From positions 62,001 to 126,000 of the forward strand of contig KB899087.1 in the NCBI GenBank assembly GCA_000378025.1: a DNA stretch of 64,000 nt, written 5' to 3'. Source of the DNA: Xanthobacteraceae bacterium 501b (GTDB lineage Bacteria; Pseudomonadota; Alphaproteobacteria; Rhizobiales; Xanthobacteraceae). Position numbers and translations under genes: made by a program. Below, piece after piece: positions 1 through 64,000 of the stretch. The first letter of the stretch is position 1. Every line of letters starts with the position of its first letter. The notes below the pieces were generated by a model. The model was not told the DNA's origin. It saw nothing but the letters and a program-made list of their open reading frames with translations, and made no database searches.

Positions 1-459
1 GACCCAGATCGGGATCACCACGCCACTGTCGCGCAAGACCTGCCCGTTCCATTCGCTAGGCACGATCACGGCATCGAGCCGATTAATCAGCGCCGGCCAG
101 TGGCCCGGCAACCGGTCGGTCTCCCACACGGTATGGCCGACCACGCAGCGTGTGCCCCGGCGGCGCTCGCGCCCGATGAAGTGAGGGTAATATTCGGGCA
201 CGAAGTGGATGATGGCCACGTCGCACTTCCGCGCATCGTCACGCAAGGACCGGAGATCTTCTGGGCCGGCCTCGGGCGATACGGCAGGCGCATATCCCAA
301 GCCCAGATCCCCGCCGGGAAGCAGGGGCTCCCAGGCCAGCTGGACGCCTGCATCCCGCAAGGCACGTACCAATGCAGCCGCCGCCACCGCATAGCCGCTC
401 CTGTCGCCCAAACCGATATAGCGCAGCACCGGACGGGCGGCGGACAAACGGGCACTCAT
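1..459 (-). CDS. Glycosyltransferase, N-terminal part (runs off window)
   Basis: The visible 153 codons encode the N-terminal half of a probable GT-B glycosyltransferase of a surface-glycan locus. An opening strand and glycine turn (RYIGLGDRSGYA) leads into a helix (AAAALVRALRDAG). Later segments read HTVWETDRLPGHW and LDAVIVPSEWNGQVLRDSG. The VPSxWN segment is typical of GT4-like enzymes just before the interdomain linker. The nucleotide-sugar-binding C-terminal domain lies outside the window. ATG at 459 was chosen as the first start giving an uninterrupted frame with this fold; a GGA lies about 13 bases upstream. It is transcribed divergently from the glycosyltransferase genes that follow. 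Donor and acceptor sugars cannot be inferred. Confidence 0.75.
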   Translation of the reverse strand, partial: MSARLSAARPVLRYIGLGDRSGYAVAAAALVRALRDAGVQLAWEPLLPGGDLGLGYAPAVSPEAGPEDLRSLRDDARKCDVAIIHFVPEYYPHFIGRERRRGTRCVVGHTVWETDRLPGHWPALINRLDAVIVPSEWNGQVLRDSGVVIPIWV

Positions 460-935
460 GCCAAACAACCGTCCTGGCGAAGTGGTGAACCATAACACAT
501 CGTTCAGCGGCTCCTCGAAGGGCGGAGGTGGCGGCAACCGAGCGCACAGCGCTTGGCAGGCGGCCGGCGTTGGTTACACCCCACGAGCCGGAGGGCTTCA
601 AGAGCAAAGAGGGGGTGCCGCTTTCATTCCCCCTCTTTGTCAGCAAGACGAAGCTCAGGCGGGTGCAATCATGAATGGTGAAAATTAATGCGATGAACTT
701 AAAGAACTTCGATTTTAAGTTTCATTTTCGATGCATATCGATCGTCACCCGGCGGGCTGGATCAAGGCATATGCCAGTAAGAATGTGAAATGTTTCAAGA
801 GAGAACCTTGGAGAGAAGCCGTGAACGGCACTTTTTCCGGTGAGAAGGGGGTTAAACGTCTGTCTTCAGCACGCGCGATCTTGACGGACGGAGGGGGTCC
901 CACCTAGGACGGGGCCAGAACCTGGGACGCTTCAG
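460..935. other. Long divergent intergenic region
   Basis: No coding frame in this 476-bp stretch resembles a known family. It separates the minus-strand glycosyltransferase from the plus-strand cluster, so it should hold both promoters. Its centre (about 680-800) is noticeably A+T-richer than the neighbouring genes, as expected of a promoter. A strong inverted repeat at 606-638 is listed separately. Confidence 0.5.
606..638. repeat. Strong hairpin (10-bp perfect stem)
   Basis: AAAGAGGGGG at 606-615 pairs perfectly with CCCCCTCTTT at 629-638 around a 13-nt loop. The G/C stem ending in T residues resembles an intrinsic terminator. Yet no gene ends here: it sits between two divergent genes. 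It could be an attenuator in the leader of the minus-strand gene, or the remnant of a lost gene's terminator. Confidence 0.5.
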
Positions 936-2000
936 GTGACGTCTGGGAAACGCCAAGGGGCCGACAAGAGCGCCCAGGCAGACCGAAATCAGCGGCACAT
1001 CATTGATGTTTTCAAACGCCGAACATCGACTCATCGCCTTACGCCATGCGGGGGGCTCTGCAGAGCTTTTCCGATCAACGTGACAGCCAGCTCCTCGCTT
1101 TCCGGGGCCGTGCAGGGCTCGCAGCGCATCCCCAACATCTACCACTTCGTGTTTGGTCTGCGGCCGCAGACGGAGCCCTTTCACCTGATGCATTACCTCT
1201 GCCTGGCCTCCTGCCTCGAGGTCAATCGGCCCGATCGCGTGGTCGTGCATCTGCACAACCAGCCCTATGGACCGCTATGGGACCGGATCTATCCGCGCAT
1301 CGAGGTGCAAACGATCCCCGCGGATGAACGGCGTGTCGAGCTGAACTACCAGGACGATTCCATCAGGCGTTTCGCCTACGCCCATCTGTCCGACTTCATC
1401 CGCCTGCGCGTTCTGCATGAGCAGGGCGGCGTCTATGCGGATATGGACACGCTGTTCGTGGCGCCGCCGCCCGCTGCCCTGTTCGGCGAATCCTGCGTCA
1501 TGGGCCATGAGCGTGTAGACGTCGGGGCTACCTCCTCACCCCAGGGCTCGCTTTGCAATGCGCTGATCATGGCCGAGCCCGGCGCGCCCTTTATCCGAAC
1601 CTGGATCGAGCGCATGCCCGGCGCCTTCGATGGCAGCTGGAGCAACCATTCCACCTTCCTGCCCTATCGGCTCAGCCGCGAATTTCCGCACTGGATCCGC
1701 GTGGAGCCCGAGAATCGCTTCTTCGCGCTCGACTGGACGCGGGAGGGCATTGCCGGCCTTTTCGAGCAGGACCGCGTGCTGCCACAGGAGGCCACGAGCC
1801 TGCACCTCTGGGCCCATCTCTGGTGGGACGTGGAGCGGCGCGACCTGTCCGATTTCAACCATCGCCGTCTGACACCCGCCTATGTGGCGCATGCGCGTAC
1901 CACCTATGCCCGCCAGGCACGCCCGCACCTGCCGGCCGGGCTGGCCCCTTCAGCCCTGGCCCACTGGCTGCGCAGGCCATTCCGGCGGAGGGCCTCGTGA
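936..2000 (+). CDS. GT32-like glycosyltransferase (DXD sugar-binding family)
   Basis: A probable cytoplasmic glycosyltransferase of the 'glycosyltransferase sugar-binding region containing DXD' family (GT32, related to mannosyl/galactosyltransferases of capsule and LPS synthesis). The hallmarks are IPNIYHFVFG near the start of the homologous region, a helix ending SDFIRLRVLHEQGG, and the metal-binding motif GGVYADMDTLF. The frame opens at a GTG at 936, but homology begins near 1119. GTG at 1080 is an alternative start, and neither has a convincing Shine-Dalgarno. The stop codon overlaps the GTG start of the next glycosyltransferase (GTGA), so the genes are translationally coupled. The substrate is unknown. 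Confidence 0.78.
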   Translation: MTSGKRQGADKSAQADRNQRHIIDVFKRRTSTHRLTPCGGLCRAFPINVTASSSLSGAVQGSQRIPNIYHFVFGLRPQTEPFHLMHYLCLASCLEVNRPDRVVVHLHNQPYGPLWDRIYPRIEVQTIPADERRVELNYQDDSIRRFAYAHLSDFIRLRVLHEQGGVYADMDTLFVAPPPAALFGESCVMGHERVDVGATSSPQGSLCNALIMAEPGAPFIRTWIERMPGAFDGSWSNHSTFLPYRLSREFPHWIRVEPENRFFALDWTREGIAGLFEQDRVLPQEATSLHLWAHLWWDVERRDLSDFNHRRLTPAYVAHARTTYARQARPHLPAGLAPSALAHWLRRPFRRRAS

Positions 2001-3178
2001 GTGGGACGCACAAATCGCGCAGCCGGGCTGTCCTGCTGACCCATGTGCTGCCCTCCCCCGATGGCGTGGGTCTGATGCGGCGGGGCTGGCGCTGGGCTTG
2101 CGAACTGGCGGCGACGCATGACCTCGACATCGTGCTGGTGACGCGCGGCGCCGAAGCGCCTGTCGCTCGGACCCCGCTGCCGGGCGCGCTGCATGTGGTG
2201 CACAGCACCGGCCCCGCCCTGAAGCGCCGTCGCCTGGCGGACTGGTTCGAGCCGGATGCGGCGGCGGCCGCGGCGCTGGGCGCCTTGTCCGGTTCGGTGC
2301 CGGCGCGCGTCCTCGTGTTTCGCTTCTATCTGCACGACTTTGCTTCGCATCTGCCGCCCGCATGGCGAGCTGTGGCCGAGATGGACTGCGATGACTGGGA
2401 ATCGGCCACGCGGCGCAGTCTGGCCGGCCTGGCGCTGCGTCGCGGGCGCTGGCGCACGGCGGCGGCGCGCCTCGTGCAATCGCGGCGCTACGCCCGGCTC
2501 GAGCGGCTGTTACTGCCAAGCTACCGCACCATTCACCTCTCCGCCGCGCAGGATGCCACCCGTCTCGCCCGCCTCCCGGGCATGGGCGAGGTGCGCACCA
2601 GCCCCAACCTTGTCGTTGCCGACGCGATGCCCGCCCTGCCACCGCCCCCGGCAGGCGGGCGCACCCTGCTCTTCGTGGGCGCGCTGTTCTATCCGCCCAA
2701 TGAGGATGCCGTGCTCTGGTTCACCCGTTCCGTGCTGCCGCTCCTTCGCCGGCTGGTGCCGGACGTGCAGGTCATCGTCGCAGGCCGGGCGGATGCCTCG
2801 CTAAGGCGGCGCTTGGCCGCCCATGGCATCACCTATGCGCACGAGCCCGCCGACCTGCGTCCCCTTTACGCCCAGGCCACGGCGGTCATTGCGCCGGTGC
2901 GCGGCGGCGGTGGCACCAAGCTGAAGGTGCTAGAAGCCTGGCACTATGCACGCCCATTGGTGGGCACCTCGCATGCTGTCCGAGGGCTGCAGGTCGAGCC
3001 CGGGCGGCATGTGCTCGTGGCCGATCGCGCCGGGCTCTTCGCGCTCCATTGCGCGGCGCTGCTGACGGATGCGGCGCTGGCCGCCCGCATCGCCGATGAG
3101 GGTGAACGCCTGCTGCGGGCGCAATACTGCCTCGCCCCGGCTGACGACACGCCCTCACCCAACCTCGCTCCTGGATGA
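1997..3178 (+). CDS. GT4-family glycosyltransferase
   Basis: A 393-residue GT-B fold glycosyltransferase (group 1). The N-terminal domain carries an early THVLPSPDGVG turn. The C-terminal nucleotide-sugar-binding domain contains TLLFVGALFYPPN, a long helix, VQVIVAGRAD, and the conserved KLKVLEAWHYARPLVGT segment, whose glutamate contacts the donor. It begins at GTG 1997 inside the upstream stop and ends in ATGA with the next gene, so the four genes form one operon. The same frame stays open upstream to 1553, but that stretch is antisense-like noise over the GT32 gene. Acceptor and sugar are unknown; capsule, O-antigen or exopolysaccharide assembly is inferred from context. Confidence 0.82.
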   Translation: MSGTHKSRSRAVLLTHVLPSPDGVGLMRRGWRWACELAATHDLDIVLVTRGAEAPVARTPLPGALHVVHSTGPALKRRRLADWFEPDAAAAAALGALSGSVPARVLVFRFYLHDFASHLPPAWRAVAEMDCDDWESATRRSLAGLALRRGRWRTAAARLVQSRRYARLERLLLPSYRTIHLSAAQDATRLARLPGMGEVRTSPNLVVADAMPALPPPPAGGRTLLFVGALFYPPNEDAVLWFTRSVLPLLRRLVPDVQVIVAGRADASLRRRLAAHGITYAHEPADLRPLYAQATAVIAPVRGGGGTKLKVLEAWHYARPLVGTSHAVRGLQVEPGRHVLVADRAGLFALHCAALLTDAALAARIADEGERLLRAQYCLAPADDTPSPNLAPG

Positions 3179-5679
3179 AGCAGGAAAACCCCTTGCACGA
3201 TTCCGCCACCCCTGCGGCCCGCCCGCCGCTGCTGATCCTCTCAGTCGCCACCGGCTATGGCGGCGCCGAGCGCAATGTCGAAATCCTGCTGCCCCTGCTG
3301 CTCGCCGAACGGCGGGTCACGGTCTTCGCCTGCAACGCGCTGCACCTGGAGCGGCTTCGGCAGATGGCGCACCCCCGGCTGGACATCCAGACGGTGGATG
3401 CCACACGCGCGAACTTCGTCGCGCGCGCGGCGCGGCTGCTTGTACGGCGCGTCCTGGCGCTTCGGCCTTCGTCCATCCTGACCAATACGCAGGATTCCCT
3501 GCGCATCCTGGCGCGGGCGGCGGGCTGGCTGCCGGGGCTGGACGCGATCGCCTGCGTGGCCGCGCACGACTTCCAGTGGTTCGACCACAAGCAGTTGCTG
3601 CCGCAGGTGCCCCGGGCCATGCTACTGGTGCCCGACCGGTCGGTGCTGGAGAAGCCGGACTACCTCGCCGAGCACGTCTGGCCGCACGGCCCGATGCGGG
3701 CACTGGTGATCCCCAACCCGGTCGACGTTCCGGCGGCGCCCTCCCGGGACCTGGCCGACGAGGCGCCCTTCCTGCACCTCGCCACGGTGAACCGATTCAA
3801 GGGCCATGCGTCGCTGGTGCAGGCCGCAGCCCTGCTGAGGGCGCGCTGCGCTGGCCTGCGCATCGCGTCCGTGGGCCATCGGCCCATCCCCGAATTACAT
3901 GCCGAGCTGCAGGCCCAGATGGCGGCGGCAGGCACCGGGGGCACGCTGAGCCTGCACCACCACGTGCCCGACCCCTCGGCGCTGCTGCGACAGGCGCGGG
4001 CCGTGCTCGTTACCTCCATCTCCGCTGAAGGGGGGCCGGAGACCTTCGGCCGCACGATCATCGAGGCCTGGGCTCATCAGCGGCCGGTCATCGCCTTTGC
4101 CTGCGGAGCGCCGGCGCAATTGATCCGGCACGAGGTCGACGGCCTGCTGGTCGACGAGGGCGACGTGCAGGGACTGGCCGATGCCATTGAGCGGCTGCAC
4201 CGCGATCCCGCCCTGGCCGACCGGCTCGGGCGCAGCGGCCGCGAACGGGCCGAGCGCGAATTCGCCGCGCCTCGCATAGTGGCCCAGTTGGCGGCCGTGC
4301 TGGACGGCCGCTGGTGCCCGCGCCTCCTTGCCCCGCCAGCCGGTGCGGGCCAGCCCGGTCCGGCCGTCCTGTTCGACGTGTCGCTTGCGCTGGAAAAGGG
4401 ATGGCATTCGCCGGTGGGCATGTCGCGGGTGGAACAGCAGACCGCCGAACGGCTCGCGGCGCAGCCCACACCTTTTCAGCTGGTTCGGCGCAGTCCGGAA
4501 GAGGGGGGCTATCGCCGCCTCACCGGGCAGGAGCTGGAATTCCTGGCCAACGCGCCTGACGGCATGGGCAGGATGGCCGATGCCGAACTGGCGAACAGCC
4601 CGCGGCCGCCGCCGCGCCTGCCGCAGCCTATAGGGAACACGGCGCGCGCGCTCGGCGCCCTGCAATGTGTTGGCTCCAGTCTGCGCCGTCTGGTTCCGCG
4701 CGGCGTGGTCCGTCGGGTGCAGCGCCGTGCGAAGGCCCGCATGCAGGTGCTGTCGATGGAAGCCCCGCCGTTGGCGCCAAATCCGGGCGACGTTCTGCTG
4801 AGCGTCTCCAACCCGTGGGACTATCTGAAGCCGCCTGTCTTCAAGGCACTTCGCGCCCAAGGGGTGCGCGTGGTTTTGGCTGTGCACGACCTGATGGTCT
4901 GGGAGAGCCCCCAGTGGACCGCTGGCCGCGATCCGCGCAGCTATACGGCCGACATGCGCGGCGTCATCGCCGAGGCGGACCAACTGGTGGCTGTCTCGCG
5001 GCACACGGCGCGGCAGGTGCAGCGGGCGCTGGCCGAAGAGGGCCACGCCGTGCCACCCCTGCGCGTGGCGTCGCCGGCGGGCCTCGACACGGCGCGCGCA
5101 CTGCCGGGCAGTCCACCCACGGGCTTGCCGCCGGACCGGCCCTTTGTCGTCTATTGCTCGACGATCGAAATCCGCAAGAACCACATCCTTCTGCTGAACC
5201 TGTGGGAGCAGTTGCGGCAGCAGCTTCCGGCGGAACGCCTGCCGGTGCTGGTGCTGGCCGGCCGCTGGGGCTGGGGCGTCGACGCCGTGCGGCTGGCGGT
5301 GGAGAGAAACTGGCGGCTGGCGCCGCACGTGCAGGTGGCCGCCGCCCTGCGCGACGAGCAGCTCCACTGGCTGTACCGCCATGCGCGCTTCTCGGTCTTC
5401 CCCTCGTTCAACGAGGGCTTCGGACTGCCAGTGGCGGAGAGCCTGGCCGCCGGCACACCCGTGGTTGTCTCGGACCACCCGGCCCTTGTCGAAGCCTCGG
5501 CCGGGCTGATGCCCGCGCTCGATCCGGGCGATCTGCCCGCCTGGCGCAACGAGATCAGCCGTCTGTGCCTGGACGACACCTATCTCGTGCAGCTGCGCGC
5601 CAAAGCCCGGACATACCGGCCGGTCCCGTCCGACGGTCTGCCGCAGGCGCTGCTGGAAGCCGCCAGCGTGGCGCCATGA
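3175..5679 (+). CDS. Tandem two-domain GT4 glycosyltransferase
   Basis: An 834-residue protein made of two complete GT-B units, about twice the usual GT4 length. Unit 1 (about residues 1-375) starts with a glycine-rich turn, SVATGYGGAERN, and has the donor-site motif EGGPETFGRTIIEAW. Unit 2 (about 400-834) restarts with VGMSRVEQQTAERL. It shows STIEIRKNHILLL and the classical EX7E motif in FNEGFGLPVAESLAAGTP. The arrangement suggests one polypeptide adding two successive sugars, or one domain serving a structural role. It overlaps both neighbours by ATGA. A linker rich in Pro/Ala and Arg separates the units (about residues 470-520). Function in glycan assembly is inferred from family and context. 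Confidence 0.82.
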   Translation: MKQENPLHDSATPAARPPLLILSVATGYGGAERNVEILLPLLLAERRVTVFACNALHLERLRQMAHPRLDIQTVDATRANFVARAARLLVRRVLALRPSSILTNTQDSLRILARAAGWLPGLDAIACVAAHDFQWFDHKQLLPQVPRAMLLVPDRSVLEKPDYLAEHVWPHGPMRALVIPNPVDVPAAPSRDLADEAPFLHLATVNRFKGHASLVQAAALLRARCAGLRIASVGHRPIPELHAELQAQMAAAGTGGTLSLHHHVPDPSALLRQARAVLVTSISAEGGPETFGRTIIEAWAHQRPVIAFACGAPAQLIRHEVDGLLVDEGDVQGLADAIERLHRDPALADRLGRSGRERAEREFAAPRIVAQLAAVLDGRWCPRLLAPPAGAGQPGPAVLFDVSLALEKGWHSPVGMSRVEQQTAERLAAQPTPFQLVRRSPEEGGYRRLTGQELEFLANAPDGMGRMADAELANSPRPPPRLPQPIGNTARALGALQCVGSSLRRLVPRGVVRRVQRRAKARMQVLSMEAPPLAPNPGDVLLSVSNPWDYLKPPVFKALRAQGVRVVLAVHDLMVWESPQWTAGRDPRSYTADMRGVIAEADQLVAVSRHTARQVQRALAEEGHAVPPLRVASPAGLDTARALPGSPPTGLPPDRPFVVYCSTIEIRKNHILLLNLWEQLRQQLPAERLPVLVLAGRWGWGVDAVRLAVERNWRLAPHVQVAAALRDEQLHWLYRHARFSVFPSFNEGFGLPVAESLAAGTPVVVSDHPALVEASAGLMPALDPGDLPAWRNEISRLCLDDTYLVQLRAKARTYRPVPSDGLPQALLEAASVAP

Positions 5680-7352
5680 AAGGTACATCGCCGCCCTCCG
5701 CCCCCCCAACAGACACCTTCGATCGTGGGAACGTGATGGCGACCCATGCGCTGCGGGCCGCCCTGCGCCACTTCCAGGAGCGCCTTCAGTCCCAGGAGGC
5801 GCAGCTCGGCCGGCTGCGGAACGACATCGACAGGCAGGCCGCCGAACTAGCCCGGTGCCGCACGGCACTGCAGCAGCGGATGGAGGTATCCCGTCTTCAG
5901 GACGAGCCGGCACGGCGCGATGCGGAACGCACTGGTCTGGCAGGCAATGGCCTCTGGGCTAGCCGGCTCGGGGGTGGCGGGCTCGGGGGTAGCGGCCTGG
6001 GAAGTGCCGCTAAAGTGGGGGCCGCGCCGGAGAAGCAAAGCCGGCGGATGCTGCGCCGGCTGGCACGCGACCTCCGCCGCCTGTTGCCGCACGCCTGGGG
6101 TGGGTCACCGTCCGTCGCGCCACAGACAACCGAACCGTTCGATGCGCAGGATTATCGCGTGCGCATGCGGGCGCTGCGCGCATCCGGCCAGCTGGCGCGC
6201 GTGCGGACGGTGGCGCTGATTGCCCCGGACCGCCTCCGCCACGCGGCACACGCGGTGGCGCACCTCATCGACGGTATGTCCTTGCGATGCACAGTGCTCA
6301 CGGCCATACCCACGGCGTTCACCGAGGACCTCTATGTGGTCCTCAGCCCGTGCGCCTTCGAGGTGCTGCCGCCACCCGAACGGCGCATTCTCTGGCTGGT
6401 CGAGCCCGGCGAACTTGCCGATGGCGGGACAACCGCGCTGCATACGCACCTGGATGACTCGCTGGCCGTTTTCGAGGCGATGCTGCCGCGCATAGCCGAG
6501 CTTCAGGTGAGAAGGCTCGCGCAGGACCAGATCTTCCATGTGCCATTGACGCCGCGAACCGCCACTAAGCCAACCCTGGCCGACCGCTCGCCGCTGGGCC
6601 TGCCGCACATGTTGGCCCGCGCGCTTCATGGCGTCGGCGTGCTGGATGACGCGGCCTTCGAGGCCGCCACGGCCCAGACCCGCCTCGATGCGCCAGCCAC
6701 CGTGCTGTGCCTGCCCGAAGCCCCGGAACGATTCGCTCATGCACGCGAGAGCCAGCGCCATGGCGCGATCCTCTTCCCTGGCCTGCGCCATTTGGATGGC
6801 TGGAAGGGCACGGCCCTCAGCTACCGCTATTTGGCTCGCCGCGCCCTGCAGGCCCAACGCAAGCGGCTGATCGTGTGGGAAGACGACGCACGGCTGCCCA
6901 CTGATTTCGACGTCCGGCTCTCGGCTCTTCTGGCGCTCCTGGATACCAACGCCCGCCAGTGGGACCTGTTTTCGGGCCTGATAACCGACCTCTCCCCGCA
7001 TGGACGGATAAAGGCTGTGCAGACTCACGGCGATGGCCTGCTCATCGAGATCGACACGGTCATTGGCATGGTGTTCGGCATCTACGGCCCAAAGGCACTG
7101 CAGGCTCTGGCCGACTATCAGCTTGCGGGAGAGGACGTGGGGAGGAACACCATCGACCGCTACCTTGAAACGCTGGGCCTGCACTGCTGCACTGTGTTTC
7201 CGCCGCTGGTTGGCCACTCCGAGCACCTGTCCTCCACGCTCTGGTCATGGACGGGGCGTCGCTTCCTAAGCAACGACCTGTTGAATCCCATGATTGATCT
7301 TAGCCAGCTGCGGCTGCTGTCAAAGGTCGCAGACACCTTGGACTGCACATAG
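5676..7352 (+). CDS. Coiled-coil protein with GT25-like C-terminal domain
   Basis: A 558-residue protein. Residues about 24-85 form a charged heptad-rich helix (LQSQEAQLGRLRNDI and following), probably a coiled coil. A Gly-rich low-complexity stretch around 90-110 follows. The middle part, about 160-330, has no family I recognise. The C-terminal part (about 355-520) resembles GT25/LPS-type glycosyltransferases: GLRHLDGWKGTALSYRYL, then IVWEDDARLP (acidic metal-binding motif after a strand), then a D-rich segment and HSEHLSS. The start ATG overlaps the previous stop; ATG 5736 is an alternative start. It is the last gene of the glycosyltransferase operon, and the coiled coil may tether it to partners. 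The enzymatic assignment is moderate. Confidence 0.65.
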   Translation: MKGTSPPSAPPTDTFDRGNVMATHALRAALRHFQERLQSQEAQLGRLRNDIDRQAAELARCRTALQQRMEVSRLQDEPARRDAERTGLAGNGLWASRLGGGGLGGSGLGSAAKVGAAPEKQSRRMLRRLARDLRRLLPHAWGGSPSVAPQTTEPFDAQDYRVRMRALRASGQLARVRTVALIAPDRLRHAAHAVAHLIDGMSLRCTVLTAIPTAFTEDLYVVLSPCAFEVLPPPERRILWLVEPGELADGGTTALHTHLDDSLAVFEAMLPRIAELQVRRLAQDQIFHVPLTPRTATKPTLADRSPLGLPHMLARALHGVGVLDDAAFEAATAQTRLDAPATVLCLPEAPERFAHARESQRHGAILFPGLRHLDGWKGTALSYRYLARRALQAQRKRLIVWEDDARLPTDFDVRLSALLALLDTNARQWDLFSGLITDLSPHGRIKAVQTHGDGLLIEIDTVIGMVFGIYGPKALQALADYQLAGEDVGRNTIDRYLETLGLHCCTVFPPLVGHSEHLSSTLWSWTGRRFLSNDLLNPMIDLSQLRLLSKVADTLDCT

Positions 7353-7403
7353 AGCACGCCCAGTCAAAGCCTGTTCACCCAACGTGCTCCCGTTTTGCCT
7401 TTG

Positions 7404-7440
7404 CGCATTTTCTTCACGCGAACCGGAATCCACTTCGCTC
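7404..7440. repeat. Rhizobiales-type intergenic palindromic repeat, copy 1
   Basis: A 37-bp element opening with CGCATTTTCTTCACGCGAA and ending CCACTTCGCTC. It matches the sequence at 34083-34119 at 35 of 37 positions, in the same orientation. Similar elements are scattered between genes in many Rhizobiales genomes. This copy lacks the distal GAAAATGC arm that completes the hairpin in copy 2. It lies between the last glycosyltransferase and the first catabolic gene. Confidence 0.75.
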
Positions 7441-7449
7441 TGTCCGTCG

Positions 7450-8202
7450 TCAGTAGACGGCGCGGCCGCCGGAAATGTCGAACACGGCGCCGGTGGTGAA
7501 GGCGCAATCCTCCGAGCTGAGCCAGCCGATCAGCGCCGCCACCTCCTCGACCTGAAGAAACCGGTTCATCGGGATCTTCGACAGCATGAAGTCGATATGT
7601 TCCTGCTTCATCTGGCTGAAGATCTCGGTCTTCGCCGCCGCGGGGGTAATGGCGTTGACGAGGATATTGCTCGTCGCCAGCTCCTTGCCGAGCGACTTGG
7701 TCAGCCCGATCAGCCCCGCCTTGGACGCGGAATAGTGCGAGGCGTTGGCGTTGCCCTCCTTGCCGGCGATGGAGGCGACATTGACGATCCGCCCCCAGCC
7801 ATTCCTCAACAGATGCGGCACCACCGCCTTGCAGGCGAGAAACGGCCCGACAAGATTGACGTCGACGACGCGCCGCCAGGTCGCGGTGTCGAGTTCCCAC
7901 AGTCTGCCATTGCCGCCGGTAATGCCGGCATTGTTGACGAGAATGTCGATCTTGCCATGCGCCTGCGCGGTGGCCTGGGTGGTGGCGGTGACGCAGGCCT
8001 CGTCGGTGAGTTCCACCACATGGGTGGAGACGGTGCCGGAGGCCGCCAGCGCGCCGGCGGCCTCGTCCAGACGCGCCGCGTCGATGTCCCACAGCGCGAC
8101 GGTGGCGCCGGAGGCCAGCATGCGCGCGGCGGTGGCATAGCCGATACCGCGCGCGCCCCCGGTGACGATGGCGACGCGGCCGTTGAGATCGAGCTTGTTC
8201 AT
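7450..8202 (-). CDS. SDR-family dehydrogenase, probable 2-keto-3-deoxy-sugar-acid dehydrogenase
   Basis: A 250-residue classical short-chain dehydrogenase/reductase. The NAD(P) motif TGGARGIG is at residues 14-21, NNAG at 90-93, and the catalytic triad is S144, Y157 and K161 (YSASK). ATG 8202 is preceded by GGGAGA at good spacing. It lies immediately downstream of a fumarylacetoacetase-family hydrolase and an enolase-superfamily dehydratase. In L-fucose and L-rhamnose non-phosphorylating pathways this trio supplies dehydratase, 2-keto-3-deoxy-acid 4-dehydrogenase and 2,4-diketo-acid hydrolase. That role is inferred from context; SDR sequence alone does not fix the substrate. Confidence 0.85.
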   Translation of the reverse strand: MNKLDLNGRVAIVTGGARGIGYATAARMLASGATVALWDIDAARLDEAAGALAASGTVSTHVVELTDEACVTATTQATAQAHGKIDILVNNAGITGGNGRLWELDTATWRRVVDVNLVGPFLACKAVVPHLLRNGWGRIVNVASIAGKEGNANASHYSASKAGLIGLTKSLGKELATSNILVNAITPAAAKTEIFSQMKQEHIDFMLSKIPMNRFLQVEEVAALIGWLSSEDCAFTTGAVFDISGGRAVY

Positions 8203-8216
8203 GATGGCGTCTCCCT

Positions 8217-9062
8217 TCATTGCGCCGCGACTGTGGTCTGCTGCTGCTCGCCGAGGCCGGAAATGGCGAGGCGCATCGTCTGGCCGGCCTTGAGATAGAC
8301 TGGCGGCTTCTGGCCAAGGCCCACGCCCGGCGGCGTGCCGGTGGAGATGAGGTCGCCCGGCTGCAGGCTCATGAAATGGCTGACATAGGAAACGAGGGTC
8401 GGCACGTTGAAGATCATCGTGCGCGTCGAGCCGTTCTGGTAGCGCGTGCCATCGACCTCCAGCCACATGTCCAGCGCATGCGGGTCGGGGATCTCGTCGG
8501 CGGTCACCAGCCACGGGCCGATGGGCCCGAAGGTGTCGCACCCCTTGCCCTTGTCCCACTGGCCGCCACGCTCAAGCTGGAAATGGCGCTCGGAGACGTC
8601 GTTGATGATGCAATAGCCCGCGACATGCTCCAGCGCCTGCTCGACCGAGACGTATTTCGCCGTCCGGCCAATGACGATGCCAAGTTCCACCTCCCAGTCG
8701 GTCTTCTGCGCGCCGCGGGGGATCTCGACCGGGTCATAGGCACCGACAATGCAGCTTGTCGGCTTCATGAACAGCACCGGCTCCTCGGGAATCGGCATCC
8801 CGGCTTCGGCGGCGTGGTCGCTGTAGTTCAGGCCGACGCAGATGAACTTGCCAACGCCACCCACGCAGGCGCCAAGGCGCGGGGCGCCTTCCACGGCGGG
8901 AAGTGTCGCTGGGTCCAGCGCGCGAAGGCGCGCGAGACCTTCCGGGGTCAACGTCTCGCCGGCGATGTCGGAGGCGAACGCGGACAGGTCGCGCAGCGCG
9001 CCCGACGCGTCCACCAGGCCGGGCTTCTCCCGGCCGCATTCTCCATAGCGAACGAGCTTCAT
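8217..9062 (-). CDS. Fumarylacetoacetate hydrolase family, probable 2,4-diketo-3-deoxy-acid hydrolase
   Basis: A 281-residue FAH-fold enzyme expected to cleave a C-C bond of a 2,4-diketo acid, giving pyruvate and a hydroxyacid. The core signature starts at about residue 75 (KFICVGLNYSDHAAE). Metal ligands are the ExE of WEVELGIVIG and the aspartate of INDVSERHF, followed by KGCDTFGPIGPW and the C-terminal GTPPGVGLG. The length matches 2,4-diketo-3-deoxy-L-fuconate hydrolases and ureidoglycolate-lyase-like proteins. ATG 9062 follows AGGAGAAAACGCCA. It lies between the SDR (14-bp gap) and the dehydratase gene on the same strand, indicating one operon. The exact substrate is inferred. Confidence 0.87.
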   Translation of the reverse strand: MKLVRYGECGREKPGLVDASGALRDLSAFASDIAGETLTPEGLARLRALDPATLPAVEGAPRLGACVGGVGKFICVGLNYSDHAAEAGMPIPEEPVLFMKPTSCIVGAYDPVEIPRGAQKTDWEVELGIVIGRTAKYVSVEQALEHVAGYCIINDVSERHFQLERGGQWDKGKGCDTFGPIGPWLVTADEIPDPHALDMWLEVDGTRYQNGSTRTMIFNVPTLVSYVSHFMSLQPGDLISTGTPPGVGLGQKPPVYLKAGQTMRLAISGLGEQQQTTVAAQ

Positions 9063-9129
9063 TGGCGTTTTCTCCTGATTTCTTTCGCGGGTCGCGGCGC
9101 GGCCGGCCCGTGGGTTTTCGCGGCGCCTC

Positions 9130-10299
9130 TCACGCGGGCGCAAATAGGGACTGCGGCGCGTGGGTGACGCGCGCCAGCGGCTCGGGATCGAGGCGGATGC
9201 CGAGCCCCGGACGATCGGGGATGCGCAACTGGCCCTCGGCGTCCAGCCGGAAGGGCTCGGCGACGATGCCGTCGACATAGGCGCTGCCGCCGATGAACTC
9301 GACCAGGTCGCACTGCGGCAGCGCGGCGGCGAGCTGGAGGTCGGCGGCAAGGCCCAGCGCGGTATTCCAGCCATGGCCGACATAACGCACGCCGAACTCG
9401 TCGGCGAGCCAGGCGATGCGCCGTTGCTCGCTGATGCCGCCGACCTTGGTGACGTCAGGCTGCACGATGTCGAGCGCGCCGCCGGCGAGCCAGGGCAGGA
9501 AGCTCTGCCGGCGCGTGAGCACCTCGCCACCGGCGATCGGCACCGGGCTCGCCCGGCGCAGCGTGCGGAAATCCTCCAGCGCGTCGGGGCGCAGCGCTTC
9601 CTCGAACCAGCCGACGTCGTAATCCTTCAGCATCTGTGCGGTGGTGAGCGCCCATTTCAGCCCCTGCGGCCAATGGGCGTCGCTCGCACCGGCATCGACG
9701 AAGAGCTGGGCGTCGGGCCCCGCCGCCTCCCGCGCCGCCCGTATGATCGCCTCGTCGAGCCGGGCACTGCCGCGCCGGCCGAAGGGCCCCCAGCCGATCT
9801 TGAAAGCCTTGAAGCCGCGCGCGCGGTGCGGGCCGATGACGTCCGCCATGCGCTCGGGCTCTTCCATCAGCAGCGAGCAGTAGGGCGTGACCCGGTCGCG
9901 ATAGATGCCGCCGAGCAGACGCCCGACCGGCTGGCCGAGTGCCTTGCCCAGAAGATCCCACAGCGCGATGTCGATGCCGCTGATCGCGTGGGTGAGGCTG
10001 CCGCCGCGTCCCATCCAGAAGGTGTTCTGATGGAGCTTCTCGGTAACACGCTCGGGCTCCAGCGCGTTCTCGCCGCGCCAGAGTGGTTCAAGCACGTCGA
10101 CGGCGGCCTGCACCAGCCGCCCGTCGGCGAACACGCTGCCATGGCCGGTCAGCCCCTCTTCGGTGTGCACGGCGATCAGTGCGTGCACCGAATCCTCCGG
10201 CTTGATTTCGGCGGACCAGCCGCCCTTCGGGCTTTCGCCAAACAGCGGCGCGACGGCGATGGAGCGGATGGTGAGCCGGGGTAGTGCGATGTCGGTCAT
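9130..10299 (-). CDS. Enolase-superfamily (mandelate racemase-like) sugar-acid dehydratase
   Basis: A 389-residue member of the mandelate racemase/muconate-lactonizing group, most likely dehydrating an aldonate to a 2-keto-3-deoxy acid. The capping domain is N-terminal; the barrel bears KAFKIGWGP (catalytic Lys region). Metal ligands occur in FVDAG, WFEEAL and IAGGE. The general-acid pair is D in IVQPDVTKVGG and H in YVGHGWNTALG, the His/Asp dyad typical of mandelate-racemase-type dehydratases. It is followed after 67 bp by the FAH hydrolase, and the ABC permease gene ends 9 bp upstream. A second, distinct member is encoded at 18976. The substrate is unknown; fuconate, rhamnonate or galactonate-like acids are possible. 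Confidence 0.85.
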   Translation of the reverse strand: MTDIALPRLTIRSIAVAPLFGESPKGGWSAEIKPEDSVHALIAVHTEEGLTGHGSVFADGRLVQAAVDVLEPLWRGENALEPERVTEKLHQNTFWMGRGGSLTHAISGIDIALWDLLGKALGQPVGRLLGGIYRDRVTPYCSLLMEEPERMADVIGPHRARGFKAFKIGWGPFGRRGSARLDEAIIRAAREAAGPDAQLFVDAGASDAHWPQGLKWALTTAQMLKDYDVGWFEEALRPDALEDFRTLRRASPVPIAGGEVLTRRQSFLPWLAGGALDIVQPDVTKVGGISEQRRIAWLADEFGVRYVGHGWNTALGLAADLQLAAALPQCDLVEFIGGSAYVDGIVAEPFRLDAEGQLRIPDRPGLGIRLDPEPLARVTHAPQSLFAPA

Positions 10300-10308
10300 G
10301 TCAGCAAC

Positions 10309-10989
10309 TCAGTTCCTGCGCCCGTGCGCCGCCCAGCCCCGCTGCGACCAGCGCTCCAGCCGCCGGACCAGAAGGGCGGCGGGAAAGCCGACGGAGAAGT
10401 AAAGGATGGCGGTAACGGTGTAGACGGTGAAATACTGGTAGTTACGCGCCGCGATGATCTGGCCGGAGAACATCAGCTCCTGCACGGTCACCACGGAGGC
10501 GAGGGCGGTATCCTTGAACAGCGCGATGAGATAGTTGCCGAGCGCCGGCAGCACCACGCGGAACGCCTGCGGGAAGACGATCTTCACAAACACGACGACC
10601 GGCTTCAGCCCCAGGCTCTGCGCCGCCTCATACTGGCTCCTCGGCACCGCCTGGATGCCCGAGCGATAGACCTCGCTCATGAAGGCGGAGTAGTTGACCG
10701 TGAGGCCGATAATCGCCGCCGTCATCGGCTCCAGCCGGATTCCCGCGCTGGGCAGCACGTAATAGATGTAGATCAGCTGCAGGATCAGCGGCGTCGCGCG
10801 GATGAACTCGACATAGAAATCCGCCGGCCAGCGGATCCAGCGCGTGGTCGACAGCCGGGCCAGCGCCAGCGGTATGGCGAGCACGCCCGCCAGCAGGATG
10901 ACGACGACGGTCAGGAACGTCGTCATGGCGAGGCCCTGCAGGAACACAGAGCCGTACTCGGTGACGACCGAGACATCGAAGAGATTCAT
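10309..10989 (-). CDS. ABC importer permease, polar amino-acid (HisMQ) type
   Basis: A 226-residue inner-membrane permease of the His/Glu/Gln/Arg/opine family with about five transmembrane helices. The family-typical EFIRATPLILQL segment, the YSAFMSEVYRSGI helix and the EAA-loop-like YEAAQSLGLKPVVVF (ATPase-docking) are all visible. It lies just upstream of the dehydratase, between it and the binding-protein gene. Only one permease is encoded, so it would form a homodimer. No cognate ATPase is found in the operon, so an ATPase must be supplied from elsewhere. With sugar-acid enzymes next door, the import of an acidic sugar rather than an amino acid is plausible. Confidence 0.88.
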   Translation of the reverse strand: MNLFDVSVVTEYGSVFLQGLAMTTFLTVVVILLAGVLAIPLALARLSTTRWIRWPADFYVEFIRATPLILQLIYIYYVLPSAGIRLEPMTAAIIGLTVNYSAFMSEVYRSGIQAVPRSQYEAAQSLGLKPVVVFVKIVFPQAFRVVLPALGNYLIALFKDTALASVVTVQELMFSGQIIAARNYQYFTVYTVTAILYFSVGFPAALLVRRLERWSQRGWAAHGRRN

Positions 10990-11067
10990 GGCGCACTCCG
11001 CCGCTGAAGCCGGAGGGGGCGTGCGGGGGCCGGCCCCGCGCGCCTGAAGCTCCGTGCGTCGCGGCCG

Positions 11068-11928
11068 TCAGAGCGGGAAGAAGAACAGGTTGCGGTTCGT
11101 CAGCCCATATGTCTTCAGAATGGCGGTGGCCTGTCCGTTGCCGCGCACCTCGGCGAGGCCCTGGGTGAAGGCGGCGCGCAGCGAGCAATCGTCCTTTCGC
11201 AGCGCGTAGCGTGCATAGCCATAGCCATATTTGAAGATCAGCTCATCCGGGATCGCGACATTGGCGACGATCTCGATCGGCGCGGCGCCGTTGGCCTTCA
11301 TGAACTCGATGATCTTCACGTCGTCGTCGAGAATGGCGTCGACGCGGCCGGTGGAGATCGCCGCGAACTCTTCGGCGTCGGTCTGGAACGCGGTGATGGC
11401 GACGCCGATCTTGCGCAGATATTCATCCGCCGCGGATCCGGCGATGGCGCCCACCTTCTTGCCCTTCAGCCCGTCGAACGCGGTGATGCCGGCCGGGTTG
11501 CCCTTGGCGACGACGATCGCCGGGCCGTACCACCAGGCCGGGCCGGAGAAGGACACCGCCTTCAGCCGGTCGGGGGTGACGTGGATGTTGGCGGCGACGA
11601 TGTCGATGCGCTTGGCGAGCAGCGCCGGGATGAGCTGGCCGAACGGCATCACCTCATATTTGAACGTGGTGACGCCGGCCCATTTCAGCGCCGCTTCAAC
11701 CAGTTCGATATCGAGCCCGCCCGCCTTCTTCGTCGCCGGATCGAGCGAGGAATAGGGCGGCGAGGGCGAGAAGCCCAGGGTGACGCCGTCCTTCTTCGCC
11801 AGCGCAAGCGAAGGATCGCCGCAATTGTCGAAAAGCGGCGGCGCTTCGAACTGGAATCCCTGCGCGCTTGCGCTCGCGCTGATGCTGACGACGGCCGCGA
11901 ACAGGGCCGCCACGATTGTCTTGAGCAT
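11068..11928 (-). CDS. Periplasmic solute-binding protein, family 3
   Basis: A 286-residue SBP_bac_3 protein. A signal peptide (residues 1 to about 22, ending SASAQG) precedes a domain with the family landmarks GFSPSPPYSSLDP, KKAGGLDIELVEA and FGQLIPALLAKRIDIVAA. A hinge segment, VGAIAGSAADEYLR, follows. It is the first gene of the minus-strand operon and partners the permease 78 bp downstream. The family binds polar amino acids, opines and some sugar acids; the ligand is not deducible. The binding protein usually heads such operons and needs high expression, consistent with its position next to the regulatory region shared with the GntR gene. Confidence 0.87.
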   Translation of the reverse strand: MLKTIVAALFAAVVSISASASAQGFQFEAPPLFDNCGDPSLALAKKDGVTLGFSPSPPYSSLDPATKKAGGLDIELVEAALKWAGVTTFKYEVMPFGQLIPALLAKRIDIVAANIHVTPDRLKAVSFSGPAWWYGPAIVVAKGNPAGITAFDGLKGKKVGAIAGSAADEYLRKIGVAITAFQTDAEEFAAISTGRVDAILDDDVKIIEFMKANGAAPIEIVANVAIPDELIFKYGYGYARYALRKDDCSLRAAFTQGLAEVRGNGQATAILKTYGLTNRNLFFFPL

Positions 11929-12035
11929 GCCATTCTCCTGTCTGGAAGGGCCGGTCTGCGCCGACGTGACCGAAAAATATTACTTCTTCGCTGCCTGATG
12001 TCCAGATTGATTCGCTGGAGGTGCGGTTGTTCGGC

Positions 12036-12052
12036 TTAAAAATATGATTTAA
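12036..12052. promoter_or_regulatory. Candidate operator A (A+T-rich dyad)
   Basis: TTAAAAATATGATTTAA forms an imperfect dyad (TTAAA at one end, TTTAA at the other) around AATATGA. Closely similar AAAATATGA elements recur at 14872 and 14988 in the two other control regions of this island. It sits between the binding-protein gene and the GntR gene. A role as binding site for that regulator is inferred only. Confidence 0.4.
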
Positions 12053-12196
12053 TTGGTTCGCTGTGGTTGTCGCGGCCGCTGCTGCAACGCGCTTGCCCCG
12101 CACGGTGCGGCTGTCGCGGCGCGCAAAGGGTGCGATGATGAGGCAAGGCCGATGCGCGCCGCCATCGGCCGGCACGAGAGAACACGGAGAGCGCCA

Positions 12197-13012
12197 GTGA
12201 CGGAACGCCCATCGACGCCTCGCCCGCGCGCCGAGGCTGCGGAAGCCAGCGGCGGGACAGAGGAGCGCGCGCGTCGTCCCGCGCGGCCGTCGGGCTACCG
12301 CATCAGCGGCGTGCAGGGGCATGTCATCACCGAGCTTGGCCGCGCCATCGTCTCCGGCCGCTTCGCGCCGGGCGAATTGCTGCCGCGCGAACCGGACCTG
12401 ATGGCCGAATTCGCGGCGAGCCGCCCCTCGCTGCGCGAGGCGCTGAAGGTGCTGGCGGCCAAGGGGTTGATCGAGATGCGCCAGAAGGTCGGCACGCGGG
12501 TGCGCCCGCGCGATCTCTGGAATACGTTCGACAGCGATGTGCTGGCCTGGCATTTCGGCGAGGGCGACGGCACCGCTGCGCTGCGCGACACCATGATGCG
12601 CGACCTGATCGAACTACGGTTGATGATCGAACCGGCGGCGGCGCAGCTGGCCACCGGCCGGGCGACGATCGAGGATTTGCGCCGCATCCGCGCCGCTCTC
12701 CACGCCATGGAGGCGGCCAGCGGCGACCTCACCGTCTATGCCCATGCCGACGTCGCCTTCCACATGGCGGTGTTCGCCGCGAGCCACAACGTACTGCTCG
12801 GCAGCTTCGCCCATCTGGTCGCTGACTTCCTGCATCTGAGCTTTTCCATCCAGCAGCAGGCGCTGAAGGCGGATAAGAGCATCGAGGACGATATCGGCCA
12901 GCACCGGACGGTGTTCGAGGCGATCACCGGCGGCGAGGGGGAAGCGGCGGCGCGGGCGATGCGCGACGTGATCCTCGACGGCAAGGATTCGCTGCTCGCG
13001 GCGTTGAAGTGA
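12197..13012 (+). CDS. GntR-family regulator, FCD (FadR-type) subgroup
   Basis: A 271-residue repressor or activator. The first ~35 residues are a disordered Pro/Glu/Ala-rich tail. A winged helix-turn-helix follows (about 38-105), including VSGRFAPGELLPREPDL and SRPSLREALKVLAAKGL. The C-terminal all-helical FCD domain (about 125-255) has the metal/ligand-site residues in DLIELRLMIEP, HMAVFAASHN and DIGQHRTVF. GTG 12197 is preceded by GGAG seven bases upstream, so I prefer it to ATGs further up in the same frame. It is divergent from the binding-protein operon and overlaps the mutarotase gene, so it probably controls the island in response to a sugar acid. Confidence 0.88.
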   Translation: MTERPSTPRPRAEAAEASGGTEERARRPARPSGYRISGVQGHVITELGRAIVSGRFAPGELLPREPDLMAEFAASRPSLREALKVLAAKGLIEMRQKVGTRVRPRDLWNTFDSDVLAWHFGEGDGTAALRDTMMRDLIELRLMIEPAAAQLATGRATIEDLRRIRAALHAMEAASGDLTVYAHADVAFHMAVFAASHNVLLGSFAHLVADFLHLSFSIQQQALKADKSIEDDIGQHRTVFEAITGGEGEAAARAMRDVILDGKDSLLAALK

Positions 13013-14082
13013 GGGGCAATGTCGGCGAACCGCTCGCGCTCGACTGGGCGCGGGGCGCCCTGCGCGTGCTGCCGGTGGGCGCGATGCTCGCCGAGCTTGT
13101 CTTCGACCTACCGGACGGGCCGTTCGCGCCGTTCGCCCGGCCGCACTGGTCGCCCGACGCCCCTTCGCTGAGCGCGCTGCCGGCGCATCTGCGCCATCTC
13201 GGCGCGGAGTTCGTGTGCCTGCCCTTTGGTGTCGGCGGGCCGCTCGACGCCATCGCCCCGGCATGGCGTCCTCTCGCTCTCGAACGTCGGAACGACCCCG
13301 CGCACGGCCTCGCCGCCAATGCCGTCTGGACGGTAGAGGAGCATCGCGCCGATCGGCTCCGCCTGACCCTGGACTACCCGGCGGCCCACGCCGTGCGGCG
13401 GCTTACCCGTGTGCTGACGGTGTCGCCGGAGGCGCCCGCGCTCGACCTTGAGCTGATCGTCGACGTGCGCCGCCCGACCCGCCTGCCGCTTGGCCTGCAC
13501 CCCATCCTGTCGCTGGATGTGCCGGAGGCGAGCCTGCACCTCAAGGCGCGGTTCCGCCGGGGCTTCACCTATCCCGCAGCGGTGCCGGGCGGGGCGATGC
13601 GCGCCGCCATCGGCCGCGATTTCTCCTGCCTTTCCGCGGTGCCGGCAGGCGCGGGCGGGATCATCGATCTTTCCTGCCTGCCCAAGGCGGCGCCGATGGA
13701 GGATGTCGTGCAGCTCTGCGGGGTGGAGGGACCGGTGGAGGCGGTCTTCGCGGCCCGCGGCGCCGTGCTGAGCCTCGACTGGGACCGCGCGCTTCTGCCC
13801 TCGTGCCAGCTGTGGATCAGCGATCGGGCCCTCACGGATGCCCCCTGGAGCGGGCGCTATCGCGGGCTCGGCATTGAGCCGATCGCCGCCTGCTTCGATT
13901 TCGCCGAGCCGGTGTCGCTGGCGGACAACCCGATCGCCGCCGCCGGCACGATGACCAGTCTCGCCGTCACGCCGGAGCAGCCGGTCGTGATCCGCTACCG
14001 TCTCGCGGCGCGGTCGCTGCAAGGCGTTCAGAACGTCGCGGAGACGCCGCCGTCGACAAGCAGGACCTGCCCGGTCACATAG
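13009..14082 (+). CDS. Aldose 1-epimerase-like (mutarotase superfamily) protein
   Basis: A 357-residue protein of the galactose-mutarotase-like beta-sandwich superfamily. Visible features are NDPAHGLAANAVW (conserved His in the GxxH strand), LPLGLHPILSLDVP (second conserved His) and the C-terminal RYRGLGIEPIAACFDF with the catalytic-type glutamate. It probably interconverts sugar anomers for the downstream sugar dehydrogenase or imported aldose. It starts at GTG 13009, overlapping the GntR stop. Its C-terminal ~18 codons overlap the 3' end of the convergent SDR gene by 55 bp, which is unusual; the extra tail may be non-conserved. The family assignment is good, the substrate unknown. Confidence 0.78.
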   Translation: MRGNVGEPLALDWARGALRVLPVGAMLAELVFDLPDGPFAPFARPHWSPDAPSLSALPAHLRHLGAEFVCLPFGVGGPLDAIAPAWRPLALERRNDPAHGLAANAVWTVEEHRADRLRLTLDYPAAHAVRRLTRVLTVSPEAPALDLELIVDVRRPTRLPLGLHPILSLDVPEASLHLKARFRRGFTYPAAVPGGAMRAAIGRDFSCLSAVPAGAGGIIDLSCLPKAAPMEDVVQLCGVEGPVEAVFAARGAVLSLDWDRALLPSCQLWISDRALTDAPWSGRYRGLGIEPIAACFDFAEPVSLADNPIAAAGTMTSLAVTPEQPVVIRYRLAARSLQGVQNVAETPPSTSRTCPVT

Positions 14083-14834
14083 CGCGCATCATCCGAGCAC
14101 AGGAAGAAGGCCGGCCCGGCAATGTCATCCGGCGCGCCGGGACGCCGCAGCGGGATGCGGCCGTGGCGGATATAGATGTCGCGGAACCACTCGGTCTCGT
14201 GCTCATGGCCGCCGCCATCGGGCAATTGCGCCATCTGCGTGTCGATGAAGCCGGGGGCGAGGGCGTTGACGGCAATGGCTTCCGCACCGAGATCGCAGGC
14301 GAGGGCGCGGGTGAAATTGACCAACGCGCCCTTCGCGGTGGCATAGGCCAGCGAATCGCGGGTGCCGCGCACGCCCTGGATCGAGACGATGTTGAGGATG
14401 CGCCGGCTTTCCCGCGCCCGGCGGATCAGGGGAAGCATGGCCAGCGTCACCCGGACGGCACCGTCCTGGTTGATGTCGAGCACCGAGCGGTAATGCGCGA
14501 AGCTCATCGCGTCGATGCCGGCGGAATCGAGGATCGCGGCATTGTTGACCAGGATCTCGCAGCGACCAAAGCGCGCGTCGACAGCCTCGGCCAGCGCCGC
14601 CACCGAGCTGGGATCGGCGATGTCGACCCGCACGGCCAGCGCCGGCTCGCCCAGTCCGGCCGCGACGCGTCGGGCGCCGGCTTCATCAATGTCGGCCACC
14701 ACCACCTGCGCGCCCTCGACGGCGAAGCGCTCGGCAATACCACGACCGATGCCGTTCGCCGCGCCGGTAATGACGGCGACGCGGCCTTCCAGGCGGCGGG
14801 CGGCGGAAGGGGCGGCCGCTGTCTCGTTGGGCAT
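14028..14834 (-). CDS. SDR-family oxidoreductase, probable sugar 1-dehydrogenase
   Basis: A 268-residue classical SDR: TGAANGIGRG at about residues 23-32, an acidic residue after beta-2 (VVADIDEAG, suggesting NAD preference), NNAA, NIVSIQG and the active-site YATAKGA. It ends in the family-typical VTGQVLLVDGG. ATG 14834 follows AGGAAA at six bases. It is encoded alone on the minus strand between the convergent mutarotase gene and the divergent PotD-like operon, and it shares the latter's control region. In the aldose oxidation scheme it would make the lactone hydrolysed by the SMP-30 protein; that is inference from neighbours. Confidence 0.85.
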   Translation of the reverse strand: MPNETAAAPSAARRLEGRVAVITGAANGIGRGIAERFAVEGAQVVVADIDEAGARRVAAGLGEPALAVRVDIADPSSVAALAEAVDARFGRCEILVNNAAILDSAGIDAMSFAHYRSVLDINQDGAVRVTLAMLPLIRRARESRRILNIVSIQGVRGTRDSLAYATAKGALVNFTRALACDLGAEAIAVNALAPGFIDTQMAQLPDGGGHEHETEWFRDIYIRHGRIPLRRPGAPDDIAGPAFFLCSDDARYVTGQVLLVDGGVSATF

Positions 14835-14871
14835 GTGGGTTTCCTGAGCATCGGTGCGAGGCGGAGGCGCA

Positions 14872-14889
14872 ATATAAAATATGACGTTT
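14872..14889. promoter_or_regulatory. Candidate operator B
   Basis: ATATAAAATATGACGTTT lies 38 bp upstream of the SDR start and shares TAAAATATGA with the elements at 12036 and 14988. Its right half is less symmetric than in the other two. It may overlap the SDR promoter. Confidence 0.35.
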
Positions 14890-14987
14890 GGCAGCGTCAA
14901 ATGCGACCCACCCACCTCATGACGGCCCCCGCTTCGGCGCGAACCGCAGAGTCCGGCCATTTCCGCCGCCGGGATAATTGACCCTGT

Positions 14988-15008
14988 AAATAAAATATGA
15001 TTTTTTAT
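14988..15008. promoter_or_regulatory. Candidate operator C
   Basis: A dyad-like run beginning AAATAAAATATGATTTTTTA, 36 bp before the PotD-like start, matches elements A and B in its AAAATATGA core. It has the best symmetry of the three (ATAAAA against TTTTTAT). Its position fits repression of the importer operon. Confidence 0.4.
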
Positions 15009-15043
15009 CTCAAGCCCGAAAGGCGCCAGATGGAGAATGGACG

Positions 15044-16060
15044 ATGGATTTGATGTCGAGGGCCTTGGTCGCGTCGCTCACGGCGCTCACTCTTCTCAGT
15101 CCGGCGGCCATCGCCGGCCCGAAGGGCGAGGTGCGCCTGCTCGCCTATGAGGGCTATGCCGACCCGTCCTGGGTGGAGGAGTTCGAGAAGCAGACCGGCA
15201 TCACCGTGAAGGTGACCTATGTCGGCGGCGTCGACGAGCAGATCGCCAAGATGAAGGCGTCGAACGGCAAGGATTACGACGTCGTCACCATCGATACGGC
15301 CAGCCTGAAGGCCTATGCCGACCAGAAGCTCATCGCCCCGATCGATACCGCCAAGCTCACCAGCGCCGGCAATCTCCTTCCCGAATTCAAGGACATGTCG
15401 AATGCCACTCTCGACGGCGCCATCTATGGGGTGCCGTGGGCGTGGGGATCGCTCGGCATGGTCTATGACAAGAAGACCTTCCCCACCACGCCCGAGAGCT
15501 GGGAGGTGCTGTGGGATCCCACCTATAAGGGCAAGGTCATCTCGCTCGACGACGCCAACAACGCCATCAATTTCGGCGCCATCGTGCTGGGCATAAAGGA
15601 CCCTTTCCATCTCACCGACGCGCAGTTCGCCCAGGTGAAGGACAAGCTGATCGCCCTGAAGCGCAACCTGCTCACCTATTTCGCCGGCTTCGACGAGGGC
15701 ACCACCATCTGGTCCGAGAACGACGTGGTGCTGATGTTCTCCATGGGCGAACTCGCCGCCGTCAACCTGCAGAAGAAGGGCTTCGATGTCGGCTACACCA
15801 TCCCGAAGGAGGGCGCGGTCGGCTGGCTCGACAACCTGTCCGTCAGCGCCGGCACGCCCAACCCCGATGCCGCCTATGCCTGGATGAACTTCGTGCTGCA
15901 GAAGAAGATCGGCGCCGACATGGCCAAGAAGTTCGGCTACGGCTCCACCACCGATGTGGCCCAGGGCATGGACTATGCCGGCCGGCTGATCTGGGCGCAG
16001 AACCCGGAGGACTACACCCGTCGCCAGGCGATCTGGAACGAGGTCAAGGCGGCGGAGTAG
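15044..16060 (+). CDS. PotD-like periplasmic binding protein (family 1/8)
   Basis: A 338-residue extracellular solute-binding protein of the spermidine/putrescine group. A signal peptide spans residues 1 to about 24 (LLSPAAIAG). The mature part opens with VRLLAYEGYADPSWV, continues with DYDVVTIDTASLKAYADQ and VPWAWGSLGMVYDK, and ends with a tryptophan-rich helix. GGAGAATGG lies a few bases before the ATG. It heads a complete importer operon (binding protein, ATPase, two permeases). The operon continues into a dehydratase and an SMP-30 lactonase, so the likely cargo is a sugar, lactone or sugar acid rather than a polyamine. Confidence 0.85.
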   Translation: MDLMSRALVASLTALTLLSPAAIAGPKGEVRLLAYEGYADPSWVEEFEKQTGITVKVTYVGGVDEQIAKMKASNGKDYDVVTIDTASLKAYADQKLIAPIDTAKLTSAGNLLPEFKDMSNATLDGAIYGVPWAWGSLGMVYDKKTFPTTPESWEVLWDPTYKGKVISLDDANNAINFGAIVLGIKDPFHLTDAQFAQVKDKLIALKRNLLTYFAGFDEGTTIWSENDVVLMFSMGELAAVNLQKKGFDVGYTIPKEGAVGWLDNLSVSAGTPNPDAAYAWMNFVLQKKIGADMAKKFGYGSTTDVAQGMDYAGRLIWAQNPEDYTRRQAIWNEVKAAE

Positions 16061-16155
16061 CCGCATCTTCGCTACGCCGGCCCCGCGTGGGCCGGCGGCT
16101 ACCCCGGGCGGCGGCCTCGCGCCGCTTCCCCCGGCCGGATTGCGGGACCACGCGC

Positions 16156-17256
16156 GTGCAGCCTCTCCTCCATCTCGAAAACATCTCGAAGCGCTACGGT
16201 GCGGTGCGGGTGCTCGAAGGCATCGACATCACCGTCGCCGGCAATGAGTTCCTCACCATTCTCGGCCCTTCCGGCTCGGGCAAGACCACGATCCTGCGCA
16301 TCATCGGTGGTTTTGAGAGCATTGACGGCGGACGGCTGATGTTCGAGGGGCGCGACCTCGCCGCCGTGCCGATCAACCGCCGCCCCTTCAACACCGTCTT
16401 CCAGGACTACGCGCTGTTCCATCACATGACGGTGGCGGAGAATGTCGGCTACGGGCTGAAAGTGCGCGGCCGCCCCCGGGCGGAGATCGCGACCCGCGTC
16501 GCCGAGGTGATGGAGACGGTGGGGCTCGCCGCCTTTGGCGGGCGCTACCCCGCCCAGCTCTCCGGCGGCCAGCGCCAGCGCGTGGCGCTCGCCCGCGCCA
16601 TCATCTGCGAGCCGCGCCTCATCCTGCTCGACGAACCGCTGTCGGCGCTCGATGTCGAGCTGCGCGCGCAGATGCAGCGCTTTCTCAAATCGCTGCAGCG
16701 CCGGCTCGGCATCGCCTTCGTCTTCATTACCCACGACCAGGAGGAGGCGATCGCGCTGTCCGACCGCATCATCGTGGTCAATGGCGGCCGTATCGAGCAG
16801 GAAGGCGCGCCCGAGCAGCTCTATCGCCGGCCGCACACACCTTTCACCGCGGCCTTCCTCGGCGAGAACAACCTGATCGCCGGCACGCTCGCCGCCGTCG
16901 ACGGCCCGCTCTGCGCCGTCGACACCCCGGCCGGACGCCTCGCCGCGACGGTGGACGGGCCGGCGCCGCCCACCGGCAGCGCCGTGCTGGTGGCGGTGCG
17001 GCCCGAGCATGTCCGGCTCGACGCCGCGCCCATGCCCGGTGAGGGCCTGACGGCGGACGTGGCGGATGTGCGCTTCCTCGGCGCCAATGTGATGATCGAG
17101 CTGCGGCATGCCGCGCTGCCGGGAGCCCTGCTCAAGGTGCGCCGCCTCGCGGACGGCTCGGCAGCTGGCCTCGTTGCGGGCCAGCGCGTGGGGCTCAGCT
17201 GGTCGGCCGGTGATGCCGCGCTGCTGCGGGCCGGTCCCGCACCGGCCGCATTGTGA
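16156..17256 (+). CDS. ABC importer ATPase, PotA type
   Basis: A 366-residue ATPase. Walker A is GPSGSGKTT (about residue 40), the Q-loop is in VFQDYALFHHM, the signature is LSGGQRQR, Walker B is LILLDEPLSALD, and the H-loop is in FITHDQEEA. A C-terminal TOBE-type domain follows from about residue 240 (VAVRPEHVRLD). The frame is open from 16087, but GTG 16156 places the family's usual N-terminus (LLHLENISKRYG) four codons in; ATG 16087 is an alternative with a non-conserved tail. The permease gene follows without a gap. It energises the PotD-like importer and could perhaps also serve the orphan permease at 10309. Confidence 0.87.
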   Translation: MQPLLHLENISKRYGAVRVLEGIDITVAGNEFLTILGPSGSGKTTILRIIGGFESIDGGRLMFEGRDLAAVPINRRPFNTVFQDYALFHHMTVAENVGYGLKVRGRPRAEIATRVAEVMETVGLAAFGGRYPAQLSGGQRQRVALARAIICEPRLILLDEPLSALDVELRAQMQRFLKSLQRRLGIAFVFITHDQEEAIALSDRIIVVNGGRIEQEGAPEQLYRRPHTPFTAAFLGENNLIAGTLAAVDGPLCAVDTPAGRLAATVDGPAPPTGSAVLVAVRPEHVRLDAAPMPGEGLTADVADVRFLGANVMIELRHAALPGALLKVRRLADGSAAGLVAGQRVGLSWSAGDAALLRAGPAPAAL

Positions 17257-17267
17257 GGGAGGGCGCG

Positions 17268-18137
17268 ATGGAAACCGCCACTGCCCGCCCGTGGCCGGAC
17301 CTGCTGCGGGCCGGCCTCGTTCATGCGCTCAATCTGGGCCTGCCGCTGCTCTTCGTGGTGGTGCCGATCCTGTCCTTCGTGGCGGTCAGCTTCTGGACGC
17401 TGGAGGAGGGGCAGATCCTGCTCATTCCGACGCTGGCGAACTACCGCGCCTTCTTCACCGAAGGTAGCTACCTCGCGGTCTATCTCCAGACCATCGCCCT
17501 CTCCTTGCAGGTGACGGCGGTCAATCTGGCGCTCGCCACCGCGATCGCCCTGTTCATCTTCCGCCGCACCCCGCGCGTGCGGTTCCTGATCCTGATGAGC
17601 TTCATGCTGCCGCTGTTCATGAGCTACATCATCAAGATCTATTCGATCCGCTCCATCCTCGGCCAGCGCGGGCTGCTGAACGAGGCGATGATGGCGCTCG
17701 GGCTGATCGACCAGCCGATCGAGGCGCTGCTGTTTTCCCGCACCGCCATCTTCATCGCGCTGGCGGTGCTGTACCTGCCCTATGCGATCCTGCCGATCTA
17801 TCTGGCGCTGGACCGCATCCCGGCGAATTATCTGGCGGCTGCCGCCGATCTCGGCGCCACGCCGGGGCAGATGTTGCGCGACGTGGTGCTGCCGCTCGGC
17901 CGGCCGGGCATGGCGGCGGGAGCGGTGTTCACCTTCATCCTCACCTTCGGCGATTTCGTGACGCCGCAAATGGTGGGCGGCATCCAGGGCTTCACCTTCG
18001 GGCGCATCGTGTTCAGCCAGTTCGGCCTCGCGCTCAACTGGCCGCTCGGCTCGGCGCTGGCCGTCATCCTGCTGGCGACGACCCTGCTGGCGGTGGCGCT
18101 GGCCGGCCTCCTTCTCCGGCGGGAGCATGTGCGATGA
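17268..18137 (+). CDS. ABC importer permease, PotB type
   Basis: A 289-residue inner-membrane permease with six predicted helices. It shows the family-typical FMLPLFMSYIIKIYSIRSI segment and the EAA loop (AAAADLGATPGQMLRDVVLPL) that docks on the ATPase. ATG 17268 is preceded by an excellent GAGGGAGGG; an in-frame GTG at 17253 lies within the upstream stop. It pairs with the next permease, with which it overlaps by ATGA, as a heterodimer. Confidence 0.88.
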   Translation: METATARPWPDLLRAGLVHALNLGLPLLFVVVPILSFVAVSFWTLEEGQILLIPTLANYRAFFTEGSYLAVYLQTIALSLQVTAVNLALATAIALFIFRRTPRVRFLILMSFMLPLFMSYIIKIYSIRSILGQRGLLNEAMMALGLIDQPIEALLFSRTAIFIALAVLYLPYAILPIYLALDRIPANYLAAAADLGATPGQMLRDVVLPLGRPGMAAGAVFTFILTFGDFVTPQMVGGIQGFTFGRIVFSQFGLALNWPLGSALAVILLATTLLAVALAGLLLRREHVR

Positions 18138-18931
18138 GGCACAAGGCACCGCTGATCGACGCGCTTCTCGGCCTCATTGCCGGGGTCGGCCTCGTCGCGC
18201 TCTATGCGCCGCTGCTGGCGACCGCGGCGATCTCCTTCTTCCAGGTCGTGCGGGTGCGCGGCGCGCTGGGCTTCGCGCCGTTCTCGCTCGATCCCTATGC
18301 CGCGCTGCTCGCCAATGGCGAGATTCTCGCCGCGCTCGCCACCTCGCTAGTCGTGGCGGCGGTGGCAAGCATCGCCGCGCTGGGTTTGGCGCTGATGTTC
18401 GCCTTCTACTTCGTCTCGGCGCGGCGCGGCCTCGGGCTCGCCATGCAGACCATGGTGTTCCTGCCCTTCCTGCTGCCGCCGATCATCACCGGCCTGTCGC
18501 TGCTGATCGCCTTTCGCGAGATCGATCTCGGCCGGGGGCTGGTCACCATCATCATCGCCCACATCGTCTTCATCGTGCCGGTGGTGTACCGCACGGTGTT
18601 GGTGCGCCTGCAATTGCTGGGGAGCAGCCTGACCGAGGCCTCGCTCGATCTCGGCGCCTCGCGGGTGCAGACGCTGCGCTACGTGATCCTGCCGCAGATG
18701 CGCCCGGCGCTGATTTCCGGTGTGCTTCTGGCCTTTGCCATCTCCTTCGACGAGACGCTGATCACTCTCTTCGTCGCGGGCTCGCAGACCACGCTGCCCA
18801 TCCGCCTGTGGGCGATGATGCGCGTCGGCTTCGTGCCCGAGATCAACGCCCTGGCGACGCTGATCCTCCTGTTCACCGCCGTCATCACCTTCGCCATCGG
18901 CATGCTGCAACGCGCCGGCGAGCGCGCCTGA
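18134..18931 (+). CDS. ABC importer permease, PotC type
   Basis: A 265-residue permease of the PotC family with six helices. FLLPPIITGLSLLIAF follows helix 3, and the EAA loop reads EASLDLGASRVQTLRYVILP. The segment FAISFDETLITLFVAG is typical of PotC proteins. It completes the PotDABC-like importer and is separated from the dehydratase gene by 44 bp. Confidence 0.88.
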   Translation: MRHKAPLIDALLGLIAGVGLVALYAPLLATAAISFFQVVRVRGALGFAPFSLDPYAALLANGEILAALATSLVVAAVASIAALGLALMFAFYFVSARRGLGLAMQTMVFLPFLLPPIITGLSLLIAFREIDLGRGLVTIIIAHIVFIVPVVYRTVLVRLQLLGSSLTEASLDLGASRVQTLRYVILPQMRPALISGVLLAFAISFDETLITLFVAGSQTTLPIRLWAMMRVGFVPEINALATLILLFTAVITFAIGMLQRAGERA

Positions 18932-18975
18932 CGCGCCCGCCGGACCCTCCCGCTTTCAAGAGAAGACGCTTCCCC

Positions 18976-20193
18976 ATGAAGATCGAGACGGTCGATTTCT
19001 TCTATCTGGCGATGCCCGAGATCACCACGGCGGCCGATGGCAGCCAGGATGCGCTTGTCGTGCGCGTCACCGCCGGCGGTCATGTCGGCTGGGGCGAGTG
19101 CGAGGCGGCGCCGCTGCCGTCCATCGCCGCCTTCGTCTGCCCGATGTCGCACGGCGCCTGCCAGCCGGTAGGGAGCGCGGTGCTCGGCCAGCGGCTCGAC
19201 GGGCCGCAGGACATCGCGCGCATCGCCGCGCAGGTCGACTATGACAGCATGGACCTGCTGCAGGCCGCCCATACCTGGTCCGGCATCGAAATGGCGCTGT
19301 GGGACCTGCTCGGCAAGGTGTGGGGCGAGCCGGTGTGGAAGCTGCTCGGCTATGAGCGCTCATATTCCAAGACGCCCTATGCCTCCCAACTGTTCGGCGA
19401 CACGCCGCAGGAGACGCTGGAGCGCGGCCGGCGGTCCCGCACTGAGGGCTTCCGCGCGGTGAAATTCGGCTGGGGGCCGATCGGGCGCGGCGCGCTCGGC
19501 GTGGATGTGGATCATTTCGTCGCCGCCCGCGAGGGGCTCGGCCCGGACGGCCTTCTCCTCGTCGATGTCGGCCAGGTTTTTGGCGAGGATGTCGAACGGG
19601 CGGCGGCACGGATTCCGGCACTGGAAGCCGCCCGCGCCACCTGGCTGGAGGAGCCCTTCGCCGCCAGCGCCTATGCCGAATACGCCGCGCTGGCCGCGCG
19701 CAGCACGGTGAAGATGGCGGGCGGGGAGGGGGCCCACAATTTCCACATGGCCCGCAACCTCATCGATTACGGCAATGTCGGCTTCGTGCAGATCGATTGC
19801 GGGCGCATCGGCGGCATCGGCCCGGCCAAGCGCGTGGCCGACCATGCGCGCGCCCGGGGCGTCACCTATGTCAACCACACCTTCACCTCCAACCTCGCGC
19901 TGAGCGCCTCGCTGCAGCCCTTCGCCGGCGTGGAGGAGGCCACCATCTGCGAGTTTCCGGTTGCGCTGCAGCCGCTCGCGGTGGAGTTGACCGCCAACCA
20001 CATCAAGCGCGACGGCAATGGCGAGATCGCGGCGCCCGAGGCGCCGGGTCTGGGGATCGAGATCGCCCCCGCTGCCCTGGATCGCTACCGGGTCGACGTG
20101 GAAATTTCTGTCCGCGGCCGGACGCTGTTTCGCTCACGCGCGGGACATAATCCCGGCCCTGACGGTGTGCCGGCGATGGATGCGGCATGCTGA
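18976..20193 (+). CDS. Second enolase-superfamily sugar-acid dehydratase
   Basis: A 405-residue mandelate racemase/muconate-lactonizing family protein. The N-terminal capping domain has GWGECEAAPLPS. Barrel motifs are FRAVKFGWGP (Lys region), LLVDVGQ, WLEEPFAAS and MAGGEGA for the three metal ligands. The opposite side shows FVQIDCGRIGGIG and VNHTFTSNLALSAS, with a histidine at the dyad position. It differs clearly from the dehydratase at 9130, so the island probably handles two acids or two steps. It follows the PotC gene closely and precedes the lactonase. Product and stereochemistry cannot be read from the sequence. Confidence 0.84.
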   Translation: MKIETVDFFYLAMPEITTAADGSQDALVVRVTAGGHVGWGECEAAPLPSIAAFVCPMSHGACQPVGSAVLGQRLDGPQDIARIAAQVDYDSMDLLQAAHTWSGIEMALWDLLGKVWGEPVWKLLGYERSYSKTPYASQLFGDTPQETLERGRRSRTEGFRAVKFGWGPIGRGALGVDVDHFVAAREGLGPDGLLLVDVGQVFGEDVERAAARIPALEAARATWLEEPFAASAYAEYAALAARSTVKMAGGEGAHNFHMARNLIDYGNVGFVQIDCGRIGGIGPAKRVADHARARGVTYVNHTFTSNLALSASLQPFAGVEEATICEFPVALQPLAVELTANHIKRDGNGEIAAPEAPGLGIEIAPAALDRYRVDVEISVRGRTLFRSRAGHNPGPDGVPAMDAAC

Positions 20194-20215
20194 GGCAAAA
20201 GGGGAGGGGCGGGCG

Positions 20216-21121
20216 ATGACCAGCGGATCGATCTCATCGCGCCCGACCTTTCGCGTCGCCGCTCAAACCGGGGACATGCTGGGCGAATCTCCGCTCTGGC
20301 ATCCCGTGGATGGCCACCTCTACTGGCTCGACCTGGCCGCCGCCGGCCTGCACCGCATGGACGGCGAGGGCAGGGTCGACACCCGTCGGCTCGATCGTCC
20401 GCCGCCGCTGGGCGCCATCATTGCCGGGCAAGGTTCCGGCCGCCTCGTCCTCAGCGCGTCGGACGGCCTGTGGCTGTACGACTGGGAGGGCGACAGGATG
20501 GAACCGCTCTGCCATCCCGAAGCGCGTCGCGGCGGCATCGGCTACAACGATGCCAAGGTCGACCGGTGGGGACGCCTGTGGATCGGCACGAGCGATCTCG
20601 CCGAGCGCGATCCGAGAGGGGCGCTGTGGTGTTGGGCGCCGGGATCGCCTCCCGTGCTGGCGGATACCGGCTTCACGGTGGTGAATGGACCGGCCTTCTC
20701 GCCGGACGGAAAGGTGCTCTATCTCAGCGACAGTCTTGGACGGCGGATCCTCGCCTATGACCTGGCTCCCGATGTCATGGCTGTCTGCAACCGTCGCGTT
20801 TTCGCGGAGATGGCGATCGACGAGGGATATCCCGACGGCCTGACTGTCGACGCCGACGGAGGAGTCTGGGTCGCGCACTGGGATGGTTGGCGAGTGACCC
20901 GCTTTTCGTCGGAGGGTGAACGGGTGCTCGTGATGCCGTTGCCGGTGCCGCGTGTCACCAGCGTGGCCTTTGGCGGGCAAGATCTGGCCGTTCTCTTCGC
21001 GACCAGCGCGCGGCTGGATCTTACAGGCCCCCAATTGGACGCAGCATCGCTTTCCGGCTCGCTCTTCGCCGTGCAAACGGGTTTCGTAGGGATCGCCGAG
21101 AGCACATTCAGGGTCAGCTGA
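20216..21121 (+). CDS. SMP-30/gluconolactonase-family lactonase
   Basis: A 301-residue six-bladed beta-propeller hydrolase of the regucalcin type. The metal-binding glutamate lies in LGESPLWHPVDG (about residue 25). The asparagine is in GYNDAKVDRWGRLWIGT, the second asparagine in VVNGPAFSPDG, and the aspartate in YPDGLTVDADGGVWVAHW. It would open the sugar lactone made by a sugar dehydrogenase, feeding the adjacent dehydratase. ATG 20216 has a strong GGGGAGGGG site. It is the last gene of the PotDABC-like operon and converges with the SDR at 21219. The specific lactone is unknown. Confidence 0.88.
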   Translation: MTSGSISSRPTFRVAAQTGDMLGESPLWHPVDGHLYWLDLAAAGLHRMDGEGRVDTRRLDRPPPLGAIIAGQGSGRLVLSASDGLWLYDWEGDRMEPLCHPEARRGGIGYNDAKVDRWGRLWIGTSDLAERDPRGALWCWAPGSPPVLADTGFTVVNGPAFSPDGKVLYLSDSLGRRILAYDLAPDVMAVCNRRVFAEMAIDEGYPDGLTVDADGGVWVAHWDGWRVTRFSSEGERVLVMPLPVPRVTSVAFGGQDLAVLFATSARLDLTGPQLDAASLSGSLFAVQTGFVGIAESTFRVS

Positions 21122-21218
21122 AAGTCCAGCCTTGCTGCCGGTGATCCTCACCGACGACAAAAACAGCCCCGGGATGTCGCACGGGGTCGGGTGACCAACC
21201 GGTGCCACTGGCCAGACA

Positions 21219-21986
21219 CTACCAGCAGACGAAGCCGCCATCGACGATGAGATCAATCCCGGTGACGAAGGACGACGCCTTCGACGCGAGGAACACGGCC
21301 GGCCCGATCATCTCGTCCGAACTGGCGATGCGCTGCATCGGCGTGTCGCGGCGGAAGACTTCCAGATGGTCGGCAACCTCGCTGCGGTCGTTCATGGGTG
21401 TGAAGGTGTAGCCAGGACTGATGACGTTGACCCGGATCCCCCTGTCCGACCACTCCATGGCGAGGCTCTTGGACAGCTGGATCACCGCGGCTTTTGACGA
21501 ATTATAGTGCACCTGGGTGATGCCGCGATTGACGATGGTGCCGGAAATCGACGCGATGTTGATGATCGTGCCGCGCCGCCGTGGCAGCATCACCGCCCCC
21601 TCCGCCTGGCAGGACAGGAAGACGCCTGTGGCGTTGACCGCGTAAAGCGCATTCCATTGGTCCAGCGACAGCGTCTCGGCCGGTTCGGCATTGGCGACGC
21701 CGGCATTGTTGACGGCAATGTCGAGCGGGCCGAGCTCGCGCTCCACCCGGGCGATGGCGGCGTCCAGCTCGGCCTTGCCGGTCACGTCGCCTTCCGTCAC
21801 CAGGGCCCGCCGCCCCTTCGCCACGATGGCATGGGCCGTCTCCTCCAGGGCCGCCCGCTTGTGCCGGCGGCCAAAGCAGGCGACATCCGCCCCCGCCTCG
21901 GCAAGGCCAATGGCAATCGAGCGGCCAATGCCGCTGCCCGCGCCGGTGACAAAGGCAATCTGCCCGGTAAGGTCGAAAAGGGTCAT
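21219..21986 (-). CDS. SDR-family polyol/ketose dehydrogenase
   Basis: A 255-residue classical SDR: TGAGSGIG at residues 14-21, NNAG, NIASISG, active site YNSSK, C-terminal VTGIDLIVDGG. Such enzymes in kinase/aldolase operons usually interconvert polyols and ketoses. It is the last gene of the long minus-strand operon running down from the binding protein at 30702, 38 bp below the DhaK-DhaL gene. AGGAGAAATCTC precedes ATG 21986. The substrate is not identifiable. Confidence 0.85.
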   Translation of the reverse strand: MTLFDLTGQIAFVTGAGSGIGRSIAIGLAEAGADVACFGRRHKRAALEETAHAIVAKGRRALVTEGDVTGKAELDAAIARVERELGPLDIAVNNAGVANAEPAETLSLDQWNALYAVNATGVFLSCQAEGAVMLPRRRGTIINIASISGTIVNRGITQVHYNSSKAAVIQLSKSLAMEWSDRGIRVNVISPGYTFTPMNDRSEVADHLEVFRRDTPMQRIASSDEMIGPAVFLASKASSFVTGIDLIVDGGFVCW

Positions 21987-22024
21987 GAGATTTCTCCTGT
22001 CGATGCTCTGCCGCGCGAGCGGTC

Positions 22025-23719
22025 CTATTCAGCGGTGACGTCTGCCAGGGCGCGCAGCCAGAGCGCGACCGCGACCGCGCCGCCATCCTCAATGCCGAGG
22101 GCCCGCTGTCCGAGATAGCTGGCCCGTCCGAGCTTCGGCGTCATCTGCGCTGTGGCGGCGGCTCCCTGCTCGGCGGCACGGGCGGCGGCGGCGAGAGCCT
22201 CGGCGAAGGAGCCCCCCGCCGCAGCGCCATCCGTGAGAGCACGGGCGGCGGGAAACAACGCGTCGAGCATGGTGCGGTCGCCTTCGCTGCCGCCACCAAG
22301 CTCGGCGACCGCCGCCACGCCGGCGGCAAAGGCTTCCGCCGCGTCGATCGGGCCGGCCGTGCCGGCGCCCAGCCGACGGGCGGCACGCAGCAGCCCGGTT
22401 GCGTAGAATGGGCCGGAACTGCCCCCGATCGCCTTGCGGAAGGCATTGCCGATGGCGGCGAGTGCCTCCGCCGGGCCATGCCAGGCGGCATCGGGCAATG
22501 CACGAACGGCGGCGGCACCACGGGCAAGGCTGGCACCGAGATCGCCATCACCCGCGCGGGCGTCGAGCTCGGTCAACTGTTGTTCGGCCGCCTCCAGCGC
22601 GGCAGCCGCAGCGAGCACCGCCGAGCGGAATGCGCGCATTTGCCCCGTCAACGGCCCGCCGGGCATTTCCATCCGGGGCGCCGGGGCGGCCGGCACCGCC
22701 GGGAGAGAGTTGAGCAGGCCGCAGCCCGGCCAGGCGGGAGCGGCGGTCGGGGCGTCGAGCAGGGCCAGCCGCGCATCGTCCACCTTCATCAGCGAGAGCG
22801 AGCAGCCGCGCATGTCGAGCGCGGAGAGGAGCGTGCCCCGCCAGGCTCGCTCGACCTCCAGCCCGCGCGCGCGAAGCTGTGCCAGCGCGGCGCCGGCCAC
22901 GATGTCCAGCTCCATCGGTGGGGTCCCGCCGAGGCCATTGACCAGCAGCACGCAGCGCTCCCCGCCGGCAAGGCCGAGATCGTCGATAATGGCGGAGAGC
23001 ATGGTGCTCACCAAAGCGTCCACCGGCTGCATCGGGCCGCGACGCACCCCGGCCTCCCCATGAATGCCGAGCCCCAGCTCGATCTCGTCGGCGCCCAGCG
23101 CGAAGCCCGCCTTGCCGGCTGCCGGCACGATGCAGGGTTCGAGGGCAATGCCCATGGAGCCGAGTTCATCCGACGCGGCGCGGGCAAGGCTGGCGACGGC
23201 CGCCAGCGGCAGTCCGCGCTGCGCGGCCGCGCCGGCAATCTTGTGAACCAGCACGGTGCCGGCAATGCCACGCCGGCGGGCCTTGGCAACGGTGTCGCGC
23301 AGCGCGACGTCGTCCGCCACCACCACGACCTCCATAGGCGTGCCCGCGCTACGCGCCATCTCGGCCGCGAGGCCGAAATTCAGCCGATCGCCCGTATAGT
23401 TCTTTACGATGAGCAGGGCGCCGGCGGGGCCGACGACCGCCTCGATCGCGGCCAGCACGGCGTCCGTGCTGGGGGACGTGAAGACATCCCCGGCCACGGC
23501 GGCGGTGAGCATGCCATCACCGACATAGCCGGCATGGGCGGGCTCGTGTCCACTGCCGCCTCCCGACAGCACGGCCACTGGGCGGGCGGGCGGCGCCGGC
23601 AGCGGATGGCGAACCACCACGTTCTCCGTGGCGAGCAGCGCCTGGTTGGGGGACAGGGCAACCGCGCCCCTCAGCATTTCGGGAACGACGGTGCGGGAAT
23701 CGTTGATCAGCTTTTTCAT
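22025..23719 (-). CDS. DhaK-DhaL fusion kinase (dihydroxyacetone/triose/erythrulose kinase)
   Basis: A 564-residue ATP-dependent kinase of the dihydroxyacetone kinase family. The DhaK domain (about 1-330) has GGGSGHEPAHAG and a GIHGEAG motif whose histidine covalently binds the ketone substrate. After a short Pro-rich linker, the DhaL nucleotide-binding domain (about 350-564) shows DARAGDGDLGASL with metal-binding aspartates, and GGSSGPFYATGL. The fusion type uses ATP directly, not PEP. Related enzymes phosphorylate dihydroxyacetone, glyceraldehyde or D/L-erythrulose. Its stop/start overlap with the FGGY kinase (ATGA) suggests sequential steps of one pathway. The substrate choice is inference. 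Confidence 0.88.
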   Translation of the reverse strand: MKKLINDSRTVVPEMLRGAVALSPNQALLATENVVVRHPLPAPPARPVAVLSGGGSGHEPAHAGYVGDGMLTAAVAGDVFTSPSTDAVLAAIEAVVGPAGALLIVKNYTGDRLNFGLAAEMARSAGTPMEVVVVADDVALRDTVAKARRRGIAGTVLVHKIAGAAAQRGLPLAAVASLARAASDELGSMGIALEPCIVPAAGKAGFALGADEIELGLGIHGEAGVRRGPMQPVDALVSTMLSAIIDDLGLAGGERCVLLVNGLGGTPPMELDIVAGAALAQLRARGLEVERAWRGTLLSALDMRGCSLSLMKVDDARLALLDAPTAAPAWPGCGLLNSLPAVPAAPAPRMEMPGGPLTGQMRAFRSAVLAAAAALEAAEQQLTELDARAGDGDLGASLARGAAAVRALPDAAWHGPAEALAAIGNAFRKAIGGSSGPFYATGLLRAARRLGAGTAGPIDAAEAFAAGVAAVAELGGGSEGDRTMLDALFPAARALTDGAAAGGSFAEALAAAARAAEQGAAATAQMTPKLGRASYLGQRALGIEDGGAVAVALWLRALADVTAE

Positions 23720-25068
23720 GAAGGTATCGTCACTTGGCGTGAAAAGGCGGGGGCACGGGTCGGCATGGCCTGCGACCAGGCCTCATAGGCATCGGCCCAA
23801 TCGGGAAGCGGATCGACGGTGGTGAGGCGGGTGCGCGCGTCGAAATCGACCGGCAGCCCGGCGCCGTCGGCGGCCAGCAGCGCGGCACCGATGGCGGTCA
23901 GTTCAGGCTCATCGACCACGTGAAGACGGCAGCCGAGCACGCTGGCCCGCAGTTCCATGAACGCCCGGGAGCGCGACCAGCCGCCCGTGGCGTAGATCGG
24001 CCCAGCCGGGACGCCGAGTGCCTCCATCGCACGGAACATCTGCCGCGCGGCAAGGCTCGCCTCCTCCAGCCGGTGGCGCACCCGGTCGCCGGTCCGTGGC
24101 GGCCCCGGCAGGCGGGCCGCCGCGAGGGCGGATGTCAGCGCGGCACGCGAAAGCGCGTCTGGCGCCAGATGGGCGGCCAGCTCGAACACGCCCAGGCAGG
24201 CGAGGCCGGCCCCCGCCGCCACGGGTACGGAGAGGGCGAGAGGCGGATGCAGCCCCGGTGCCGGCATCCGTTCCGTCTCGCCATAGACCACATTGGCCGT
24301 GCCCAGTGAGTCGATCCGGGCGCTGGGAACACCGCGCCGAATGGCAGCGGCGGCCACCGGGTGATCGTGGCCGCCCGCCACGACCAGCGTTTGTGCATTG
24401 GCCGCGCCACTGCTGCGCAGAGCGCCGCCCGTCACGGTGCCGATGACGGTGCCAGCGTCGCGCAGCGGCGGCAGCGGCGGGGCGCCGGCTGCCGCCAGCA
24501 ACTCCTCGATCCATGCGCGGGCAAACACGTCATAGGCGGCAGTGCGCGCCGCCAGCGTGCTGCTCATGAACGGCACCCCGCACCAGCTTATGGCGGGATA
24601 GTCGGTCAGGGCCGCCCAGCTTGTGGCCCGGCTCAGCATTTCCGGTGCGTTCCGGCGCAGCCAGAGCCATTTCGCCAGTGTCCGGTCCGGGCCGATGGCA
24701 AGACCGATCCGGCCATCGGCGGCGGGATGGCGCGCCAGTTCCGCAGCCTCCCGGCTGGCCCGGGCGTCGAACCAGGGCAGCGCCGGGCCGGTGGGGCGCA
24801 GATGCGCGTCCAGCCCGATGCCGTCCTCGCCAATGCCGGTGGCGGCGAGGGCGCGCAGCGCCTGCCCGCCGCCCGCGGCCCGCCAGCCCTCGATAACCAG
24901 CGCCTCCACCGCGTCGAGCAGAAGCTCGGCATCGGTGGCGGGCCCGCCGCGAAAATCGAGGCGCGGCGTCGGGATCGCACGGCTCCACAGGCAGGCGCCG
25001 TTCTGGTCCATCAGCACCACCTTGAGATTGGTGGTGCCGATATCGATGCCGCACACATGTCCCGTCAT
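23716..25068 (-). CDS. FGGY-family carbohydrate kinase
   Basis: A 450-residue sugar kinase of the FGGY/hexokinase-actin fold. The phosphate-1 loop is GIDIGTTNLKVV (residues 7-18). GIGEDGIGLD and a catalytic-region PWFDARAS follow. The C-terminal domain has GGHDHPVAAA, SLGTANVVYG and ATGGWSRSRAF, and ends with the helix TAIGAALLA. It probably phosphorylates a ketose (xylulokinase/ribulokinase/LsrK-like). Coupled to the DhaK-DhaL gene and 37 bp below the DhnA-type aldolase gene, it may make the ketose-phosphate that the aldolase cleaves. The sugar cannot be named from sequence. Confidence 0.88.
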   Translation of the reverse strand: MTGHVCGIDIGTTNLKVVLMDQNGACLWSRAIPTPRLDFRGGPATDAELLLDAVEALVIEGWRAAGGGQALRALAATGIGEDGIGLDAHLRPTGPALPWFDARASREAAELARHPAADGRIGLAIGPDRTLAKWLWLRRNAPEMLSRATSWAALTDYPAISWCGVPFMSSTLAARTAAYDVFARAWIEELLAAAGAPPLPPLRDAGTVIGTVTGGALRSSGAANAQTLVVAGGHDHPVAAAAIRRGVPSARIDSLGTANVVYGETERMPAPGLHPPLALSVPVAAGAGLACLGVFELAAHLAPDALSRAALTSALAAARLPGPPRTGDRVRHRLEEASLAARQMFRAMEALGVPAGPIYATGGWSRSRAFMELRASVLGCRLHVVDEPELTAIGAALLAADGAGLPVDFDARTRLTTVDPLPDWADAYEAWSQAMPTRAPAFSRQVTIPS

Positions 25069-25105
25069 GGCGGGTCTCCTCGACCGGCGGCCGGCATCGC
25101 CTGGT

Positions 25106-25900
25106 TCACCAGCGCCGGGAGAAGCTGGTGCGGGTGATGCGCGCCATCTCGGCGATCACCTGCGCGGCCTCTTCGGGGGGACGCTGCCACACCTTGCGGC
25201 CGACCACCACGCCCTGCGCGCCGGCCTCGATGGCGTCCTTCACGTCGCGCAGCGTCGAGGCACTGTCGCCGGAAAGCGGGCCACCGGCCACAACCACGGG
25301 AATGTCCAGCTCGGCGCACAGCTTCGCGGTGGCGTCCGGGCCGGGGAAGGTGATCTTGATGATGTCGGCGCCCAGATCATAGCCGACGCGCGCCACTTCC
25401 AGCTCCTTCTCGATGATTTCGGGCGAGCGCGGCGTGTTGAGGAACACCGGTTCCACCATGACCGGCATGTGCCATTTGGCGGCCTCGGAGACCACGGTAC
25501 CAATGCGCTGGCAGTAGCGGACCTTCTCCTCGTCGACGACATTCCACGGCAGAAGTAGCTTCACGCAGTCGACGCCCATACGCACCGCGTCCTCGACGCT
25601 GGCGACGAGGCAGCCCGTGCCGGTTTCCGGCGCCGAGGTCGGCCAGAAGGCGTCGATGGCAAGGATCCGCGACAGGGCGGGCGCGCGGGCGAGATCGACC
25701 TCGCTGGCCTTGACGATGCCGGTGCTGACCATGAAGCCGGTGATGTCCTCCGGGAGGAAGCGACGCATCACCTCCACCGGCGCTTCCAGTGCCGGCACCC
25801 GGCCCCAGACCAGGCCATGGTCGATCGGCACCACCAAAGCGGCGCGGTCCTCGCGGAAGATGCGGTTCATCCGGTAGCTGGTTGAATAGCGGTTAGCCAC
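25106..25900 (-). CDS. DhnA/LsrF-type class I aldolase
   Basis: A 264-residue TIM-barrel protein of the DeoC/FbaB/DhnA/LsrF family. Key segments are LVVPIDHGLVWG (the family-typical DHG after strand 1) and GADIIKITFPG, whose lysine is expected to form the Schiff base. The phosphate-binding end comprises PVVVAGGPLSGD and GAQGVVVGRKVWQ. Members cleave ketose 1-phosphates or act on phosphorylated autoinducer-2. Between a kinase gene and an alcohol dehydrogenase gene, it most likely yields DHAP plus an aldehyde. GGAGACGACC precedes ATG 25900. Confidence 0.86.
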   Translation of the reverse strand: MANRYSTSYRMNRIFREDRAALVVPIDHGLVWGRVPALEAPVEVMRRFLPEDITGFMVSTGIVKASEVDLARAPALSRILAIDAFWPTSAPETGTGCLVASVEDAVRMGVDCVKLLLPWNVVDEEKVRYCQRIGTVVSEAAKWHMPVMVEPVFLNTPRSPEIIEKELEVARVGYDLGADIIKITFPGPDATAKLCAELDIPVVVAGGPLSGDSASTLRDVKDAIEAGAQGVVVGRKVWQRPPEEAAQVIAEMARITRTSFSRRW

Positions 25901-25920
25901 GGTCGTCTCCTGTTTAAAGA

Positions 25921-26952
25921 TCAGAGGAAATTGAGCTGAGTCTTGATGCCGCGCCCGGCGGCCATCGCCTCGGCGGCTTGCGCGAACTGCCAGACGGGGA
26001 AGGTCTCGCCGATCATCACGGCGGCGCGGGCGCTGATGTCGCTCATCACGTCCACGGCAGCAGGGAACTTGTCGGCGAGCGAGTTGGAGCCAATGAGGCG
26101 GATCTCGCGCTCATAGACCTGGAAGGGGTTGATGCCGACCACCGCCTCGGCATCGTGGACGCCGACCTGCACCAGCACGCCGGTCTTCTCCACCCGCTTC
26201 AGGGCGTGTTCGAGCGCGCGGCGCACGCCGGCCGCCTCGAACACCACGTCGAAATACGCCTCGCCGAGATCGGCGGGATCGACCGCGCGGGCGATGCCGG
26301 CGCGCCCGGCAATCTCCCGCTTGATCGGGGAAGGGTCGGCAATGGTGACGCGCGCGGCGCCGAAACTCTCGCAGACAATGCCGATCAGCAGGCCCATCGT
26401 GCCGCCGCCGATCACCAGCACGTCGCGGTCCTTGACACCCTGCGAGGATTCGACCGCGTGCAGCACGCAGGCCAGCGGCTCGATCATCGCCGCAAGATCA
26501 GCGCCGAGGCTCTCGCGCACCTTGAACGTGTTGCGCGCCGGGGCGGTGACGAATTCCGCCGCCGCGCCCGGCCGGGCGACGCCGATCGGCGCGAGATGCG
26601 GGCACAGATTGGGGCGGCCGGCCCGGCACCAGCGGCAGGTGCCGCAGGTGACATTGGGATCGACGGCGACGAAATCGCCTTCGCGTAAACCGCGCACCGC
26701 GCCGCCGACAGCGACGACATGGCCGGAAAACTCGTGGCAGGGCGTCACCGGGTAGACCGAGCCGGGAAAGCCGTGGTGGAGAATGTGCAGATCGGTGCCG
26801 CACAGGCCGCAGATGGCGGGGCGTATCAGCACCTCGTCCTCCACCGGCACCGGCACCGGCACCTCGGCGACGAAGACGCGGTGGTCCTGTGTGATGCACA
26901 CCGCGTTCATGTGCCCCTTGGCGGCACCATCGAATAGCGCATTGAGACTCAT
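25921..26952 (-). CDS. Zinc-dependent alcohol/polyol dehydrogenase (MDR family)
   Basis: A 343-residue medium-chain dehydrogenase. The catalytic zinc site is C in GLCGTD, H-E in PCHEFSGHV and a later conserved E (IEPLACVLH). The structural zinc site has four cysteines in the span CGTCRWCRAGRPNLC. The Rossmann motif is VIGGGTMGLLIG, followed by an acidic ADPSP. It resembles sorbitol, xylitol and threitol dehydrogenases. ATG 26952 is the longest reasonable start. ATG 26910 (MNAVCITQ), preceded by AAGGGG, gives the length usual for the family and may be the true start. Its role would be to oxidise an imported polyol. Confidence 0.87.
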   Translation of the reverse strand: MSLNALFDGAAKGHMNAVCITQDHRVFVAEVPVPVPVEDEVLIRPAICGLCGTDLHILHHGFPGSVYPVTPCHEFSGHVVAVGGAVRGLREGDFVAVDPNVTCGTCRWCRAGRPNLCPHLAPIGVARPGAAAEFVTAPARNTFKVRESLGADLAAMIEPLACVLHAVESSQGVKDRDVLVIGGGTMGLLIGIVCESFGAARVTIADPSPIKREIAGRAGIARAVDPADLGEAYFDVVFEAAGVRRALEHALKRVEKTGVLVQVGVHDAEAVVGINPFQVYEREIRLIGSNSLADKFPAAVDVMSDISARAAVMIGETFPVWQFAQAAEAMAAGRGIKTQLNFL

Positions 26953-27013
26953 GACTCTCTCATGGGTTGTAGGGCGGGGGTGTGCGGGACAGCCGCAGGG
27001 GCGGAAGCCTGTG

Positions 27014-27973
27014 TCAGCGGCGGCGGCGGATGAGATCGATGAGAATGGCCAGCAGCACCACGGCGCCGACAATGACGCGCTGCCAGTAGCTGGAGATGTC
27101 GAGCAGCACGATGCCGTTGGCGAGCACCGCCATCAGCAGCGCCCCGGTAACGGTGCCGGTGACCGTGCCCTGTCCGCCGCGCAGCGAGACGCCGCCAATG
27201 ATCGCGGCCGTGATCGATGGCATCAGCCAGCCTTCGCCCACAGAGGGCTGTGCCGAGTCCATCCGGCTCGCATAGAGGATGCCGGCCAGCGCCGCGAGGC
27301 TGCCCGACAGGCCGAAGACCAGCATTTCCACCCGCTTGACCGGAATGCCCACCAGCACCGCCGCCTGCCGGTTGCCGCCGATGGCGTAGATGTTGCGCCC
27401 GAAGGTGGTGCGGTTCAGCACGAAGGCGAGGACGAGGGCGATGACCGCGAAAACGAGCACCGGCACCGGAATGCCGAAGGGCGTGCCGAGGCCGAACTGC
27501 TGGAATTCCGTCCCCAGCGGGCGGATCGGCGAACCGCCTGTTATGACCAGCGTGGTGCCGGCGAACATCTCCCATGCCGCTAGCGTCACGATGAACGGGT
27601 TCAGCCGCGCATAGGCCACCAGTACCCCGTTAATGGTGCCGAGAGCGAAGCCGAACAGGCAGGTGAGCGGGATCACCAGCCAGGGATCGACGCCCAGATG
27701 CACCAGCAGCATGCCGCCAATAATTGCCGACAGGCCCGCCGCCGCCCCAACCGAGAGGTCGATGCCCCCGATCAGCAGCACCAGGGTCTGGCCGAGCGCG
27801 ATGATGCCCACGAAGGAAGCCTGCCGCAGCACCACCGCCAGATTGTAACTGGAGGCGAAGTTCTCGCTGGCCAGCGCCAGCACCGTGCACATGACGGCCA
27901 GGGCGGCGATGATGCCGATGGCTTCGAAGCGGCCGATGCGGCTTCTGAATTTCTGAACCTTGGTTTCGGACAT
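27014..27973 (-). CDS. RbsC-type sugar ABC importer permease
   Basis: A 319-residue inner-membrane permease of the ribose/xylose/AI-2 group with eight to ten helices. The signature LIGGIDLSVGAAAGLSAI and, near the end, AAIIGGVSLRGGQGTVTGT are characteristic. It is the only permease of the operon and would homodimerise with the RbsA-like ATPase. It lies between the dehydrogenase and ATPase genes on the same strand. The cargo is probably a pentose, tetritol or related polyol, from the enzymes alongside. Confidence 0.89.
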   Translation of the reverse strand: MSETKVQKFRSRIGRFEAIGIIAALAVMCTVLALASENFASSYNLAVVLRQASFVGIIALGQTLVLLIGGIDLSVGAAAGLSAIIGGMLLVHLGVDPWLVIPLTCLFGFALGTINGVLVAYARLNPFIVTLAAWEMFAGTTLVITGGSPIRPLGTEFQQFGLGTPFGIPVPVLVFAVIALVLAFVLNRTTFGRNIYAIGGNRQAAVLVGIPVKRVEMLVFGLSGSLAALAGILYASRMDSAQPSVGEGWLMPSITAAIIGGVSLRGGQGTVTGTVTGALLMAVLANGIVLLDISSYWQRVIVGAVVLLAILIDLIRRRR

Positions 27974-28087
27974 GGCGGCAAGGAATCCTTGTCGGGAGGT
28001 CAGAGCGATGGCGGGGGAGAGGGCGGCCGGGGCGCGAGGCCGGGCAAGGATCCGGAGCGACTGCCGGCGATGCCGGGTCGGTGCGCT

Positions 28088-29575
28088 CTAGTTCATGGCA
28101 AGACCCAGCAGGCTTTCCTGAGTGGCCCCTTCGGTGGGAACGATGGCGCGCACGCGCCCCTCATGCATGAGCATCACCCGGTCGCAGACATCGATGATCT
28201 CATGCAGTTCCGAGGAGATGTAGATGACCGAAATGCCGTCGCGGGCGAGCTGGCGCAGCAGCTTCTGGATTTCCCACTTCGCGTTGACGTCGATGCCGCG
28301 TGTCGGCTCGTCCAGCATCAGGATGCGGCATTTGCTCATCATCCAGCGGGCGAGAATGCACTTCTGCTGGTTGCCACCGCTCAGCTCGGAAATGAGCTGG
28401 TGGCTGGAATGCACCTTCACCGGGATCGAGTTCACATAGCGCTCGGCGGCGCCGAAGGCGTCGAGCCAGCGAATGCCGAACCGGCTCGTGAATTTGGCGA
28501 GGCTGGGCAGCACGATGTTCTCGGCCACCGACAGATCGGGGAAAAGCCCGTCGCGCCGGCGCTCCTCCGGCAGGTAGACCAAGCCGGCGGCGATGGCGTC
28601 GGCCGGGCCGGCAAAGGCAACCTCGCGGCCGAACAGCTTCACCGTGCCGGCCTGGCGCGAGGTATCGCCGAACAGGCAGCGCACCGTCTCGGTCCGCCCG
28701 GCGCCGATCAACCCGCCAATGCCGAGGATTTCTCCCCGGTGGAGGTCGAAGCTCACATCAGCGAATTCGGCGGAACGGGAGAGGCCGCGCACTTCCAGCA
28801 CCACCTCGTCGGTGGCGGCGGAAGGAATGACGGCACGCAGGTTCAGCTCTTCCACATCGCGGCCCGCCATGGCGCGGATCATCGCGTCCTTGTTCGTGGT
28901 GCGCGGGTCGAGATCGCCGACATGGCGGCCGTCGCGCAGCACCGTGATGCGGTCCGCCAGCGCGAGGATCTCGTCGAGCCGGTGCGAGATATAGAGCACC
29001 AGCCCGCCCTCCTGGCGGAAGCGGCGGATGAAGGCGAACAGCCGCTCGGTCTCGCGCTCGGTCAGCGCGGCGGTGGGTTCGTCGAAGATCAGCAGCCGGG
29101 CGCCGGTGGCGGTGGCGCGGGCGATCTGCACCAGCTGCTGCTGGGCGACGGTGATGGCGCCGGCACGCGCCTTCGGGTCGATCGTCGGGTCGAGCGCCGC
29201 GATATGGCGACGAGCCTCCGCCTCGGTGGCGCGCCAGTCGATGACGCCGCGCCGGGCCACCTGCCGGCCGAGCATGACATTCTCCAGCACGGTGAGCTCG
29301 GCGGCGAGGTTGATTTCCTGCGGCGCGATGGCGATGCCGGCGCACTGGGCGTCGCTGGGCGAGGCGAAGTGCACGGGAGCGCCGTCGATGCGGATCTCGC
29401 CCGATGTGGGCGTCAGCCGGCCGCAGATCACCGACATCAACGACGACTTGCCGGCGCCGTTCTCGCCGATCACCGCGACCACTTCGCCGGCCTCGACGCG
29501 CAGCGACACGCCACGCACGGCATGGACATGGCCGAAGCTCTTCGACAGGTCGCGGACTTCAAAAGCGCTGCGCAT
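28088..29575 (-). CDS. RbsA-type sugar ABC importer ATPase (two NBDs)
   Basis: A 495-residue duplicated ATPase. NBD1 (about 1-240) has a good Walker A, GENGAGKSS, but a degenerate signature (ITVAQQQLVQIARA) and Walker B LLIFDEPTAALT. NBD2 (about 255-495) has a degenerate Walker A (GGLIGAGRTE) but a canonical signature, ELSGGNQQK, and LMLDEPTRGIDV. This complementary pattern is normal for RbsA/XylG proteins. ATG 29575 gives the standard N-terminus; the frame stays open further upstream without conserved sequence. The binding-protein gene ends 129 bp upstream. Confidence 0.9.
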   Translation of the reverse strand: MRSAFEVRDLSKSFGHVHAVRGVSLRVEAGEVVAVIGENGAGKSSLMSVICGRLTPTSGEIRIDGAPVHFASPSDAQCAGIAIAPQEINLAAELTVLENVMLGRQVARRGVIDWRATEAEARRHIAALDPTIDPKARAGAITVAQQQLVQIARATATGARLLIFDEPTAALTERETERLFAFIRRFRQEGGLVLYISHRLDEILALADRITVLRDGRHVGDLDPRTTNKDAMIRAMAGRDVEELNLRAVIPSAATDEVVLEVRGLSRSAEFADVSFDLHRGEILGIGGLIGAGRTETVRCLFGDTSRQAGTVKLFGREVAFAGPADAIAAGLVYLPEERRRDGLFPDLSVAENIVLPSLAKFTSRFGIRWLDAFGAAERYVNSIPVKVHSSHQLISELSGGNQQKCILARWMMSKCRILMLDEPTRGIDVNAKWEIQKLLRQLARDGISVIYISSELHEIIDVCDRVMLMHEGRVRAIVPTEGATQESLLGLAMN

Positions 29576-29703
29576 GGGAGGGTCTCGCAGGTCGAGCGGG
29601 ATGAGGCGTCGCGGCGCACCCGTGCACGCATCCGCGGAAGGAGAGGCGCCAGGAAGTCCCGGCAGGACCCGCCCGCCGGGAAAGGTGCCTCGGGGAGAAA
29701 GGC

Positions 29704-30702
29704 CTACTTGGCGAGCGTTTCCTTGGTCATCAGGAAGCCGCCAGTGGCGTGATCCATCGGGATGGTGTGGTTCTGCTTGGCGGAGACAAGATAGCGCACG
29801 GCCCAGTAGCCGATTTCCCACTGGCGCTGCGCGGTGATGGCCGAGATCACGCCATCCTCGATCAGCTGATAGGTTTCCGGAATGTCGCCGGCGCCCACCA
29901 CCAGCGTCTTGCCGACGCGCTTGGCGGCGATCACCGCCCGGGCGGCGCCGATCGGCGCTGAGGCATTGGCGCCGTAGATGCCGCCGAGGTCCGGCGTCGC
30001 CTGCAGGCCGCTCTCGGCCATCGACACCGCCTGTTCCAGATTGTCATTGTCGGGCTGCTCGAAGGCGATCTTGATGCCGGGGTACTTCTTGGCCAGCTCG
30101 TCCTTGAAGCCCTTCACGCGGGCGACGTGGTTCGGCGCGGTGAGGCTGCCGACCAGAAGGCCGACGCTGCCCTTGCCGCCAAGCTTCGCGCCGAGATAGT
30201 TCGCGGCGGTGCGACCGTCTTCCTCGTCCTTGCGGTGGCCGACGAAGGGAAAGGCCGCGTCGCAGAAGGTGTCGAAGGTGATGAGGTTCACCTTGTTCTT
30301 CAGCGCTTCCTTGAGAAGCTGGGTGTTGGTCGCCGGATCGAGGCAGGAAACGGCGAGTCCGTCGGGATTACGGCCGATATCGGTCTCGATGCGGCGGTTC
30401 TGCTGGTCGATGTCGGCGGTGGGCGGGGCATCCCAGGTGTAGGTGACCTCGATGCCTTCCTTCTTGTACTCGGCGATGGCGAACTTCACGCCCTGCTCGA
30501 CGACGTCGTACCAGGGATGCACCACCTTCGGGATGAAGATGAGATTGGCCTTGGTCACGGGCTTGATCAGAGCAGCCTGGTCGAAGCCGGCCGCCGCTGC
30601 GGGTGCCGGCATCAGCGCGGGGGTGAGTGCCGCGGCCAGCGCGGCGACGGCCAGCGCCTTGCGGATCATAGGGTTACGGGGCTTCATAAACGGCTCCTTC
30701 AT
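29704..30702 (-). CDS. RbsB-type periplasmic sugar-binding protein
   Basis: A 332-residue periplasmic-binding protein of the LacI/ribose type. A signal peptide of about 37 residues (ending APAAAAG) is followed by a strand and PKVVHPWYDVVEQGV, then DQQNRRIETDIGRNPDGLAVSC. The hinge region includes GKGSVGLLVGS, and the C-terminal domain GLQATPDLGGIYGANAS. ATG 30702 has a consensus AAAGGAGG at six bases. A second start (30687) also has a site. It heads the polyol/ketose operon. The 416-bp region upstream should hold the promoter. Confidence 0.88.
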   Translation of the reverse strand: MKEPFMKPRNPMIRKALAVAALAAALTPALMPAPAAAAGFDQAALIKPVTKANLIFIPKVVHPWYDVVEQGVKFAIAEYKKEGIEVTYTWDAPPTADIDQQNRRIETDIGRNPDGLAVSCLDPATNTQLLKEALKNKVNLITFDTFCDAAFPFVGHRKDEEDGRTAANYLGAKLGGKGSVGLLVGSLTAPNHVARVKGFKDELAKKYPGIKIAFEQPDNDNLEQAVSMAESGLQATPDLGGIYGANASAPIGAARAVIAAKRVGKTLVVGAGDIPETYQLIEDGVISAITAQRQWEIGYWAVRYLVSAKQNHTIPMDHATGGFLMTKETLAK

Positions 30703-31118
30703 GGCGTCCTCCTTTGACGGCGCGGGCTTCTGTGGCCCCCGCTCGGTTCCAACATCTTGGCTTGAAACGTCTTTGGGCGATTCCGGTGCTGTCGACCGGC
30801 TCTGCGCCGGGCGCACGCTTTCCTTCGCCGCGCACGGGCGCGGCGGTCATGTCGGTGACAGGCCGGGCGGCCGGGGGCAGCGGCGCGAGACGCGCCGTGG
30901 TCGGCCTTTGCGGGCTTGCGGGGCGTGGGCTGGCCGACTCGCAGACATGGGCACGCCGGTCCGCACCCGGGTGCGCAACGGTTAAGGGCTCAGGCCGGCA
31001 TGTCGGGAGCGGGGCGGGCCGTCAGGCGGCTCGGATCGTCGTCATCTTGGCGTTTCTCCCATTTGTTGCTGACGTGCCGCGGGTATTCCCGTCGGCGGTT
31101 CTGGCGCGCGCTCGCGCG
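30703..31118. other. Intergenic region, no gene recognised
   Basis: This 416-bp G+C-rich region lies between the binding-protein gene and the end of the GntR gene, both on the minus strand. Open frames here are non-conserved and look like chance products of base composition. It presumably carries the promoter of the transport and catabolic operon. I found no copy of the TTGTACGTACAA operator present before the GntR gene. Confidence 0.45.
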
Positions 31119-31877
31119 TCACTCGCTGGCGGCGCGCGCCTCGATCGTTACCTTGACGACGTCGCTGCGCACCCAGGATGTGTAGTAGTCGAAAGGCTTC
31201 TCATCGCGCCCCCACGACACCGAGGTCACGAGAAGCAGCGGGGCACCAATCGGGACCTGAAGATAACCGGCTAACTCGGACGTGGCGACCTGAGCCTCCA
31301 CACTGCGGCGGGCGCCGAACACGCTGAAGCCACCCTCACGAAGGGTGCGGTTGAGCGAGGCCTTGCCGGTCAGCACGTCGCTGCCGTCCAGGATCGGCCC
31401 GACCTCAGGCACCAGATAATTGATCGAGAGCAGGGCGATCTGCCCGTCGAGATAGCGCAGGCGCTGCAGCCGGTAGCCCAGATCGCCGGCATGAAGATCG
31501 AGTGCATCGGCCGCAGCCGCCGGTAGTGGCGACAGGCCGGCCTTGACCACTTGCGTTTCGACATTGCGGCGATGGTGGTCGACCTCAGCTTCAAAGAAGC
31601 CGTCGGCAACCTGCAATGACCAGCCAGTCTGCAGCGGATCAACGACGAAGGCACCGCGGCGCGGCACCATTTTGATACGCCCCTTTTCCTGCAGGCTTCG
31701 CAGCGTCTCACGCACCGTCGAACGGGCGAGATCGAAGTTTCGGCACAGTTCCGTTTCGGCCGGGAGACGGTCCCCCACGGCGTATTTGCCCGCGTCGATG
31801 TCCGCCTCAACCAGCCGTACAAGCTGGAGATAGTAGGGCTCCGGTGACTGGCGGTCGATGCTGCGCATAACGCCCAC
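31119..31877 (-). CDS. GntR-family regulator, HutC/UTRA subgroup
   Basis: A 252-residue transcription factor. The N-terminal winged helix spans about 10-78, with AGKYAVGDRLPAETELCR, then ARSTVRETLRSLQEKG and the wing MVPRRGAFV. The UTRA ligand-binding domain (about 95-245) has GYRLQRLRYLDGQIALLSINYL and, near the end, LLVTSVSWGRDEKPFDYYTSW. It probably represses the sugar-transport and catabolic operon downstream until its ligand, perhaps a phosphorylated sugar, appears. A perfect palindrome just upstream of its start suggests autoregulation. ATG 31877 or 31868 could be the start. Confidence 0.88.
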   Translation of the reverse strand: MGVMRSIDRQSPEPYYLQLVRLVEADIDAGKYAVGDRLPAETELCRNFDLARSTVRETLRSLQEKGRIKMVPRRGAFVVDPLQTGWSLQVADGFFEAEVDHHRRNVETQVVKAGLSPLPAAAADALDLHAGDLGYRLQRLRYLDGQIALLSINYLVPEVGPILDGSDVLTGKASLNRTLREGGFSVFGARRSVEAQVATSELAGYLQVPIGAPLLLVTSVSWGRDEKPFDYYTSWVRSDVVKVTIEARAASE

Positions 31878-32225
31878 GCGATTTGTTGTCCATCTTGTAC
31901 GTACAATAGGGTATTTGCCGACATTGGCAAGACGAATTTTGCGTCGACTCTTTTCGTTTTGGAACCCTCAAGCGGATCGCCGCCGGCGAGTGAGCGGCCC
32001 GGCGATCGTGCCGGACTTTGGCCCACCTGGTTCGAGCGTGGGGGCAATCCTGCGTCGGCTCGCGAGTGGTTAAACCGAGCCGGGTGGCGAAGGAGGGGAG
32101 ACGCCTTGTCCCCGGCCACGTCCTCGAATTGCGATTCCGAAGATGCAGATCCCCAACCCCAGCCCCATCTTTGAAAATCTATCGATAAATCTGATAAATA
32201 TCAATATGATACAGGTATCAGTAAG
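31878..32225. other. Intergenic region between regulator and radC remnant
   Basis: 348 bp without a supportable gene. It contains the 12-bp operator at 31895 and, near its right end, an A+T-rich stretch (about 32165-32225). That stretch ends in a TGATAC/GTATCA inverted repeat at 32207-32220, directly before the truncated radC. The A+T-rich segment may mark a recombination scar. Confidence 0.4.
31895..31906. promoter_or_regulatory. Perfect 12-bp palindrome, likely GntR operator
   Basis: TTGTACGTACAA, 18 bp upstream of the GntR/UTRA start codon, fits the GntR-superfamily operator pattern (GT-AC core, N-GT-N-AC-N). Its position suits autorepression. Binding is inferred from pattern and location. 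Confidence 0.6.
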
Positions 32226-32390
32226 ATGATGCACAACCACCCGAGCGGCGACCCGACCCCCTCGAATGCCGATATCCAGATGACCAAGACCATCATCGAT
32301 GTGGCCAAGCCGCTCGGCATCGAGGTGCATGACCACATCATCGTCGGCAAGGACGGCCACGCGAGCCTGCGCGGCCTGCGCCTGATCTGA
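32226..32390 (+). pseudogene. radC: radC remnant, C-terminal 54 codons only
   Basis: The frame encodes the end of a RadC/JAB (MPN) domain: [11 protein letters not shown] with the metal-binding HxH...D motif, then [13 protein letters not shown] and the C-terminal SLRGLRLI. Intact RadC proteins are about 220-250 residues, so the first three quarters are missing. No upstream RadC sequence is visible; the preceding DNA is A+T-rich and non-coding. The ATG at 32226 is internal to the original gene. It ends two bases before the convergent amine oxidase stop. I regard it as a relic left by a deletion or insertion. Confidence 0.85.
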
Positions 32391-32392
32391 TT

Positions 32393-33868
32393 TCAGCGCG
32401 GGCCGGACAGCGGCTTCGCTTCCGGGTCGATCTGCCGGGCGGCGCGCAGGCCGGATTCGATCGCGCCCTCGACCCAGCCGGTCTTCAGCGTGGTGAAATC
32501 GCCGGCGAAATGGATGCGCCCTTCCGGTGCGGTCCATTCCTTCACCATCCAGCCACCGCCGATCGGGGTGGAGCCGAAGGAGCCCCGAATCCAGGGCTGT
32601 TCGTTCCAGGCGAAATCGCTGACGCTGAGCACGTCGCCGAGCAGCCCCGGCAGGTCCTGCTGGAAGGCGTCGACCACGCGCTGGGCCCGCCCGTCGCGTG
32701 GGGCGTTAAGCACCAAATCGGCGTTCGTCCCGTTGAGATAGAAGAACCCATTGCCATGGCCGCCCGGCTCGTTGCCGGTGATGTCGATGAAGCGCTCCCA
32801 TGTGCGGTCGCCGCCCGCCATCGGCCAGCCGCGCACATTCTGGGCGAGCCAGGTCGGCTCCCGGGTCTTGACGATCACCTTGACCGTCTTGTCCCACTCC
32901 ATCTCGGCGAACATGCGCGCCTTGCCGGCCGACCAGGCGGGCGTGACCTCGATCTCGTCGATCACGCTGAAGGGAATGGTCGAGACGATGGCATCGCCGG
33001 TGAATTCCTTGCCGTCCTTCGTGCCGACGCGAACGCGCCCGCCGCTCTGGTCGATGGTCGTCACCTCAGCGTCGAGCACGATGTTGCCGCGGCCGAGCGC
33101 GTTCGCCATCGCCATGGGCAGGCGCTGGTTGCCGCCCAGGATACGGAAGACGTTCTGGTCGCCGAAATGGTAGGCGAGGTCGGGGATGATGCTCAGTGTC
33201 TGCGCGAAGGGGGTGAAGGTGCCGCCATGCGCCGCGAGCAGTTTCAGGAAATCCGGGGAGGCGCCGACGGGGCGCAGCAGGTCTTCCAGCGTGATGTCGT
33301 CGAGCCGGTCGAGCAGGTCCGTATTGGGCCAGTCCGGCTGCAGCACCGTCTCGGTGTCGAGGCCGGCGCGGAACAGATAGCGGTTGAGGTTCGCCGCTAC
33401 CGTGACGTTGCGCTCCTCGGCCGAGAGCGCCCACGGCCAATCCGACACATTGGCCGACTTCACCGTCTTGCCGTCGACCATATAGACCGGCAGCCCGTCA
33501 TTCAGGCTGAGCAAGGGCAGGTTGAAATGGCGGATATAGTCCAGCACCAGAGGCATGTTGGAGCGGAAATGGCCGCCGCCGGCCTCGGTGAACATGCCAT
33601 CGCCCAGCGGCAGGGAAAGCAGCCGGCCGCCGATGCGCCCCTGCCGCTCGATCACCGTCACCTTGTGTCCACGGCGCTGCAGCGCGACAGCGGCGGTGAG
33701 GCCGGACATGCCGGCGCCGAGGACCAGGACCTCGATGCTGCGCGCCGCCGGGCTCTGCGCCAGGGCCGGGGCGCCCAGCCGCGAGGCTGCCAGGGCTCCG
33801 AAGCTGGCCGCCGTGCCAGCGAGCAGGGTGCGTCGGGAAAATCTGCGGGAGGTAGTATCGGTCGACAT
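32393..33868 (-). CDS. Tat-exported flavin amine oxidase
   Basis: A 491-residue FAD-dependent monoamine-oxidase-family protein. The N-terminus has a twin-arginine signal (SRRTLLAG, arginines 12-13) and an Ala-rich hydrophobic stretch ending PALAQS, so export in folded form is likely. The dinucleotide-binding motif is VLGAGMSGLTAAVAL, with the second signature ERQGRIGGRLLS. C-terminal FAD contacts appear in RIHFAGDFTTLKTGWVEGAI. It probably oxidises an amine in the periplasm, releasing ammonia and hydrogen peroxide. It stands alone between remnants and no partner gene is obvious. The substrate is unknown. Confidence 0.87.
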   Translation of the reverse strand: MSTDTTSRRFSRRTLLAGTAASFGALAASRLGAPALAQSPAARSIEVLVLGAGMSGLTAAVALQRRGHKVTVIERQGRIGGRLLSLPLGDGMFTEAGGGHFRSNMPLVLDYIRHFNLPLLSLNDGLPVYMVDGKTVKSANVSDWPWALSAEERNVTVAANLNRYLFRAGLDTETVLQPDWPNTDLLDRLDDITLEDLLRPVGASPDFLKLLAAHGGTFTPFAQTLSIIPDLAYHFGDQNVFRILGGNQRLPMAMANALGRGNIVLDAEVTTIDQSGGRVRVGTKDGKEFTGDAIVSTIPFSVIDEIEVTPAWSAGKARMFAEMEWDKTVKVIVKTREPTWLAQNVRGWPMAGGDRTWERFIDITGNEPGGHGNGFFYLNGTNADLVLNAPRDGRAQRVVDAFQQDLPGLLGDVLSVSDFAWNEQPWIRGSFGSTPIGGGWMVKEWTAPEGRIHFAGDFTTLKTGWVEGAIESGLRAARQIDPEAKPLSGPR

Positions 33869-33940
33869 CAGCCTGCATGCTCCGCCTTGCGTTGCGGTCT
33901 CCTAGCAGGAGTGCGCGGAAAAATCTCTGGTAGTTGGAGC

Positions 33941-34070
33941 GAGGCGAAACGCGGGACCGCGCCACGGGCGGTGAGCCGGGCCAGGCTGCCGCTATCGAGC
34001 CATCAGCGTTCGGGTGCCTCCCCGGCCTGGAGCACGTTGAGTGAAAGCCGGTTCACCGGCGTGCTCTAGG
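33941..34070 (-). pseudogene. Decayed fragment of the Inh-type inhibitor gene
   Basis: The stretch from about 33941 to 34017 matches 36262-36338, inside the inhibitor gene, at roughly four fifths of positions in the same orientation. It includes an identical CGCCACGGGCGGTGAGC and CCAGGCTGCCGCTATCGAG. A second short match (34037-34058 to about 36412-36434) follows after an internal deletion. No open frame survives. It appears to be a degenerate partial duplicate of the gene at 36192. Confidence 0.55.
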
Positions 34071-34082
34071 TTCTTGCTCTTA

Positions 34083-34119
34083 CGCATTTTCTTCATGCGA
34101 ACCGGAACCCACTTCGCTC
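34083..34119. repeat. Rhizobiales-type intergenic palindromic repeat, copy 2
   Basis: Same 37-bp element as at 7404 (35 of 37 identical), here followed by GAAAATGCTCTGAG. GCATTTTC and GAAAATGC thus form the outer arms of a hairpin spanning about 34084-34127. It lies downstream of the A+T-richer glycosyltransferase gene. Confidence 0.75.
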
Positions 34120-34163
34120 GAAAATGCTCTGAGATCGATCACGCGGGACGCGGCCAGAGAATT

Positions 34164-35186
34164 CTAACGACTGCGGGCTCCCAAATTCAGCGAAGCACGA
34201 TTTCTACCGGATGATTTGAAGTAAGTCCTATAGAATCCGCGGAAAAATCGAACCAGAAAATTGGGAGTTAAAAGAAGTGGAAGAGCAATAGTCCAGTAGG
34301 CAGGAATTTTCCCGTATGTCCGGGCGAGGAATAGAGCGGCCGGCATAATTCCGACGGTCGGTTCGGCGGTGGTCTTGGCGTTCATAATGCGCGCCATTAT
34401 GTGCGTATCGAAAATACGTCGGCGCATGATGTTTCGGGTCTGGGGCGAATCTGCGAATAGAATTTGCGCTATTTGATCATAGGCTTTCGCATCGATCTTG
34501 AGTCGCTCCAGCCAGCCATAGCGGGCCTGCAGCTGATCATTTCCTGCTCGGAAGCCAACGCAGGGGGGCTGAATAACGCCCCACTGACCATTTTCTCCGA
34601 TGATACGACCGAGTATGATGACTTGAATATAGTAATTATTGATAGAGGATATCTTTGGATCGTTCAATTCACGGATCCAAAGATCCCTCTTTACAACAAG
34701 TGCGGACATGAAACCCAACAAGTCAGCTATCGATGAAAATACAGCTCGCGAACCCGTCATCAATTGGGTGGTCGGAGTTGCGCGAAGGCCGATAGCGGTG
34801 CTCATGGTGACATCATAGTCGATCACGCCGAGCGTGAACCCCACGGCGTCAGGCCATAGCTCGATCGCATCCAGTAGACGACGAATGCTCCCGGGCTCCA
34901 GGCGATCGTCGTCACCCATTAGCCAAATATAAGGAGATGTGGCCGCCGCGACGACAGCAAGAAAATTTCCATCCATTCCCAAATTTATAGGCTGGGCAAT
35001 GAATTTATAGTGCTTGAATCGAAAAAGGTAAGAATCTGCAATAGACATCGTGTCATCTGTTGATGCGTCGTCGCTTATTACAATTTCAACGTCATCGACA
35101 TTTTCTTGATCGAGTATGCTGTCCAGCAATTCAGAAAGGAGTTTCGCACGATTGTACGTGGGTACACATATTGAAATGATCGGCAT
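34164..35186 (-). CDS. GT2-family glycosyltransferase
   Basis: A 340-residue GT-A fold glycosyltransferase. The N-terminal domain opens with ISICVPTYNRAKLLSELLDS, has EIVISDDASTDDT (nucleotide-binding aspartates), and the metal-binding DxD equivalent in WLMGDDDRLEP. The C-terminal region (about 230-320) includes a hydrophobic amphipathic stretch (FLARTYGKIPAYWTIALPLLL) that may lie on the membrane. The gene is clearly A+T-richer than its surroundings and uses A/T-ending codons more. With the next gene it forms a small island probably acquired horizontally. It likely decorates a surface polysaccharide. Confidence 0.85.
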   Translation of the reverse strand: MPIISICVPTYNRAKLLSELLDSILDQENVDDVEIVISDDASTDDTMSIADSYLFRFKHYKFIAQPINLGMDGNFLAVVAAATSPYIWLMGDDDRLEPGSIRRLLDAIELWPDAVGFTLGVIDYDVTMSTAIGLRATPTTQLMTGSRAVFSSIADLLGFMSALVVKRDLWIRELNDPKISSINNYYIQVIILGRIIGENGQWGVIQPPCVGFRAGNDQLQARYGWLERLKIDAKAYDQIAQILFADSPQTRNIMRRRIFDTHIMARIMNAKTTAEPTVGIMPAALFLARTYGKIPAYWTIALPLLLTPNFLVRFFRGFYRTYFKSSGRNRASLNLGARSR

Positions 35187-35216
35187 AATGAATATAGCCT
35201 CGTTTCAAATCTGAAT

Positions 35217-36071
35217 TTATGATTTTATCAGTGGCGCCCTCAGCCAATCATAGGCCTTCTTGATATGATAGCGAGCGGCCGCCCGGACGTTCTGTGCCGA
35301 AGAGATCAGGCGCTCATAAGGCGCGTTCCTCTTTCTCTCTATGCGGGCGCGCAACCCCCAGTCAATTCCCTGAAGTTCCCACCAGGGATAAGATGACGTA
35401 AATGTCTTGGGAAGCACAATGGATCGGAATTTCATCAGGCCAACAGGCTTGAAGTCCTCACCGGAGCCGATCCAGAATTCAGCCGAGTGCCGACGCTTAT
35501 GCGCGGATTCTTTCCAGTTCGGACCGAACGTATCGAGGTTTGATTTTTCAACGCGGTCCGCAAAGGCGGCGGGATCTATCAGAGATGCGATATAGCTGGC
35601 ATTGGCCCACCAGTTATTACTGGCAAAATGTGGCAACGGCTTCTCATGCCAGAGTACGCCGCAGGCGTCGTGGCGTGTGAGGAGCGCAAGACATCTTGGC
35701 ATGTCCTCGATGTAATACTGATACAGCATCTGTCGCCATGTGCGCCTGGTCTCATATCCAGCGCCGACATATCGTCCGCCTAGGCAGTTTAGATAGAGTA
35801 TTTTTGCATCACTGTTATTTATGCTATATTTCCATATCGAATTCACCGTAGGAATTTCAAAATCTCTTATGTTGTCGCTACGTCTATAAACAGTAATTCT
35901 ATTGTCAATGTAATCAAGATTTATGGGTCCGCTCCCAACGACATTAATTTCGATGAGATTAATATAATTATCAAATTTTGAACTAAAAAGCGATTTCAAT
36001 GACTCGTTCATAACCTCATTGTATCGGCCAATCGTCGCAACATGCAAAAATACAGCGACATGTATGTTCAT
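35217..36071 (-). CDS. Unassigned glycan-locus protein
   Basis: I do not recognise a defined family for this 284-residue protein. It starts with HVAVFLHVATIGRYNEVMNE, reminiscent of a Rossmann-like strand and loop. It contains AKILYLNCLGGRYVGAG, a Trp/Tyr-rich middle (TRRTWRQMLYQYYIED) and WIGSGEDFKPVGLMKF. There is no signal peptide, membrane helix or obvious DXD. The G+C content is low, like the GT2 gene 30 bp downstream, so the two are probably co-transcribed. A glycosyltransferase-like or glycan-modifying role is only a guess from the neighbour. Confidence 0.6.
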   Translation of the reverse strand: MNIHVAVFLHVATIGRYNEVMNESLKSLFSSKFDNYINLIEINVVGSGPINLDYIDNRITVYRRSDNIRDFEIPTVNSIWKYSINNSDAKILYLNCLGGRYVGAGYETRRTWRQMLYQYYIEDMPRCLALLTRHDACGVLWHEKPLPHFASNNWWANASYIASLIDPAAFADRVEKSNLDTFGPNWKESAHKRRHSAEFWIGSGEDFKPVGLMKFRSIVLPKTFTSSYPWWELQGIDWGLRARIERKRNAPYERLISSAQNVRAAARYHIKKAYDWLRAPLIKS

Positions 36072-36191
36072 AGATAGGCATCTTTCGCGCCAGCAATGGG
36101 GTTTTCATAACATTCGAGGTTGTCGTTATCATGATTTAAGCGGCCGGCACATAATATTGCGGTGTCCCCGCCGCCGAGACGAGGAGGCCCG

Positions 36192-36938
36192 CTAGGGCCG
36201 GCTGAGCAGAAGCGGCGTTCCCTCTTCCGGCGGTACCTTCTCCCAGCCCCCATCCTCCTGCGCGGCGAAGCGCACGCCCTCGCCACGGGCGGTGAGCAGC
36301 ACCAGGCTGCCGCTATCGAGGCGCCAGCGATCGGGGGCCAGCGCGACAAGGCGGGCGGGGCAGCCGGCCTTGAGCCGGGCGCGGAAGGTGCCGCCGCCGC
36401 CGTCGATATCGGTGAGTTCAAGCCGGCACAGCGGCGTGCCCGCCACCTCGGCGATTTCCCAGGCGCCGACGAGATCGCCGGCGTGCAGGCCGGGATCGGC
36501 GAGGCGGGGATTGACCAGGAAATAGACGCCATCGCCCTCGCGCAGCGCCTCCCAGGTGCCACCGACCCCCTCGGTGAACTCGGCCACCAGCGCTCCGTCC
36601 GGTCCAAAGAGGCGGATGGAGTGGCCGGGGCCGGGGGCCCAGGAGGCGATGTCGACGCTGAACAGGATCGCGCTGGCGCAGGCGGCGCGGTCAAGGCCGA
36701 GCGAGAAGCGCTCCGGCGCGGCGCGGCCGCGGGTGAGCGGCGTGTCGGACAGCGCGATCAGGCACACGCGGTCGCCATCGGCATTGGTCAGCCGGTAATC
36801 GGCCGCCAGCACTCCGGCCGAGGGCGCCGTGTCCTCCTGCGCCGACGCCCGGTCCGTAAGCACCACGCCGAGGGCGCTCATGGCGAGCGCAAAGCCGAGC
36901 CGCCACGCGCCACGATCAAGCCTCCGGCTCGCGCGCAT
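36192..36938 (-). CDS. Secreted protein with two AprI/Inh-type protease-inhibitor domains
   Basis: A 248-residue protein with an N-terminal signal (residues 1 to about 33, ending RASAQE). Two successive small beta-barrel repeats follow. Repeat 1 (about 45-135) holds YRLTNADGDRVCLIAL and, later, SIRLFGPDGALVAEF. Repeat 2 (about 157-245) holds VGAWEIAEVAGTPLCRLEL, DRWRLDSGSLVLL and GEGVRFAAQEDGGWEKV. Each has the paired cysteines and the W-E/Y-x-L pattern of Inh/Omp19 metalloprotease inhibitors. Typical members have one domain, so the tandem form is notable. It would protect the periplasm from proteases. A degraded partial copy lies at 33941. Confidence 0.75.
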   Translation of the reverse strand: MRASRRLDRGAWRLGFALAMSALGVVLTDRASAQEDTAPSAGVLAADYRLTNADGDRVCLIALSDTPLTRGRAAPERFSLGLDRAACASAILFSVDIASWAPGPGHSIRLFGPDGALVAEFTEGVGGTWEALREGDGVYFLVNPRLADPGLHAGDLVGAWEIAEVAGTPLCRLELTDIDGGGGTFRARLKAGCPARLVALAPDRWRLDSGSLVLLTARGEGVRFAAQEDGGWEKVPPEEGTPLLLSRP

Positions 36939-36950
36939 CGGCGACTTCCC

Positions 36951-37934
36951 TCAACCTGCCCGGTTTACGGGCGTTTCCGGCACCGGCGTCAGCACCGGCC
37001 GGCCTGCGGCCCAGGCGCGGAGATTGTCGACTACCAGCTGGCCCATGGCATCGCGGGTGACATGGGTGGCGGAGGCGACATGCGGCAGCAACACCACGTT
37101 GCTCATGCCGATCAGCGCCTCCGGCACCTGCGGTTCATTGGCGAACACATCGAGCCCGGCGGCGGCGATGGTGCCGTCCTCCAGCGCCTTGATCAGCGCC
37201 GGCTCGTCCACCACCGAGCCGCGCGCGACATTGATCAGCACGCCCTTCGGCCCGAGCGCGGCCAGCACCTGCGCATTGATCATGCGCTCGGTCTCGGCCC
37301 CGCCGGGCACTATGACGATGAGCGCGTCGACATCCTTCGCCAGCGCGATCAGGTCGGGATAATGGGTGTAGGGCACATCCGCCACCGGGCGGCGGCTGTG
37401 ATAGGCGATGGGCCGGCCGAAGCCTTCCAGCCGGCGGGCGATGGCGCGCCCGATGCGCCCCATGCCGACAATGCCGAGCGTGCGGTCGCGCAGGGTGGCG
37501 GTCAGCGGGAAGCCGCCGGCGGGCCATTTCCCCTCGCGCAGATGCCGCTCGGCCTGGGGAATCTGGCGGATGGTGGCCAGCAGCAGGCCGAGGGTGAGGT
37601 CGGCCACCTCATCGTCGAGCACGCCGGGCGTGTTGGTGACGACGACGCCGCGCCGGCCGGCCGCCTCGGCATCCACCGAATCATAGCCGACGCCGAAATT
37701 GGCGACGATTTCGAGAGTCGGCAGGCGAGCCATCAGCGCGTCCGTAACCCGGCGGGCACCGCCGCCGGTGGAGCCGACGCCCGTGGCGACGGCGCGGATG
37801 CGCGGCCCGATCTCGGCCAGCATGGCCTCGGCGTCCGGCGCGTCGAGCCGGTGAACGGTGAAGTGCTCGTTCAGCTGCGCCTCGATCATGCCCATCATCG
37901 GGCCGGTTTGGAGAAGGTCGGGGCGGCCGGACAT
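36951..37934 (-). CDS. D-isomer-specific 2-hydroxyacid dehydrogenase (glyoxylate/hydroxypyruvate reductase-like)
   Basis: A 327-residue NAD(P)-dependent reductase of 2-oxoacids. The coenzyme-binding motif is LGIVGMGRIGRAIARR (about 148-163), followed by YHSRRP, suggesting NADPH use. The catalytic set is R in NVARGSVVDE, an E in the following segment and H in LLPHVASAT. The length is normal for the GhrB/HprA group. GGAGTGCCTC precedes ATG 37934. It is monocistronic; a role in glyoxylate or hydroxypyruvate recycling is likely. Confidence 0.88.
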   Translation of the reverse strand: MSGRPDLLQTGPMMGMIEAQLNEHFTVHRLDAPDAEAMLAEIGPRIRAVATGVGSTGGGARRVTDALMARLPTLEIVANFGVGYDSVDAEAAGRRGVVVTNTPGVLDDEVADLTLGLLLATIRQIPQAERHLREGKWPAGGFPLTATLRDRTLGIVGMGRIGRAIARRLEGFGRPIAYHSRRPVADVPYTHYPDLIALAKDVDALIVIVPGGAETERMINAQVLAALGPKGVLINVARGSVVDEPALIKALEDGTIAAAGLDVFANEPQVPEALIGMSNVVLLPHVASATHVTRDAMGQLVVDNLRAWAAGRPVLTPVPETPVNRAG

Positions 37935-38022
37935 GAGGCACTCCTGCGGACGAAGGGGCCGACATTCCTCACCAAAGCCAGGCAGGTTTCAAGCCCGATT
38001 CGGCCGAAGGGCCCTTCCGTTT

Positions 38023-38517
38023 TCAGGCCGGCTCTTCCTCCAGCCCGTCCTCGGCGTCCTCGTCGGCGTCGTGAGAGGCGGCGCCGAGCTGGGTCGAGAG
38101 GTTGCGGTCGATCTTGCGCAGCATCTTGCGAAACCGCTTGCGGTCCTTGCCGTCGAGGCCGGCGGTCATCGTGTCCTCGATCGAATCCGAGATCGCGTCG
38201 ATCGCCTGGGCCCGGTGACGGCCTTCATCGGTGAGGTGGACCCGCACCAGCCTTGCATCGCCCTCCGAGGCGCGGCGGACCAGCAACCCCTGGGCGGAGA
38301 GCCGGCCCACCGTCTTGGAAGCGGTGGGCGGGCGAACCTTCAGCGCGGCGGCGAGCTCGGTCATGGTGCGTCCGTCGGTCTCGCACAGCAGCTTGAGCAC
38401 CGTTTCCTGGCCGGGAAACAGGCCGATGTCCTGCAGACGACGCGCCGCCAGGGCGCGCTGGAGCCGCGCTACATGATGTAGCCTCTGGCCAATCTTCTTG
38501 TCGAAGCCGTCCTTCAT
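38023..38517 (-). CDS. MarR-family transcriptional regulator
   Basis: A 164-residue winged-helix regulator: helix bundle at the N-terminus (KKIGQRLHHVARLQRALAA), recognition region MTELAAALKVRPPTASKTV (about 56-74), wing with GDARLVRVHLTDEG. The C-terminal tail is very acidic (DADEDAEDGLEEE). ATG 38517 follows AGGAG at six bases. An inverted repeat just upstream is a plausible operator for autorepression. The regulated partner is not evident, because both flanking genes are separate units on the same strand. Members typically respond to phenolic or oxidising ligands. Confidence 0.87.
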   Translation of the reverse strand: MKDGFDKKIGQRLHHVARLQRALAARRLQDIGLFPGQETVLKLLCETDGRTMTELAAALKVRPPTASKTVGRLSAQGLLVRRASEGDARLVRVHLTDEGRHRAQAIDAISDSIEDTMTAGLDGKDRKRFRKMLRKIDRNLSTQLGAASHDADEDAEDGLEEEPA

Positions 38518-38559
38518 GGGCGCTCCTGCGATCCAAAACACGCCACGGTACCATTATCT

Positions 38560-38578
38560 AATGCGAAAATAACGCATT
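38560..38578. promoter_or_regulatory. Inverted repeat, probable MarR operator
   Basis: AATGCG and CGCATT arms (6 bp each) are separated by AAAATAA, 43 bp upstream of the MarR start codon. Spacing and A+T-rich centre suit a MarR dimer, and the position overlaps the expected promoter. Confidence 0.55.
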
Positions 38579-38642
38579 GCCGTGACACAAAACCGGATCC
38601 AACCCACGGTCAGGTCAAAGGACCCCTGTCGCGCCCCGCCGG

Positions 38643-39230
38643 TCACAGTCGCGCGAAGCGGGCTTCTACCTTGGCGAGGAAGGCGGCGCGGCGCTCGGCG
38701 CTGACGGAATCCATGCTGTGCAAGGCAAGCCACAGCTTTTTCGCCCGCGGATGCACGATCCCGCCGACGCCATCGAGCAGGATCCGCCGGCCCGGCTGGC
38801 CGATCCACAGCCACCAGTACCAGGGCGAGCCGAGCGAGGTGACGGTGGCGAGGAGGCGAATATTGGTGAGCCGGCGTTCAAGCGGGCGATAGGGCTGGGG
38901 CATGCCGAAGGTCTCGTGCGGCACCAGCACGCGGTCGAGCCAGCCCTTGAGCATGGCGGGCGGGCCGTACCACCAGGTGGGCGCGACGAAGACGAGCGCC
39001 TCGGCCTGGTTCACCCGTTCGAGATAGCCGGCAACGGGCAGCACATTCGCTCCCGGCTCGTGATAGGCGAGCCGCTCGTCGCGCCCCATCACCGGGGCGA
39101 AGCCCTCGGCGTAGAGGTCGAGGAGGTCCACCTCGTGCCCGGCGGCCGTCAAACCGCGGATCACGGCGTCGCGCACGCCGGCGGTGAAGCTCTCGGCCAC
39201 CGGATGGCAATAAACCACAAGCGCGCGCAT
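38643..39230 (-). CDS. Flavodoxin-fold NAD(P)H dehydrogenase (quinone) family
   Basis: A 195-residue MdaB/KefF-like flavoprotein. It has the FMN phosphate-binding turn YCHPVAESF (residues 7-15), the loop VFVAPTWWYGPPAMLKGWLDRV and the segment TVTSLGSPWYWWLW. It is the last gene of the operon that starts with the NMT1-type importer, overlapping the FAD oxidase stop by one base (TGATG). It may supply reduced flavin or reduce a quinone-like product of the pathway. A stand-alone detoxifying quinone reductase is the alternative. Confidence 0.84.
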   Translation of the reverse strand: MRALVVYCHPVAESFTAGVRDAVIRGLTAAGHEVDLLDLYAEGFAPVMGRDERLAYHEPGANVLPVAGYLERVNQAEALVFVAPTWWYGPPAMLKGWLDRVLVPHETFGMPQPYRPLERRLTNIRLLATVTSLGSPWYWWLWIGQPGRRILLDGVGGIVHPRAKKLWLALHSMDSVSAERRAAFLAKVEARFARL

Positions 39231-40651
39231 CAGCTGGCCTCTCCCGTGTTTCGGCTTTCCAGCCCAGGGAAGAGATAGGTACGGCCGGCGGCGAAGTCGA
39301 AGGCGGGGTTCTCCCAGGCGATCATCTTGCCGGGGTTGAGCAGGCCTTTCGGGTCAGCCTCGCGCTTGAAGGCAAGCTGCGCCGGGTCGGTCTGTTTCAT
39401 GCCGCCTTCCTCCAGCGTGTAGCGGTGCGGGTTGAACACCGGGATGCCCATTTCCTCGTGCAGGGCAATGATGGCATCCAGCCGCTCCTCGCCGGTGTAG
39501 CGCACCAGCGGCAGGCCGAAACAGGTGATCCGCCCGTCGAAGCGGACGAACTCCAGATGCGCCGGCAGTTCCTCGCCGAGACGGGAATGGATGCGCGCCA
39601 CCCGCGCCAGCGGGTCGGGATGGGGGTAGAGCGTCTGCAGATAGGTGATGGCGGGATCGACCCGCAGCGCCCGGAGCGTGGTGTGGTTCCAGGCAAGCTC
39701 ATAGAGCAAGGGCAGGCCTTTCCTGTCGGCTTCGGCGAGCAGGTCGGAGCGGAACAGCATCGCTCCGCCCCGGCGGGCGGTGAAGCTCTCGAACGCTGCG
39801 CGGCCCATCGGCGCCAGCATCACCAGCACGACGTGCATCCCATCCGGCAGAAAGGGGCGGTGGCGCAGGAAGCTGGTTTGAGGGATGGGCGCGGCGATGA
39901 CCGAGACCAGCTTCTTGAGGAGGGCGTCCTGCTCGCCCAGCGCCTGGGCATAAGCGGCGGCCTCGGCGAAATCGGTGAAGCCGATAATCGCCTCGATCCA
40001 GTCATAGGCGGGGGCGAGCGGCATTTCGACGTCGAGAATGATGCCGTTGGTGCCATAGGCGTGGGCGACCCTCTGCACCTCCTCGCCTGAGAGGACGAGG
40101 ATACGCGGCGTCGCCTCCATCGTGGCGATGCGCAGCGAGAGGATGTTGCCGAGGTCGCGCAGCCCGCCCCAGCTGATCGAGCCGACCCCGCCGGAGCCGC
40201 CGGCGATGAAGCCGCCGATCGAGGCGGTGCGGTAGGTGGAGGGGTGAAGCCGCAGTTCCTGGCCGCTGGGGGCACAGGCGGCGTCGATGTCGGCGAGGAG
40301 GGCACCCGCCTGCGCCCGCACCCGGCCGGTGGAGATATCGAGCACCTTGTCGAGGCGGGAGAGGTCGAGCACCAGCCCGCCGGCCAAGGGCATCGCCTGG
40401 CCATAATTGCCGGTGCCCGTTCCGCGCGGGGTGACGGGAATGCCGAGCTCGAAGCAGGCAGCGAGGATGCGCAGCACCTCCTCCTCGCTGGCGGGCGCGG
40501 CCAGGATGTCGCCGATCACCGCGTCGAGCTGGCGCTTCAGCGTCGGCGAGTACCAGTAGAAGTCGCGGCTCTTCTGGCGGAGCACGGCCGGGTTTTCTTC
40601 AAGACGGATGCCCTCCAGCCGGGCCTTGAGGGCGGCGAGGTCATATCTCAC
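39230..40651 (-). CDS. FAD-binding oxidase/dehydrogenase (PCMH/GlcD type)
   Basis: A 473-residue flavoprotein of the vanillyl-alcohol-oxidase family. The FAD-binding PCMH domain (about 40-215) has PVTPRGTGTGNYGQAMPLAGG and ASIGGFIAGGSGGVGS. The C-terminal domain ends with a typical KREADPKGLLNPGKMI. It probably oxidises a 2-hydroxyacid, alcohol or hydroxylated ring. GTG 40651 overlaps the upstream stop (GTGA) with GGAG eight bases before; longer frames upstream read over the amidohydrolase gene. It is coupled to the amidohydrolase and reductase genes, so it should act on the hydrolysis product or its derivative. Confidence 0.83.
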   Translation of the reverse strand: MRYDLAALKARLEGIRLEENPAVLRQKSRDFYWYSPTLKRQLDAVIGDILAAPASEEEVLRILAACFELGIPVTPRGTGTGNYGQAMPLAGGLVLDLSRLDKVLDISTGRVRAQAGALLADIDAACAPSGQELRLHPSTYRTASIGGFIAGGSGGVGSISWGGLRDLGNILSLRIATMEATPRILVLSGEEVQRVAHAYGTNGIILDVEMPLAPAYDWIEAIIGFTDFAEAAAYAQALGEQDALLKKLVSVIAAPIPQTSFLRHRPFLPDGMHVVLVMLAPMGRAAFESFTARRGGAMLFRSDLLAEADRKGLPLLYELAWNHTTLRALRVDPAITYLQTLYPHPDPLARVARIHSRLGEELPAHLEFVRFDGRITCFGLPLVRYTGEERLDAIIALHEEMGIPVFNPHRYTLEEGGMKQTDPAQLAFKREADPKGLLNPGKMIAWENPAFDFAAGRTYLFPGLESRNTGEAS

Positions 40652-41955
40652 GCGGGGCGCTCCATCAGATCGTCCAGCTCGGCATAGTCGGGCGGCGTGG
40701 TGTCGATGGCGCGCCCGCCGCGCAGCACGATGCGGTCCATTGCCGGGCGGGACAGCCATTCATTGAGGCCGCGCGCCGGGAATAGCGACACGTCGGCGCG
40801 TGCGCCCTCGGCCAGCGTGCCGGCCGCCACGCCCATATGGGTGGCCGGCGTGTGGGCGATGCTGGCCGGCCAGTCGCCATGGGGATGGTCGAGATGGGCG
40901 ATGCGGGTGGCCTCGCGGTAGACTTCCACCAGGTCGAGATCGCCATAGGCAAAGAACGGGTCGCGCGCATTGTCGCTGGCGACCATGACGGGAATGCCGC
41001 GCGCCTTCATCTCGGTGAGCAGGGTGACGCCGCGCCAGCGCGGGGTGCGCCCCGCCTGCCGGTCCTGAAGATAGTGGTTGCACATGGGCAGCGAGACGAC
41101 GCTGATGCCGGCCTGCGCCACTCGGTCGAGCGTGCGGTCGATCTCGTCAGTGTCCTTCACCGCCAGCGCGCAGCAATGGCCGGCGAGGATAGGCCCCTCG
41201 AAGCGGCGCTCCAGCGCCATGCGGGCCAGAAGGTCGAGCCCGCGCCCCTCGCGATCGCGCTCGTCGACATGCAAATCGAGCCCGAGGCCGAAGCGCTCGG
41301 TGGCGTCGAACAGCCGGGCGAGCCCGGCTTCGAGGTTGGGGGTGACATAGGTGTAGCTGCCGAGCAGGCCGCCATGCGCGCGCAGGAGATCGATCAGGCC
41401 GGCGAAAGCGGCGGGATCGAGCACGCTGTCGATCGCGGTCAGGCCCACGCCCTGCAGCTCGATGCGCCCGCGCCAGGCCTCGCGCATCTGGGCAAAGACC
41501 TTCCATGCGGTGGCGGCGCGCGGGCCATCGGAATCGAGATGGGTGCGGATCGCCACCGTGCCGTGGGCATAGGCGCAGCGCAGCGCGAAATCGAAGCGCC
41601 GGCTTATGTCCTCTTCGCTCCAGTTCGCCGTGCGGTCGGCGTTCACCGCCCGCAGCGCGCCCTCGAAGCTGCCGTCCGGGTTCGGCGCCCGCTTCCAGAT
41701 GAAGCCCTTGTCGAGATGGGTGTGGATGTCGACCAGGCCGGGCAGCACCAAACCGCCTTGACGGTCGAGCCGGGGTCCGGCGTCCATCAGCGTGCCGGCG
41801 GGCGCGATCCGGGCGATGCGCGTGCCCTCCAGCGCGATGTCGAGCGCCGCCAGCCCCTCCGCATCCGCCTGCACGGCAAGGGCGGGGACGAGGCAGGCGG
41901 GCACCCGGGCATTGCCGAGCACGAAGGCGGCGGGGGGAGCCTTGAGATCGAGCAT
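40648..41955 (-). CDS. Cytosine-deaminase-like amidohydrolase
   Basis: A 435-residue metal-dependent hydrolase of the CodA/AtzC group. Metal ligands are DIHTHLDKG (H78, H80), H in DLHVDERD, H in LAGHCCAL and the aspartate in VASDNARDPF. These match cytosine deaminase and isopropylammelide amidohydrolase patterns. It would open or deaminate a cyclic amide or pyrimidine imported by the adjacent ABC system. ATG 41955 lies two bases after the permease stop. The substrate is unknown; creatinine, hydantoin, triazine or pyrimidine derivatives are all possible. Confidence 0.85.
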   Translation of the reverse strand: MLDLKAPPAAFVLGNARVPACLVPALAVQADAEGLAALDIALEGTRIARIAPAGTLMDAGPRLDRQGGLVLPGLVDIHTHLDKGFIWKRAPNPDGSFEGALRAVNADRTANWSEEDISRRFDFALRCAYAHGTVAIRTHLDSDGPRAATAWKVFAQMREAWRGRIELQGVGLTAIDSVLDPAAFAGLIDLLRAHGGLLGSYTYVTPNLEAGLARLFDATERFGLGLDLHVDERDREGRGLDLLARMALERRFEGPILAGHCCALAVKDTDEIDRTLDRVAQAGISVVSLPMCNHYLQDRQAGRTPRWRGVTLLTEMKARGIPVMVASDNARDPFFAYGDLDLVEVYREATRIAHLDHPHGDWPASIAHTPATHMGVAAGTLAEGARADVSLFPARGLNEWLSRPAMDRIVLRGGRAIDTTPPDYAELDDLMERPA

Positions 41956-41957
41956 CG

Positions 41958-42740
41958 TCACGTCCGGCTGCCGAGTTCGCTCTCGTGCCAGCGCCGCAGC
42001 ACCAGCCAGGAGAGCAGGCTCAGCGCGGCATAGATGAGGATGCCGGTGAGCGAAATGAGGAGAAGCGCCGCGAACAGGCGCGGAATGTTGAGCCGGTAGG
42101 CGGATTCGACGATGCGGAAGGCGAGGCCCGAGCCCTGGCCCGCCGAGCCGGCGGCGATTTCGCCGACCACCGCGCCGATCAGCGCCAGCCCGCCGGCAAT
42201 GCGCAGCCCGCCGAGGAAATAGGGCAGGGCGGTGGGCAGCTTGAGCTGGGCCAGCGTCTGCCAGCGCGTGGCGCCGGAGAGGCGGAACAGGTCGCGCAGA
42301 TTGGGGTCGACCGAGTTCAGCCCCAGCGTGGTGTTGGACAGCACCGGGAAGAAGGCGACGATCCAGGCGCAGAGCAGCACGGCGGCATCGGTGGAGAGAT
42401 AGATCAGCATCAGCGGCGCCACCGCGATGACGGGTGTCACCTGCAGGATGACGGCGATCGGGAACAGCGAGAATTCGACGATGCGGGCGCTGGCGAACAG
42501 CAAGGCCAGCGCCACCCCGCCGGCCACCGCCAGCGCGAGCGCGATCAAGGTGGTCCGCAGCGTCACCAGCATCGAGGCGAACAGAACGGCGCGGTCTTCG
42601 ATCAAGGTTTCCAGCACCGCGCCTGGGGCCGGCAGCACATAAGGCGGCAGATTGTTGAGCTTCACCACCGCTTCCCAGCCAAGCACAAGCGCCGCCAGCA
42701 CGCCGAGGGGGAGTAGCCAGCGCAGCGGCGAGGTGGACAT
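41958..42740 (-). CDS. ABC importer permease, SsuC/TauC/ThiX type
   Basis: A 260-residue six-helix permease. The family features are a first helix at about 9-28, LLFASARIVEFSLFPIAVILQ, the EAA loop (FRLSGATRWQTLAQLKLP) and GEIAAGSAGQGSGLAF near the end. It pairs with the ATPase gene 11 bp upstream and the NMT1-type binding protein. Such importers carry sulfonates, nitrate, pyrimidines, riboflavin or thiamine precursors. ATG 42740 gives the normal N-terminus; longer frames are not conserved. Confidence 0.88.
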   Translation of the reverse strand: MSTSPLRWLLPLGVLAALVLGWEAVVKLNNLPPYVLPAPGAVLETLIEDRAVLFASMLVTLRTTLIALALAVAGGVALALLFASARIVEFSLFPIAVILQVTPVIAVAPLMLIYLSTDAAVLLCAWIVAFFPVLSNTTLGLNSVDPNLRDLFRLSGATRWQTLAQLKLPTALPYFLGGLRIAGGLALIGAVVGEIAAGSAGQGSGLAFRIVESAYRLNIPRLFAALLLISLTGILIYAALSLLSWLVLRRWHESELGSRT

Positions 42741-42751
42741 GGCGGCCTCCG

Positions 42752-43576
42752 CTACGGCGCGTCCATCGCCCGGGCGAGGGCGAGGGAGGTTTCGCGGCAC
42801 AGGCCCGCATATTCCGGCGAGGTGCGGAAGCTCTCGTCGCGCGGCTGGTCCGGGTCGATGACGAGTTCCGCCGACACCCGCCCCGGCCGGGCACGGAAGA
42901 CCAGGATGCGCGAGGACAGGTAGACCGATTCGAACACCGAATGGGTGACGAAGACGATGGTGCAGCGCAGGCGCCGCCACACCTCCAGCAGGTCGTTGTT
43001 GAGCTTGAAGCGGGTGATCTCGTCCAGCGCGGCGAAGGGCTCATCCATCAAGAGCAGGCGCGGCTTGGTGACGAGCGCGCGGGCGATCGAAACGCGCATC
43101 TTCATGCCGCCGGACAGTTCGCGCGGATAGGCGTCGCGAAAGGCGGACAGGCCGACCAGCTCCAGCGCCTCCAGTATGGCGGGCTCGGCCTCGCGTCGGC
43201 CGACGCCGTCGAGCTTGAGCGGCAGGTGCACATTGCCGAACACGCTGGCCCACGGCATCAGCGTCGGTTCCTGGAAGACGAAGCCGATGGCGTGGCGCTC
43301 CCTCGCGCGGCGGGCCGTTTCGTCCGCGCCCCAGTCAAGCCGCCCCTCGCTCGGTTCGGTGAGCCCGGCGATGAGACGCAGCGCGGTCGACTTGCCGCAG
43401 CCGGACGGGCCGAGCAGCGAGACGAATTCGCCCTGTCGCACCTCCATGTCGAGCCCTTCCAGCGCGGTGACGGCATTGGCGAAGCGCTTGCCGACGCCGG
43501 AAAGGCGCAGCAGCGGCGCCCCGTCCGCCGCCGGGCGGGTCGCGATATCAGGCGCCGCCGCGCTCATATCAGCCAC
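42752..43576 (-). CDS. ABC importer ATPase, SsuB/TauB/ThiZ type
   Basis: A 274-residue ATPase: Walker A GPSGCGKST, Q-loop VFQEPTLMPW, signature LSGGMKMR, Walker B LLLMDEPFAALD and H-loop FVTHSVFES. The first ~20 residues are Ala/Asp-rich and variable; the second ATG (43567) is an alternative start. It lies 40 bp below the binding-protein gene in the same operon. Confidence 0.88.
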   Translation of the reverse strand: MADMSAAAPDIATRPAADGAPLLRLSGVGKRFANAVTALEGLDMEVRQGEFVSLLGPSGCGKSTALRLIAGLTEPSEGRLDWGADETARRARERHAIGFVFQEPTLMPWASVFGNVHLPLKLDGVGRREAEPAILEALELVGLSAFRDAYPRELSGGMKMRVSIARALVTKPRLLLMDEPFAALDEITRFKLNNDLLEVWRRLRCTIVFVTHSVFESVYLSSRILVFRARPGRVSAELVIDPDQPRDESFRTSPEYAGLCRETSLALARAMDAP

Positions 43577-43616
43577 GCGGGCGGCCCCAATGGCGAGCGC
43601 TCGTATCGGGGAGGCC

Positions 43617-44633
43617 TCATTTCGGCGCCAGCTCCTTGCCGACGCTCTTGTTGACGAATTGCAGCGTGTAGGACTTGGCGTAATCGATGCCGGGCTCCAG
43701 CACCTTGGCCTTCACCATCGTGTCGTAAAACCCCTTCATCCGCGCATCGGTCATGGCGCCGATGCCAAGCGTGGCGGTGTCGCCGGAATCGACGATGCCA
43801 TACTCCTTCATCTTGGCGATGGAGAAGGCGATCATGGCATCGGTGATCTCGGGATTGTCCTGCTTGATCAGGGCATTGGCCTTGGCGTTGTCGCCGTAGA
43901 GGTAATTGTACCAGCCGATGATCGAGGCATCGACGAAGCGCTGCACCAGATCGGGGTTCTGCTTCACCAGTTCGTTGCGCGTCTCGATCGTGGTGGCGTA
44001 GGTCTGGAAGCCGTAATCGGCAAGCAGGAACAGCGTCGGCTTGAACCCGCCCTGCTGCTCGATCGCATAGGGCTCGGACGTGATGTAGCCCTGCATGGCG
44101 CTGTTCTTGTCGACGAGGAACGGCGCGGCGTTGAAGGTGTAGGGCTTCACCTGATTTTCGCTGAAGCCGTAGGCGTCGACCAGCCATTGATAGTAGCTCG
44201 CCAGCCCCTCCTTGGAGATGAACAGGGTCCGCGTCTTCAGCTGCTCGAAGGCGGTGACGTCGGGATGGGCGATCAGGACCTGCGGGTCCTTCTGGAACAG
44301 GGCGGCGACCACCTGGGTGGGGATGTCCTCGACCACCGAGGAAATCGCCTGCAGCATGTTGGCGCCCATGTAGAAGTCGATCTTTCCGACCGGCAGCAGC
44401 AGCCGGTTATTGGCCTGCGGTCCGCCCGGCAGGATGGTCACGTTCAGCCCATATTTCGCATAAGTGCCGTCGGCGAGCGCCTGGTAGAAGCCGCCATGCT
44501 CGGCCTGGGCCACCCAATTGGTGCCGAAGGTCACCTTGTCCGCCGCGCGTGCCGGAGCGGTGCTCAGCAGGGCGGCGGCCGCCAGTGCGACGAGAGCGAA
44601 GAGGGAACGCAAGCGCGACAGACGCGGGCGCAT
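43617..44633 (-). CDS. NMT1/THI5-type periplasmic binding protein
   Basis: A 338-residue substrate-binding protein of the ThiY/RibY family (NMT1/THI5-like fold). A signal peptide spans residues 1 to about 30 (ending APARAAD). The mature part starts KVTFGTNWVAQAEHGGFYQAL, with the aromatic/His cluster that in the family contacts a pyrimidine or isoalloxazine ring, and continues with GKIDFYMGANMLQAI. ATG 44633 has GGAG six bases upstream, so it is preferred to ATG 44645. It heads the operon importer-amidohydrolase-oxidase-reductase. The family points to a heterocyclic ligand, and the enzymes alongside support that. Confidence 0.86.
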   Translation of the reverse strand: MRPRLSRLRSLFALVALAAAALLSTAPARAADKVTFGTNWVAQAEHGGFYQALADGTYAKYGLNVTILPGGPQANNRLLLPVGKIDFYMGANMLQAISSVVEDIPTQVVAALFQKDPQVLIAHPDVTAFEQLKTRTLFISKEGLASYYQWLVDAYGFSENQVKPYTFNAAPFLVDKNSAMQGYITSEPYAIEQQGGFKPTLFLLADYGFQTYATTIETRNELVKQNPDLVQRFVDASIIGWYNYLYGDNAKANALIKQDNPEITDAMIAFSIAKMKEYGIVDSGDTATLGIGAMTDARMKGFYDTMVKAKVLEPGIDYAKSYTLQFVNKSVGKELAPK

Positions 44634-44732
44634 CGAAATCTCCATCCGGCTAAGAAGGGCAGTGCGTGACGGGACCCATGCCCTCATGATAGGCGAGCTT
44701 AATCGTCATGCACATATGCTGCGGCGATTAGA

Positions 44733-44746
44733 CTGTGCATGCACAG
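44733..44746. promoter_or_regulatory. Perfect 14-bp palindrome between divergent operons
   Basis: CTGTGCATGCACAG lies 100 bp before the binding-protein start and 47 bp before the RidA start. A related half (CATGCACATATG) begins at 44707. Location and symmetry suit an operator controlling both directions, for example for a GntR- or LacI-type regulator. No obvious regulator gene for it is present in the window. Confidence 0.5.
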
Positions 44747-44792
44747 CATCGGCCGGCAACAGCCTTGCCAGCCCAACCCGGGAAGCCCGTTC

Positions 44793-45182
44793 ATGCTCCG
44801 TCACCTCGTGCCCCCCGCCATCCGTCCGCCCTTCGCCCGCTACAGCCACGCCGTCGAGATCGCCGCCGGCGCGCGGCTGCTGCTGGTCTCCGGCCAGCTC
44901 GGCATTTCGCCCGACGAGGTGATTCCCGAGGGCGTGGAGGAACAGGCCGACTTGTGCCTCGCCGCCATCGACGCCTGCCTCATCGAGGCGGGAATGGCGC
45001 GCGCGGATATCGTGCGGCTGAACGCCTATGTCACCGACCGCGCCCATCTGCCCGGCTACATGGCGGCCCGCGACCGCTTCATCGCCGATCCGCCGCCGGC
45101 CTCGACGCTGATGATCGTCTCCGGCTTCGCCCGGCCGGAATTCAAGGTGGAGATCGAGGCGCTGGCCGCGCGGGCGGATTGA
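44793..45182 (+). CDS. RidA/YjgF-family protein
   Basis: A 129-residue RidA-superfamily protein with YSHAVEIAAGARLLLVSGQLG near the start, the conserved NAYVTDRAHLPGYM segment and a C-terminal EIEALAAR. Members hydrolyse reactive enamines/imines or, like RutC, aminoacrylate-type intermediates of pyrimidine breakdown. ATG 44793 follows GGAAG; an upstream in-frame ATG (44739) lies within the palindrome. It starts the plus-strand operon with creatininase- and Ldh-family genes. Its presence supports formation of an enamine or imine intermediate in this pathway. Confidence 0.85.
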   Translation: MLRHLVPPAIRPPFARYSHAVEIAAGARLLLVSGQLGISPDEVIPEGVEEQADLCLAAIDACLIEAGMARADIVRLNAYVTDRAHLPGYMAARDRFIADPPPASTLMIVSGFARPEFKVEIEALAARAD

Positions 45183-45221
45183 GCCTAGAACCCGCCCATT
45201 CCAACGACCGGACCTGCCGCC

Positions 45222-46040
45222 ATGCCCCCCAAACGCTTCTGGACCGAACTCAGCTGGACCGACTTCGCGCAAGGCGACACCGAGAACTGGATTGCCGTGC
45301 TGCCGGTGGCGGCGGTGGAGCAGCACGGGCCGCATCTGCCGGTGGGCGTCGATGCCTTCATCGGTGAGGGCTATCTCAAGGAAGTGGCGCGGCTGCTGCC
45401 GGATGATGTTCCCGCCGTGTTCCTGCCGCTGCAGGCCATCGGCAAGTCGAACGAGCATCTCGACTTTCCCGGCACGCTGACACTTTCCGCCGAAACCGTG
45501 ATCCGCGCCTGGACCGAGATCGGCGAGAGCGTTCACCGCGCCGGAGTGCGCAAGCTGGTGCTGGTCAATTCCCATGGCGGCAATGTACCTATTCTCGACA
45601 TCGTGGCGCGCGAATTGCGAGCGCGGCTCGGCATGCTGGCGGTGATGGTGTCCTGGCATCGCTTCGGCTACCCCGAGGGCCTGTTCACCGCGCAGGAGCG
45701 CCAGCACGGCATCCATGCCGGCGGGGTGGAGACCTCGCTGATGCTGGCCTTCCGGCCCGACACGGTGCGGATGGACGAGGTGCGCGACTTTCCCCCGGTG
45801 ACGCTTGCCATGGAACAGGAATTCGCCTTCCTGCGCGCCGGCTCGCCGGCCGGCTTCGGCTGGATGGCGCAGGATATCCAGCCTTCGGGCGCGATGGGCG
45901 ATGCCACCGAGGCGAGCCTGGAGAAGGGCGAGGTCTGCGCCCTCTATGGCGCCCGGGCTTTTGTCGAACTGCTCGGCGATGTCCATCGCTTCGACCTGTC
46001 GCGGCTGCCGGCGGGACCGCGCGGCGGGGCGGCGTGCTGA
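45222..46040 (+). CDS. Creatininase-family amidohydrolase
   Basis: A 272-residue member of the creatininase/MftE/ArfB family of metal-dependent amide hydrolases. Metal ligands and active-site segments are AAVEQHGPHLPVGVDA (E, H, D), LVNSHGGNVPIL (H) and HAGGVETSLML (E). It would cleave a cyclic or formyl amide. It follows RidA by 39 bp and overlaps the Ldh gene (TGATG), so the three are coupled. Together with the divergent amidohydrolase, this implies two successive C-N bond hydrolyses in one pathway. Creatinine itself is only one of several possible substrates. Confidence 0.87.
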   Translation: MPPKRFWTELSWTDFAQGDTENWIAVLPVAAVEQHGPHLPVGVDAFIGEGYLKEVARLLPDDVPAVFLPLQAIGKSNEHLDFPGTLTLSAETVIRAWTEIGESVHRAGVRKLVLVNSHGGNVPILDIVARELRARLGMLAVMVSWHRFGYPEGLFTAQERQHGIHAGGVETSLMLAFRPDTVRMDEVRDFPPVTLAMEQEFAFLRAGSPAGFGWMAQDIQPSGAMGDATEASLEKGEVCALYGARAFVELLGDVHRFDLSRLPAGPRGGAAC

Positions 46041-47104
46041 TGGAAGGCTCGGTCGCGCGCACCGGCTTTCACAGCCGGAAACTGAACCTCGATGCGGCCC
46101 ACGCCTATGCGGCGCGGGTGCTGGAGCGCTTTGGCGCGTCTGCCGGCAATGCCGCCTTTACCGCCGACGCACTGGTGCGCGCCGAGGCGGATGGGCTCGG
46201 CACGCATGGCCTCACCCGCCTGCCCAGCTACAGCGCCATGGCGGCGGCCGGCAAGATCGACGGTCATGCGGTGCCGAAGATGCGCCGGGTGGCGCCGGCG
46301 GTGCTGGCCGTGGATGCCGGCAATGGCTTCGCCTATCCCGCCCTCGCGCTCGGCCTGCCGGCGCTCGCCGCGCTGGCGCGCGAGAGCGGCGTGGCGCTGA
46401 TGGCGGTGCGGCGCTCCAGCCATTTCGGCGTCGCCGGCCAGCCGGTGGAGGCGCTCGCCAATGAGGGGCTGGTCGGCCTCGCCTTTTCCAATGCCTCGGC
46501 CTCCATTGCGCCCTGGGGCGGCAAGCGGGCGGTGTTCGGCACCAACCCGATCGCCTTCGCCACGCCGCTCAAAGGCCGGGCGCCGGCGGTGGTGGACCTC
46601 TCCGTCGCCAAGGTGGCGCGCGGGAATATTCTCGCCGCCGTGCAGCGGGGGGAAACCGCCATTCCCGAGGGCTGGGCCTATGACCAGGAGGGCAACCCGA
46701 CCACCAATGCCAAGGCTGGGCTTGCCGGCACCATGGTGCCGATGGGCGAAGCGAAGGGCACGGCGCTCGCCTTCGTCATCGAGGTGATGGCGGCGGCGCT
46801 GACCGCCTCGACCTTCTCCTTCGACGCACCCAGCTTCTTTGATGGCGCAGGCCCGCCGGCGGCGGTCGGGCATGTGGTCATCGCCATAAACCCCGGCGCG
46901 GTGGCGGGGGATGCCTATCTCGACCATCTGGAGCGCCTTGCGCTGACGATCGAGAGTGAAGCCGGGGCACGGCTGCCGGGGACCAGGCGGCTGTTCAACC
47001 GCGAACGCGCCGCGCGCGAGGGTGTCACGCTCACGGCCGGGGTGCAGCGGGCGCTGGCGCAGATGGGGTTCGTGGAGGCGGCGTCGGCGGGCGGCGCGGC
47101 CTGA
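46040..47104 (+). CDS. Ldh-family (malate/L-lactate/ureidoglycolate) dehydrogenase
   Basis: A 354-residue NAD(P)-dependent dehydrogenase of the non-Rossmann Ldh/YlbC/AllD family. Visible are EADGLGTHGLTRLPSY (catalytic His region), RRSSHFGVAGQPVEAL, and GTNPIAFATPLKG with coenzyme-binding residues, then the VVDLSVAKVARGNI segment. It reduces or oxidises a 2-oxo/2-hydroxy acid, perhaps the end product of the ring-opening steps (AllD, its homologue, acts on ureidoglycolate). It is the last gene of the plus-strand operon, with a terminator-like hairpin right after the stop. Confidence 0.86.
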   Translation: MEGSVARTGFHSRKLNLDAAHAYAARVLERFGASAGNAAFTADALVRAEADGLGTHGLTRLPSYSAMAAAGKIDGHAVPKMRRVAPAVLAVDAGNGFAYPALALGLPALAALARESGVALMAVRRSSHFGVAGQPVEALANEGLVGLAFSNASASIAPWGGKRAVFGTNPIAFATPLKGRAPAVVDLSVAKVARGNILAAVQRGETAIPEGWAYDQEGNPTTNAKAGLAGTMVPMGEAKGTALAFVIEVMAAALTASTFSFDAPSFFDGAGPPAAVGHVVIAINPGAVAGDAYLDHLERLALTIESEAGARLPGTRRLFNRERAAREGVTLTAGVQRALAQMGFVEAASAGGAA

Positions 47105-47111
47105 CAGCAAA

Positions 47112-47134
47112 AAGGCCCGGACATGCCGGGCCTT
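47112..47134. terminator. Hairpin terminator between convergent genes
   Basis: A 9-bp perfect stem (AAGGCCCGG against CCGGGCCTT) with a 5-nt loop lies eight bases after the Ldh stop and 34 bases from the ppa stop. A-rich flank on one side and a TTTT run nearby on the other let it work in both directions. Confidence 0.75.
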
Positions 47135-47167
47135 CCGCCTTTTCCAGCGCCACGACGGCGCTCTTGC

Positions 47168-47692
47168 TCACTTATAGGCGGCGATCGCCTTGAGGATCAG
47201 CTCGCGGGCGCGCTCGGGGCCTTCCCAGCCGGAGACCGTGACCGTCTTGCCCTTCTCCAGATCCTTGTAATGGGTGAAGAAGTGGCCGATCTGCTCGATG
47301 ATCAGCGGCGGCAGATCCGCATAGCTCTTCACCTTGGAATGGTAGGGGTAGACCGAGTCCGCCGGCACGGCGAGGATCTTCTCGTCGCCGCCCTTCTCGT
47401 CGGTCATCATCAGCACGCCGATCGGCCGGCAGGCGATGACGCAGCCCGCGAGCAGCGGGATCGGCGAGATGACGATCACGTCGATCGGGTCGCCGTCATC
47501 GCCGAGCGTGTTCGGGACGAAGCCGTAATTGCCCGGGTAGAACATCGGCGTGTGCAGGAAGCGGTCGACGAACAGCGCGCCCGATTCCTTGTCGATCTCG
47601 TACTTCACCGGCGCGCCGCCGGCCGGGATTTCGATGATGGCGTGAACTTCGTCAGGCGGATTGGGCCCGACCGAAATGCGCGAAATATCCAT
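47168..47692 (-). CDS. ppa: Inorganic pyrophosphatase
   Basis: A 174-residue family I soluble pyrophosphatase, hydrolysing PPi to phosphate to drive biosynthesis. The active site includes KYEIDKESG and FYPGNYGFVP. The signature DDGDPIDVIV has the three metal-binding aspartates. C-terminal VKSYADLPP and HFFTHYKDLE are typical. Length and motifs match the bacterial enzyme. ATG 47692 is the conserved start (MDISRI); the frame continues upstream without conservation. Confidence 0.95.
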   Translation of the reverse strand: MDISRISVGPNPPDEVHAIIEIPAGGAPVKYEIDKESGALFVDRFLHTPMFYPGNYGFVPNTLGDDGDPIDVIVISPIPLLAGCVIACRPIGVLMMTDEKGGDEKILAVPADSVYPYHSKVKSYADLPPLIIEQIGHFFTHYKDLEKGKTVTVSGWEGPERARELILKAIAAYK

Positions 47693-47863
47693 GAATGGGC
47701 TCCAACGGCTCCAGGTCGACGGGCCGGCAAGGCCGGCGGGCACAAAGGCGCCCTCTCATAGGTCGATGCGGGCGCGCCGTCGAGACGTGTCGCCCCATCA
47801 TTTCGACCAGCAGGCCCTGCCGGGGGGCACGGCGCGGCACCGATGACGCTTCGTCAGCTGTTT

Positions 47864-47876
47864 GATACAGTGTATC
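47864..47876. promoter_or_regulatory. Probable Zur box 1
   Basis: GATACAGTGTATC is a dyad with GATAC/GTATC half-sites. It lies 59 bp upstream of the first gene of the zinc-import operon and is matched by a second copy 35 bp downstream. A Zur gene lies in this window (63063). Assignment rests on position, pairing and the downstream genes. Confidence 0.65.
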
Positions 47877-47898
47877 TTTCGTCTGGACGAGTGGCGCC

Positions 47899-47911
47899 GA
47901 TATACAGTATC
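47899..47911. promoter_or_regulatory. Probable Zur box 2
   Basis: GATATACAGTATC shares the GATA-N5-TATC frame with box 1 (its reverse complement reads GATACTGTATATC). It ends 23 bp before the start codon of the histidine-rich gene. Two spaced boxes suggest cooperative repression. Confidence 0.6.
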
Positions 47912-47934
47912 ACTTCCGTCTCTGGAGTTTGAGC

Positions 47935-48255
47935 ATGTCTGTCGCCCCCGTCCGCCTGCACGACCACCCCCACATTTCCGCCCCTCCGGAGGGGCGTGGA
48001 AAGGCGGGCGCCGGCGGGCACGGGCATGCTCATTCTCCGGGCCATGGGCATGATGACGGGCATCCTCCTCACGGCACCGCGCTTGCCCATCCCGGTTCCC
48101 GCCACCCTTCATACAAGGCGGGCGAGCGGCATCCTTCGGCCCGCCCGGCTTTCTCGCTGCTGCGGCTTTCCGCCCTGCAGCGCCTCGCCATCGCCCTGCC
48201 GCTGGCGGCGGTGCTCTGGGCGATGGCGCTGGCGGTGATCGGGGCGGGCGCGTGA
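47935..48255 (+). CDS. Small histidine-rich membrane protein, first gene of zinc operon
   Basis: A 106-residue protein with no family I recognise. Residues about 10-60 are rich in His, Gly and Pro (HDHPHIS, then GGHGHAHSPGHGHDDGHPPHG). Residues about 78-104 form one hydrophobic helix (LAIALPLAAVLWAMALAVI). There is no cleavable signal, so it is probably tail-anchored with the His-rich part in the cytoplasm, though the opposite topology is possible. ATG 47935 has GGAG seven bases upstream. It lies directly behind two Zur-like boxes and its stop overlaps znuC. A zinc-binding buffer or a partner of ZnuBC on the membrane is the natural inference. Confidence 0.78.
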   Translation: MSVAPVRLHDHPHISAPPEGRGKAGAGGHGHAHSPGHGHDDGHPPHGTALAHPGSRHPSYKAGERHPSARPAFSLLRLSALQRLAIALPLAAVLWAMALAVIGAGA

Positions 48256-49016
48256 TGGGAAACGTCACGAAAAGCGTCCTTGCCTTCCGCAATCTAACCC
48301 TCGGCTATGACCGCCACCCGGCTGTGCACCATCTCGACGGCGATGTGGCGGAGGGCGACCTGCTCGCCATTTGCGGGCCGAACGGGGCGGGCAAGTCGAC
48401 GCTGCTCAAGGGCATTGCCGGCGTGCTGACGCCGCTCACCGGCCGCATTGAGGGCCATGTGCCGGCGCGGGAGATCGCCTATCTGCCGCAGGCGGCGGAG
48501 GTCGACCGTTCCTTCCCGATCGACGTCTATGACCTCGTTTCCATGGGCCTGTGGCGCCGCGCCGGGCTGTTCGGCGGCATCAACCGCGCGGATCGCACCC
48601 GCATCGAGCACGCGCTGGCCGCCGTTGGGCTGGAAGGCTTCGAGGCGCGCCCCATCGGCACCCTGTCGGGCGGCCAGATGCAGCGCGCTTTGTTCGCCCG
48701 CCTGCTGCTGCAGGATGCGCGGCTGCTGCTGCTCGACGAGCCTTTTACCGCGCTCGACGCCGGCACGATCACAGACCTGACCGCGCTGGTGAAGCGCTGG
48801 AATGGCGAGGGTCGCACGGTCATCGCCGTGCTGCACGATTTCGAACTGGTGCGCGGGCTTTTTCCCCGCACCCTGCTCCTCGCCCGCGAGGCGGTCGCCT
48901 GGGGCACCACCGGCGAGGTGCTGACATCGCATAATCTCGCCGAGGCGCGGCGCATGTGCGAGGCGTGGGACGAGGATGCCCCTGCCTGTGGCCCGGTCTC
49001 GGGGAGGGCGGCATGA
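48255..49016 (+). CDS. znuC: High-affinity zinc importer ATPase
   Basis: A 253-residue ATPase of the metal (ZnuC/MntB) type. Walker A is GPNGAGKST, the Q-loop is in AYLPQAAEVD, the signature is LSGGQMQR, Walker B is LLLLDEPFTALD, and the H-loop is in VLHDFELV. The family-typical DVYDLVSMGLWRR follows the Q-loop. The ATG overlaps the stop of the His-rich gene (TGATG); a GTG three bases earlier is possible. Gene order ZnuC-ZnuB-ZnuA with Zur-like boxes identifies zinc rather than manganese. Confidence 0.9.
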   Translation: MGNVTKSVLAFRNLTLGYDRHPAVHHLDGDVAEGDLLAICGPNGAGKSTLLKGIAGVLTPLTGRIEGHVPAREIAYLPQAAEVDRSFPIDVYDLVSMGLWRRAGLFGGINRADRTRIEHALAAVGLEGFEARPIGTLSGGQMQRALFARLLLQDARLLLLDEPFTALDAGTITDLTALVKRWNGEGRTVIAVLHDFELVRGLFPRTLLLAREAVAWGTTGEVLTSHNLAEARRMCEAWDEDAPACGPVSGRAA

Positions 49017-49882
49017 TGTATGATCTGCTCATTGCCCCCTTCGCCGAGTTCGATTTTATGCGCCGCGCGCTGGTCGGCGTGCTGGCGCTGGGCGTCGGGG
49101 CCGGCCCCATCGGCGTGCTGATGATGCTGCGCCGGATGAGCCTTGCCGGCGACGCCATGGCCCACGCGATCCTGCCCGGCGCGGCGGTCGGCTTCCTCGC
49201 CGCCGGGCTGAACCTGTTCGCCATGACGGTGGGCGGGCTGGTGGCGGGCTTCGCCGTGGCGCTCGGCGCCGGCGCGGTGGCGCGGGCGACGCAGATGAAG
49301 GAGGACGCGGCGCTGGCGGCCTTCTACCTCGTCTCCCTCGCGCTCGGTGTGCTGCTGGTGTCGCTGCGCGGCTCCAATGTCGACCTTCTGCATGTGCTGT
49401 TCGGCACCGTGCTGGCGCTCGACGACGCGACGCTGCTGCTCATCGTCTCGATCTCCAGCCTGACGCTGGTGGCGCTGGCGCTGGCCTGGCGGCCTCTGGT
49501 GCTGGAGAGCGTCGATCCCGGCTTCCTGCGCTCGGTCAGCCGGGCGGGAGCGCCCACCCATCTCATTTTCCTGGCGCTGGTGGTGATGAACCTTGTCGGC
49601 GGCTTCCATGCGCTCGGCACGCTGCTGGCGGTCGGGCTGATGATGCTGCCGGCCGCCGCCGGACGGTTCTGGACCCGCGAGCTGACGACGCTGGTCGGCG
49701 TCTCGGTGCTGATCGCCTGTGGCTCCGGTGTGCTGGGGCTGCTGGTTTCCTATCATTCCGGCGTGCCCTCCGGGCCCGCCATCATCCTCGTCGCCGGCGG
49801 TGCCTATGCGCTGTCCGTGCTTTTCGGGCCAGTCGGCGGGCTTCTGCCCCGCTTCCTGCCGCAACGCCATCTCGAAGCCTGA
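49013..49882 (+). CDS. znuB: Zinc importer permease
   Basis: A 289-residue ABC-3 family permease with eight or nine helices. Characteristic segments are GVLMMLRRMSLAGDAMAHAILPG, LRGSNVDLLHVLFGTVLAL and NLVGGFHALGTLLAVGLMMLP. It overlaps znuC by ATGA; GGGGAGGG precedes the start. It forms the homodimeric channel for zinc delivered by ZnuA. Confidence 0.9.
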   Translation: MMYDLLIAPFAEFDFMRRALVGVLALGVGAGPIGVLMMLRRMSLAGDAMAHAILPGAAVGFLAAGLNLFAMTVGGLVAGFAVALGAGAVARATQMKEDAALAAFYLVSLALGVLLVSLRGSNVDLLHVLFGTVLALDDATLLLIVSISSLTLVALALAWRPLVLESVDPGFLRSVSRAGAPTHLIFLALVVMNLVGGFHALGTLLAVGLMMLPAAAGRFWTRELTTLVGVSVLIACGSGVLGLLVSYHSGVPSGPAIILVAGGAYALSVLFGPVGGLLPRFLPQRHLEA

Positions 49883-49892
49883 GGAGCCCCCT

Positions 49893-50912
49893 ATGCTCAC
49901 CCGTCGCCTCACTCTCGCCGGCGCGCTCGCGCTCGGCCTCGCTCTCCCGCTCGCGCTTCCTGCCGCCGCGCAGGAAGCCGCGACCAAGATCCCTGTCGTC
50001 GCCTCCTTCTCGATCCTCGGTGATTTCGTGAAAGAGGTCGGTGGTGATCGCGTCGACGTCACCACCCTCGTCGGTCCCAATGGCGACGCCCATGTGTTCC
50101 AGCCGGCCCCCGGCGACGCCAAGAAGGTGGCGAGCGCCCAGATCGTGTTCGTCAACGGCCTCGGTTTCGAGGGCTGGATCGACCGGCTGGTGAAGGCCTC
50201 CGGCACCAAGGCCGAGATCGTCGTCGCCACCAAGGGCATCACGCCGCGCGAAATGGCCGATGAGGATGAGGACGACCACGCCGCGCACGACCACGGCAAG
50301 GACCACAAGGATCATGACCATGACGACCATGCCAAGAAGGACGGGCATGACCATGACCATGATCACGCCGGCCACGACCATGGCGGCGTCGATCCGCACG
50401 CCTGGCAGTCGGTTGCCAATGCGCAGATCTATGTCGCCAACATCCGCGACGCGCTGATCGCGGCCGATCCCGCCGGAAAGGCGGCCTATGAGGCCAACGC
50501 GGCCGCCTACACCGCCAAGCTGCAGGCGCTCGACGCCGAAGTGAAGGCGGCGGTGGCGCGCATTCCAGAGAAGAACCGCCGCATCATCACCTCGCATGAT
50601 GCCTTCGGCTATTTCGGTGCCGCCTATGGCGTCGAATTCATCGCCCCGCAGGGCGTTTCCACCGATTCCGAAGCCTCGGCCAAGGACGTCGCCCGCATCA
50701 TCCGTCAGATCAAGGCCGACAAGATCCCGGCCGTGTTCATGGAGAACATCTCCGATCCGCGCCTCGTCAAGCGCATCGCCAAGGAGACCAAGGCCAAGGT
50801 CGGCGGCGAGCTGTTTTCCGACGCGCTCTCCGATGACAAAGGCCCGGCGAGCACCTACATCGACATGATGAAGAACAACGTCGCCCAGCTCTCCTCGGCC
50901 CTGTCGAGCTGA
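49893..50912 (+). CDS. znuA: Periplasmic zinc-binding protein
   Basis: A 339-residue cluster A-I metal-binding protein. A signal peptide (residues 1 to about 26, ending PAAAQE) precedes VVASFSILGDFVKEVGG. The metal-site histidines are in GDAHVFQP, GVDPHAW and ITSHDAFGYF, plus a final aspartate region. A long His/Asp-rich loop at about residues 124-164 is the hallmark of zinc-specific ZnuA rather than manganese proteins. It follows znuB by 10 bp with GAGGAG before the ATG. Confidence 0.92.
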   Translation: MLTRRLTLAGALALGLALPLALPAAAQEAATKIPVVASFSILGDFVKEVGGDRVDVTTLVGPNGDAHVFQPAPGDAKKVASAQIVFVNGLGFEGWIDRLVKASGTKAEIVVATKGITPREMADEDEDDHAAHDHGKDHKDHDHDDHAKKDGHDHDHDHAGHDHGGVDPHAWQSVANAQIYVANIRDALIAADPAGKAAYEANAAAYTAKLQALDAEVKAAVARIPEKNRRIITSHDAFGYFGAAYGVEFIAPQGVSTDSEASAKDVARIIRQIKADKIPAVFMENISDPRLVKRIAKETKAKVGGELFSDALSDDKGPASTYIDMMKNNVAQLSSALSS

Positions 50913-50930
50913 GTGTACGTTTCACCACAC

Positions 50931-51014
50931 CGTCATGGCCGGGCTTGTCCCGGCCATCCACGTTTTTCCTGAGGGAAGACATGGATGCCTGGGCCAGGCC
51001 CGGGCATGTCGTCA
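50931..51014. repeat. Rhizobiales-type palindromic intergenic element
   Basis: Begins CGTCATGGCCGGGCTTGTCC and contains two inverted units: GGCCGGG/CCCGGCC on the left, and CCTGGGCC/GGCCCGGG on the right. The outer arms are CGTCATGG and a terminal GTCGTCATG. Elements of this wording are common between genes in Bradyrhizobium-like and other Rhizobiales genomes. It separates znuA from the cobW-type gene and might act as a transcript-end structure. Confidence 0.7.
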
Positions 51015-51033
51015 TGAAGAAAACGAGGATCCC

Positions 51034-52008
51034 ATGCCCGACGTGGCTTCGCCCAAGATTCCCGTCACCGTGCTCACCGGCTATCTCGGCGCCGGCAAGA
51101 CGACGCTGCTCAACCGCATCCTTTCCGAGCCGCACGGCAAGAAATACGCTGTCGTCGTCAACGAATTCGGCGAGATCGGCATCGACAACGACCTCGTGGT
51201 GGGCGCGGACGAGGAAGTGTTCGAGATGAACAATGGGTGCATCTGCTGCACCGTGCGCGGCGACCTCATCCGCATCATCGACGGCCTGCTCCGCCGCAAG
51301 AACGACTTTGACGGCATCATCATCGAGACCACGGGCCTTGCCGACCCGGCGCCGGTGGCCCAGACCTTCTTCGTCGACGAGACGGTGGGCGCCAAGACCT
51401 CGCTCGACGCGGTGGTGACGGTGGCCGACGCCAAATGGCTGAAGGACCGGCTGAAGGACGCGCCCGAGGCCAAGAGCCAGATCGCCTTCGCCGACGTGAT
51501 CCTGCTCAACAAGACCGACCTGGTGACGGAGACCGAGCTGAAGGACGTGGAGATGCGCATTCGCGCCATCAACCCCTTCGCCCGCATCCACCGCACCCAG
51601 CGTTCCGAGATCGCCATCGACAAGGTGCTGGGGCAGGGGGCCTTCGACCTCGACCGCATCCAGGCGATCGACCCCGACTTTCTGGAAGGCGGCCACCGGC
51701 ATTTTCATGACGAGGACATGCGCTCCTATTCCTTCTCCACCGACAAGCCGCTGGACCCCGACACGTTCTTCCCGTGGATCCAGGACCTCACCCAGCGCGA
51801 GGGGGTGAACATTCTGCGTTCCAAGGGCATTCTCGCCTTCAAGGACGACCCGGACCGCTTCGTGTTCCAGGGCGTTCACATGATCCTCGACGGCGACCAC
51901 CAGCGCCCCTGGCGGGCGGACGAGCCCAAGCTGAGCCGCATCGTCTTCATCGGCCGGCAGCTCGACGCGGCGGCGCTGGAGAAGGGTTTCCTGAGCTGCG
52001 TGGCGTGA
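51034..52008 (+). CDS. CobW/COG0523-family GTPase, probable zinc metallochaperone
   Basis: A 324-residue G3E GTPase. Walker A is TGYLGAGKTT (residues 15-24), the metal-binding CxCC motif is in NNGCICCTVRGD, switch II is ETTGLADPAPV, and the guanine-specificity motif is NKTD. A C-terminal domain includes a histidine cluster (GGHRHFHDED). Proteins of this group near znu genes (ZigA, ZNG1, YeiR-like) deliver zinc during starvation. Position directly after znuA supports that role over cobalamin synthesis. ATG 51034 was chosen because upstream codons derive from the palindromic element. Confidence 0.88.
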   Translation: MPDVASPKIPVTVLTGYLGAGKTTLLNRILSEPHGKKYAVVVNEFGEIGIDNDLVVGADEEVFEMNNGCICCTVRGDLIRIIDGLLRRKNDFDGIIIETTGLADPAPVAQTFFVDETVGAKTSLDAVVTVADAKWLKDRLKDAPEAKSQIAFADVILLNKTDLVTETELKDVEMRIRAINPFARIHRTQRSEIAIDKVLGQGAFDLDRIQAIDPDFLEGGHRHFHDEDMRSYSFSTDKPLDPDTFFPWIQDLTQREGVNILRSKGILAFKDDPDRFVFQGVHMILDGDHQRPWRADEPKLSRIVFIGRQLDAAALEKGFLSCVA

Positions 52009-52024
52009 ACGCAGTGGAAGGCCG

Positions 52025-52050
52025 GGCCGGCGAATCGACTGTCGCCGGCC
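52025..52050. terminator. Hairpin after cobW-type gene
   Basis: A 9-bp perfect stem (GGCCGGCGA against TCGCCGGCC) with an 8-nt loop, 17 bp after the stop codon. There is no U-tract, so it may be a transcript-stabilising or Rho-assisted end rather than a classic terminator. Confidence 0.45.
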
Positions 52051-52116
52051 GGTGGGGCGTGACGCGGTCGCCGGCATCGGCTAAGCCTGCGGTCCTTTCC
52101 AAGCACCGATAGCGTC

Positions 52117-53109
52117 ATGGCCGATACCTCCTCTCCTTCCTCCCTCACCTCGAAGCTGCGCCCGCTTGACCTCGGCGGGGCCGTGGTCGGCCTGCGTTTT
52201 CTCGGCCCAATCGCCGCCTTCGTGCTGGGCGAGGGCGAGATCGTGCTGGTGGACGAGGCCGAGACCCGGGTGCGGGCGCATCACGGCGCGGTTCTCTCGG
52301 TTTCCGGCGATGACAAGCGGCTCCTCACCGGCGGCGATGACGGCCGCGTGGTGGCGACAGCCGCCGACGGCACGACGCAGGCGCTGTTCGAGCAGAAGGG
52401 CCGCTGGATCGACCAGGTCGCGGCCGGGCCCGACGGGGCGAGCGCCTTCTCCGCCGGCAAGACCGCGCATTTCCTCCCCGTCAAGGGCGAGCGCAAGTCG
52501 CATGACTTTCCCTCCACGGTCGGTGGCCTCGCCTTCGCGCCGAAGGGCACGCGCCTTGCCGTCGCCCATTATGGCGGCGTTTCGCTGTGGTTTCCGAACG
52601 CGCAGGCCAAGCCTGAATTCCTGGAATGGAAGGGTTCGCACCGCGGCGTGATGTGGAGCCCGGACATGCGCTTCGTGGTGACGACCATGCAGGAGGCCGC
52701 GCTGCATGGCTGGCGCCTCAGCGATGGCGGCCATATGCGGATGACGGGATATCCTTCGCGGGTGACGTCGATGGCCTTCACGACGGGCGGCAAATTCCTC
52801 GCCACGTCAGGCTCCAGCGAGGCGATCCTCTGGCCCTTCGCCAGCAAGGAAGGGCCGATGGGCAAGCAACCTTCCATGTTGGCGCCGCGCGATGTGCGGG
52901 TCTCGGCGGTGGCCGCCCATCCGCGCGACGAGGTGATCGCCTGCGGCTATGAGGACGGGCTGGTGCTGATGGTGCGGATTTCCGACGGCGCGGAAATCCT
53001 GCTGCGCGCGCCCGATGGCGGCGCCGTCAGTGCCCTGGCCTGGCGCGGCGATGGCGGCGCGCTCGCGATCGGCACCGAGAGCGGCGCGGCGGGCCTCACC
53101 GTCTTCTGA
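52117..53109 (+). CDS. WD40-repeat beta-propeller protein
   Basis: A 330-residue protein of repeated four-stranded blades. Recurrent segments include DDKRLLTGGDDGRVVA, GVMWSPDMRFVVTTMQ, TGGKFLATSGSSEAILWPF and DEVIACGYEDGLVLMV, each ending in the W/V-x-x-sheet pattern of WD repeats. There is no signal peptide. Genes of this kind commonly follow cobW-type genes in alphaproteobacteria, and here it lies 108 bp behind one. It may act as a scaffold for the chaperone, but no function is established from the sequence. Confidence 0.82.
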   Translation: MADTSSPSSLTSKLRPLDLGGAVVGLRFLGPIAAFVLGEGEIVLVDEAETRVRAHHGAVLSVSGDDKRLLTGGDDGRVVATAADGTTQALFEQKGRWIDQVAAGPDGASAFSAGKTAHFLPVKGERKSHDFPSTVGGLAFAPKGTRLAVAHYGGVSLWFPNAQAKPEFLEWKGSHRGVMWSPDMRFVVTTMQEAALHGWRLSDGGHMRMTGYPSRVTSMAFTTGGKFLATSGSSEAILWPFASKEGPMGKQPSMLAPRDVRVSAVAAHPRDEVIACGYEDGLVLMVRISDGAEILLRAPDGGAVSALAWRGDGGALAIGTESGAAGLTVF

Positions 53110-53289
53110 GGTTATTTAATACCGTAGAGCCGGAGCTTTAGTCGACGCCCCTGTGGCGTTCGCACCACGCTTGCCCGGGGATTTCGCCCGTGTGCGAACA
53201 AGCCTGCGCATGTCGTCGAACAGTCACCCCCCTGTCATCCCCGCTCGCTAGCGCGGACATCACAATTTGATGCCGGGGAACTGACCGCC

Positions 53290-56200
53290 ATGAACCGCCT
53301 GTTTTCATCCGCCAGCCACGCGGCCCTTTTTGCCGCTGGCGCTCTGCTCGTGGCCCCGCTGTCCGGCGCCCGCGCCGACTCGTTCGCGGTTCCCGCCGGC
53401 GCGACCGTGACCACGGGGCAGATCGTGTCCGGCACGGACACCGGCGTCATCGCGGCAGGCGGTGCGCTTGACGTGACCGGCACGGCGATCACCTGGAGCG
53501 GGGCGGCCACCGGCACGGGCGTCGATCTGCGCAATGACGGCACGATCACCAGCACCGGCCGCGCGCTCGACGCTGCTTCCAAGGTCAGCGGCACGCTGAC
53601 GCTGACCAATAGTGGCGACATTACCTCGGGTGACGACACGGTGCGGCTCAGCGGCTCCTTCGCCGATGGCACGCTCCATGTGGTCAATACGGGCTCCATG
53701 ACCGCCACCAGTGGCCAAGTGTTCGATCTCAACAAGGCGACGGCGGAGAGCGCCAGTGTCGAGATCGACAATAGCGGCATTCTCACCGCCGAGGACAGCG
53801 ACGCCATCCGCTTCGGCGGCGGCACTATCCTCCTCACCAATTCAGGGACCATCCAGACGCTGGAGGCCGAAAGCCGCGCCCTGAAATTCGACAATGACGA
53901 GAACATCGACACTCTGGTGTCGTTCACCCTCGTCAACGAGGAGGGGGGGCGGATTCTCGGCCTCGACGACGGCTTCAAATTTTCCGCCGACTCGAAGACC
54001 TCGGATGCGCAGATCATCATCGAGAACCGCGGTTTGATCGATGGCGGCGCCGGCCAGGCACTCGACTTCGCCGACCTGACTTCGCCCGACAACGTGATCC
54101 TCATCACTAATTACGGCACGCTGCAGTCGGCCACCGCCGACGGCATCCGCCCCGGCTCCGGGGCCATTGTGACCAATTACGGCCTCATCCAGTCGACCGA
54201 CCTGACCAGCGACGGCGACGGTATCGATTTCCAGGAGGCCGGCGGCACGGTCATCAACAAGGCGACCGGCCAGATCCTCGGCGCCAAGCACGGCGTGACC
54301 GGCGACGGCGAGGTGTCGGTACAGAACGACGCGGGTGGGCTGATCGTCGGCCGTAACGGGTCGGGTATCAACATCGACAGCACCGGCGACACGGTGGTCA
54401 CGGTCGTCAATTACGGCACCATCCGCGGCGAAGTGACGGGTCTCATCGACGATGACGGCGAGGCCGATGGCGTGCCGGACGGCGATGGCGACGGCGTTGA
54501 TGTCGATGGCCAGCTGGTGCTGGACAATTGCGGCCTGATCCAGGGCACCGGCGCCACCGGCACCAATGATGACGCACCGAACACGGCCGACGGCATCGCC
54601 GCCGGCGGCGGCACGATCATCAACCATGCGGGCGCCGTCATCGAGGCGTTCGACAACTACCCGAACGACGGTTCGGACGATGTCGGCCGCGCCATCCTGA
54701 TCGACGACAGCGCGCAGGGGCCGGCGCCCTTCGCGACGGTGATCGTCAATATGGGCACCATCCGCTCGGACGGCACGGCGATCACCCTCATCGGCACGCA
54801 GGACGACACCATCGTCAATAGCGGCCTTATCAGCAGCGCCAGCGAGGTCGCGGTCGATATGGGCGGCGGCGACGACGTGTTCGTCTATGTCGCGGGCAGC
54901 GAGGTCGTCGGCCTCGTCATCGGCAATGATGGCAACAACACCCTCGAACTCGGCGGCACCGGCACGTTCGACCTCTCTTTGCTGGGCGACGACGCACAGT
55001 ATCGCGACTTCAACACGCTTTTCGTGGATGAGGGCTCCAGCTTCACCGCCACCGGCACCTCCACCTTCGATGGCGAGATCGGGATCGATGGCACTTTGGT
55101 GCTGAACGGTTCGCTGGCCTCGGCCTCGGTCGAGATGGGCGACGGGGCCTTCCTCGGCGGCAACGCGACCGTGGGCGCTCTCACCGTCGGCACTGGCGCC
55201 ACGGTGTCGCCGGGCAATTCCATCGGCACCGTCACCGTGCTGGGTACCACGACCTTCGCGGCCGGCTCGTTCTTTGATGTCGAGCTGAGCGGGCTCACCT
55301 CGGACCAGATCATCACCGACACGCTGACGATCAATGGCGGCACGGTGGTGCTCTCGGCGATCGGCCCGGTTTATGCCGGCACGGTCTATGAGATCATCTC
55401 CGCCACGGCGACGACCACGCCGGTGGCGCAGTTCGCGCTTGAGCAACCCAGTTTCCTCTTCATCGATGCCGAACTCGGTCGCGACGACGCCTCGGTGACG
55501 CTTACCCTCACCCGCAACGACGTGTCCCTCGCCAGCCTCGCGCGCACCGCCAACCAGGCGAGCGTCGCCGGCGCCCTCGACCGTGCCGATGGCAGTCTGC
55601 TGCAGGCCACCGTGCTCGCCGGCAGCGCCGGCCAGGAACAGGCGATCCGCGCCGGCTATGACCTGCTTTCCGGCGAGGTGCATGCCTCGGTCGGCACGAC
55701 GCTGTACTTCCAGTCGACGCTGGTGGCCGATACGCTGAACGCCCGCCTGCGCCAGACCTCCGTGGGTGGGGCCTCGCCGGCACTGGCTGCGCTCGCCGCC
55801 GGCGGGCCCGTGAGCGCCTATGCGGCGAAGGCGCCGCAGGCGGCGAGCCCGTTCCCGGTCAAGGCCGTGCCCGCCGAGCCGGCGGGTCCGGTCTATGCCG
55901 CCTGGGCGCAGGGCTTCGGTCAGTGGAATTCGGCGAACGGCACCGGCAATTCCGCCGATGTCGATTCCTCGCTCGGCGGCTTCCTCGCCGGCGGCGACGT
56001 GACCTCGGGCAACTACACCTTCGGCCTCGCCGCTGGCTATGCCTCGGCGAGCCTCGATGTCGACGACCGGCAGAGCAGCGCCGATGCCGACACCGTGCTC
56101 CTCGCCGCCTATGCCGGCGCGAGCTTCGATGCCTTCCGCCTGCGCGGCGGCGCCAGCTATGGCTGGAGCGACATCGACACCACCCGCAGCGTCGCCATGC

Positions 56201-56715
56201 TCAGCCTGTTCGAGAATCCGCTCGGCTCCTATGACGGTTCGACGGCCAACATCTTCGTTGAGGCGGCCTATGCGATGGAGGCCGGGGGGATCGCCTTCGA
56301 GCCCTTCGCGCAGATGGCCTGGAGCTGGATTGACACGGACAGCTTCACCGAGACCGGCGCCTTCACCAGCGGGCTCGCCTCTTCCGGCCTGTCCTATGAC
56401 GTGCCCTATTCGACGCTCGGTCTGCGGCTCGCCACCACGCTCGCCATGGGCGAGGGCACAGTGACGCCGCATGCCAGCTTCGCCTGGCGCCATGCCTATG
56501 GCGACATCACCCCGGAGCTCGGCATGACCTTCGCCTCCACCGGCACCGCCTTCACCGTGGCCGGCGCGCCGATCGCCGAGGACAGCTTCCTGTTCGGCGC
56601 CGGCATCGACTTTGCGGTGGGAGCCAACGTGCTTCTCAATGTCGGCTATGAGGGGCAGTTCGCCAGCGACGTGAACAGCAACGCGATCAAGGGCGGCTTC
56701 ACCTACCGCTTCTGA
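53290..56715 (+). CDS. Autotransporter (type V secretion) with beta-helix passenger
   Basis: A 1141-residue outer-membrane protein. The signal peptide spans residues 1-29 (SGARA-DS). The passenger (about 30-850) is a right-handed beta-helix built of repeats such as [25 protein letters not shown] and [12 protein letters not shown], typical of adhesin/AIDA-like proteins. A junction of the [18 protein letters not shown] type with VSPGNSIGT follows. The C-terminal ~270 residues form the translocator barrel (from about [10 protein letters not shown]), ending in the aromatic YRF. It probably displays an adhesin or serves in autoaggregation. A 180-bp leader with A+T-rich elements precedes it. Confidence 0.9.
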
Positions 56716-56723
56716 GTTCCGCG

Positions 56724-56753
56724 CGGCCGGACCTGCCTATGTGGGTCCGGCCG
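56724..56753 (+). terminator. Terminator-like hairpin after the autotransporter
   Basis: A 10-bp perfect stem (CGGCCGGACC against GGTCCGGCCG) with a 10-nt loop begins nine bases after the stop. T-rich sequence (TCTCTTT) appears a little downstream, not immediately. Confidence 0.6.
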
Positions 56754-56812
56754 TCGCATGTCTCTTTGCGGCCGATGCTCTAAGCTGCGACGTCCCAGGA
56801 GATTGCCCCGCC

Positions 56813-57553
56813 ATGAAGATCGCCGACGTCCGCCGCACTGCCTATTCCATGCCGCTCACCAGCCCCTCCTATCCCAAGGGGCCGTACCGGTTCTTCAACC
56901 GCGAGTTCTTCGTCATCACCTACCGCACCGATCCGGCGGCGCTGGCGAAGGTGGTGCCCGAGCCGCTCAAAGTGCTTGAGCCGATCGTCAAATATGAATT
57001 CATCCGCATGCCGGATTCCACCGGCTTCGGCGACTACACCGAGACCGGGCAGGTCATTCCCGTCGAACTCAACGGCGTGAGGGGCGGCTATGTCCATTCC
57101 ATGTATCTCGACGACGAGGCGCCGATCGCCGGCGGGCGCGAGCTATGGGGCTTTCCCAAGAAGCTCGCCCGGCCGAGCCTGAAGGTGGAGAGCGATACGC
57201 TGGTCGGAACGCTGCACTATGGCAGCGTGCTCGTCGCTTCCGCGACCATGGGCTACAAATTCGAGGCGCTCGACAAGGCGGCCCTGCACACATCGCTGCT
57301 GGCGCCGAACTGGGTGATCAAGATCATTCCCCATGTCGACGGCACGACGCGGGTGTGCGAGCTGGTCGAGTATTATCTGGAAGACATCACAGTCTATGAG
57401 GCGTGGACCGGGCCGGGAGCGCTGGGCCTTTTCCCGCATGCGCTGGCCGACGTCGCCAAGCTGCCCGTGCTGGAAGTAATCTCCGCCGCGCATTTCCGCA
57501 CCGACCTGACGCTCGGCCTCGGCAAGGTGGCGTATGATTATCTGAAGGAGTGA
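56813..57553 (+). CDS. adc: Acetoacetate decarboxylase
   Basis: A 246-residue enzyme that decarboxylates acetoacetate to acetone and CO2. The Schiff-base lysine pair is K116-K117 in [12 protein letters not shown], matching the classic K115/K116 site. R30 and E77 (DYTETGQ) correspond to other active-site residues. Length and motifs agree with the clostridial and proteobacterial enzyme. CAGGAG lies about 15 bases before ATG 56813; frames further up are not conserved. It is monocistronic and converges with the NicO-type gene. A role in polyhydroxybutyrate/ketone-body turnover is likely. Confidence 0.92.
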
Positions 57554-57568
57554 GGGGCGTCGGGGGCC

Positions 57569-58528
57569 TTACCCCAGGGTCAGCCGCTCGGTCGCCATGA
57601 AGCCGAAGAACAGGGCCAGCCCGAAGGCGACCAGCATCAGCGCGGCGAGAAGTTCCACGCCGCGCAAGGCCATCGCTGCCGCCGGGCCGGAGCGGCTGGC
57701 GGCGAGCCGCACCGCCGCGTGCTTGGCGAACACCGCCAGCGCCGCGATGGCGCTCACCGTTAGCGCCGTGCCGACGCCCATCAGCAGCGCCGAGGCGGCG
57801 CCGACCCAGAAGATGCCCTGCGCCAGCGCGAAGACCAGCACGAGAATGGCGCCCGAGCAGGGCCGCAGCCCCACCGACATCACCGCTCCCCACCAGTCGC
57901 GCCAGCCATTGCTGCGGGGCAGGTCATCGGGCACCGGCATATGGGCGTGGTCGTCGCCGCAGCCGCAGTCCGGGCCGTGGCTGTGGGCTCCGCGCCAGGC
58001 GGCGAGGAGCGCGCGACCTTTGATCCAGGCGAGGCGCAGGCCGATGAGGACGATGAGGCCATAGGCGGCGAGTTCGATCAGGCTGACCGTCCGGCTCATC
58101 GTGGCGGCGGTGGTGCCGATGACGGCGGCAAGGAGGCCGGCGACCAGAATGGCGGTCAGTGCCTGCGCCAAAGCGCTGGCGAAGGCGAGGCCGACGCCGC
58201 GCTTCAGGGTCGCCTCATTGGCGAGCAGATAGGAGGAGATCACTGCCTTGCCATGGCCGGGGCCGGCGGCGTGGAACACGCCATAGGCGAAGGAGATGCC
58301 GCCGAGCAGGAACACTGCGTGTCCGTCCTGCTTCGAGGCGCGCACGGCTGACGTGAGCAGGCGGTAGAACTCCGCCTGCTTGGCGAGGATGAAGCCGGCG
58401 ATGCCGCTACTCTCGGCCGCGGCCGGGGCGCCGACGCCGAACGGGCTCTGCGCCAAGGCCGGGTGCAGCATCAGCGCGCCGGCGCCCAGAGCCAGAACGC
58501 AGAGGGCCAGCCGTCGGCTCACGAGCAT
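57569..58528 (-). CDS. NicO/RcnA-type metal permease (ZevB-like)
   Basis: A 319-residue membrane protein of the NicO family with six or more helices. A signal-like start (ending HPALAQS) is followed by the HAAGPGHGKAVISSYLL motif with metal-binding histidines. A cytoplasmic His/Cys loop (AHSHGPDCGCGDDHAHMP, about 183-200) and GLRPCSGAILVLVFAL also occur. Coupled to a DUF1007 gene (10-bp overlap), it resembles the ZevAB pair described in Haemophilus for zinc. Nickel or cobalt transport is the alternative. The zinc-rich neighbourhood favours zinc, but this is inference. Confidence 0.85.
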   Translation of the reverse strand: MLVSRRLALCVLALGAGALMLHPALAQSPFGVGAPAAAESSGIAGFILAKQAEFYRLLTSAVRASKQDGHAVFLLGGISFAYGVFHAAGPGHGKAVISSYLLANEATLKRGVGLAFASALAQALTAILVAGLLAAVIGTTAATMSRTVSLIELAAYGLIVLIGLRLAWIKGRALLAAWRGAHSHGPDCGCGDDHAHMPVPDDLPRSNGWRDWWGAVMSVGLRPCSGAILVLVFALAQGIFWVGAASALLMGVGTALTVSAIAALAVFAKHAAVRLAASRSGPAAAMALRGVELLAALMLVAFGLALFFGFMATERLTLG

Positions 58529-59172
58529 TTCACCGTGACGCGGTTGGCGAATTGCGAGCCGAACTCGCTGGCTGAGGTGAGGGCGTTGAAGAAGCCTTCC
58601 GACAGCGTGGTCGAGTTGCCCGTCGCCGCCGGGTCGGGGCGATGCAGCGTCAGCGCGCAGTCGCCGGCATTGCCGGCCAGCTTTATGGGGTCGGCATCGG
58701 CGAGCTGGAAGGCGACGAAATAGGTGGGATCGTAGACGTCGAGCGCCAATTCGCCCTTCTTCGCCGGGGGCTCCGCGAGGGGCAGGGTGAAGTGCAGGGT
58801 GAGCGCCGTGCCGTCATAGGTCAGGGAATAATCCTTTGGCGGCAGGAACTTGACGTCCTGCTTACCGCGCTTGGCATAGGTGAAGAAGTCGAATTCGTGC
58901 AGGGATTCGATGTTTACCAGCGCCAGTTCCTTCAGCGTCTTCTCGCTCGGCTTGCCGTCGGGCGTGGTCTCCAGCCCCTGCAGCGCATAGGTCGAGAACG
59001 CCTCGTCGAACTTCCAGTGATGGCGCACCCCGGCGAGCGTGCCGGAGGGGGTGTAGTCGAGTTCGGACTGCACCTCGACCCACACATGCGGGTGTGCAGT
59101 GGCAGCGCCCGTCAGTGCAGTGAGAACGAAGAGGGTCGCCAGAAATCGCTGAATCACGAATCGCTGAATCAC
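58519..59172 (-). CDS. DUF1007 periplasmic protein (ZevA-like)
   Basis: A 217-residue exported protein. The signal segment (FLATLFVLTALTGAATA) leads to HPHVWVEVQSELDYT, with the N-terminal His-x-His at the mature start typical of DUF1007 metal partners. A conserved FDEAFSTYAL follows, and a late FVAFQLADADPIKL. Start codons are GTG 59172 or GTG 59157, which lie in a 15-bp tandem duplication; GAGAGG precedes the first. It is co-transcribed with the NicO-type permease gene and probably presents the metal ion to it. Frames up to 59292 are not conserved. Confidence 0.83.
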   Translation of the reverse strand: MIQRFVIQRFLATLFVLTALTGAATAHPHVWVEVQSELDYTPSGTLAGVRHHWKFDEAFSTYALQGLETTPDGKPSEKTLKELALVNIESLHEFDFFTYAKRGKQDVKFLPPKDYSLTYDGTALTLHFTLPLAEPPAKKGELALDVYDPTYFVAFQLADADPIKLAGNAGDCALTLHRPDPAATGNSTTLSEGFFNALTSASEFGSQFANRVTVKCS

Positions 59173-59256
59173 GTCGGGCCTCTCCGAAGCCGCCAAGGTG
59201 AGGCAGTGGTGGCGGTGCAGTTCGGCGGAATGGTGACGCATTGCAGCGCAAACGGC

Positions 59257-59280
59257 AACGGCCGCCCGGAGGCGGCCGTT
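59257..59280 (-). terminator. Strong tetraloop hairpin downstream of asd
   Basis: AACGGCCGCC and GGCGGCCGTT form a 10-bp perfect stem with a 4-nt loop (CGGA). It lies between the asd stop and the DUF1007 start, both on the minus strand, so it should separate the two transcripts. A GTTTGC tail follows on the minus strand. Confidence 0.65.
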
Positions 59281-59314
59281 CCATCGGTTCACAAGGTCGT
59301 GCGGGGGGTGTCAG

Positions 59315-59336
59315 GCCGCCCCTTGGCCAGGGCGGC
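59315..59336 (-). terminator. Short hairpin directly after asd
   Basis: GCCGCCC and GGGCGGC (7 bp each, 8-nt loop) lie immediately after the asd stop codon on the minus strand. No U-tract follows. It may act together with the stronger hairpin at 59257. Confidence 0.4.
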
Positions 59337-59337
59337 T

Positions 59338-60375
59338 TCAGGCCGCCTTCTGCGCCTTCGGCTTGATCAGCTTGCGATTGATGAGCACTTCGGCGATCTG
59401 CACCGCGTTCAGCGCCGCGCCCTTGCGCAGATTGTCCGACACGCACCAAAAGGAGAGGCCGTTCTCCACCGTCGCGTCTTCGCGGATGCGCGAGACATAG
59501 GTGGCGTCCTCGCCGGCGGCCTCATAGGGGGTGATGTAGCCACCGGGCTCGCGCTTGTCGATGACCAGCACGCCCGGCGCGTTGCGCAGGGCCTGCGTCG
59601 CCTCCTCGGCCGAGATCGGCTTCTCGAACTCGACGTTCACGGCTTCCGAATGCGAGATGAACACCGGCACGCGCACGGCGGTGCAGGTGAGCTTGATCTT
59701 GGGGTCGAGGATCTTCTTGGTCTCGACCATCACCTTCCATTCCTCCTTCGTGTAGCCGTCTTCCATGAAGACGTCGATGTGAGGAATGACGTTGAAGGCG
59801 ATGCGCTTGGGGAACTTCTTGGCTTCCACCGGGTCGGAGACGAACACCGCGCGGGTCTGCGCGAACAGCTCGTCCATGGCGTCCTTGCCGGCGCCGGAGA
59901 CGGACTGATAGGTAGCCACGACGACGCGCTTGATCGTGGCCAGATCGTGCAGCGGCTTGAGGGCCACGACGAGCTGGGCGGTCGAACAGTTCGGGTTGGC
60001 GATGATGTTCTTCTTGGTGAAGCCGGTGATGGCGTCGGCGTTCACTTCCGGCACGATCAGCGGCACGTCGCTGTCGTAGCGGAAGGCGGAGGAATTATCG
60101 ATCACGACGCAGCCCTGGCGGCCGATCTTCGGCGACCATTCCTTGGACACGTCGCCACCGGCCGACATCAGGCAGATGTCGGTGTCGGAAAAATCATAAT
60201 TCTCCAGGGCTTTGCACTTGAGCGTCTTGTCGCCGAAAGAAACCTCGGTGCCCACCGAACGGCGGGAGGCGAGCGCGACCACCTCGTCGGCGGGAAACCC
60301 GCGCTCGGAGAGAATGTCGAGCATTTCGCGGCCCACATTACCCGTGGCACCGACGATGGCGACCTTGTAGCCCAT
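59338..60375 (-). CDS. asd: Aspartate-semialdehyde dehydrogenase
   Basis: A 345-residue NADP-dependent enzyme converting aspartyl phosphate to aspartate semialdehyde, for lysine/diaminopimelate, threonine and methionine synthesis. Motifs are VGATGNVG (residues 8-15), the phosphate site in ASRRSVG, and the catalytic cysteine C130 in NPNCSTAQ. RVPVFISHSEAV includes the conserved substrate-binding arginine and histidine. ATG 60375 follows AGGAG; the frame opens slightly further upstream but without a site. Essential housekeeping gene. Confidence 0.95.
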   Translation of the reverse strand: MGYKVAIVGATGNVGREMLDILSERGFPADEVVALASRRSVGTEVSFGDKTLKCKALENYDFSDTDICLMSAGGDVSKEWSPKIGRQGCVVIDNSSAFRYDSDVPLIVPEVNADAITGFTKKNIIANPNCSTAQLVVALKPLHDLATIKRVVVATYQSVSGAGKDAMDELFAQTRAVFVSDPVEAKKFPKRIAFNVIPHIDVFMEDGYTKEEWKVMVETKKILDPKIKLTCTAVRVPVFISHSEAVNVEFEKPISAEEATQALRNAPGVLVIDKREPGGYITPYEAAGEDATYVSRIREDATVENGLSFWCVSDNLRKGAALNAVQIAEVLINRKLIKPKAQKAA

Positions 60376-60483
60376 GTGCTGATCTCCTGAAGGCCCTGCC
60401 ATTCACAGGCTCGGGCGAGCGCGGGCTTTTACGCGATAAGGCGAAGCGAGGCAACGGGTGCAGAGGGAGCGGGGGTGATCGCA

Positions 60484-60530
60484 GATGACCATCCTTCGAG
60501 GCTCGCTGCGCTCGCACCTCAGGATGACGT
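60484..60530 (+). repeat. REP-like palindrome R1
   Basis: Begins GATGACCATCCTTCGAGGCT and ends CACCTCAGGATGACGT. The ends pair imperfectly (CATCCTTCGAGG against CCTCAGGATG) to form a hairpin. Same orientation as R3; its reverse complement matches R5 closely. Confidence 0.8.
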
Positions 60531-60653
60531 GGTACTTGCTAGGAGCAATCGGATGTCGCCCGGGAGATCGCGAAGTCCAGCGAAGCCGGGCACCTCAGGA
60601 TGACGACGCTCCGATGAGAGCCCTGACCCGTCGAGGCGTGTACTTAAAAAGCC

Positions 60654-60696
60654 ACGTCATCCTGAGGTGCGAGCCAGCGAGCCTCGAAGGATGGTC
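60654..60696 (-). repeat. REP-like palindrome R2, right after the GIY-YIG stop
   Basis: Inverted copy starting ACGTCATCCTGAGGTGCGAG. It ends 12 bp from the stop codon of the nuclease gene and matches the reverse complement of R3 except for a single-base indel. Confidence 0.82.
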
Positions 60697-60708
60697 GCAC
60701 AAGCGGCA

Positions 60709-61002
60709 CTATTTGCGCAGAGACGGCCGCCGCGCGGCCCCTCGCACCGTCTCCCAGTCGCCACGGATGAGGGCTTCTTTCTTGAGCCGGCTCCGCCCCT
60801 TGACCTGCCGTTCGGCGGCGATGGCATCGGTGATGCGCTCGAACGCTTCCGACCAGACCAGCGTTACCGGCCGGCGCCGAAACGTGTAGCCGGGATAGCT
60901 GCCGCTATGGTGCTCGGCGAGGCGCTTTTCCAATGCGCCGCTGGTTGAGCCGACATAGAGCGAACCGTCGGCGCAGCGAAGCATATAGACGAACGCACCC
61001 AT
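60709..61002 (-). CDS. Single-domain GIY-YIG nuclease
   Basis: A 97-residue protein consisting only of a GIY-YIG nuclease domain (UPF0213/YhbQ-like). The signature is spread over FVYMLRCADGSLYVGST (V5-Y6-M7 and Y16-V17-G18). The catalytic arginine is R27 in EKRLAEH and the metal-binding glutamate E64 in AAERQVKG; these assignments follow the family pattern. GGGAGAGAAG precedes ATG 61002. The gene is tightly enclosed by inverted REP-like palindromes, 11-12 bp from each end, with more copies outside. Family members cleave DNA, some branched or single-stranded. The cassette-like setting suggests an association with the repeats. Confidence 0.85.
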   Translation of the reverse strand: MGAFVYMLRCADGSLYVGSTSGALEKRLAEHHSGSYPGYTFRRRPVTLVWSEAFERITDAIAAERQVKGRSRLKKEALIRGDWETVRGAARRPSLRK

Positions 61003-61013
61003 CTTCTCTCCCG

Positions 61014-61060
61014 GATGACCATCCTTCGAGGCTCGCTGTGCTCGCACCTCAGGATGACGT
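61014..61060 (+). repeat. REP-like palindrome R3, directly before the GIY-YIG gene
   Basis: Begins GATGACCATCCTTCGAGGCT. It lies 11 bp upstream of the nuclease start, next to its ribosome-binding site, so the transcript leader can fold into this hairpin. It is an inverted partner of R2. Confidence 0.82.
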
Positions 61061-61092
61061 TGTGCGGGGGGAAGGCAAGGGACGTGGAAGAC

Positions 61093-61134
61093 CCTCCTTC
61101 GAGGCCCGGCGATGCCGGGCACCTCAGGATGATG
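61093..61134 (+). repeat. REP-like palindrome R4 (divergent core)
   Basis: Shares the outer arms (CTCCTTCGAGG and CACCTCAGGATGA) with R1 and R3, but the loop region reads CCCGGCGATGCCGGG, itself a perfect GC inverted repeat. The partial copy at 60585 ends in the same GCCGGGCACCTCAGGATGA. Confidence 0.75.
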
Positions 61135-61176
61135 GCGCGTTGGTGGATGACGACGTGATGAACTCCTTAAGGAGCC

Positions 61177-61221
61177 ACGTCATCCTGAGGTGCGAGCGCA
61201 GCGAGCCTCGAAGGATGGTCG
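61177..61221 (-). repeat. REP-like palindrome R5
   Basis: Inverted copy starting ACGTCATCCTGAGGTGCGAG and ending CTCGAAGGATGGTCG, the outer partner of R1. It ends 25 bp before the rhodanese stop codon and could serve as that operon's transcript end. Confidence 0.8.
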
Positions 61222-61245
61222 TCCGGGCACATGTCGCCCACCCGC

Positions 61246-61641
61246 TCAGCCCTTCGCCACCACCGTCTCAACCGGCTCGCCGGCCGCCTTCCATGCGGTG
61301 AAGCCGCCCTTGAGGTGGCAGAGCTTTTCGAGCCCCATTTCCTGCGCCGTCTTCGTCGCCAGCGCCGAACGCCAGCCGAGCGAGCAGAAGAAGACGAAGC
61401 GCTTGTCCTCGGCAAAAATCGGCTTGGCGTAGGGGCTTTCCGGGTCGATCCAGAATTCCAGCAGGCCGCGCGGGCAGGAGAAGGCGCCTGGTATGGTGCC
61501 TTCGCGCTCGCGCTCGCGCGGGTCGCGCAGATCGACGAAGACCACGTCGTCCGCGCCGTGCAGGCTCGCGGCTTCCGCCACGTCGATCGCCGGAACCACG
61601 GCCTCGGCCTCAGCGAGCAGCTGCTTGTAGCCCTTCTTCAT
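61246..61641 (-). CDS. Rhodanese-like domain protein
   Basis: A 131-residue single rhodanese domain. After an N-terminal helix, VVFVDLRDPRERE matches the first CH2-type motif. The active-site loop is FFCSLGWRSALA with the persulfide cysteine C86, and GLEKLCHLKGGFTAWKAAG is the terminal helix-turn. It could transfer sulfane sulfur or act as a sulfur carrier. It is encoded 22 bp below ispG, probably co-transcribed, which may link it to Fe-S supply for that enzyme; this is speculation. GGAG precedes ATG 61641. Confidence 0.88.
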   Translation of the reverse strand: MKKGYKQLLAEAEAVVPAIDVAEAASLHGADDVVFVDLRDPREREREGTIPGAFSCPRGLLEFWIDPESPYAKPIFAEDKRFVFFCSLGWRSALATKTAQEMGLEKLCHLKGGFTAWKAAGEPVETVVAKG

Positions 61642-61673
61642 CGCGCTTACTCCGCTATCGCGCTTACTCCGCC
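61640..61673. repeat. 17-bp tandem duplication at the ispG/rhodanese junction
   Basis: ATCGCGCTTACTCCGCT is followed at once by a copy differing only in the last base. The right copy contains the ispG stop codon; the left copy carries the start-proximal ribosome-binding sequence of the rhodanese gene. Confidence 0.8.
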
Positions 61674-62977
61674 GCGTCGATGCCCTGCGCCGGGGCCTTG
61701 CCTGAGACGCCGAAGCGGCGCTCGACATAGTCCTCGACGATCTTCTTGAAATCTTCGCGCAGGCTCGGCCCGCGCAGCGTCATCGCCTTCTTGCCGTCGA
61801 GATAGACCGGGGCGGTGGGGAATTCGCCGGTGCCGGGCAGCGAGATGCCGATATCGGCGTGCTTGCTCTCACCCGGTCCGTTGACGATGCAGCCCATGAC
61901 CGCGACGTTCAGCGTCTCGACGCCGGGATAGGTCTTCTTCCATTCCGGCATCGAGGTGCGGATGAAGTCCTGCACCTCAAAGGCCAGTTCCTGGAAGGTG
62001 GTGGAGGTGGTGCGCCCGCAGCCGGGGCAGGCGGCGACCAGCGGCACGAAGGTGCGCAGGCCCATGGTCTGCAGCATTTCCTGCGCCACCGTCACCTCGC
62101 GGGTGCGGTCGCCGCCGGGCTCGGGGGTGAGCGAGACGCGGATGGTGTCGCCAATGCCTTGCTGGAGTAGCACGCCCATCGCGGCGGTGGAGGCGACGAT
62201 GCCCTTCGACCCCATGCCCGCCTCGGTGAGGCCGAGATGCAGCGCGTAATCGGCGCGCCGCGCCAGCTCGGCATAGACGGTGATGAGGTCCTGCACCGCC
62301 GAGACCTTGGCGGAAAGGATGATCTGGTCGCGCGGCAGCCCGATCTCCTCGGCCAGCGCGGCCGAGAGCAGGGCTGAGCGCACCAGCGCCTCGCGGGTGA
62401 CGGCGCGCGCCTGCGCCGGGTTCGGCAGCTTCGCGTTCTCATCCATCAGCGCGGTGAGCAGATCGTCGTCGAGCGAGCCCCAATTGGCACCGATGCGCAC
62501 CGGCTTGGCGTAGCGGATCGCCTGCTCGACGATGGTCGCGAAATGACGGTCGCGCTTCTGCCCGAAGCCGACATTGCCGGGATTGATCCGGTACTTGTCC
62601 AGCGCCTGCGCGCAGTCCGGGTACTTGGTCAGCAGCAGGTGGCCATTGTAGTGGAAGTCGCCGACGATCGGGGTGTCGAGCCCCATCTTCAGCAGGCGTT
62701 CCTTGATCGCGGGCACGGCGGCGGCGGCCTCGTCGCGGTCGACCGTGATGCGCACGATCTCCGAGCCGGCGCGGGCGAGCGCGGCGATCTGCCGGGCGGT
62801 GCCCTCGGCATCGGCGGTGTCGGTATTGGTCATCGACTGCACGACCACAGGCGCGCCGCCGCCCACCATGACGCTGCCGACCTTGACGGCGACCGTCGCG
62901 CGGCGCGGCGCAGGGCCGGCGGCCTCCAGATCCGGGGCGACGACGGGGGCAGGGGAAAGGGCGTCCATGGCGTTCAT
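61664..62977 (-). CDS. ispG: 4-hydroxy-3-methylbut-2-enyl diphosphate synthase
   Basis: A 437-residue Fe-S enzyme of the MEP isoprenoid pathway, converting MEcPP to HMBPP. The TIM-barrel part has [23 protein letters not shown] and [10 protein letters not shown]. The C-terminal Fe-S domain has CPGCGRTTS and [12 protein letters not shown], supplying the three cysteine and one glutamate cluster ligands. Length and motifs are those of bacterial IspG. ATG 62977 is preferred; ATG 62968 is three codons later. The gene overlaps no neighbour and precedes the rhodanese. Confidence 0.95.
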
Positions 62978-63062
62978 CGTCCGGGGACCAGGGTCGTGCT
63001 TTGGGAGCGCAGCGTGCGGCAGGGGGTAAGCCGGCGCGGGCGGGGCGTCAACGGGCCGGGGC

Positions 63063-63659
63063 TCAACGCACCGCCTCGGCATGGGTGTGGGGATGGGGGT
63101 GGTCGTGTCCCACTTCCCGCGCGTCGCTTGCGGCGGCTTCGGCCCCGGCGGCGGTGCGGCATTTGGCGCAGGTGCCGGCGATCTCGATGACAGGGGTGCG
63201 CGGGGTGAAGCCGGCCGCCCGCGTCGCCCAGGCGAGGTCGCGGCCGATGGCGTGCGAGGCGACTTCCGCCGTCACGCCGCAGCTCTCGCAGATGAGGAAC
63301 ACGATGACGTCGTCGGGGCCATGTTCGCGCCCACAGACGAGATAGGCGTTGCGGCTCTCGATGCGGTGGGCCAGCCCCTCGCTCACCAGGAAATCCAGCG
63401 CCCGATACACCGACATCGGCGCCGGCTTCTCGCCGGACGCGCCGAGGCGTTCCACCAGATCATAGGCGCCGAGCGGGGTGTGGCTGTCGGCCAGAACCTC
63501 CAGCACGCGCCGGCGCAGCGGGGTGAGCCGCGCGCCGCTGCGGGCGCAGCTTTCCTCGAAGCGGGCGATGGCGCCGGCGACGCAGGCGGCATGGTCGTGG
63601 TCGTGACCATGGTGGTCATGCCCGTGCGGGCCGGCGGGCGGGGGAGAAGAGGTCGACAT
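63063..63659 (-). CDS. zur: Fur-family zinc uptake regulator with His-rich ends
   Basis: A 198-residue Fur-superfamily repressor. The DNA-binding winged helix spans about 38-100 ([25 protein letters not shown], then [17 protein letters not shown]). The dimerisation domain has the structural-zinc cysteines ICESCG and TCAKC. Histidine-rich extensions occur at the N-terminus ([13 protein letters not shown], about 13-25) and the C-terminus ([12 protein letters not shown]), unusual in length for Zur. It most likely represses the zinc-import operon at 47935, where two matching dyads occur. Its own upstream region shows no clear box. Confidence 0.9.
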
Positions 63660-63876
63660 GGGGGGAATATAGCGCTTGCCCGGTCACGGCGCCATGACGC
63701 GGCGCCAAGACGCTGAGTCATGACGCCATGACGCGGAAATGCGGCAGGTGCCGGTGGACAGCGGCCCCGGGTCATAAAAGTCTCGTCGCCATAAGCCACT
63801 TTCCGGCCGCCGCGCCCTTGTGACGCTCCGGGAGCCGGAGCAGGATAAGGTGGCTGGGTAGTTTAGTGGGGGTAAC

Positions 63877-64000
63877 ATGCAGGTTCTCAAATTCCTTTTC
63901 GTCGCCGCGCTCGCTCTGCCCTTGGCGGCGTGTTTTGAAGGCCCCGCCGGGCCGGCCGGCCCGGCGGGAGCCAAGGGCGAGGCTGGGGTGGCGGGAGTTG
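63877..64000 (+). CDS. Collagen-like repeat lipoprotein, 5' end only
   Basis: The last 124 bases encode the start of a lipoprotein. A short signal with lipobox LAAC (acylated Cys at about residue 19) is followed at once by Gly-x-y triplets (GPAGPAGPAGAKGEAG). The frame is still open at the window edge. GTGGGGGTAAC precedes the ATG. Such proteins form collagen-like triple helices at the cell envelope. The length and the C-terminal domain are unknown. Confidence 0.8.
   Translation, partial: MQVLKFLFVAALALPLAACFEGPAGPAGPAGAKGEAGVAGV

Follow-up and report, generated by a model that had tools for sequence, protein, structure and literature searches.

A small GIY-YIG nuclease gene bracketed by CGTC-tagged REPs: a possible GIY-YIG counterpart of the RAYT/REP system

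The window is the whole 64,000-nucleotide stretch of contig KB899087.1 that was analysed, and its host is Ancylobacter. A 97-codon open reading frame lies between asd and a rhodanese gene and is surrounded by copies of a palindromic repeat (REP). The features of the locus are as follows.

60709..61002, minus strand: GIY-YIG nuclease gene of 97 codons; ATG at 61000-61002, stop codon TAG at 60709-60711
60654..60696, plus strand: R2, REP downstream of the gene, with its CGTC tag distal to the gene
61017..61060, minus strand: R3, upstream REP with its tag also distal to the gene; inverted copy of R2
60487..60532, minus strand: R1, outer REP, oriented like R3
61175..61221, plus strand: R5, outer REP, inverted relative to R1
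61090..61130, minus strand: R4, diverged REP with the inner part CCGGC..GCCGGG
60571..60607, minus strand: partial degenerate REP, seen as a direct repeat and missed by the REP scan

An earlier note on this DNA had described a GIY-YIG gene enclosed by two inverted repeats differing by a one-base indel, with a second inverted pair and two further copies outside them, and this architecture was confirmed. The halves of R2 and R3 agree at 22/22 and 21/21 bases in inverted alignment, and R3 has one additional base in its middle. R1 and R5 are 98% complementary over 49 nt, and R4 and the partial copy are more diverged than the other copies. R2 begins 12 bp past the stop codon, as the note had it; the 11 bp that it gave between R3 and the start codon becomes 11-14 bp, according to where the R3 tail is cut.

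The 97-codon product matches the GIY-YIG nuclease domain PF01541 in a profile search with E = 3.2e-15 and 56.6 bits against a curated cut-off of 22.6. This is the sole domain found in the protein, which is not a tyrosine transposase of the IS200/IS605 type. Residues Y6, C10, D12, G18, R27, E64, K74 and K75 are among those invariant over 36 homologues, and Y6, Y16, G18, R27 and E64 are unchanged across 42 proteins. The catalytic residues are among these conserved positions. The nuclease of a relative in the same genus, A. polymorphus DSM 2457, is 96% identical to that of the window. Among solved structures, only the chains PDB 1zg2 and 1ywl (UPF0213) were matched at E = 0.01, and the UPF0213 GIY-YIG proteins resemble the window nuclease in domain and size. 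Other assignments were rejected. A phage or anti-phage defence gene was sought in PADLOC and PHROGs, which returned no families for three proteins at E = 0.01. Of known structured RNAs, miRNA models alone were matched, far under their gathering scores. The near-identical gene copies at many sites that mark an ordinary insertion sequence were not found; the eight within-genome pairs are 52-74% identical.

The repeat has the layout CGTC-ATCCTGAGGTGC-(variable inner part)-GCCTCGAAGGATGG. The 15-mer CACCTCAGGATGACG of its head has 58 copies in the 5.1-Mb genome, five of them in the window cluster, and no copy when read backwards; the repeat is therefore not a product of chance. A REP scan outside the window gave 63 units; of the neighbours no more than 60 nt apart, 12 are tag-outward and 10 tag-inward (counted by eye). 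The CGTC tag at one end, the AT at the stem start, the high copy number and the doublets are those of the CGTC REP superfamily (Di Nocera 2013, PMC3733652), and the repeat reads CGTCATCC...GGAT. That survey gives CGTC REPs a stem of 8-9 bp and a loop of 4-5 bp, places them mainly in Alphaproteobacteria, with reports from all orders of the class, and counts Neisseria dRS3 among them (PMC3733652). The window REPs have a conserved stem of 5 + 4 bp with a bulge of 2 nt, and their inner part is longer and variable. As single-stranded DNA, four window REPs fold slightly better than shuffled sequences (z = -0.8 to -1.2, with 26-39 of 200 shuffles folding equally well), which cautions against stressing the hairpins too much. 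Many host-genome doublets (at L036, L046, L054, L060, L066 and L069) are heterodimers of a CATCCTGAGG unit and a CATGCTGAGG unit.

Homologues were collected from the 198 family genomes as the 60 matches with E = 1.1e-16 or better, two of which (L005 and L086) are the halves of a single gene split by contig ends. The check proposed in the earlier note, that homologues be flanked by palindromes, was borne out. A REP of the window kind lies within 300 bp of 60/60 matches and on both sides of 41/60. REPs occur on both sides within 150 bp in 36/60, and their tags point outward in 26 of these 36 and inward in four. The flanks were also compared without reference to a motif, by the best local alignment, inverted or direct, of the 250 bp upstream with the 250 bp downstream at a threshold score of 16. 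This test was passed by 54 of 67 loci (nine loci from the genus added, two of 69 dropped for a short flank), and 13 fell under the threshold. None of 132 windows displaced by 900 bp in those loci passed, nor did any of the 188 displaced windows pooled or any of 20 rhodanese-like loci with approximate gene bounds. The stop codon lies within the downstream REP in 22/66 family genes. In a scan of named genomes, the best 80 of 554 relatives come from across the Alphaproteobacteria, and the inverted score exceeds all 30 shuffles in 65 of the 79 tested. Three genomes of other classes (G216, G481 and G571) also hold a close homologue. The flanks of 21 of these best 80 contain repeats that are very unlike one another between, for example, Sphingomonas, Vineibacter and Rhizobium. 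At three Sphingomonas loci (L231, L241 and L254, from position 1501) the nuclease frame has no stop in the REP and continues through it into a SpoU-type RNA methylase, so that one ORF encodes both GIY-YIG and SpoU_methylase domains.

Nuclease clade and REP type correspond. Nuclease clades (A and B) and REP types were assigned by eye before the tree was made, and scripted REP typing came last. The tree of 66 of the 69 proteins (three fragments excluded) has a single fully supported split, which separates clade B from the rest. Type B repeats have a CCTC tag, GAGGAGC or GAGGAGG, and GTCTCG. Type A repeats have GAGGTGC or GAGGCGC, and GCCTCG; 32 of those labelled by eye carry a CGTC tag and five a CCTC-like tag. 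By these labels, clade B genes stand beside type B in 28/28 cases and the rest beside type A in 37/38, L010 being the exception. Scripted typing of 69 loci returned type B as the nearest REP at 28/28 clade B loci and type A at 38/41 clade A loci; L010 and L013 have type B nearest and none was found at L087. The majority type is A at 39/41 clade A loci. Seven genomes hold both clades, each nuclease by REPs of its own type, with weak assignments at L013 and L087. Two diverged nucleases of one Ancylobacter (L161 and L176 of G202) are 74% identical, one beside CCTC-tagged and the other beside CGTC-tagged REPs with a common stem, and make a natural pair for finding the residues that read the tag.

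REP abundance follows the same correspondence. Heads of types A and B were counted over the 198 genomes. The median is 28 type A and two type B heads in the 23 genomes with clade A only, four type A and 40 type B in the 21 with clade B only, and zero of each in the 147 with neither. Within genera, the type A count tracks clade A (p = 2.5e-4) but shows no such relation to clade B (p = 0.19), and the type B count tracks clade B (p = 2.5e-4) and less strongly clade A (p = 0.0035). One genome (G127) has a clade A nuclease with one type A and 26 type B copies. Each of the 51 genomes with the gene holds at least nine REP heads (median 54), and the median is seven in the 147 genomes counted as lacking it, which include four with fragmentary close matches only (G049, G143, G146 and G176). 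The earlier note had named an abundance unrelated to the gene as grounds for refutation. The two are related, but only 70 of the 147 genomes hold five REPs or fewer; 77 hold more than five, and one (G040) has 163. A role of the nuclease in spreading or maintaining the repeats, also proposed in the note, found no backing in their homogeneity. The share of exact heads is 0.61 in 25 genomes with the nuclease and 0.63 in 32 without it (p = 0.41), no difference, in a hand-chosen set comprising 25 of the 30 genomes with a clade A nuclease and 32 genomes rich in type A that lack such a nuclease.

Thirty other GIY-YIG genes had been planned as controls. The REP-specific scan found a REP within 300 bp of 1/30, and the motif-free test found 25/30 bracketed by other REP families (24/28 of those first tested, then L103 bracketed and L105 among the unbracketed; L101, a fragment at a contig end, lies outside both GIY-YIG sets). 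In other classes, the best 20 matches below E = 1e-18, which we take to be YhbQ-like, were bracketed in 1/20, and the one exception resembles the bracketed kind by eye. On these results the REP link appears tied to certain GIY-YIG clades and not to the whole domain. One of the other REP families, that of the CGTCATTGCGAG REP, was followed genome-wide and gave a third pair. All 17 genomes with its own nuclease, one copy of which (G187) has an internal stop, hold at least 16 copies of the repeat, and 56/181 other genomes hold at least ten. The cut-off that defines these 17, E about 1e-36 (last match 1.3e-36), was chosen after the list was seen; the next three matches have two (G127), one (G071) and 18 copies (G033), which makes 18/20 with at least ten. 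The CGTCATTGCGAG count tracks its own nuclease clade within genera (p = 5e-4), and its association with clades A and B is less clear or absent (within-genus p = 0.064 and 0.077; unstratified 0.12 and 0.022). Three REP families thus each have a repeat-specific GIY-YIG partner.

The gene changes location. It is present in 51/198 family genomes, and the ORFs in the 1.5-kb flanks divide the 69 loci into 41 context groups, although short contigs may split one group. Paralogues within one genome are 52-74% identical in eight pairs, so no recent duplication is seen. A close relative of the rhodanese gene was found in 10/30 Ancylobacter genomes, and the states of these ten sites were read by eye. The nuclease gene lies beside it in five (G000, G022, G103, G178 and G199). 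Asd adjoins the site in G136 and G215 with neither gene nor REP in between, G214 has a neighbour other than asd, and G205 has a REP pair without the gene. At the G205 junction the sequence to the left of R1, exact with G000 over 18 nt, is followed directly by R3 and its right side (87 nt exact with G103), which indicates gain or loss of the segment with the gene between two REPs in direct repeat. The precise absence of a 407-bp cassette from R2 to R3, which the earlier note had suggested looking for in close relatives, was not seen: the one informative gap spans R1 to R3, and the two sites that lack both gene and REP (G136 and G215) are too diverged to place a junction by eye in a check for target-site duplication. 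In G204 unrelated ORFs occupy the place of the nuclease. The asd-rhodanese gap there (L131, 936-1483) contains two small ORFs that by eye resemble a MazEF-type pair.

REP positions were compared between two 200-kb slices picked by nuclease position. The 31 type B REPs of the G180 slice form 11 clusters, and the eight of the G155 slice form four. Eight G180 clusters were sought in G155, and four were placed on both sides; two of the corresponding gaps have no REP, and the other two hold a doublet, of CGTCATTGCGAG in one and of type A in the other. As a clade B nuclease is present in both genomes, the comparison shows REP turnover and not its cause. One gap can hold a type B doublet in G180 (L297/L298) where G155 (L307) has a doublet of CGTCATTGCGAG or type A, as if such intergenic gaps were shared landing sites. 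A separate G180 site (L294, slice offset 53309-53610) holds five REPs in alternating orientation, one per ~65 nt, and its matching site in G155 has no REP.

The architecture is that of RAYT/REP with a different enzyme and tag. One study describes RAYT genes as always flanked by two inverted REPs (PMC2817692), and the later survey adds long terminal repeats in some species and repeat-specific REPtrons in species with several REP families (PMC3733652). The systems share inverted REPs that flank an ORF, as R2 and R3 do in the window, repeat-specific partners and genome-wide doublets. They differ in enzyme, a tyrosine transposase there and a GIY-YIG domain here, and in tag, GTAG there and CGTC or CCTC-like here. 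Strand transfer, unlike in RAYT, is not expected of a GIY-YIG system. The survey reports no association of CGTC repeats with transposase genes (PMC3733652). The window repeat is like the surveyed CGTC REPs in its tag, the AT at the stem start and its doublets, and the difference from the survey is that a GIY-YIG family is here bracketed by CGTC REPs. A link of GIY-YIG genes to REPs, CGTC REPs included, was not found among the papers that literature searches listed, as judged by titles and the beginnings of abstracts. Small site-specific single-strand GIY-YIG nucleases with thousands of homologues, called Ssn, were reportedly described in Nature Communications in 2025. Each is said to have its own site in hundreds of copies per genome, in work that reportedly centres on Neisseria and ssDNA cutting. 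A small GIY-YIG enzyme and many copies of a matched repeat would be common to both, if the REP is taken as the site here. Ssn is probably the same kind of enzyme as the window nuclease, and the principle may thus already be in print.

That the GIY-YIG gene and its REP form a cognate nuclease-REP pair, comparable to RAYT/REP but with a GIY-YIG enzyme, is given an even chance of being right. The protein would recognise REPs of its own, CGTC-tagged type, probably in single-stranded form with the tag unpaired, and would cut there. The gene between two tag-outward REPs can be pictured as a REP doublet whose spacer has been replaced by the gene. Repair copying between REP-bearing sites after a cut could carry REPs and doublets to new intergenic sites and, now and then, the gene together with its REPs. 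Cutting and repair copying would keep one REP type common in each genome, and the nuclease would then be a cause of REP abundance. GIY-YIG enzymes act by hydrolysis and are not known to join DNA strands, and spreading would therefore depend on host repair. The functional link between nuclease and repeat proposed in the earlier note thus fares well on bracketing, on the matching of type and abundance and on orthologous sites that lack the gene, but not on the spreading role.

The same observations can be read in other ways. The nuclease may be a homing parasite of REPs that spread otherwise: it would cut REPs, the gene would be copied into the cut sites with the REPs as homology arms, and REP abundance would be the cause of gene presence. 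A REP near all 60 close matches in many contexts, the common REP-rich genomes without the gene and the equal REP homogeneity with and without it fit this account, as does the single REP in G205 where G000 has R1-gene-R3, the outcome expected of gain or loss at a REP. The eight paralogue pairs at 52-74% identity speak against it, with no recent copy into a second REP seen, and the 22/66 genes that end inside a REP suggest a long joint history and not repeated fresh entry; homing is judged unlikely. Similarly doubtful is a nuclease that serves the host, much as Ssn reportedly does in Neisseria: it would cut single-stranded REPs in replication, recombination or DNA uptake and so control exchange around REP-marked genes. 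REPs would then be marks and not cargo. The small gene, its conserved core residues, its relatives across Alphaproteobacteria and the classing of Neisseria dRS3 itself as a CGTC REP are in its favour. A patchy gene (51/198 family genomes) in 41 contexts is, however, unlike a housekeeping gene.

Two other explanations are far less probable. REPs that abut start and stop codons in an intergenic position could be terminators or mRNA-stabilising hairpins for the gene and its neighbours, but regulation only leaves the matching of clade and REP type and the genome-wide counts unexplained, and is considered very improbable. Passive linkage, in which REPs collect in intergenic gaps where the gene lies by chance or shared descent, could draw on the gap that may hold different REP families in two species. 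It is nearly dismissed by the bracketing of 0/188 displaced windows, 0/20 rhodanese-like loci and 1/20 distant GIY-YIG genes and by the 41 gene contexts.

The cognate nuclease-REP pair may extend beyond this family. Small GIY-YIG nucleases could supply the dedicated enzymes that have been missing for the CGTC REP superfamily as a whole. They would form a second class of REPtron with a chemistry of its own, in which a hydrolytic nuclease, helped by host repair, would spread and homogenise its own REP type, one clade per REP family. This broader proposal is put forward tentatively, at slightly below an even chance. The 2013 survey left open which enzyme, if any, moves CGTC REPs (PMC3733652), and the type-matched nuclease is a candidate. 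The nuclease clades provide a natural set of enzymes with distinct predicted sites, and REP evolution becomes comparable between two unrelated enzyme chemistries.
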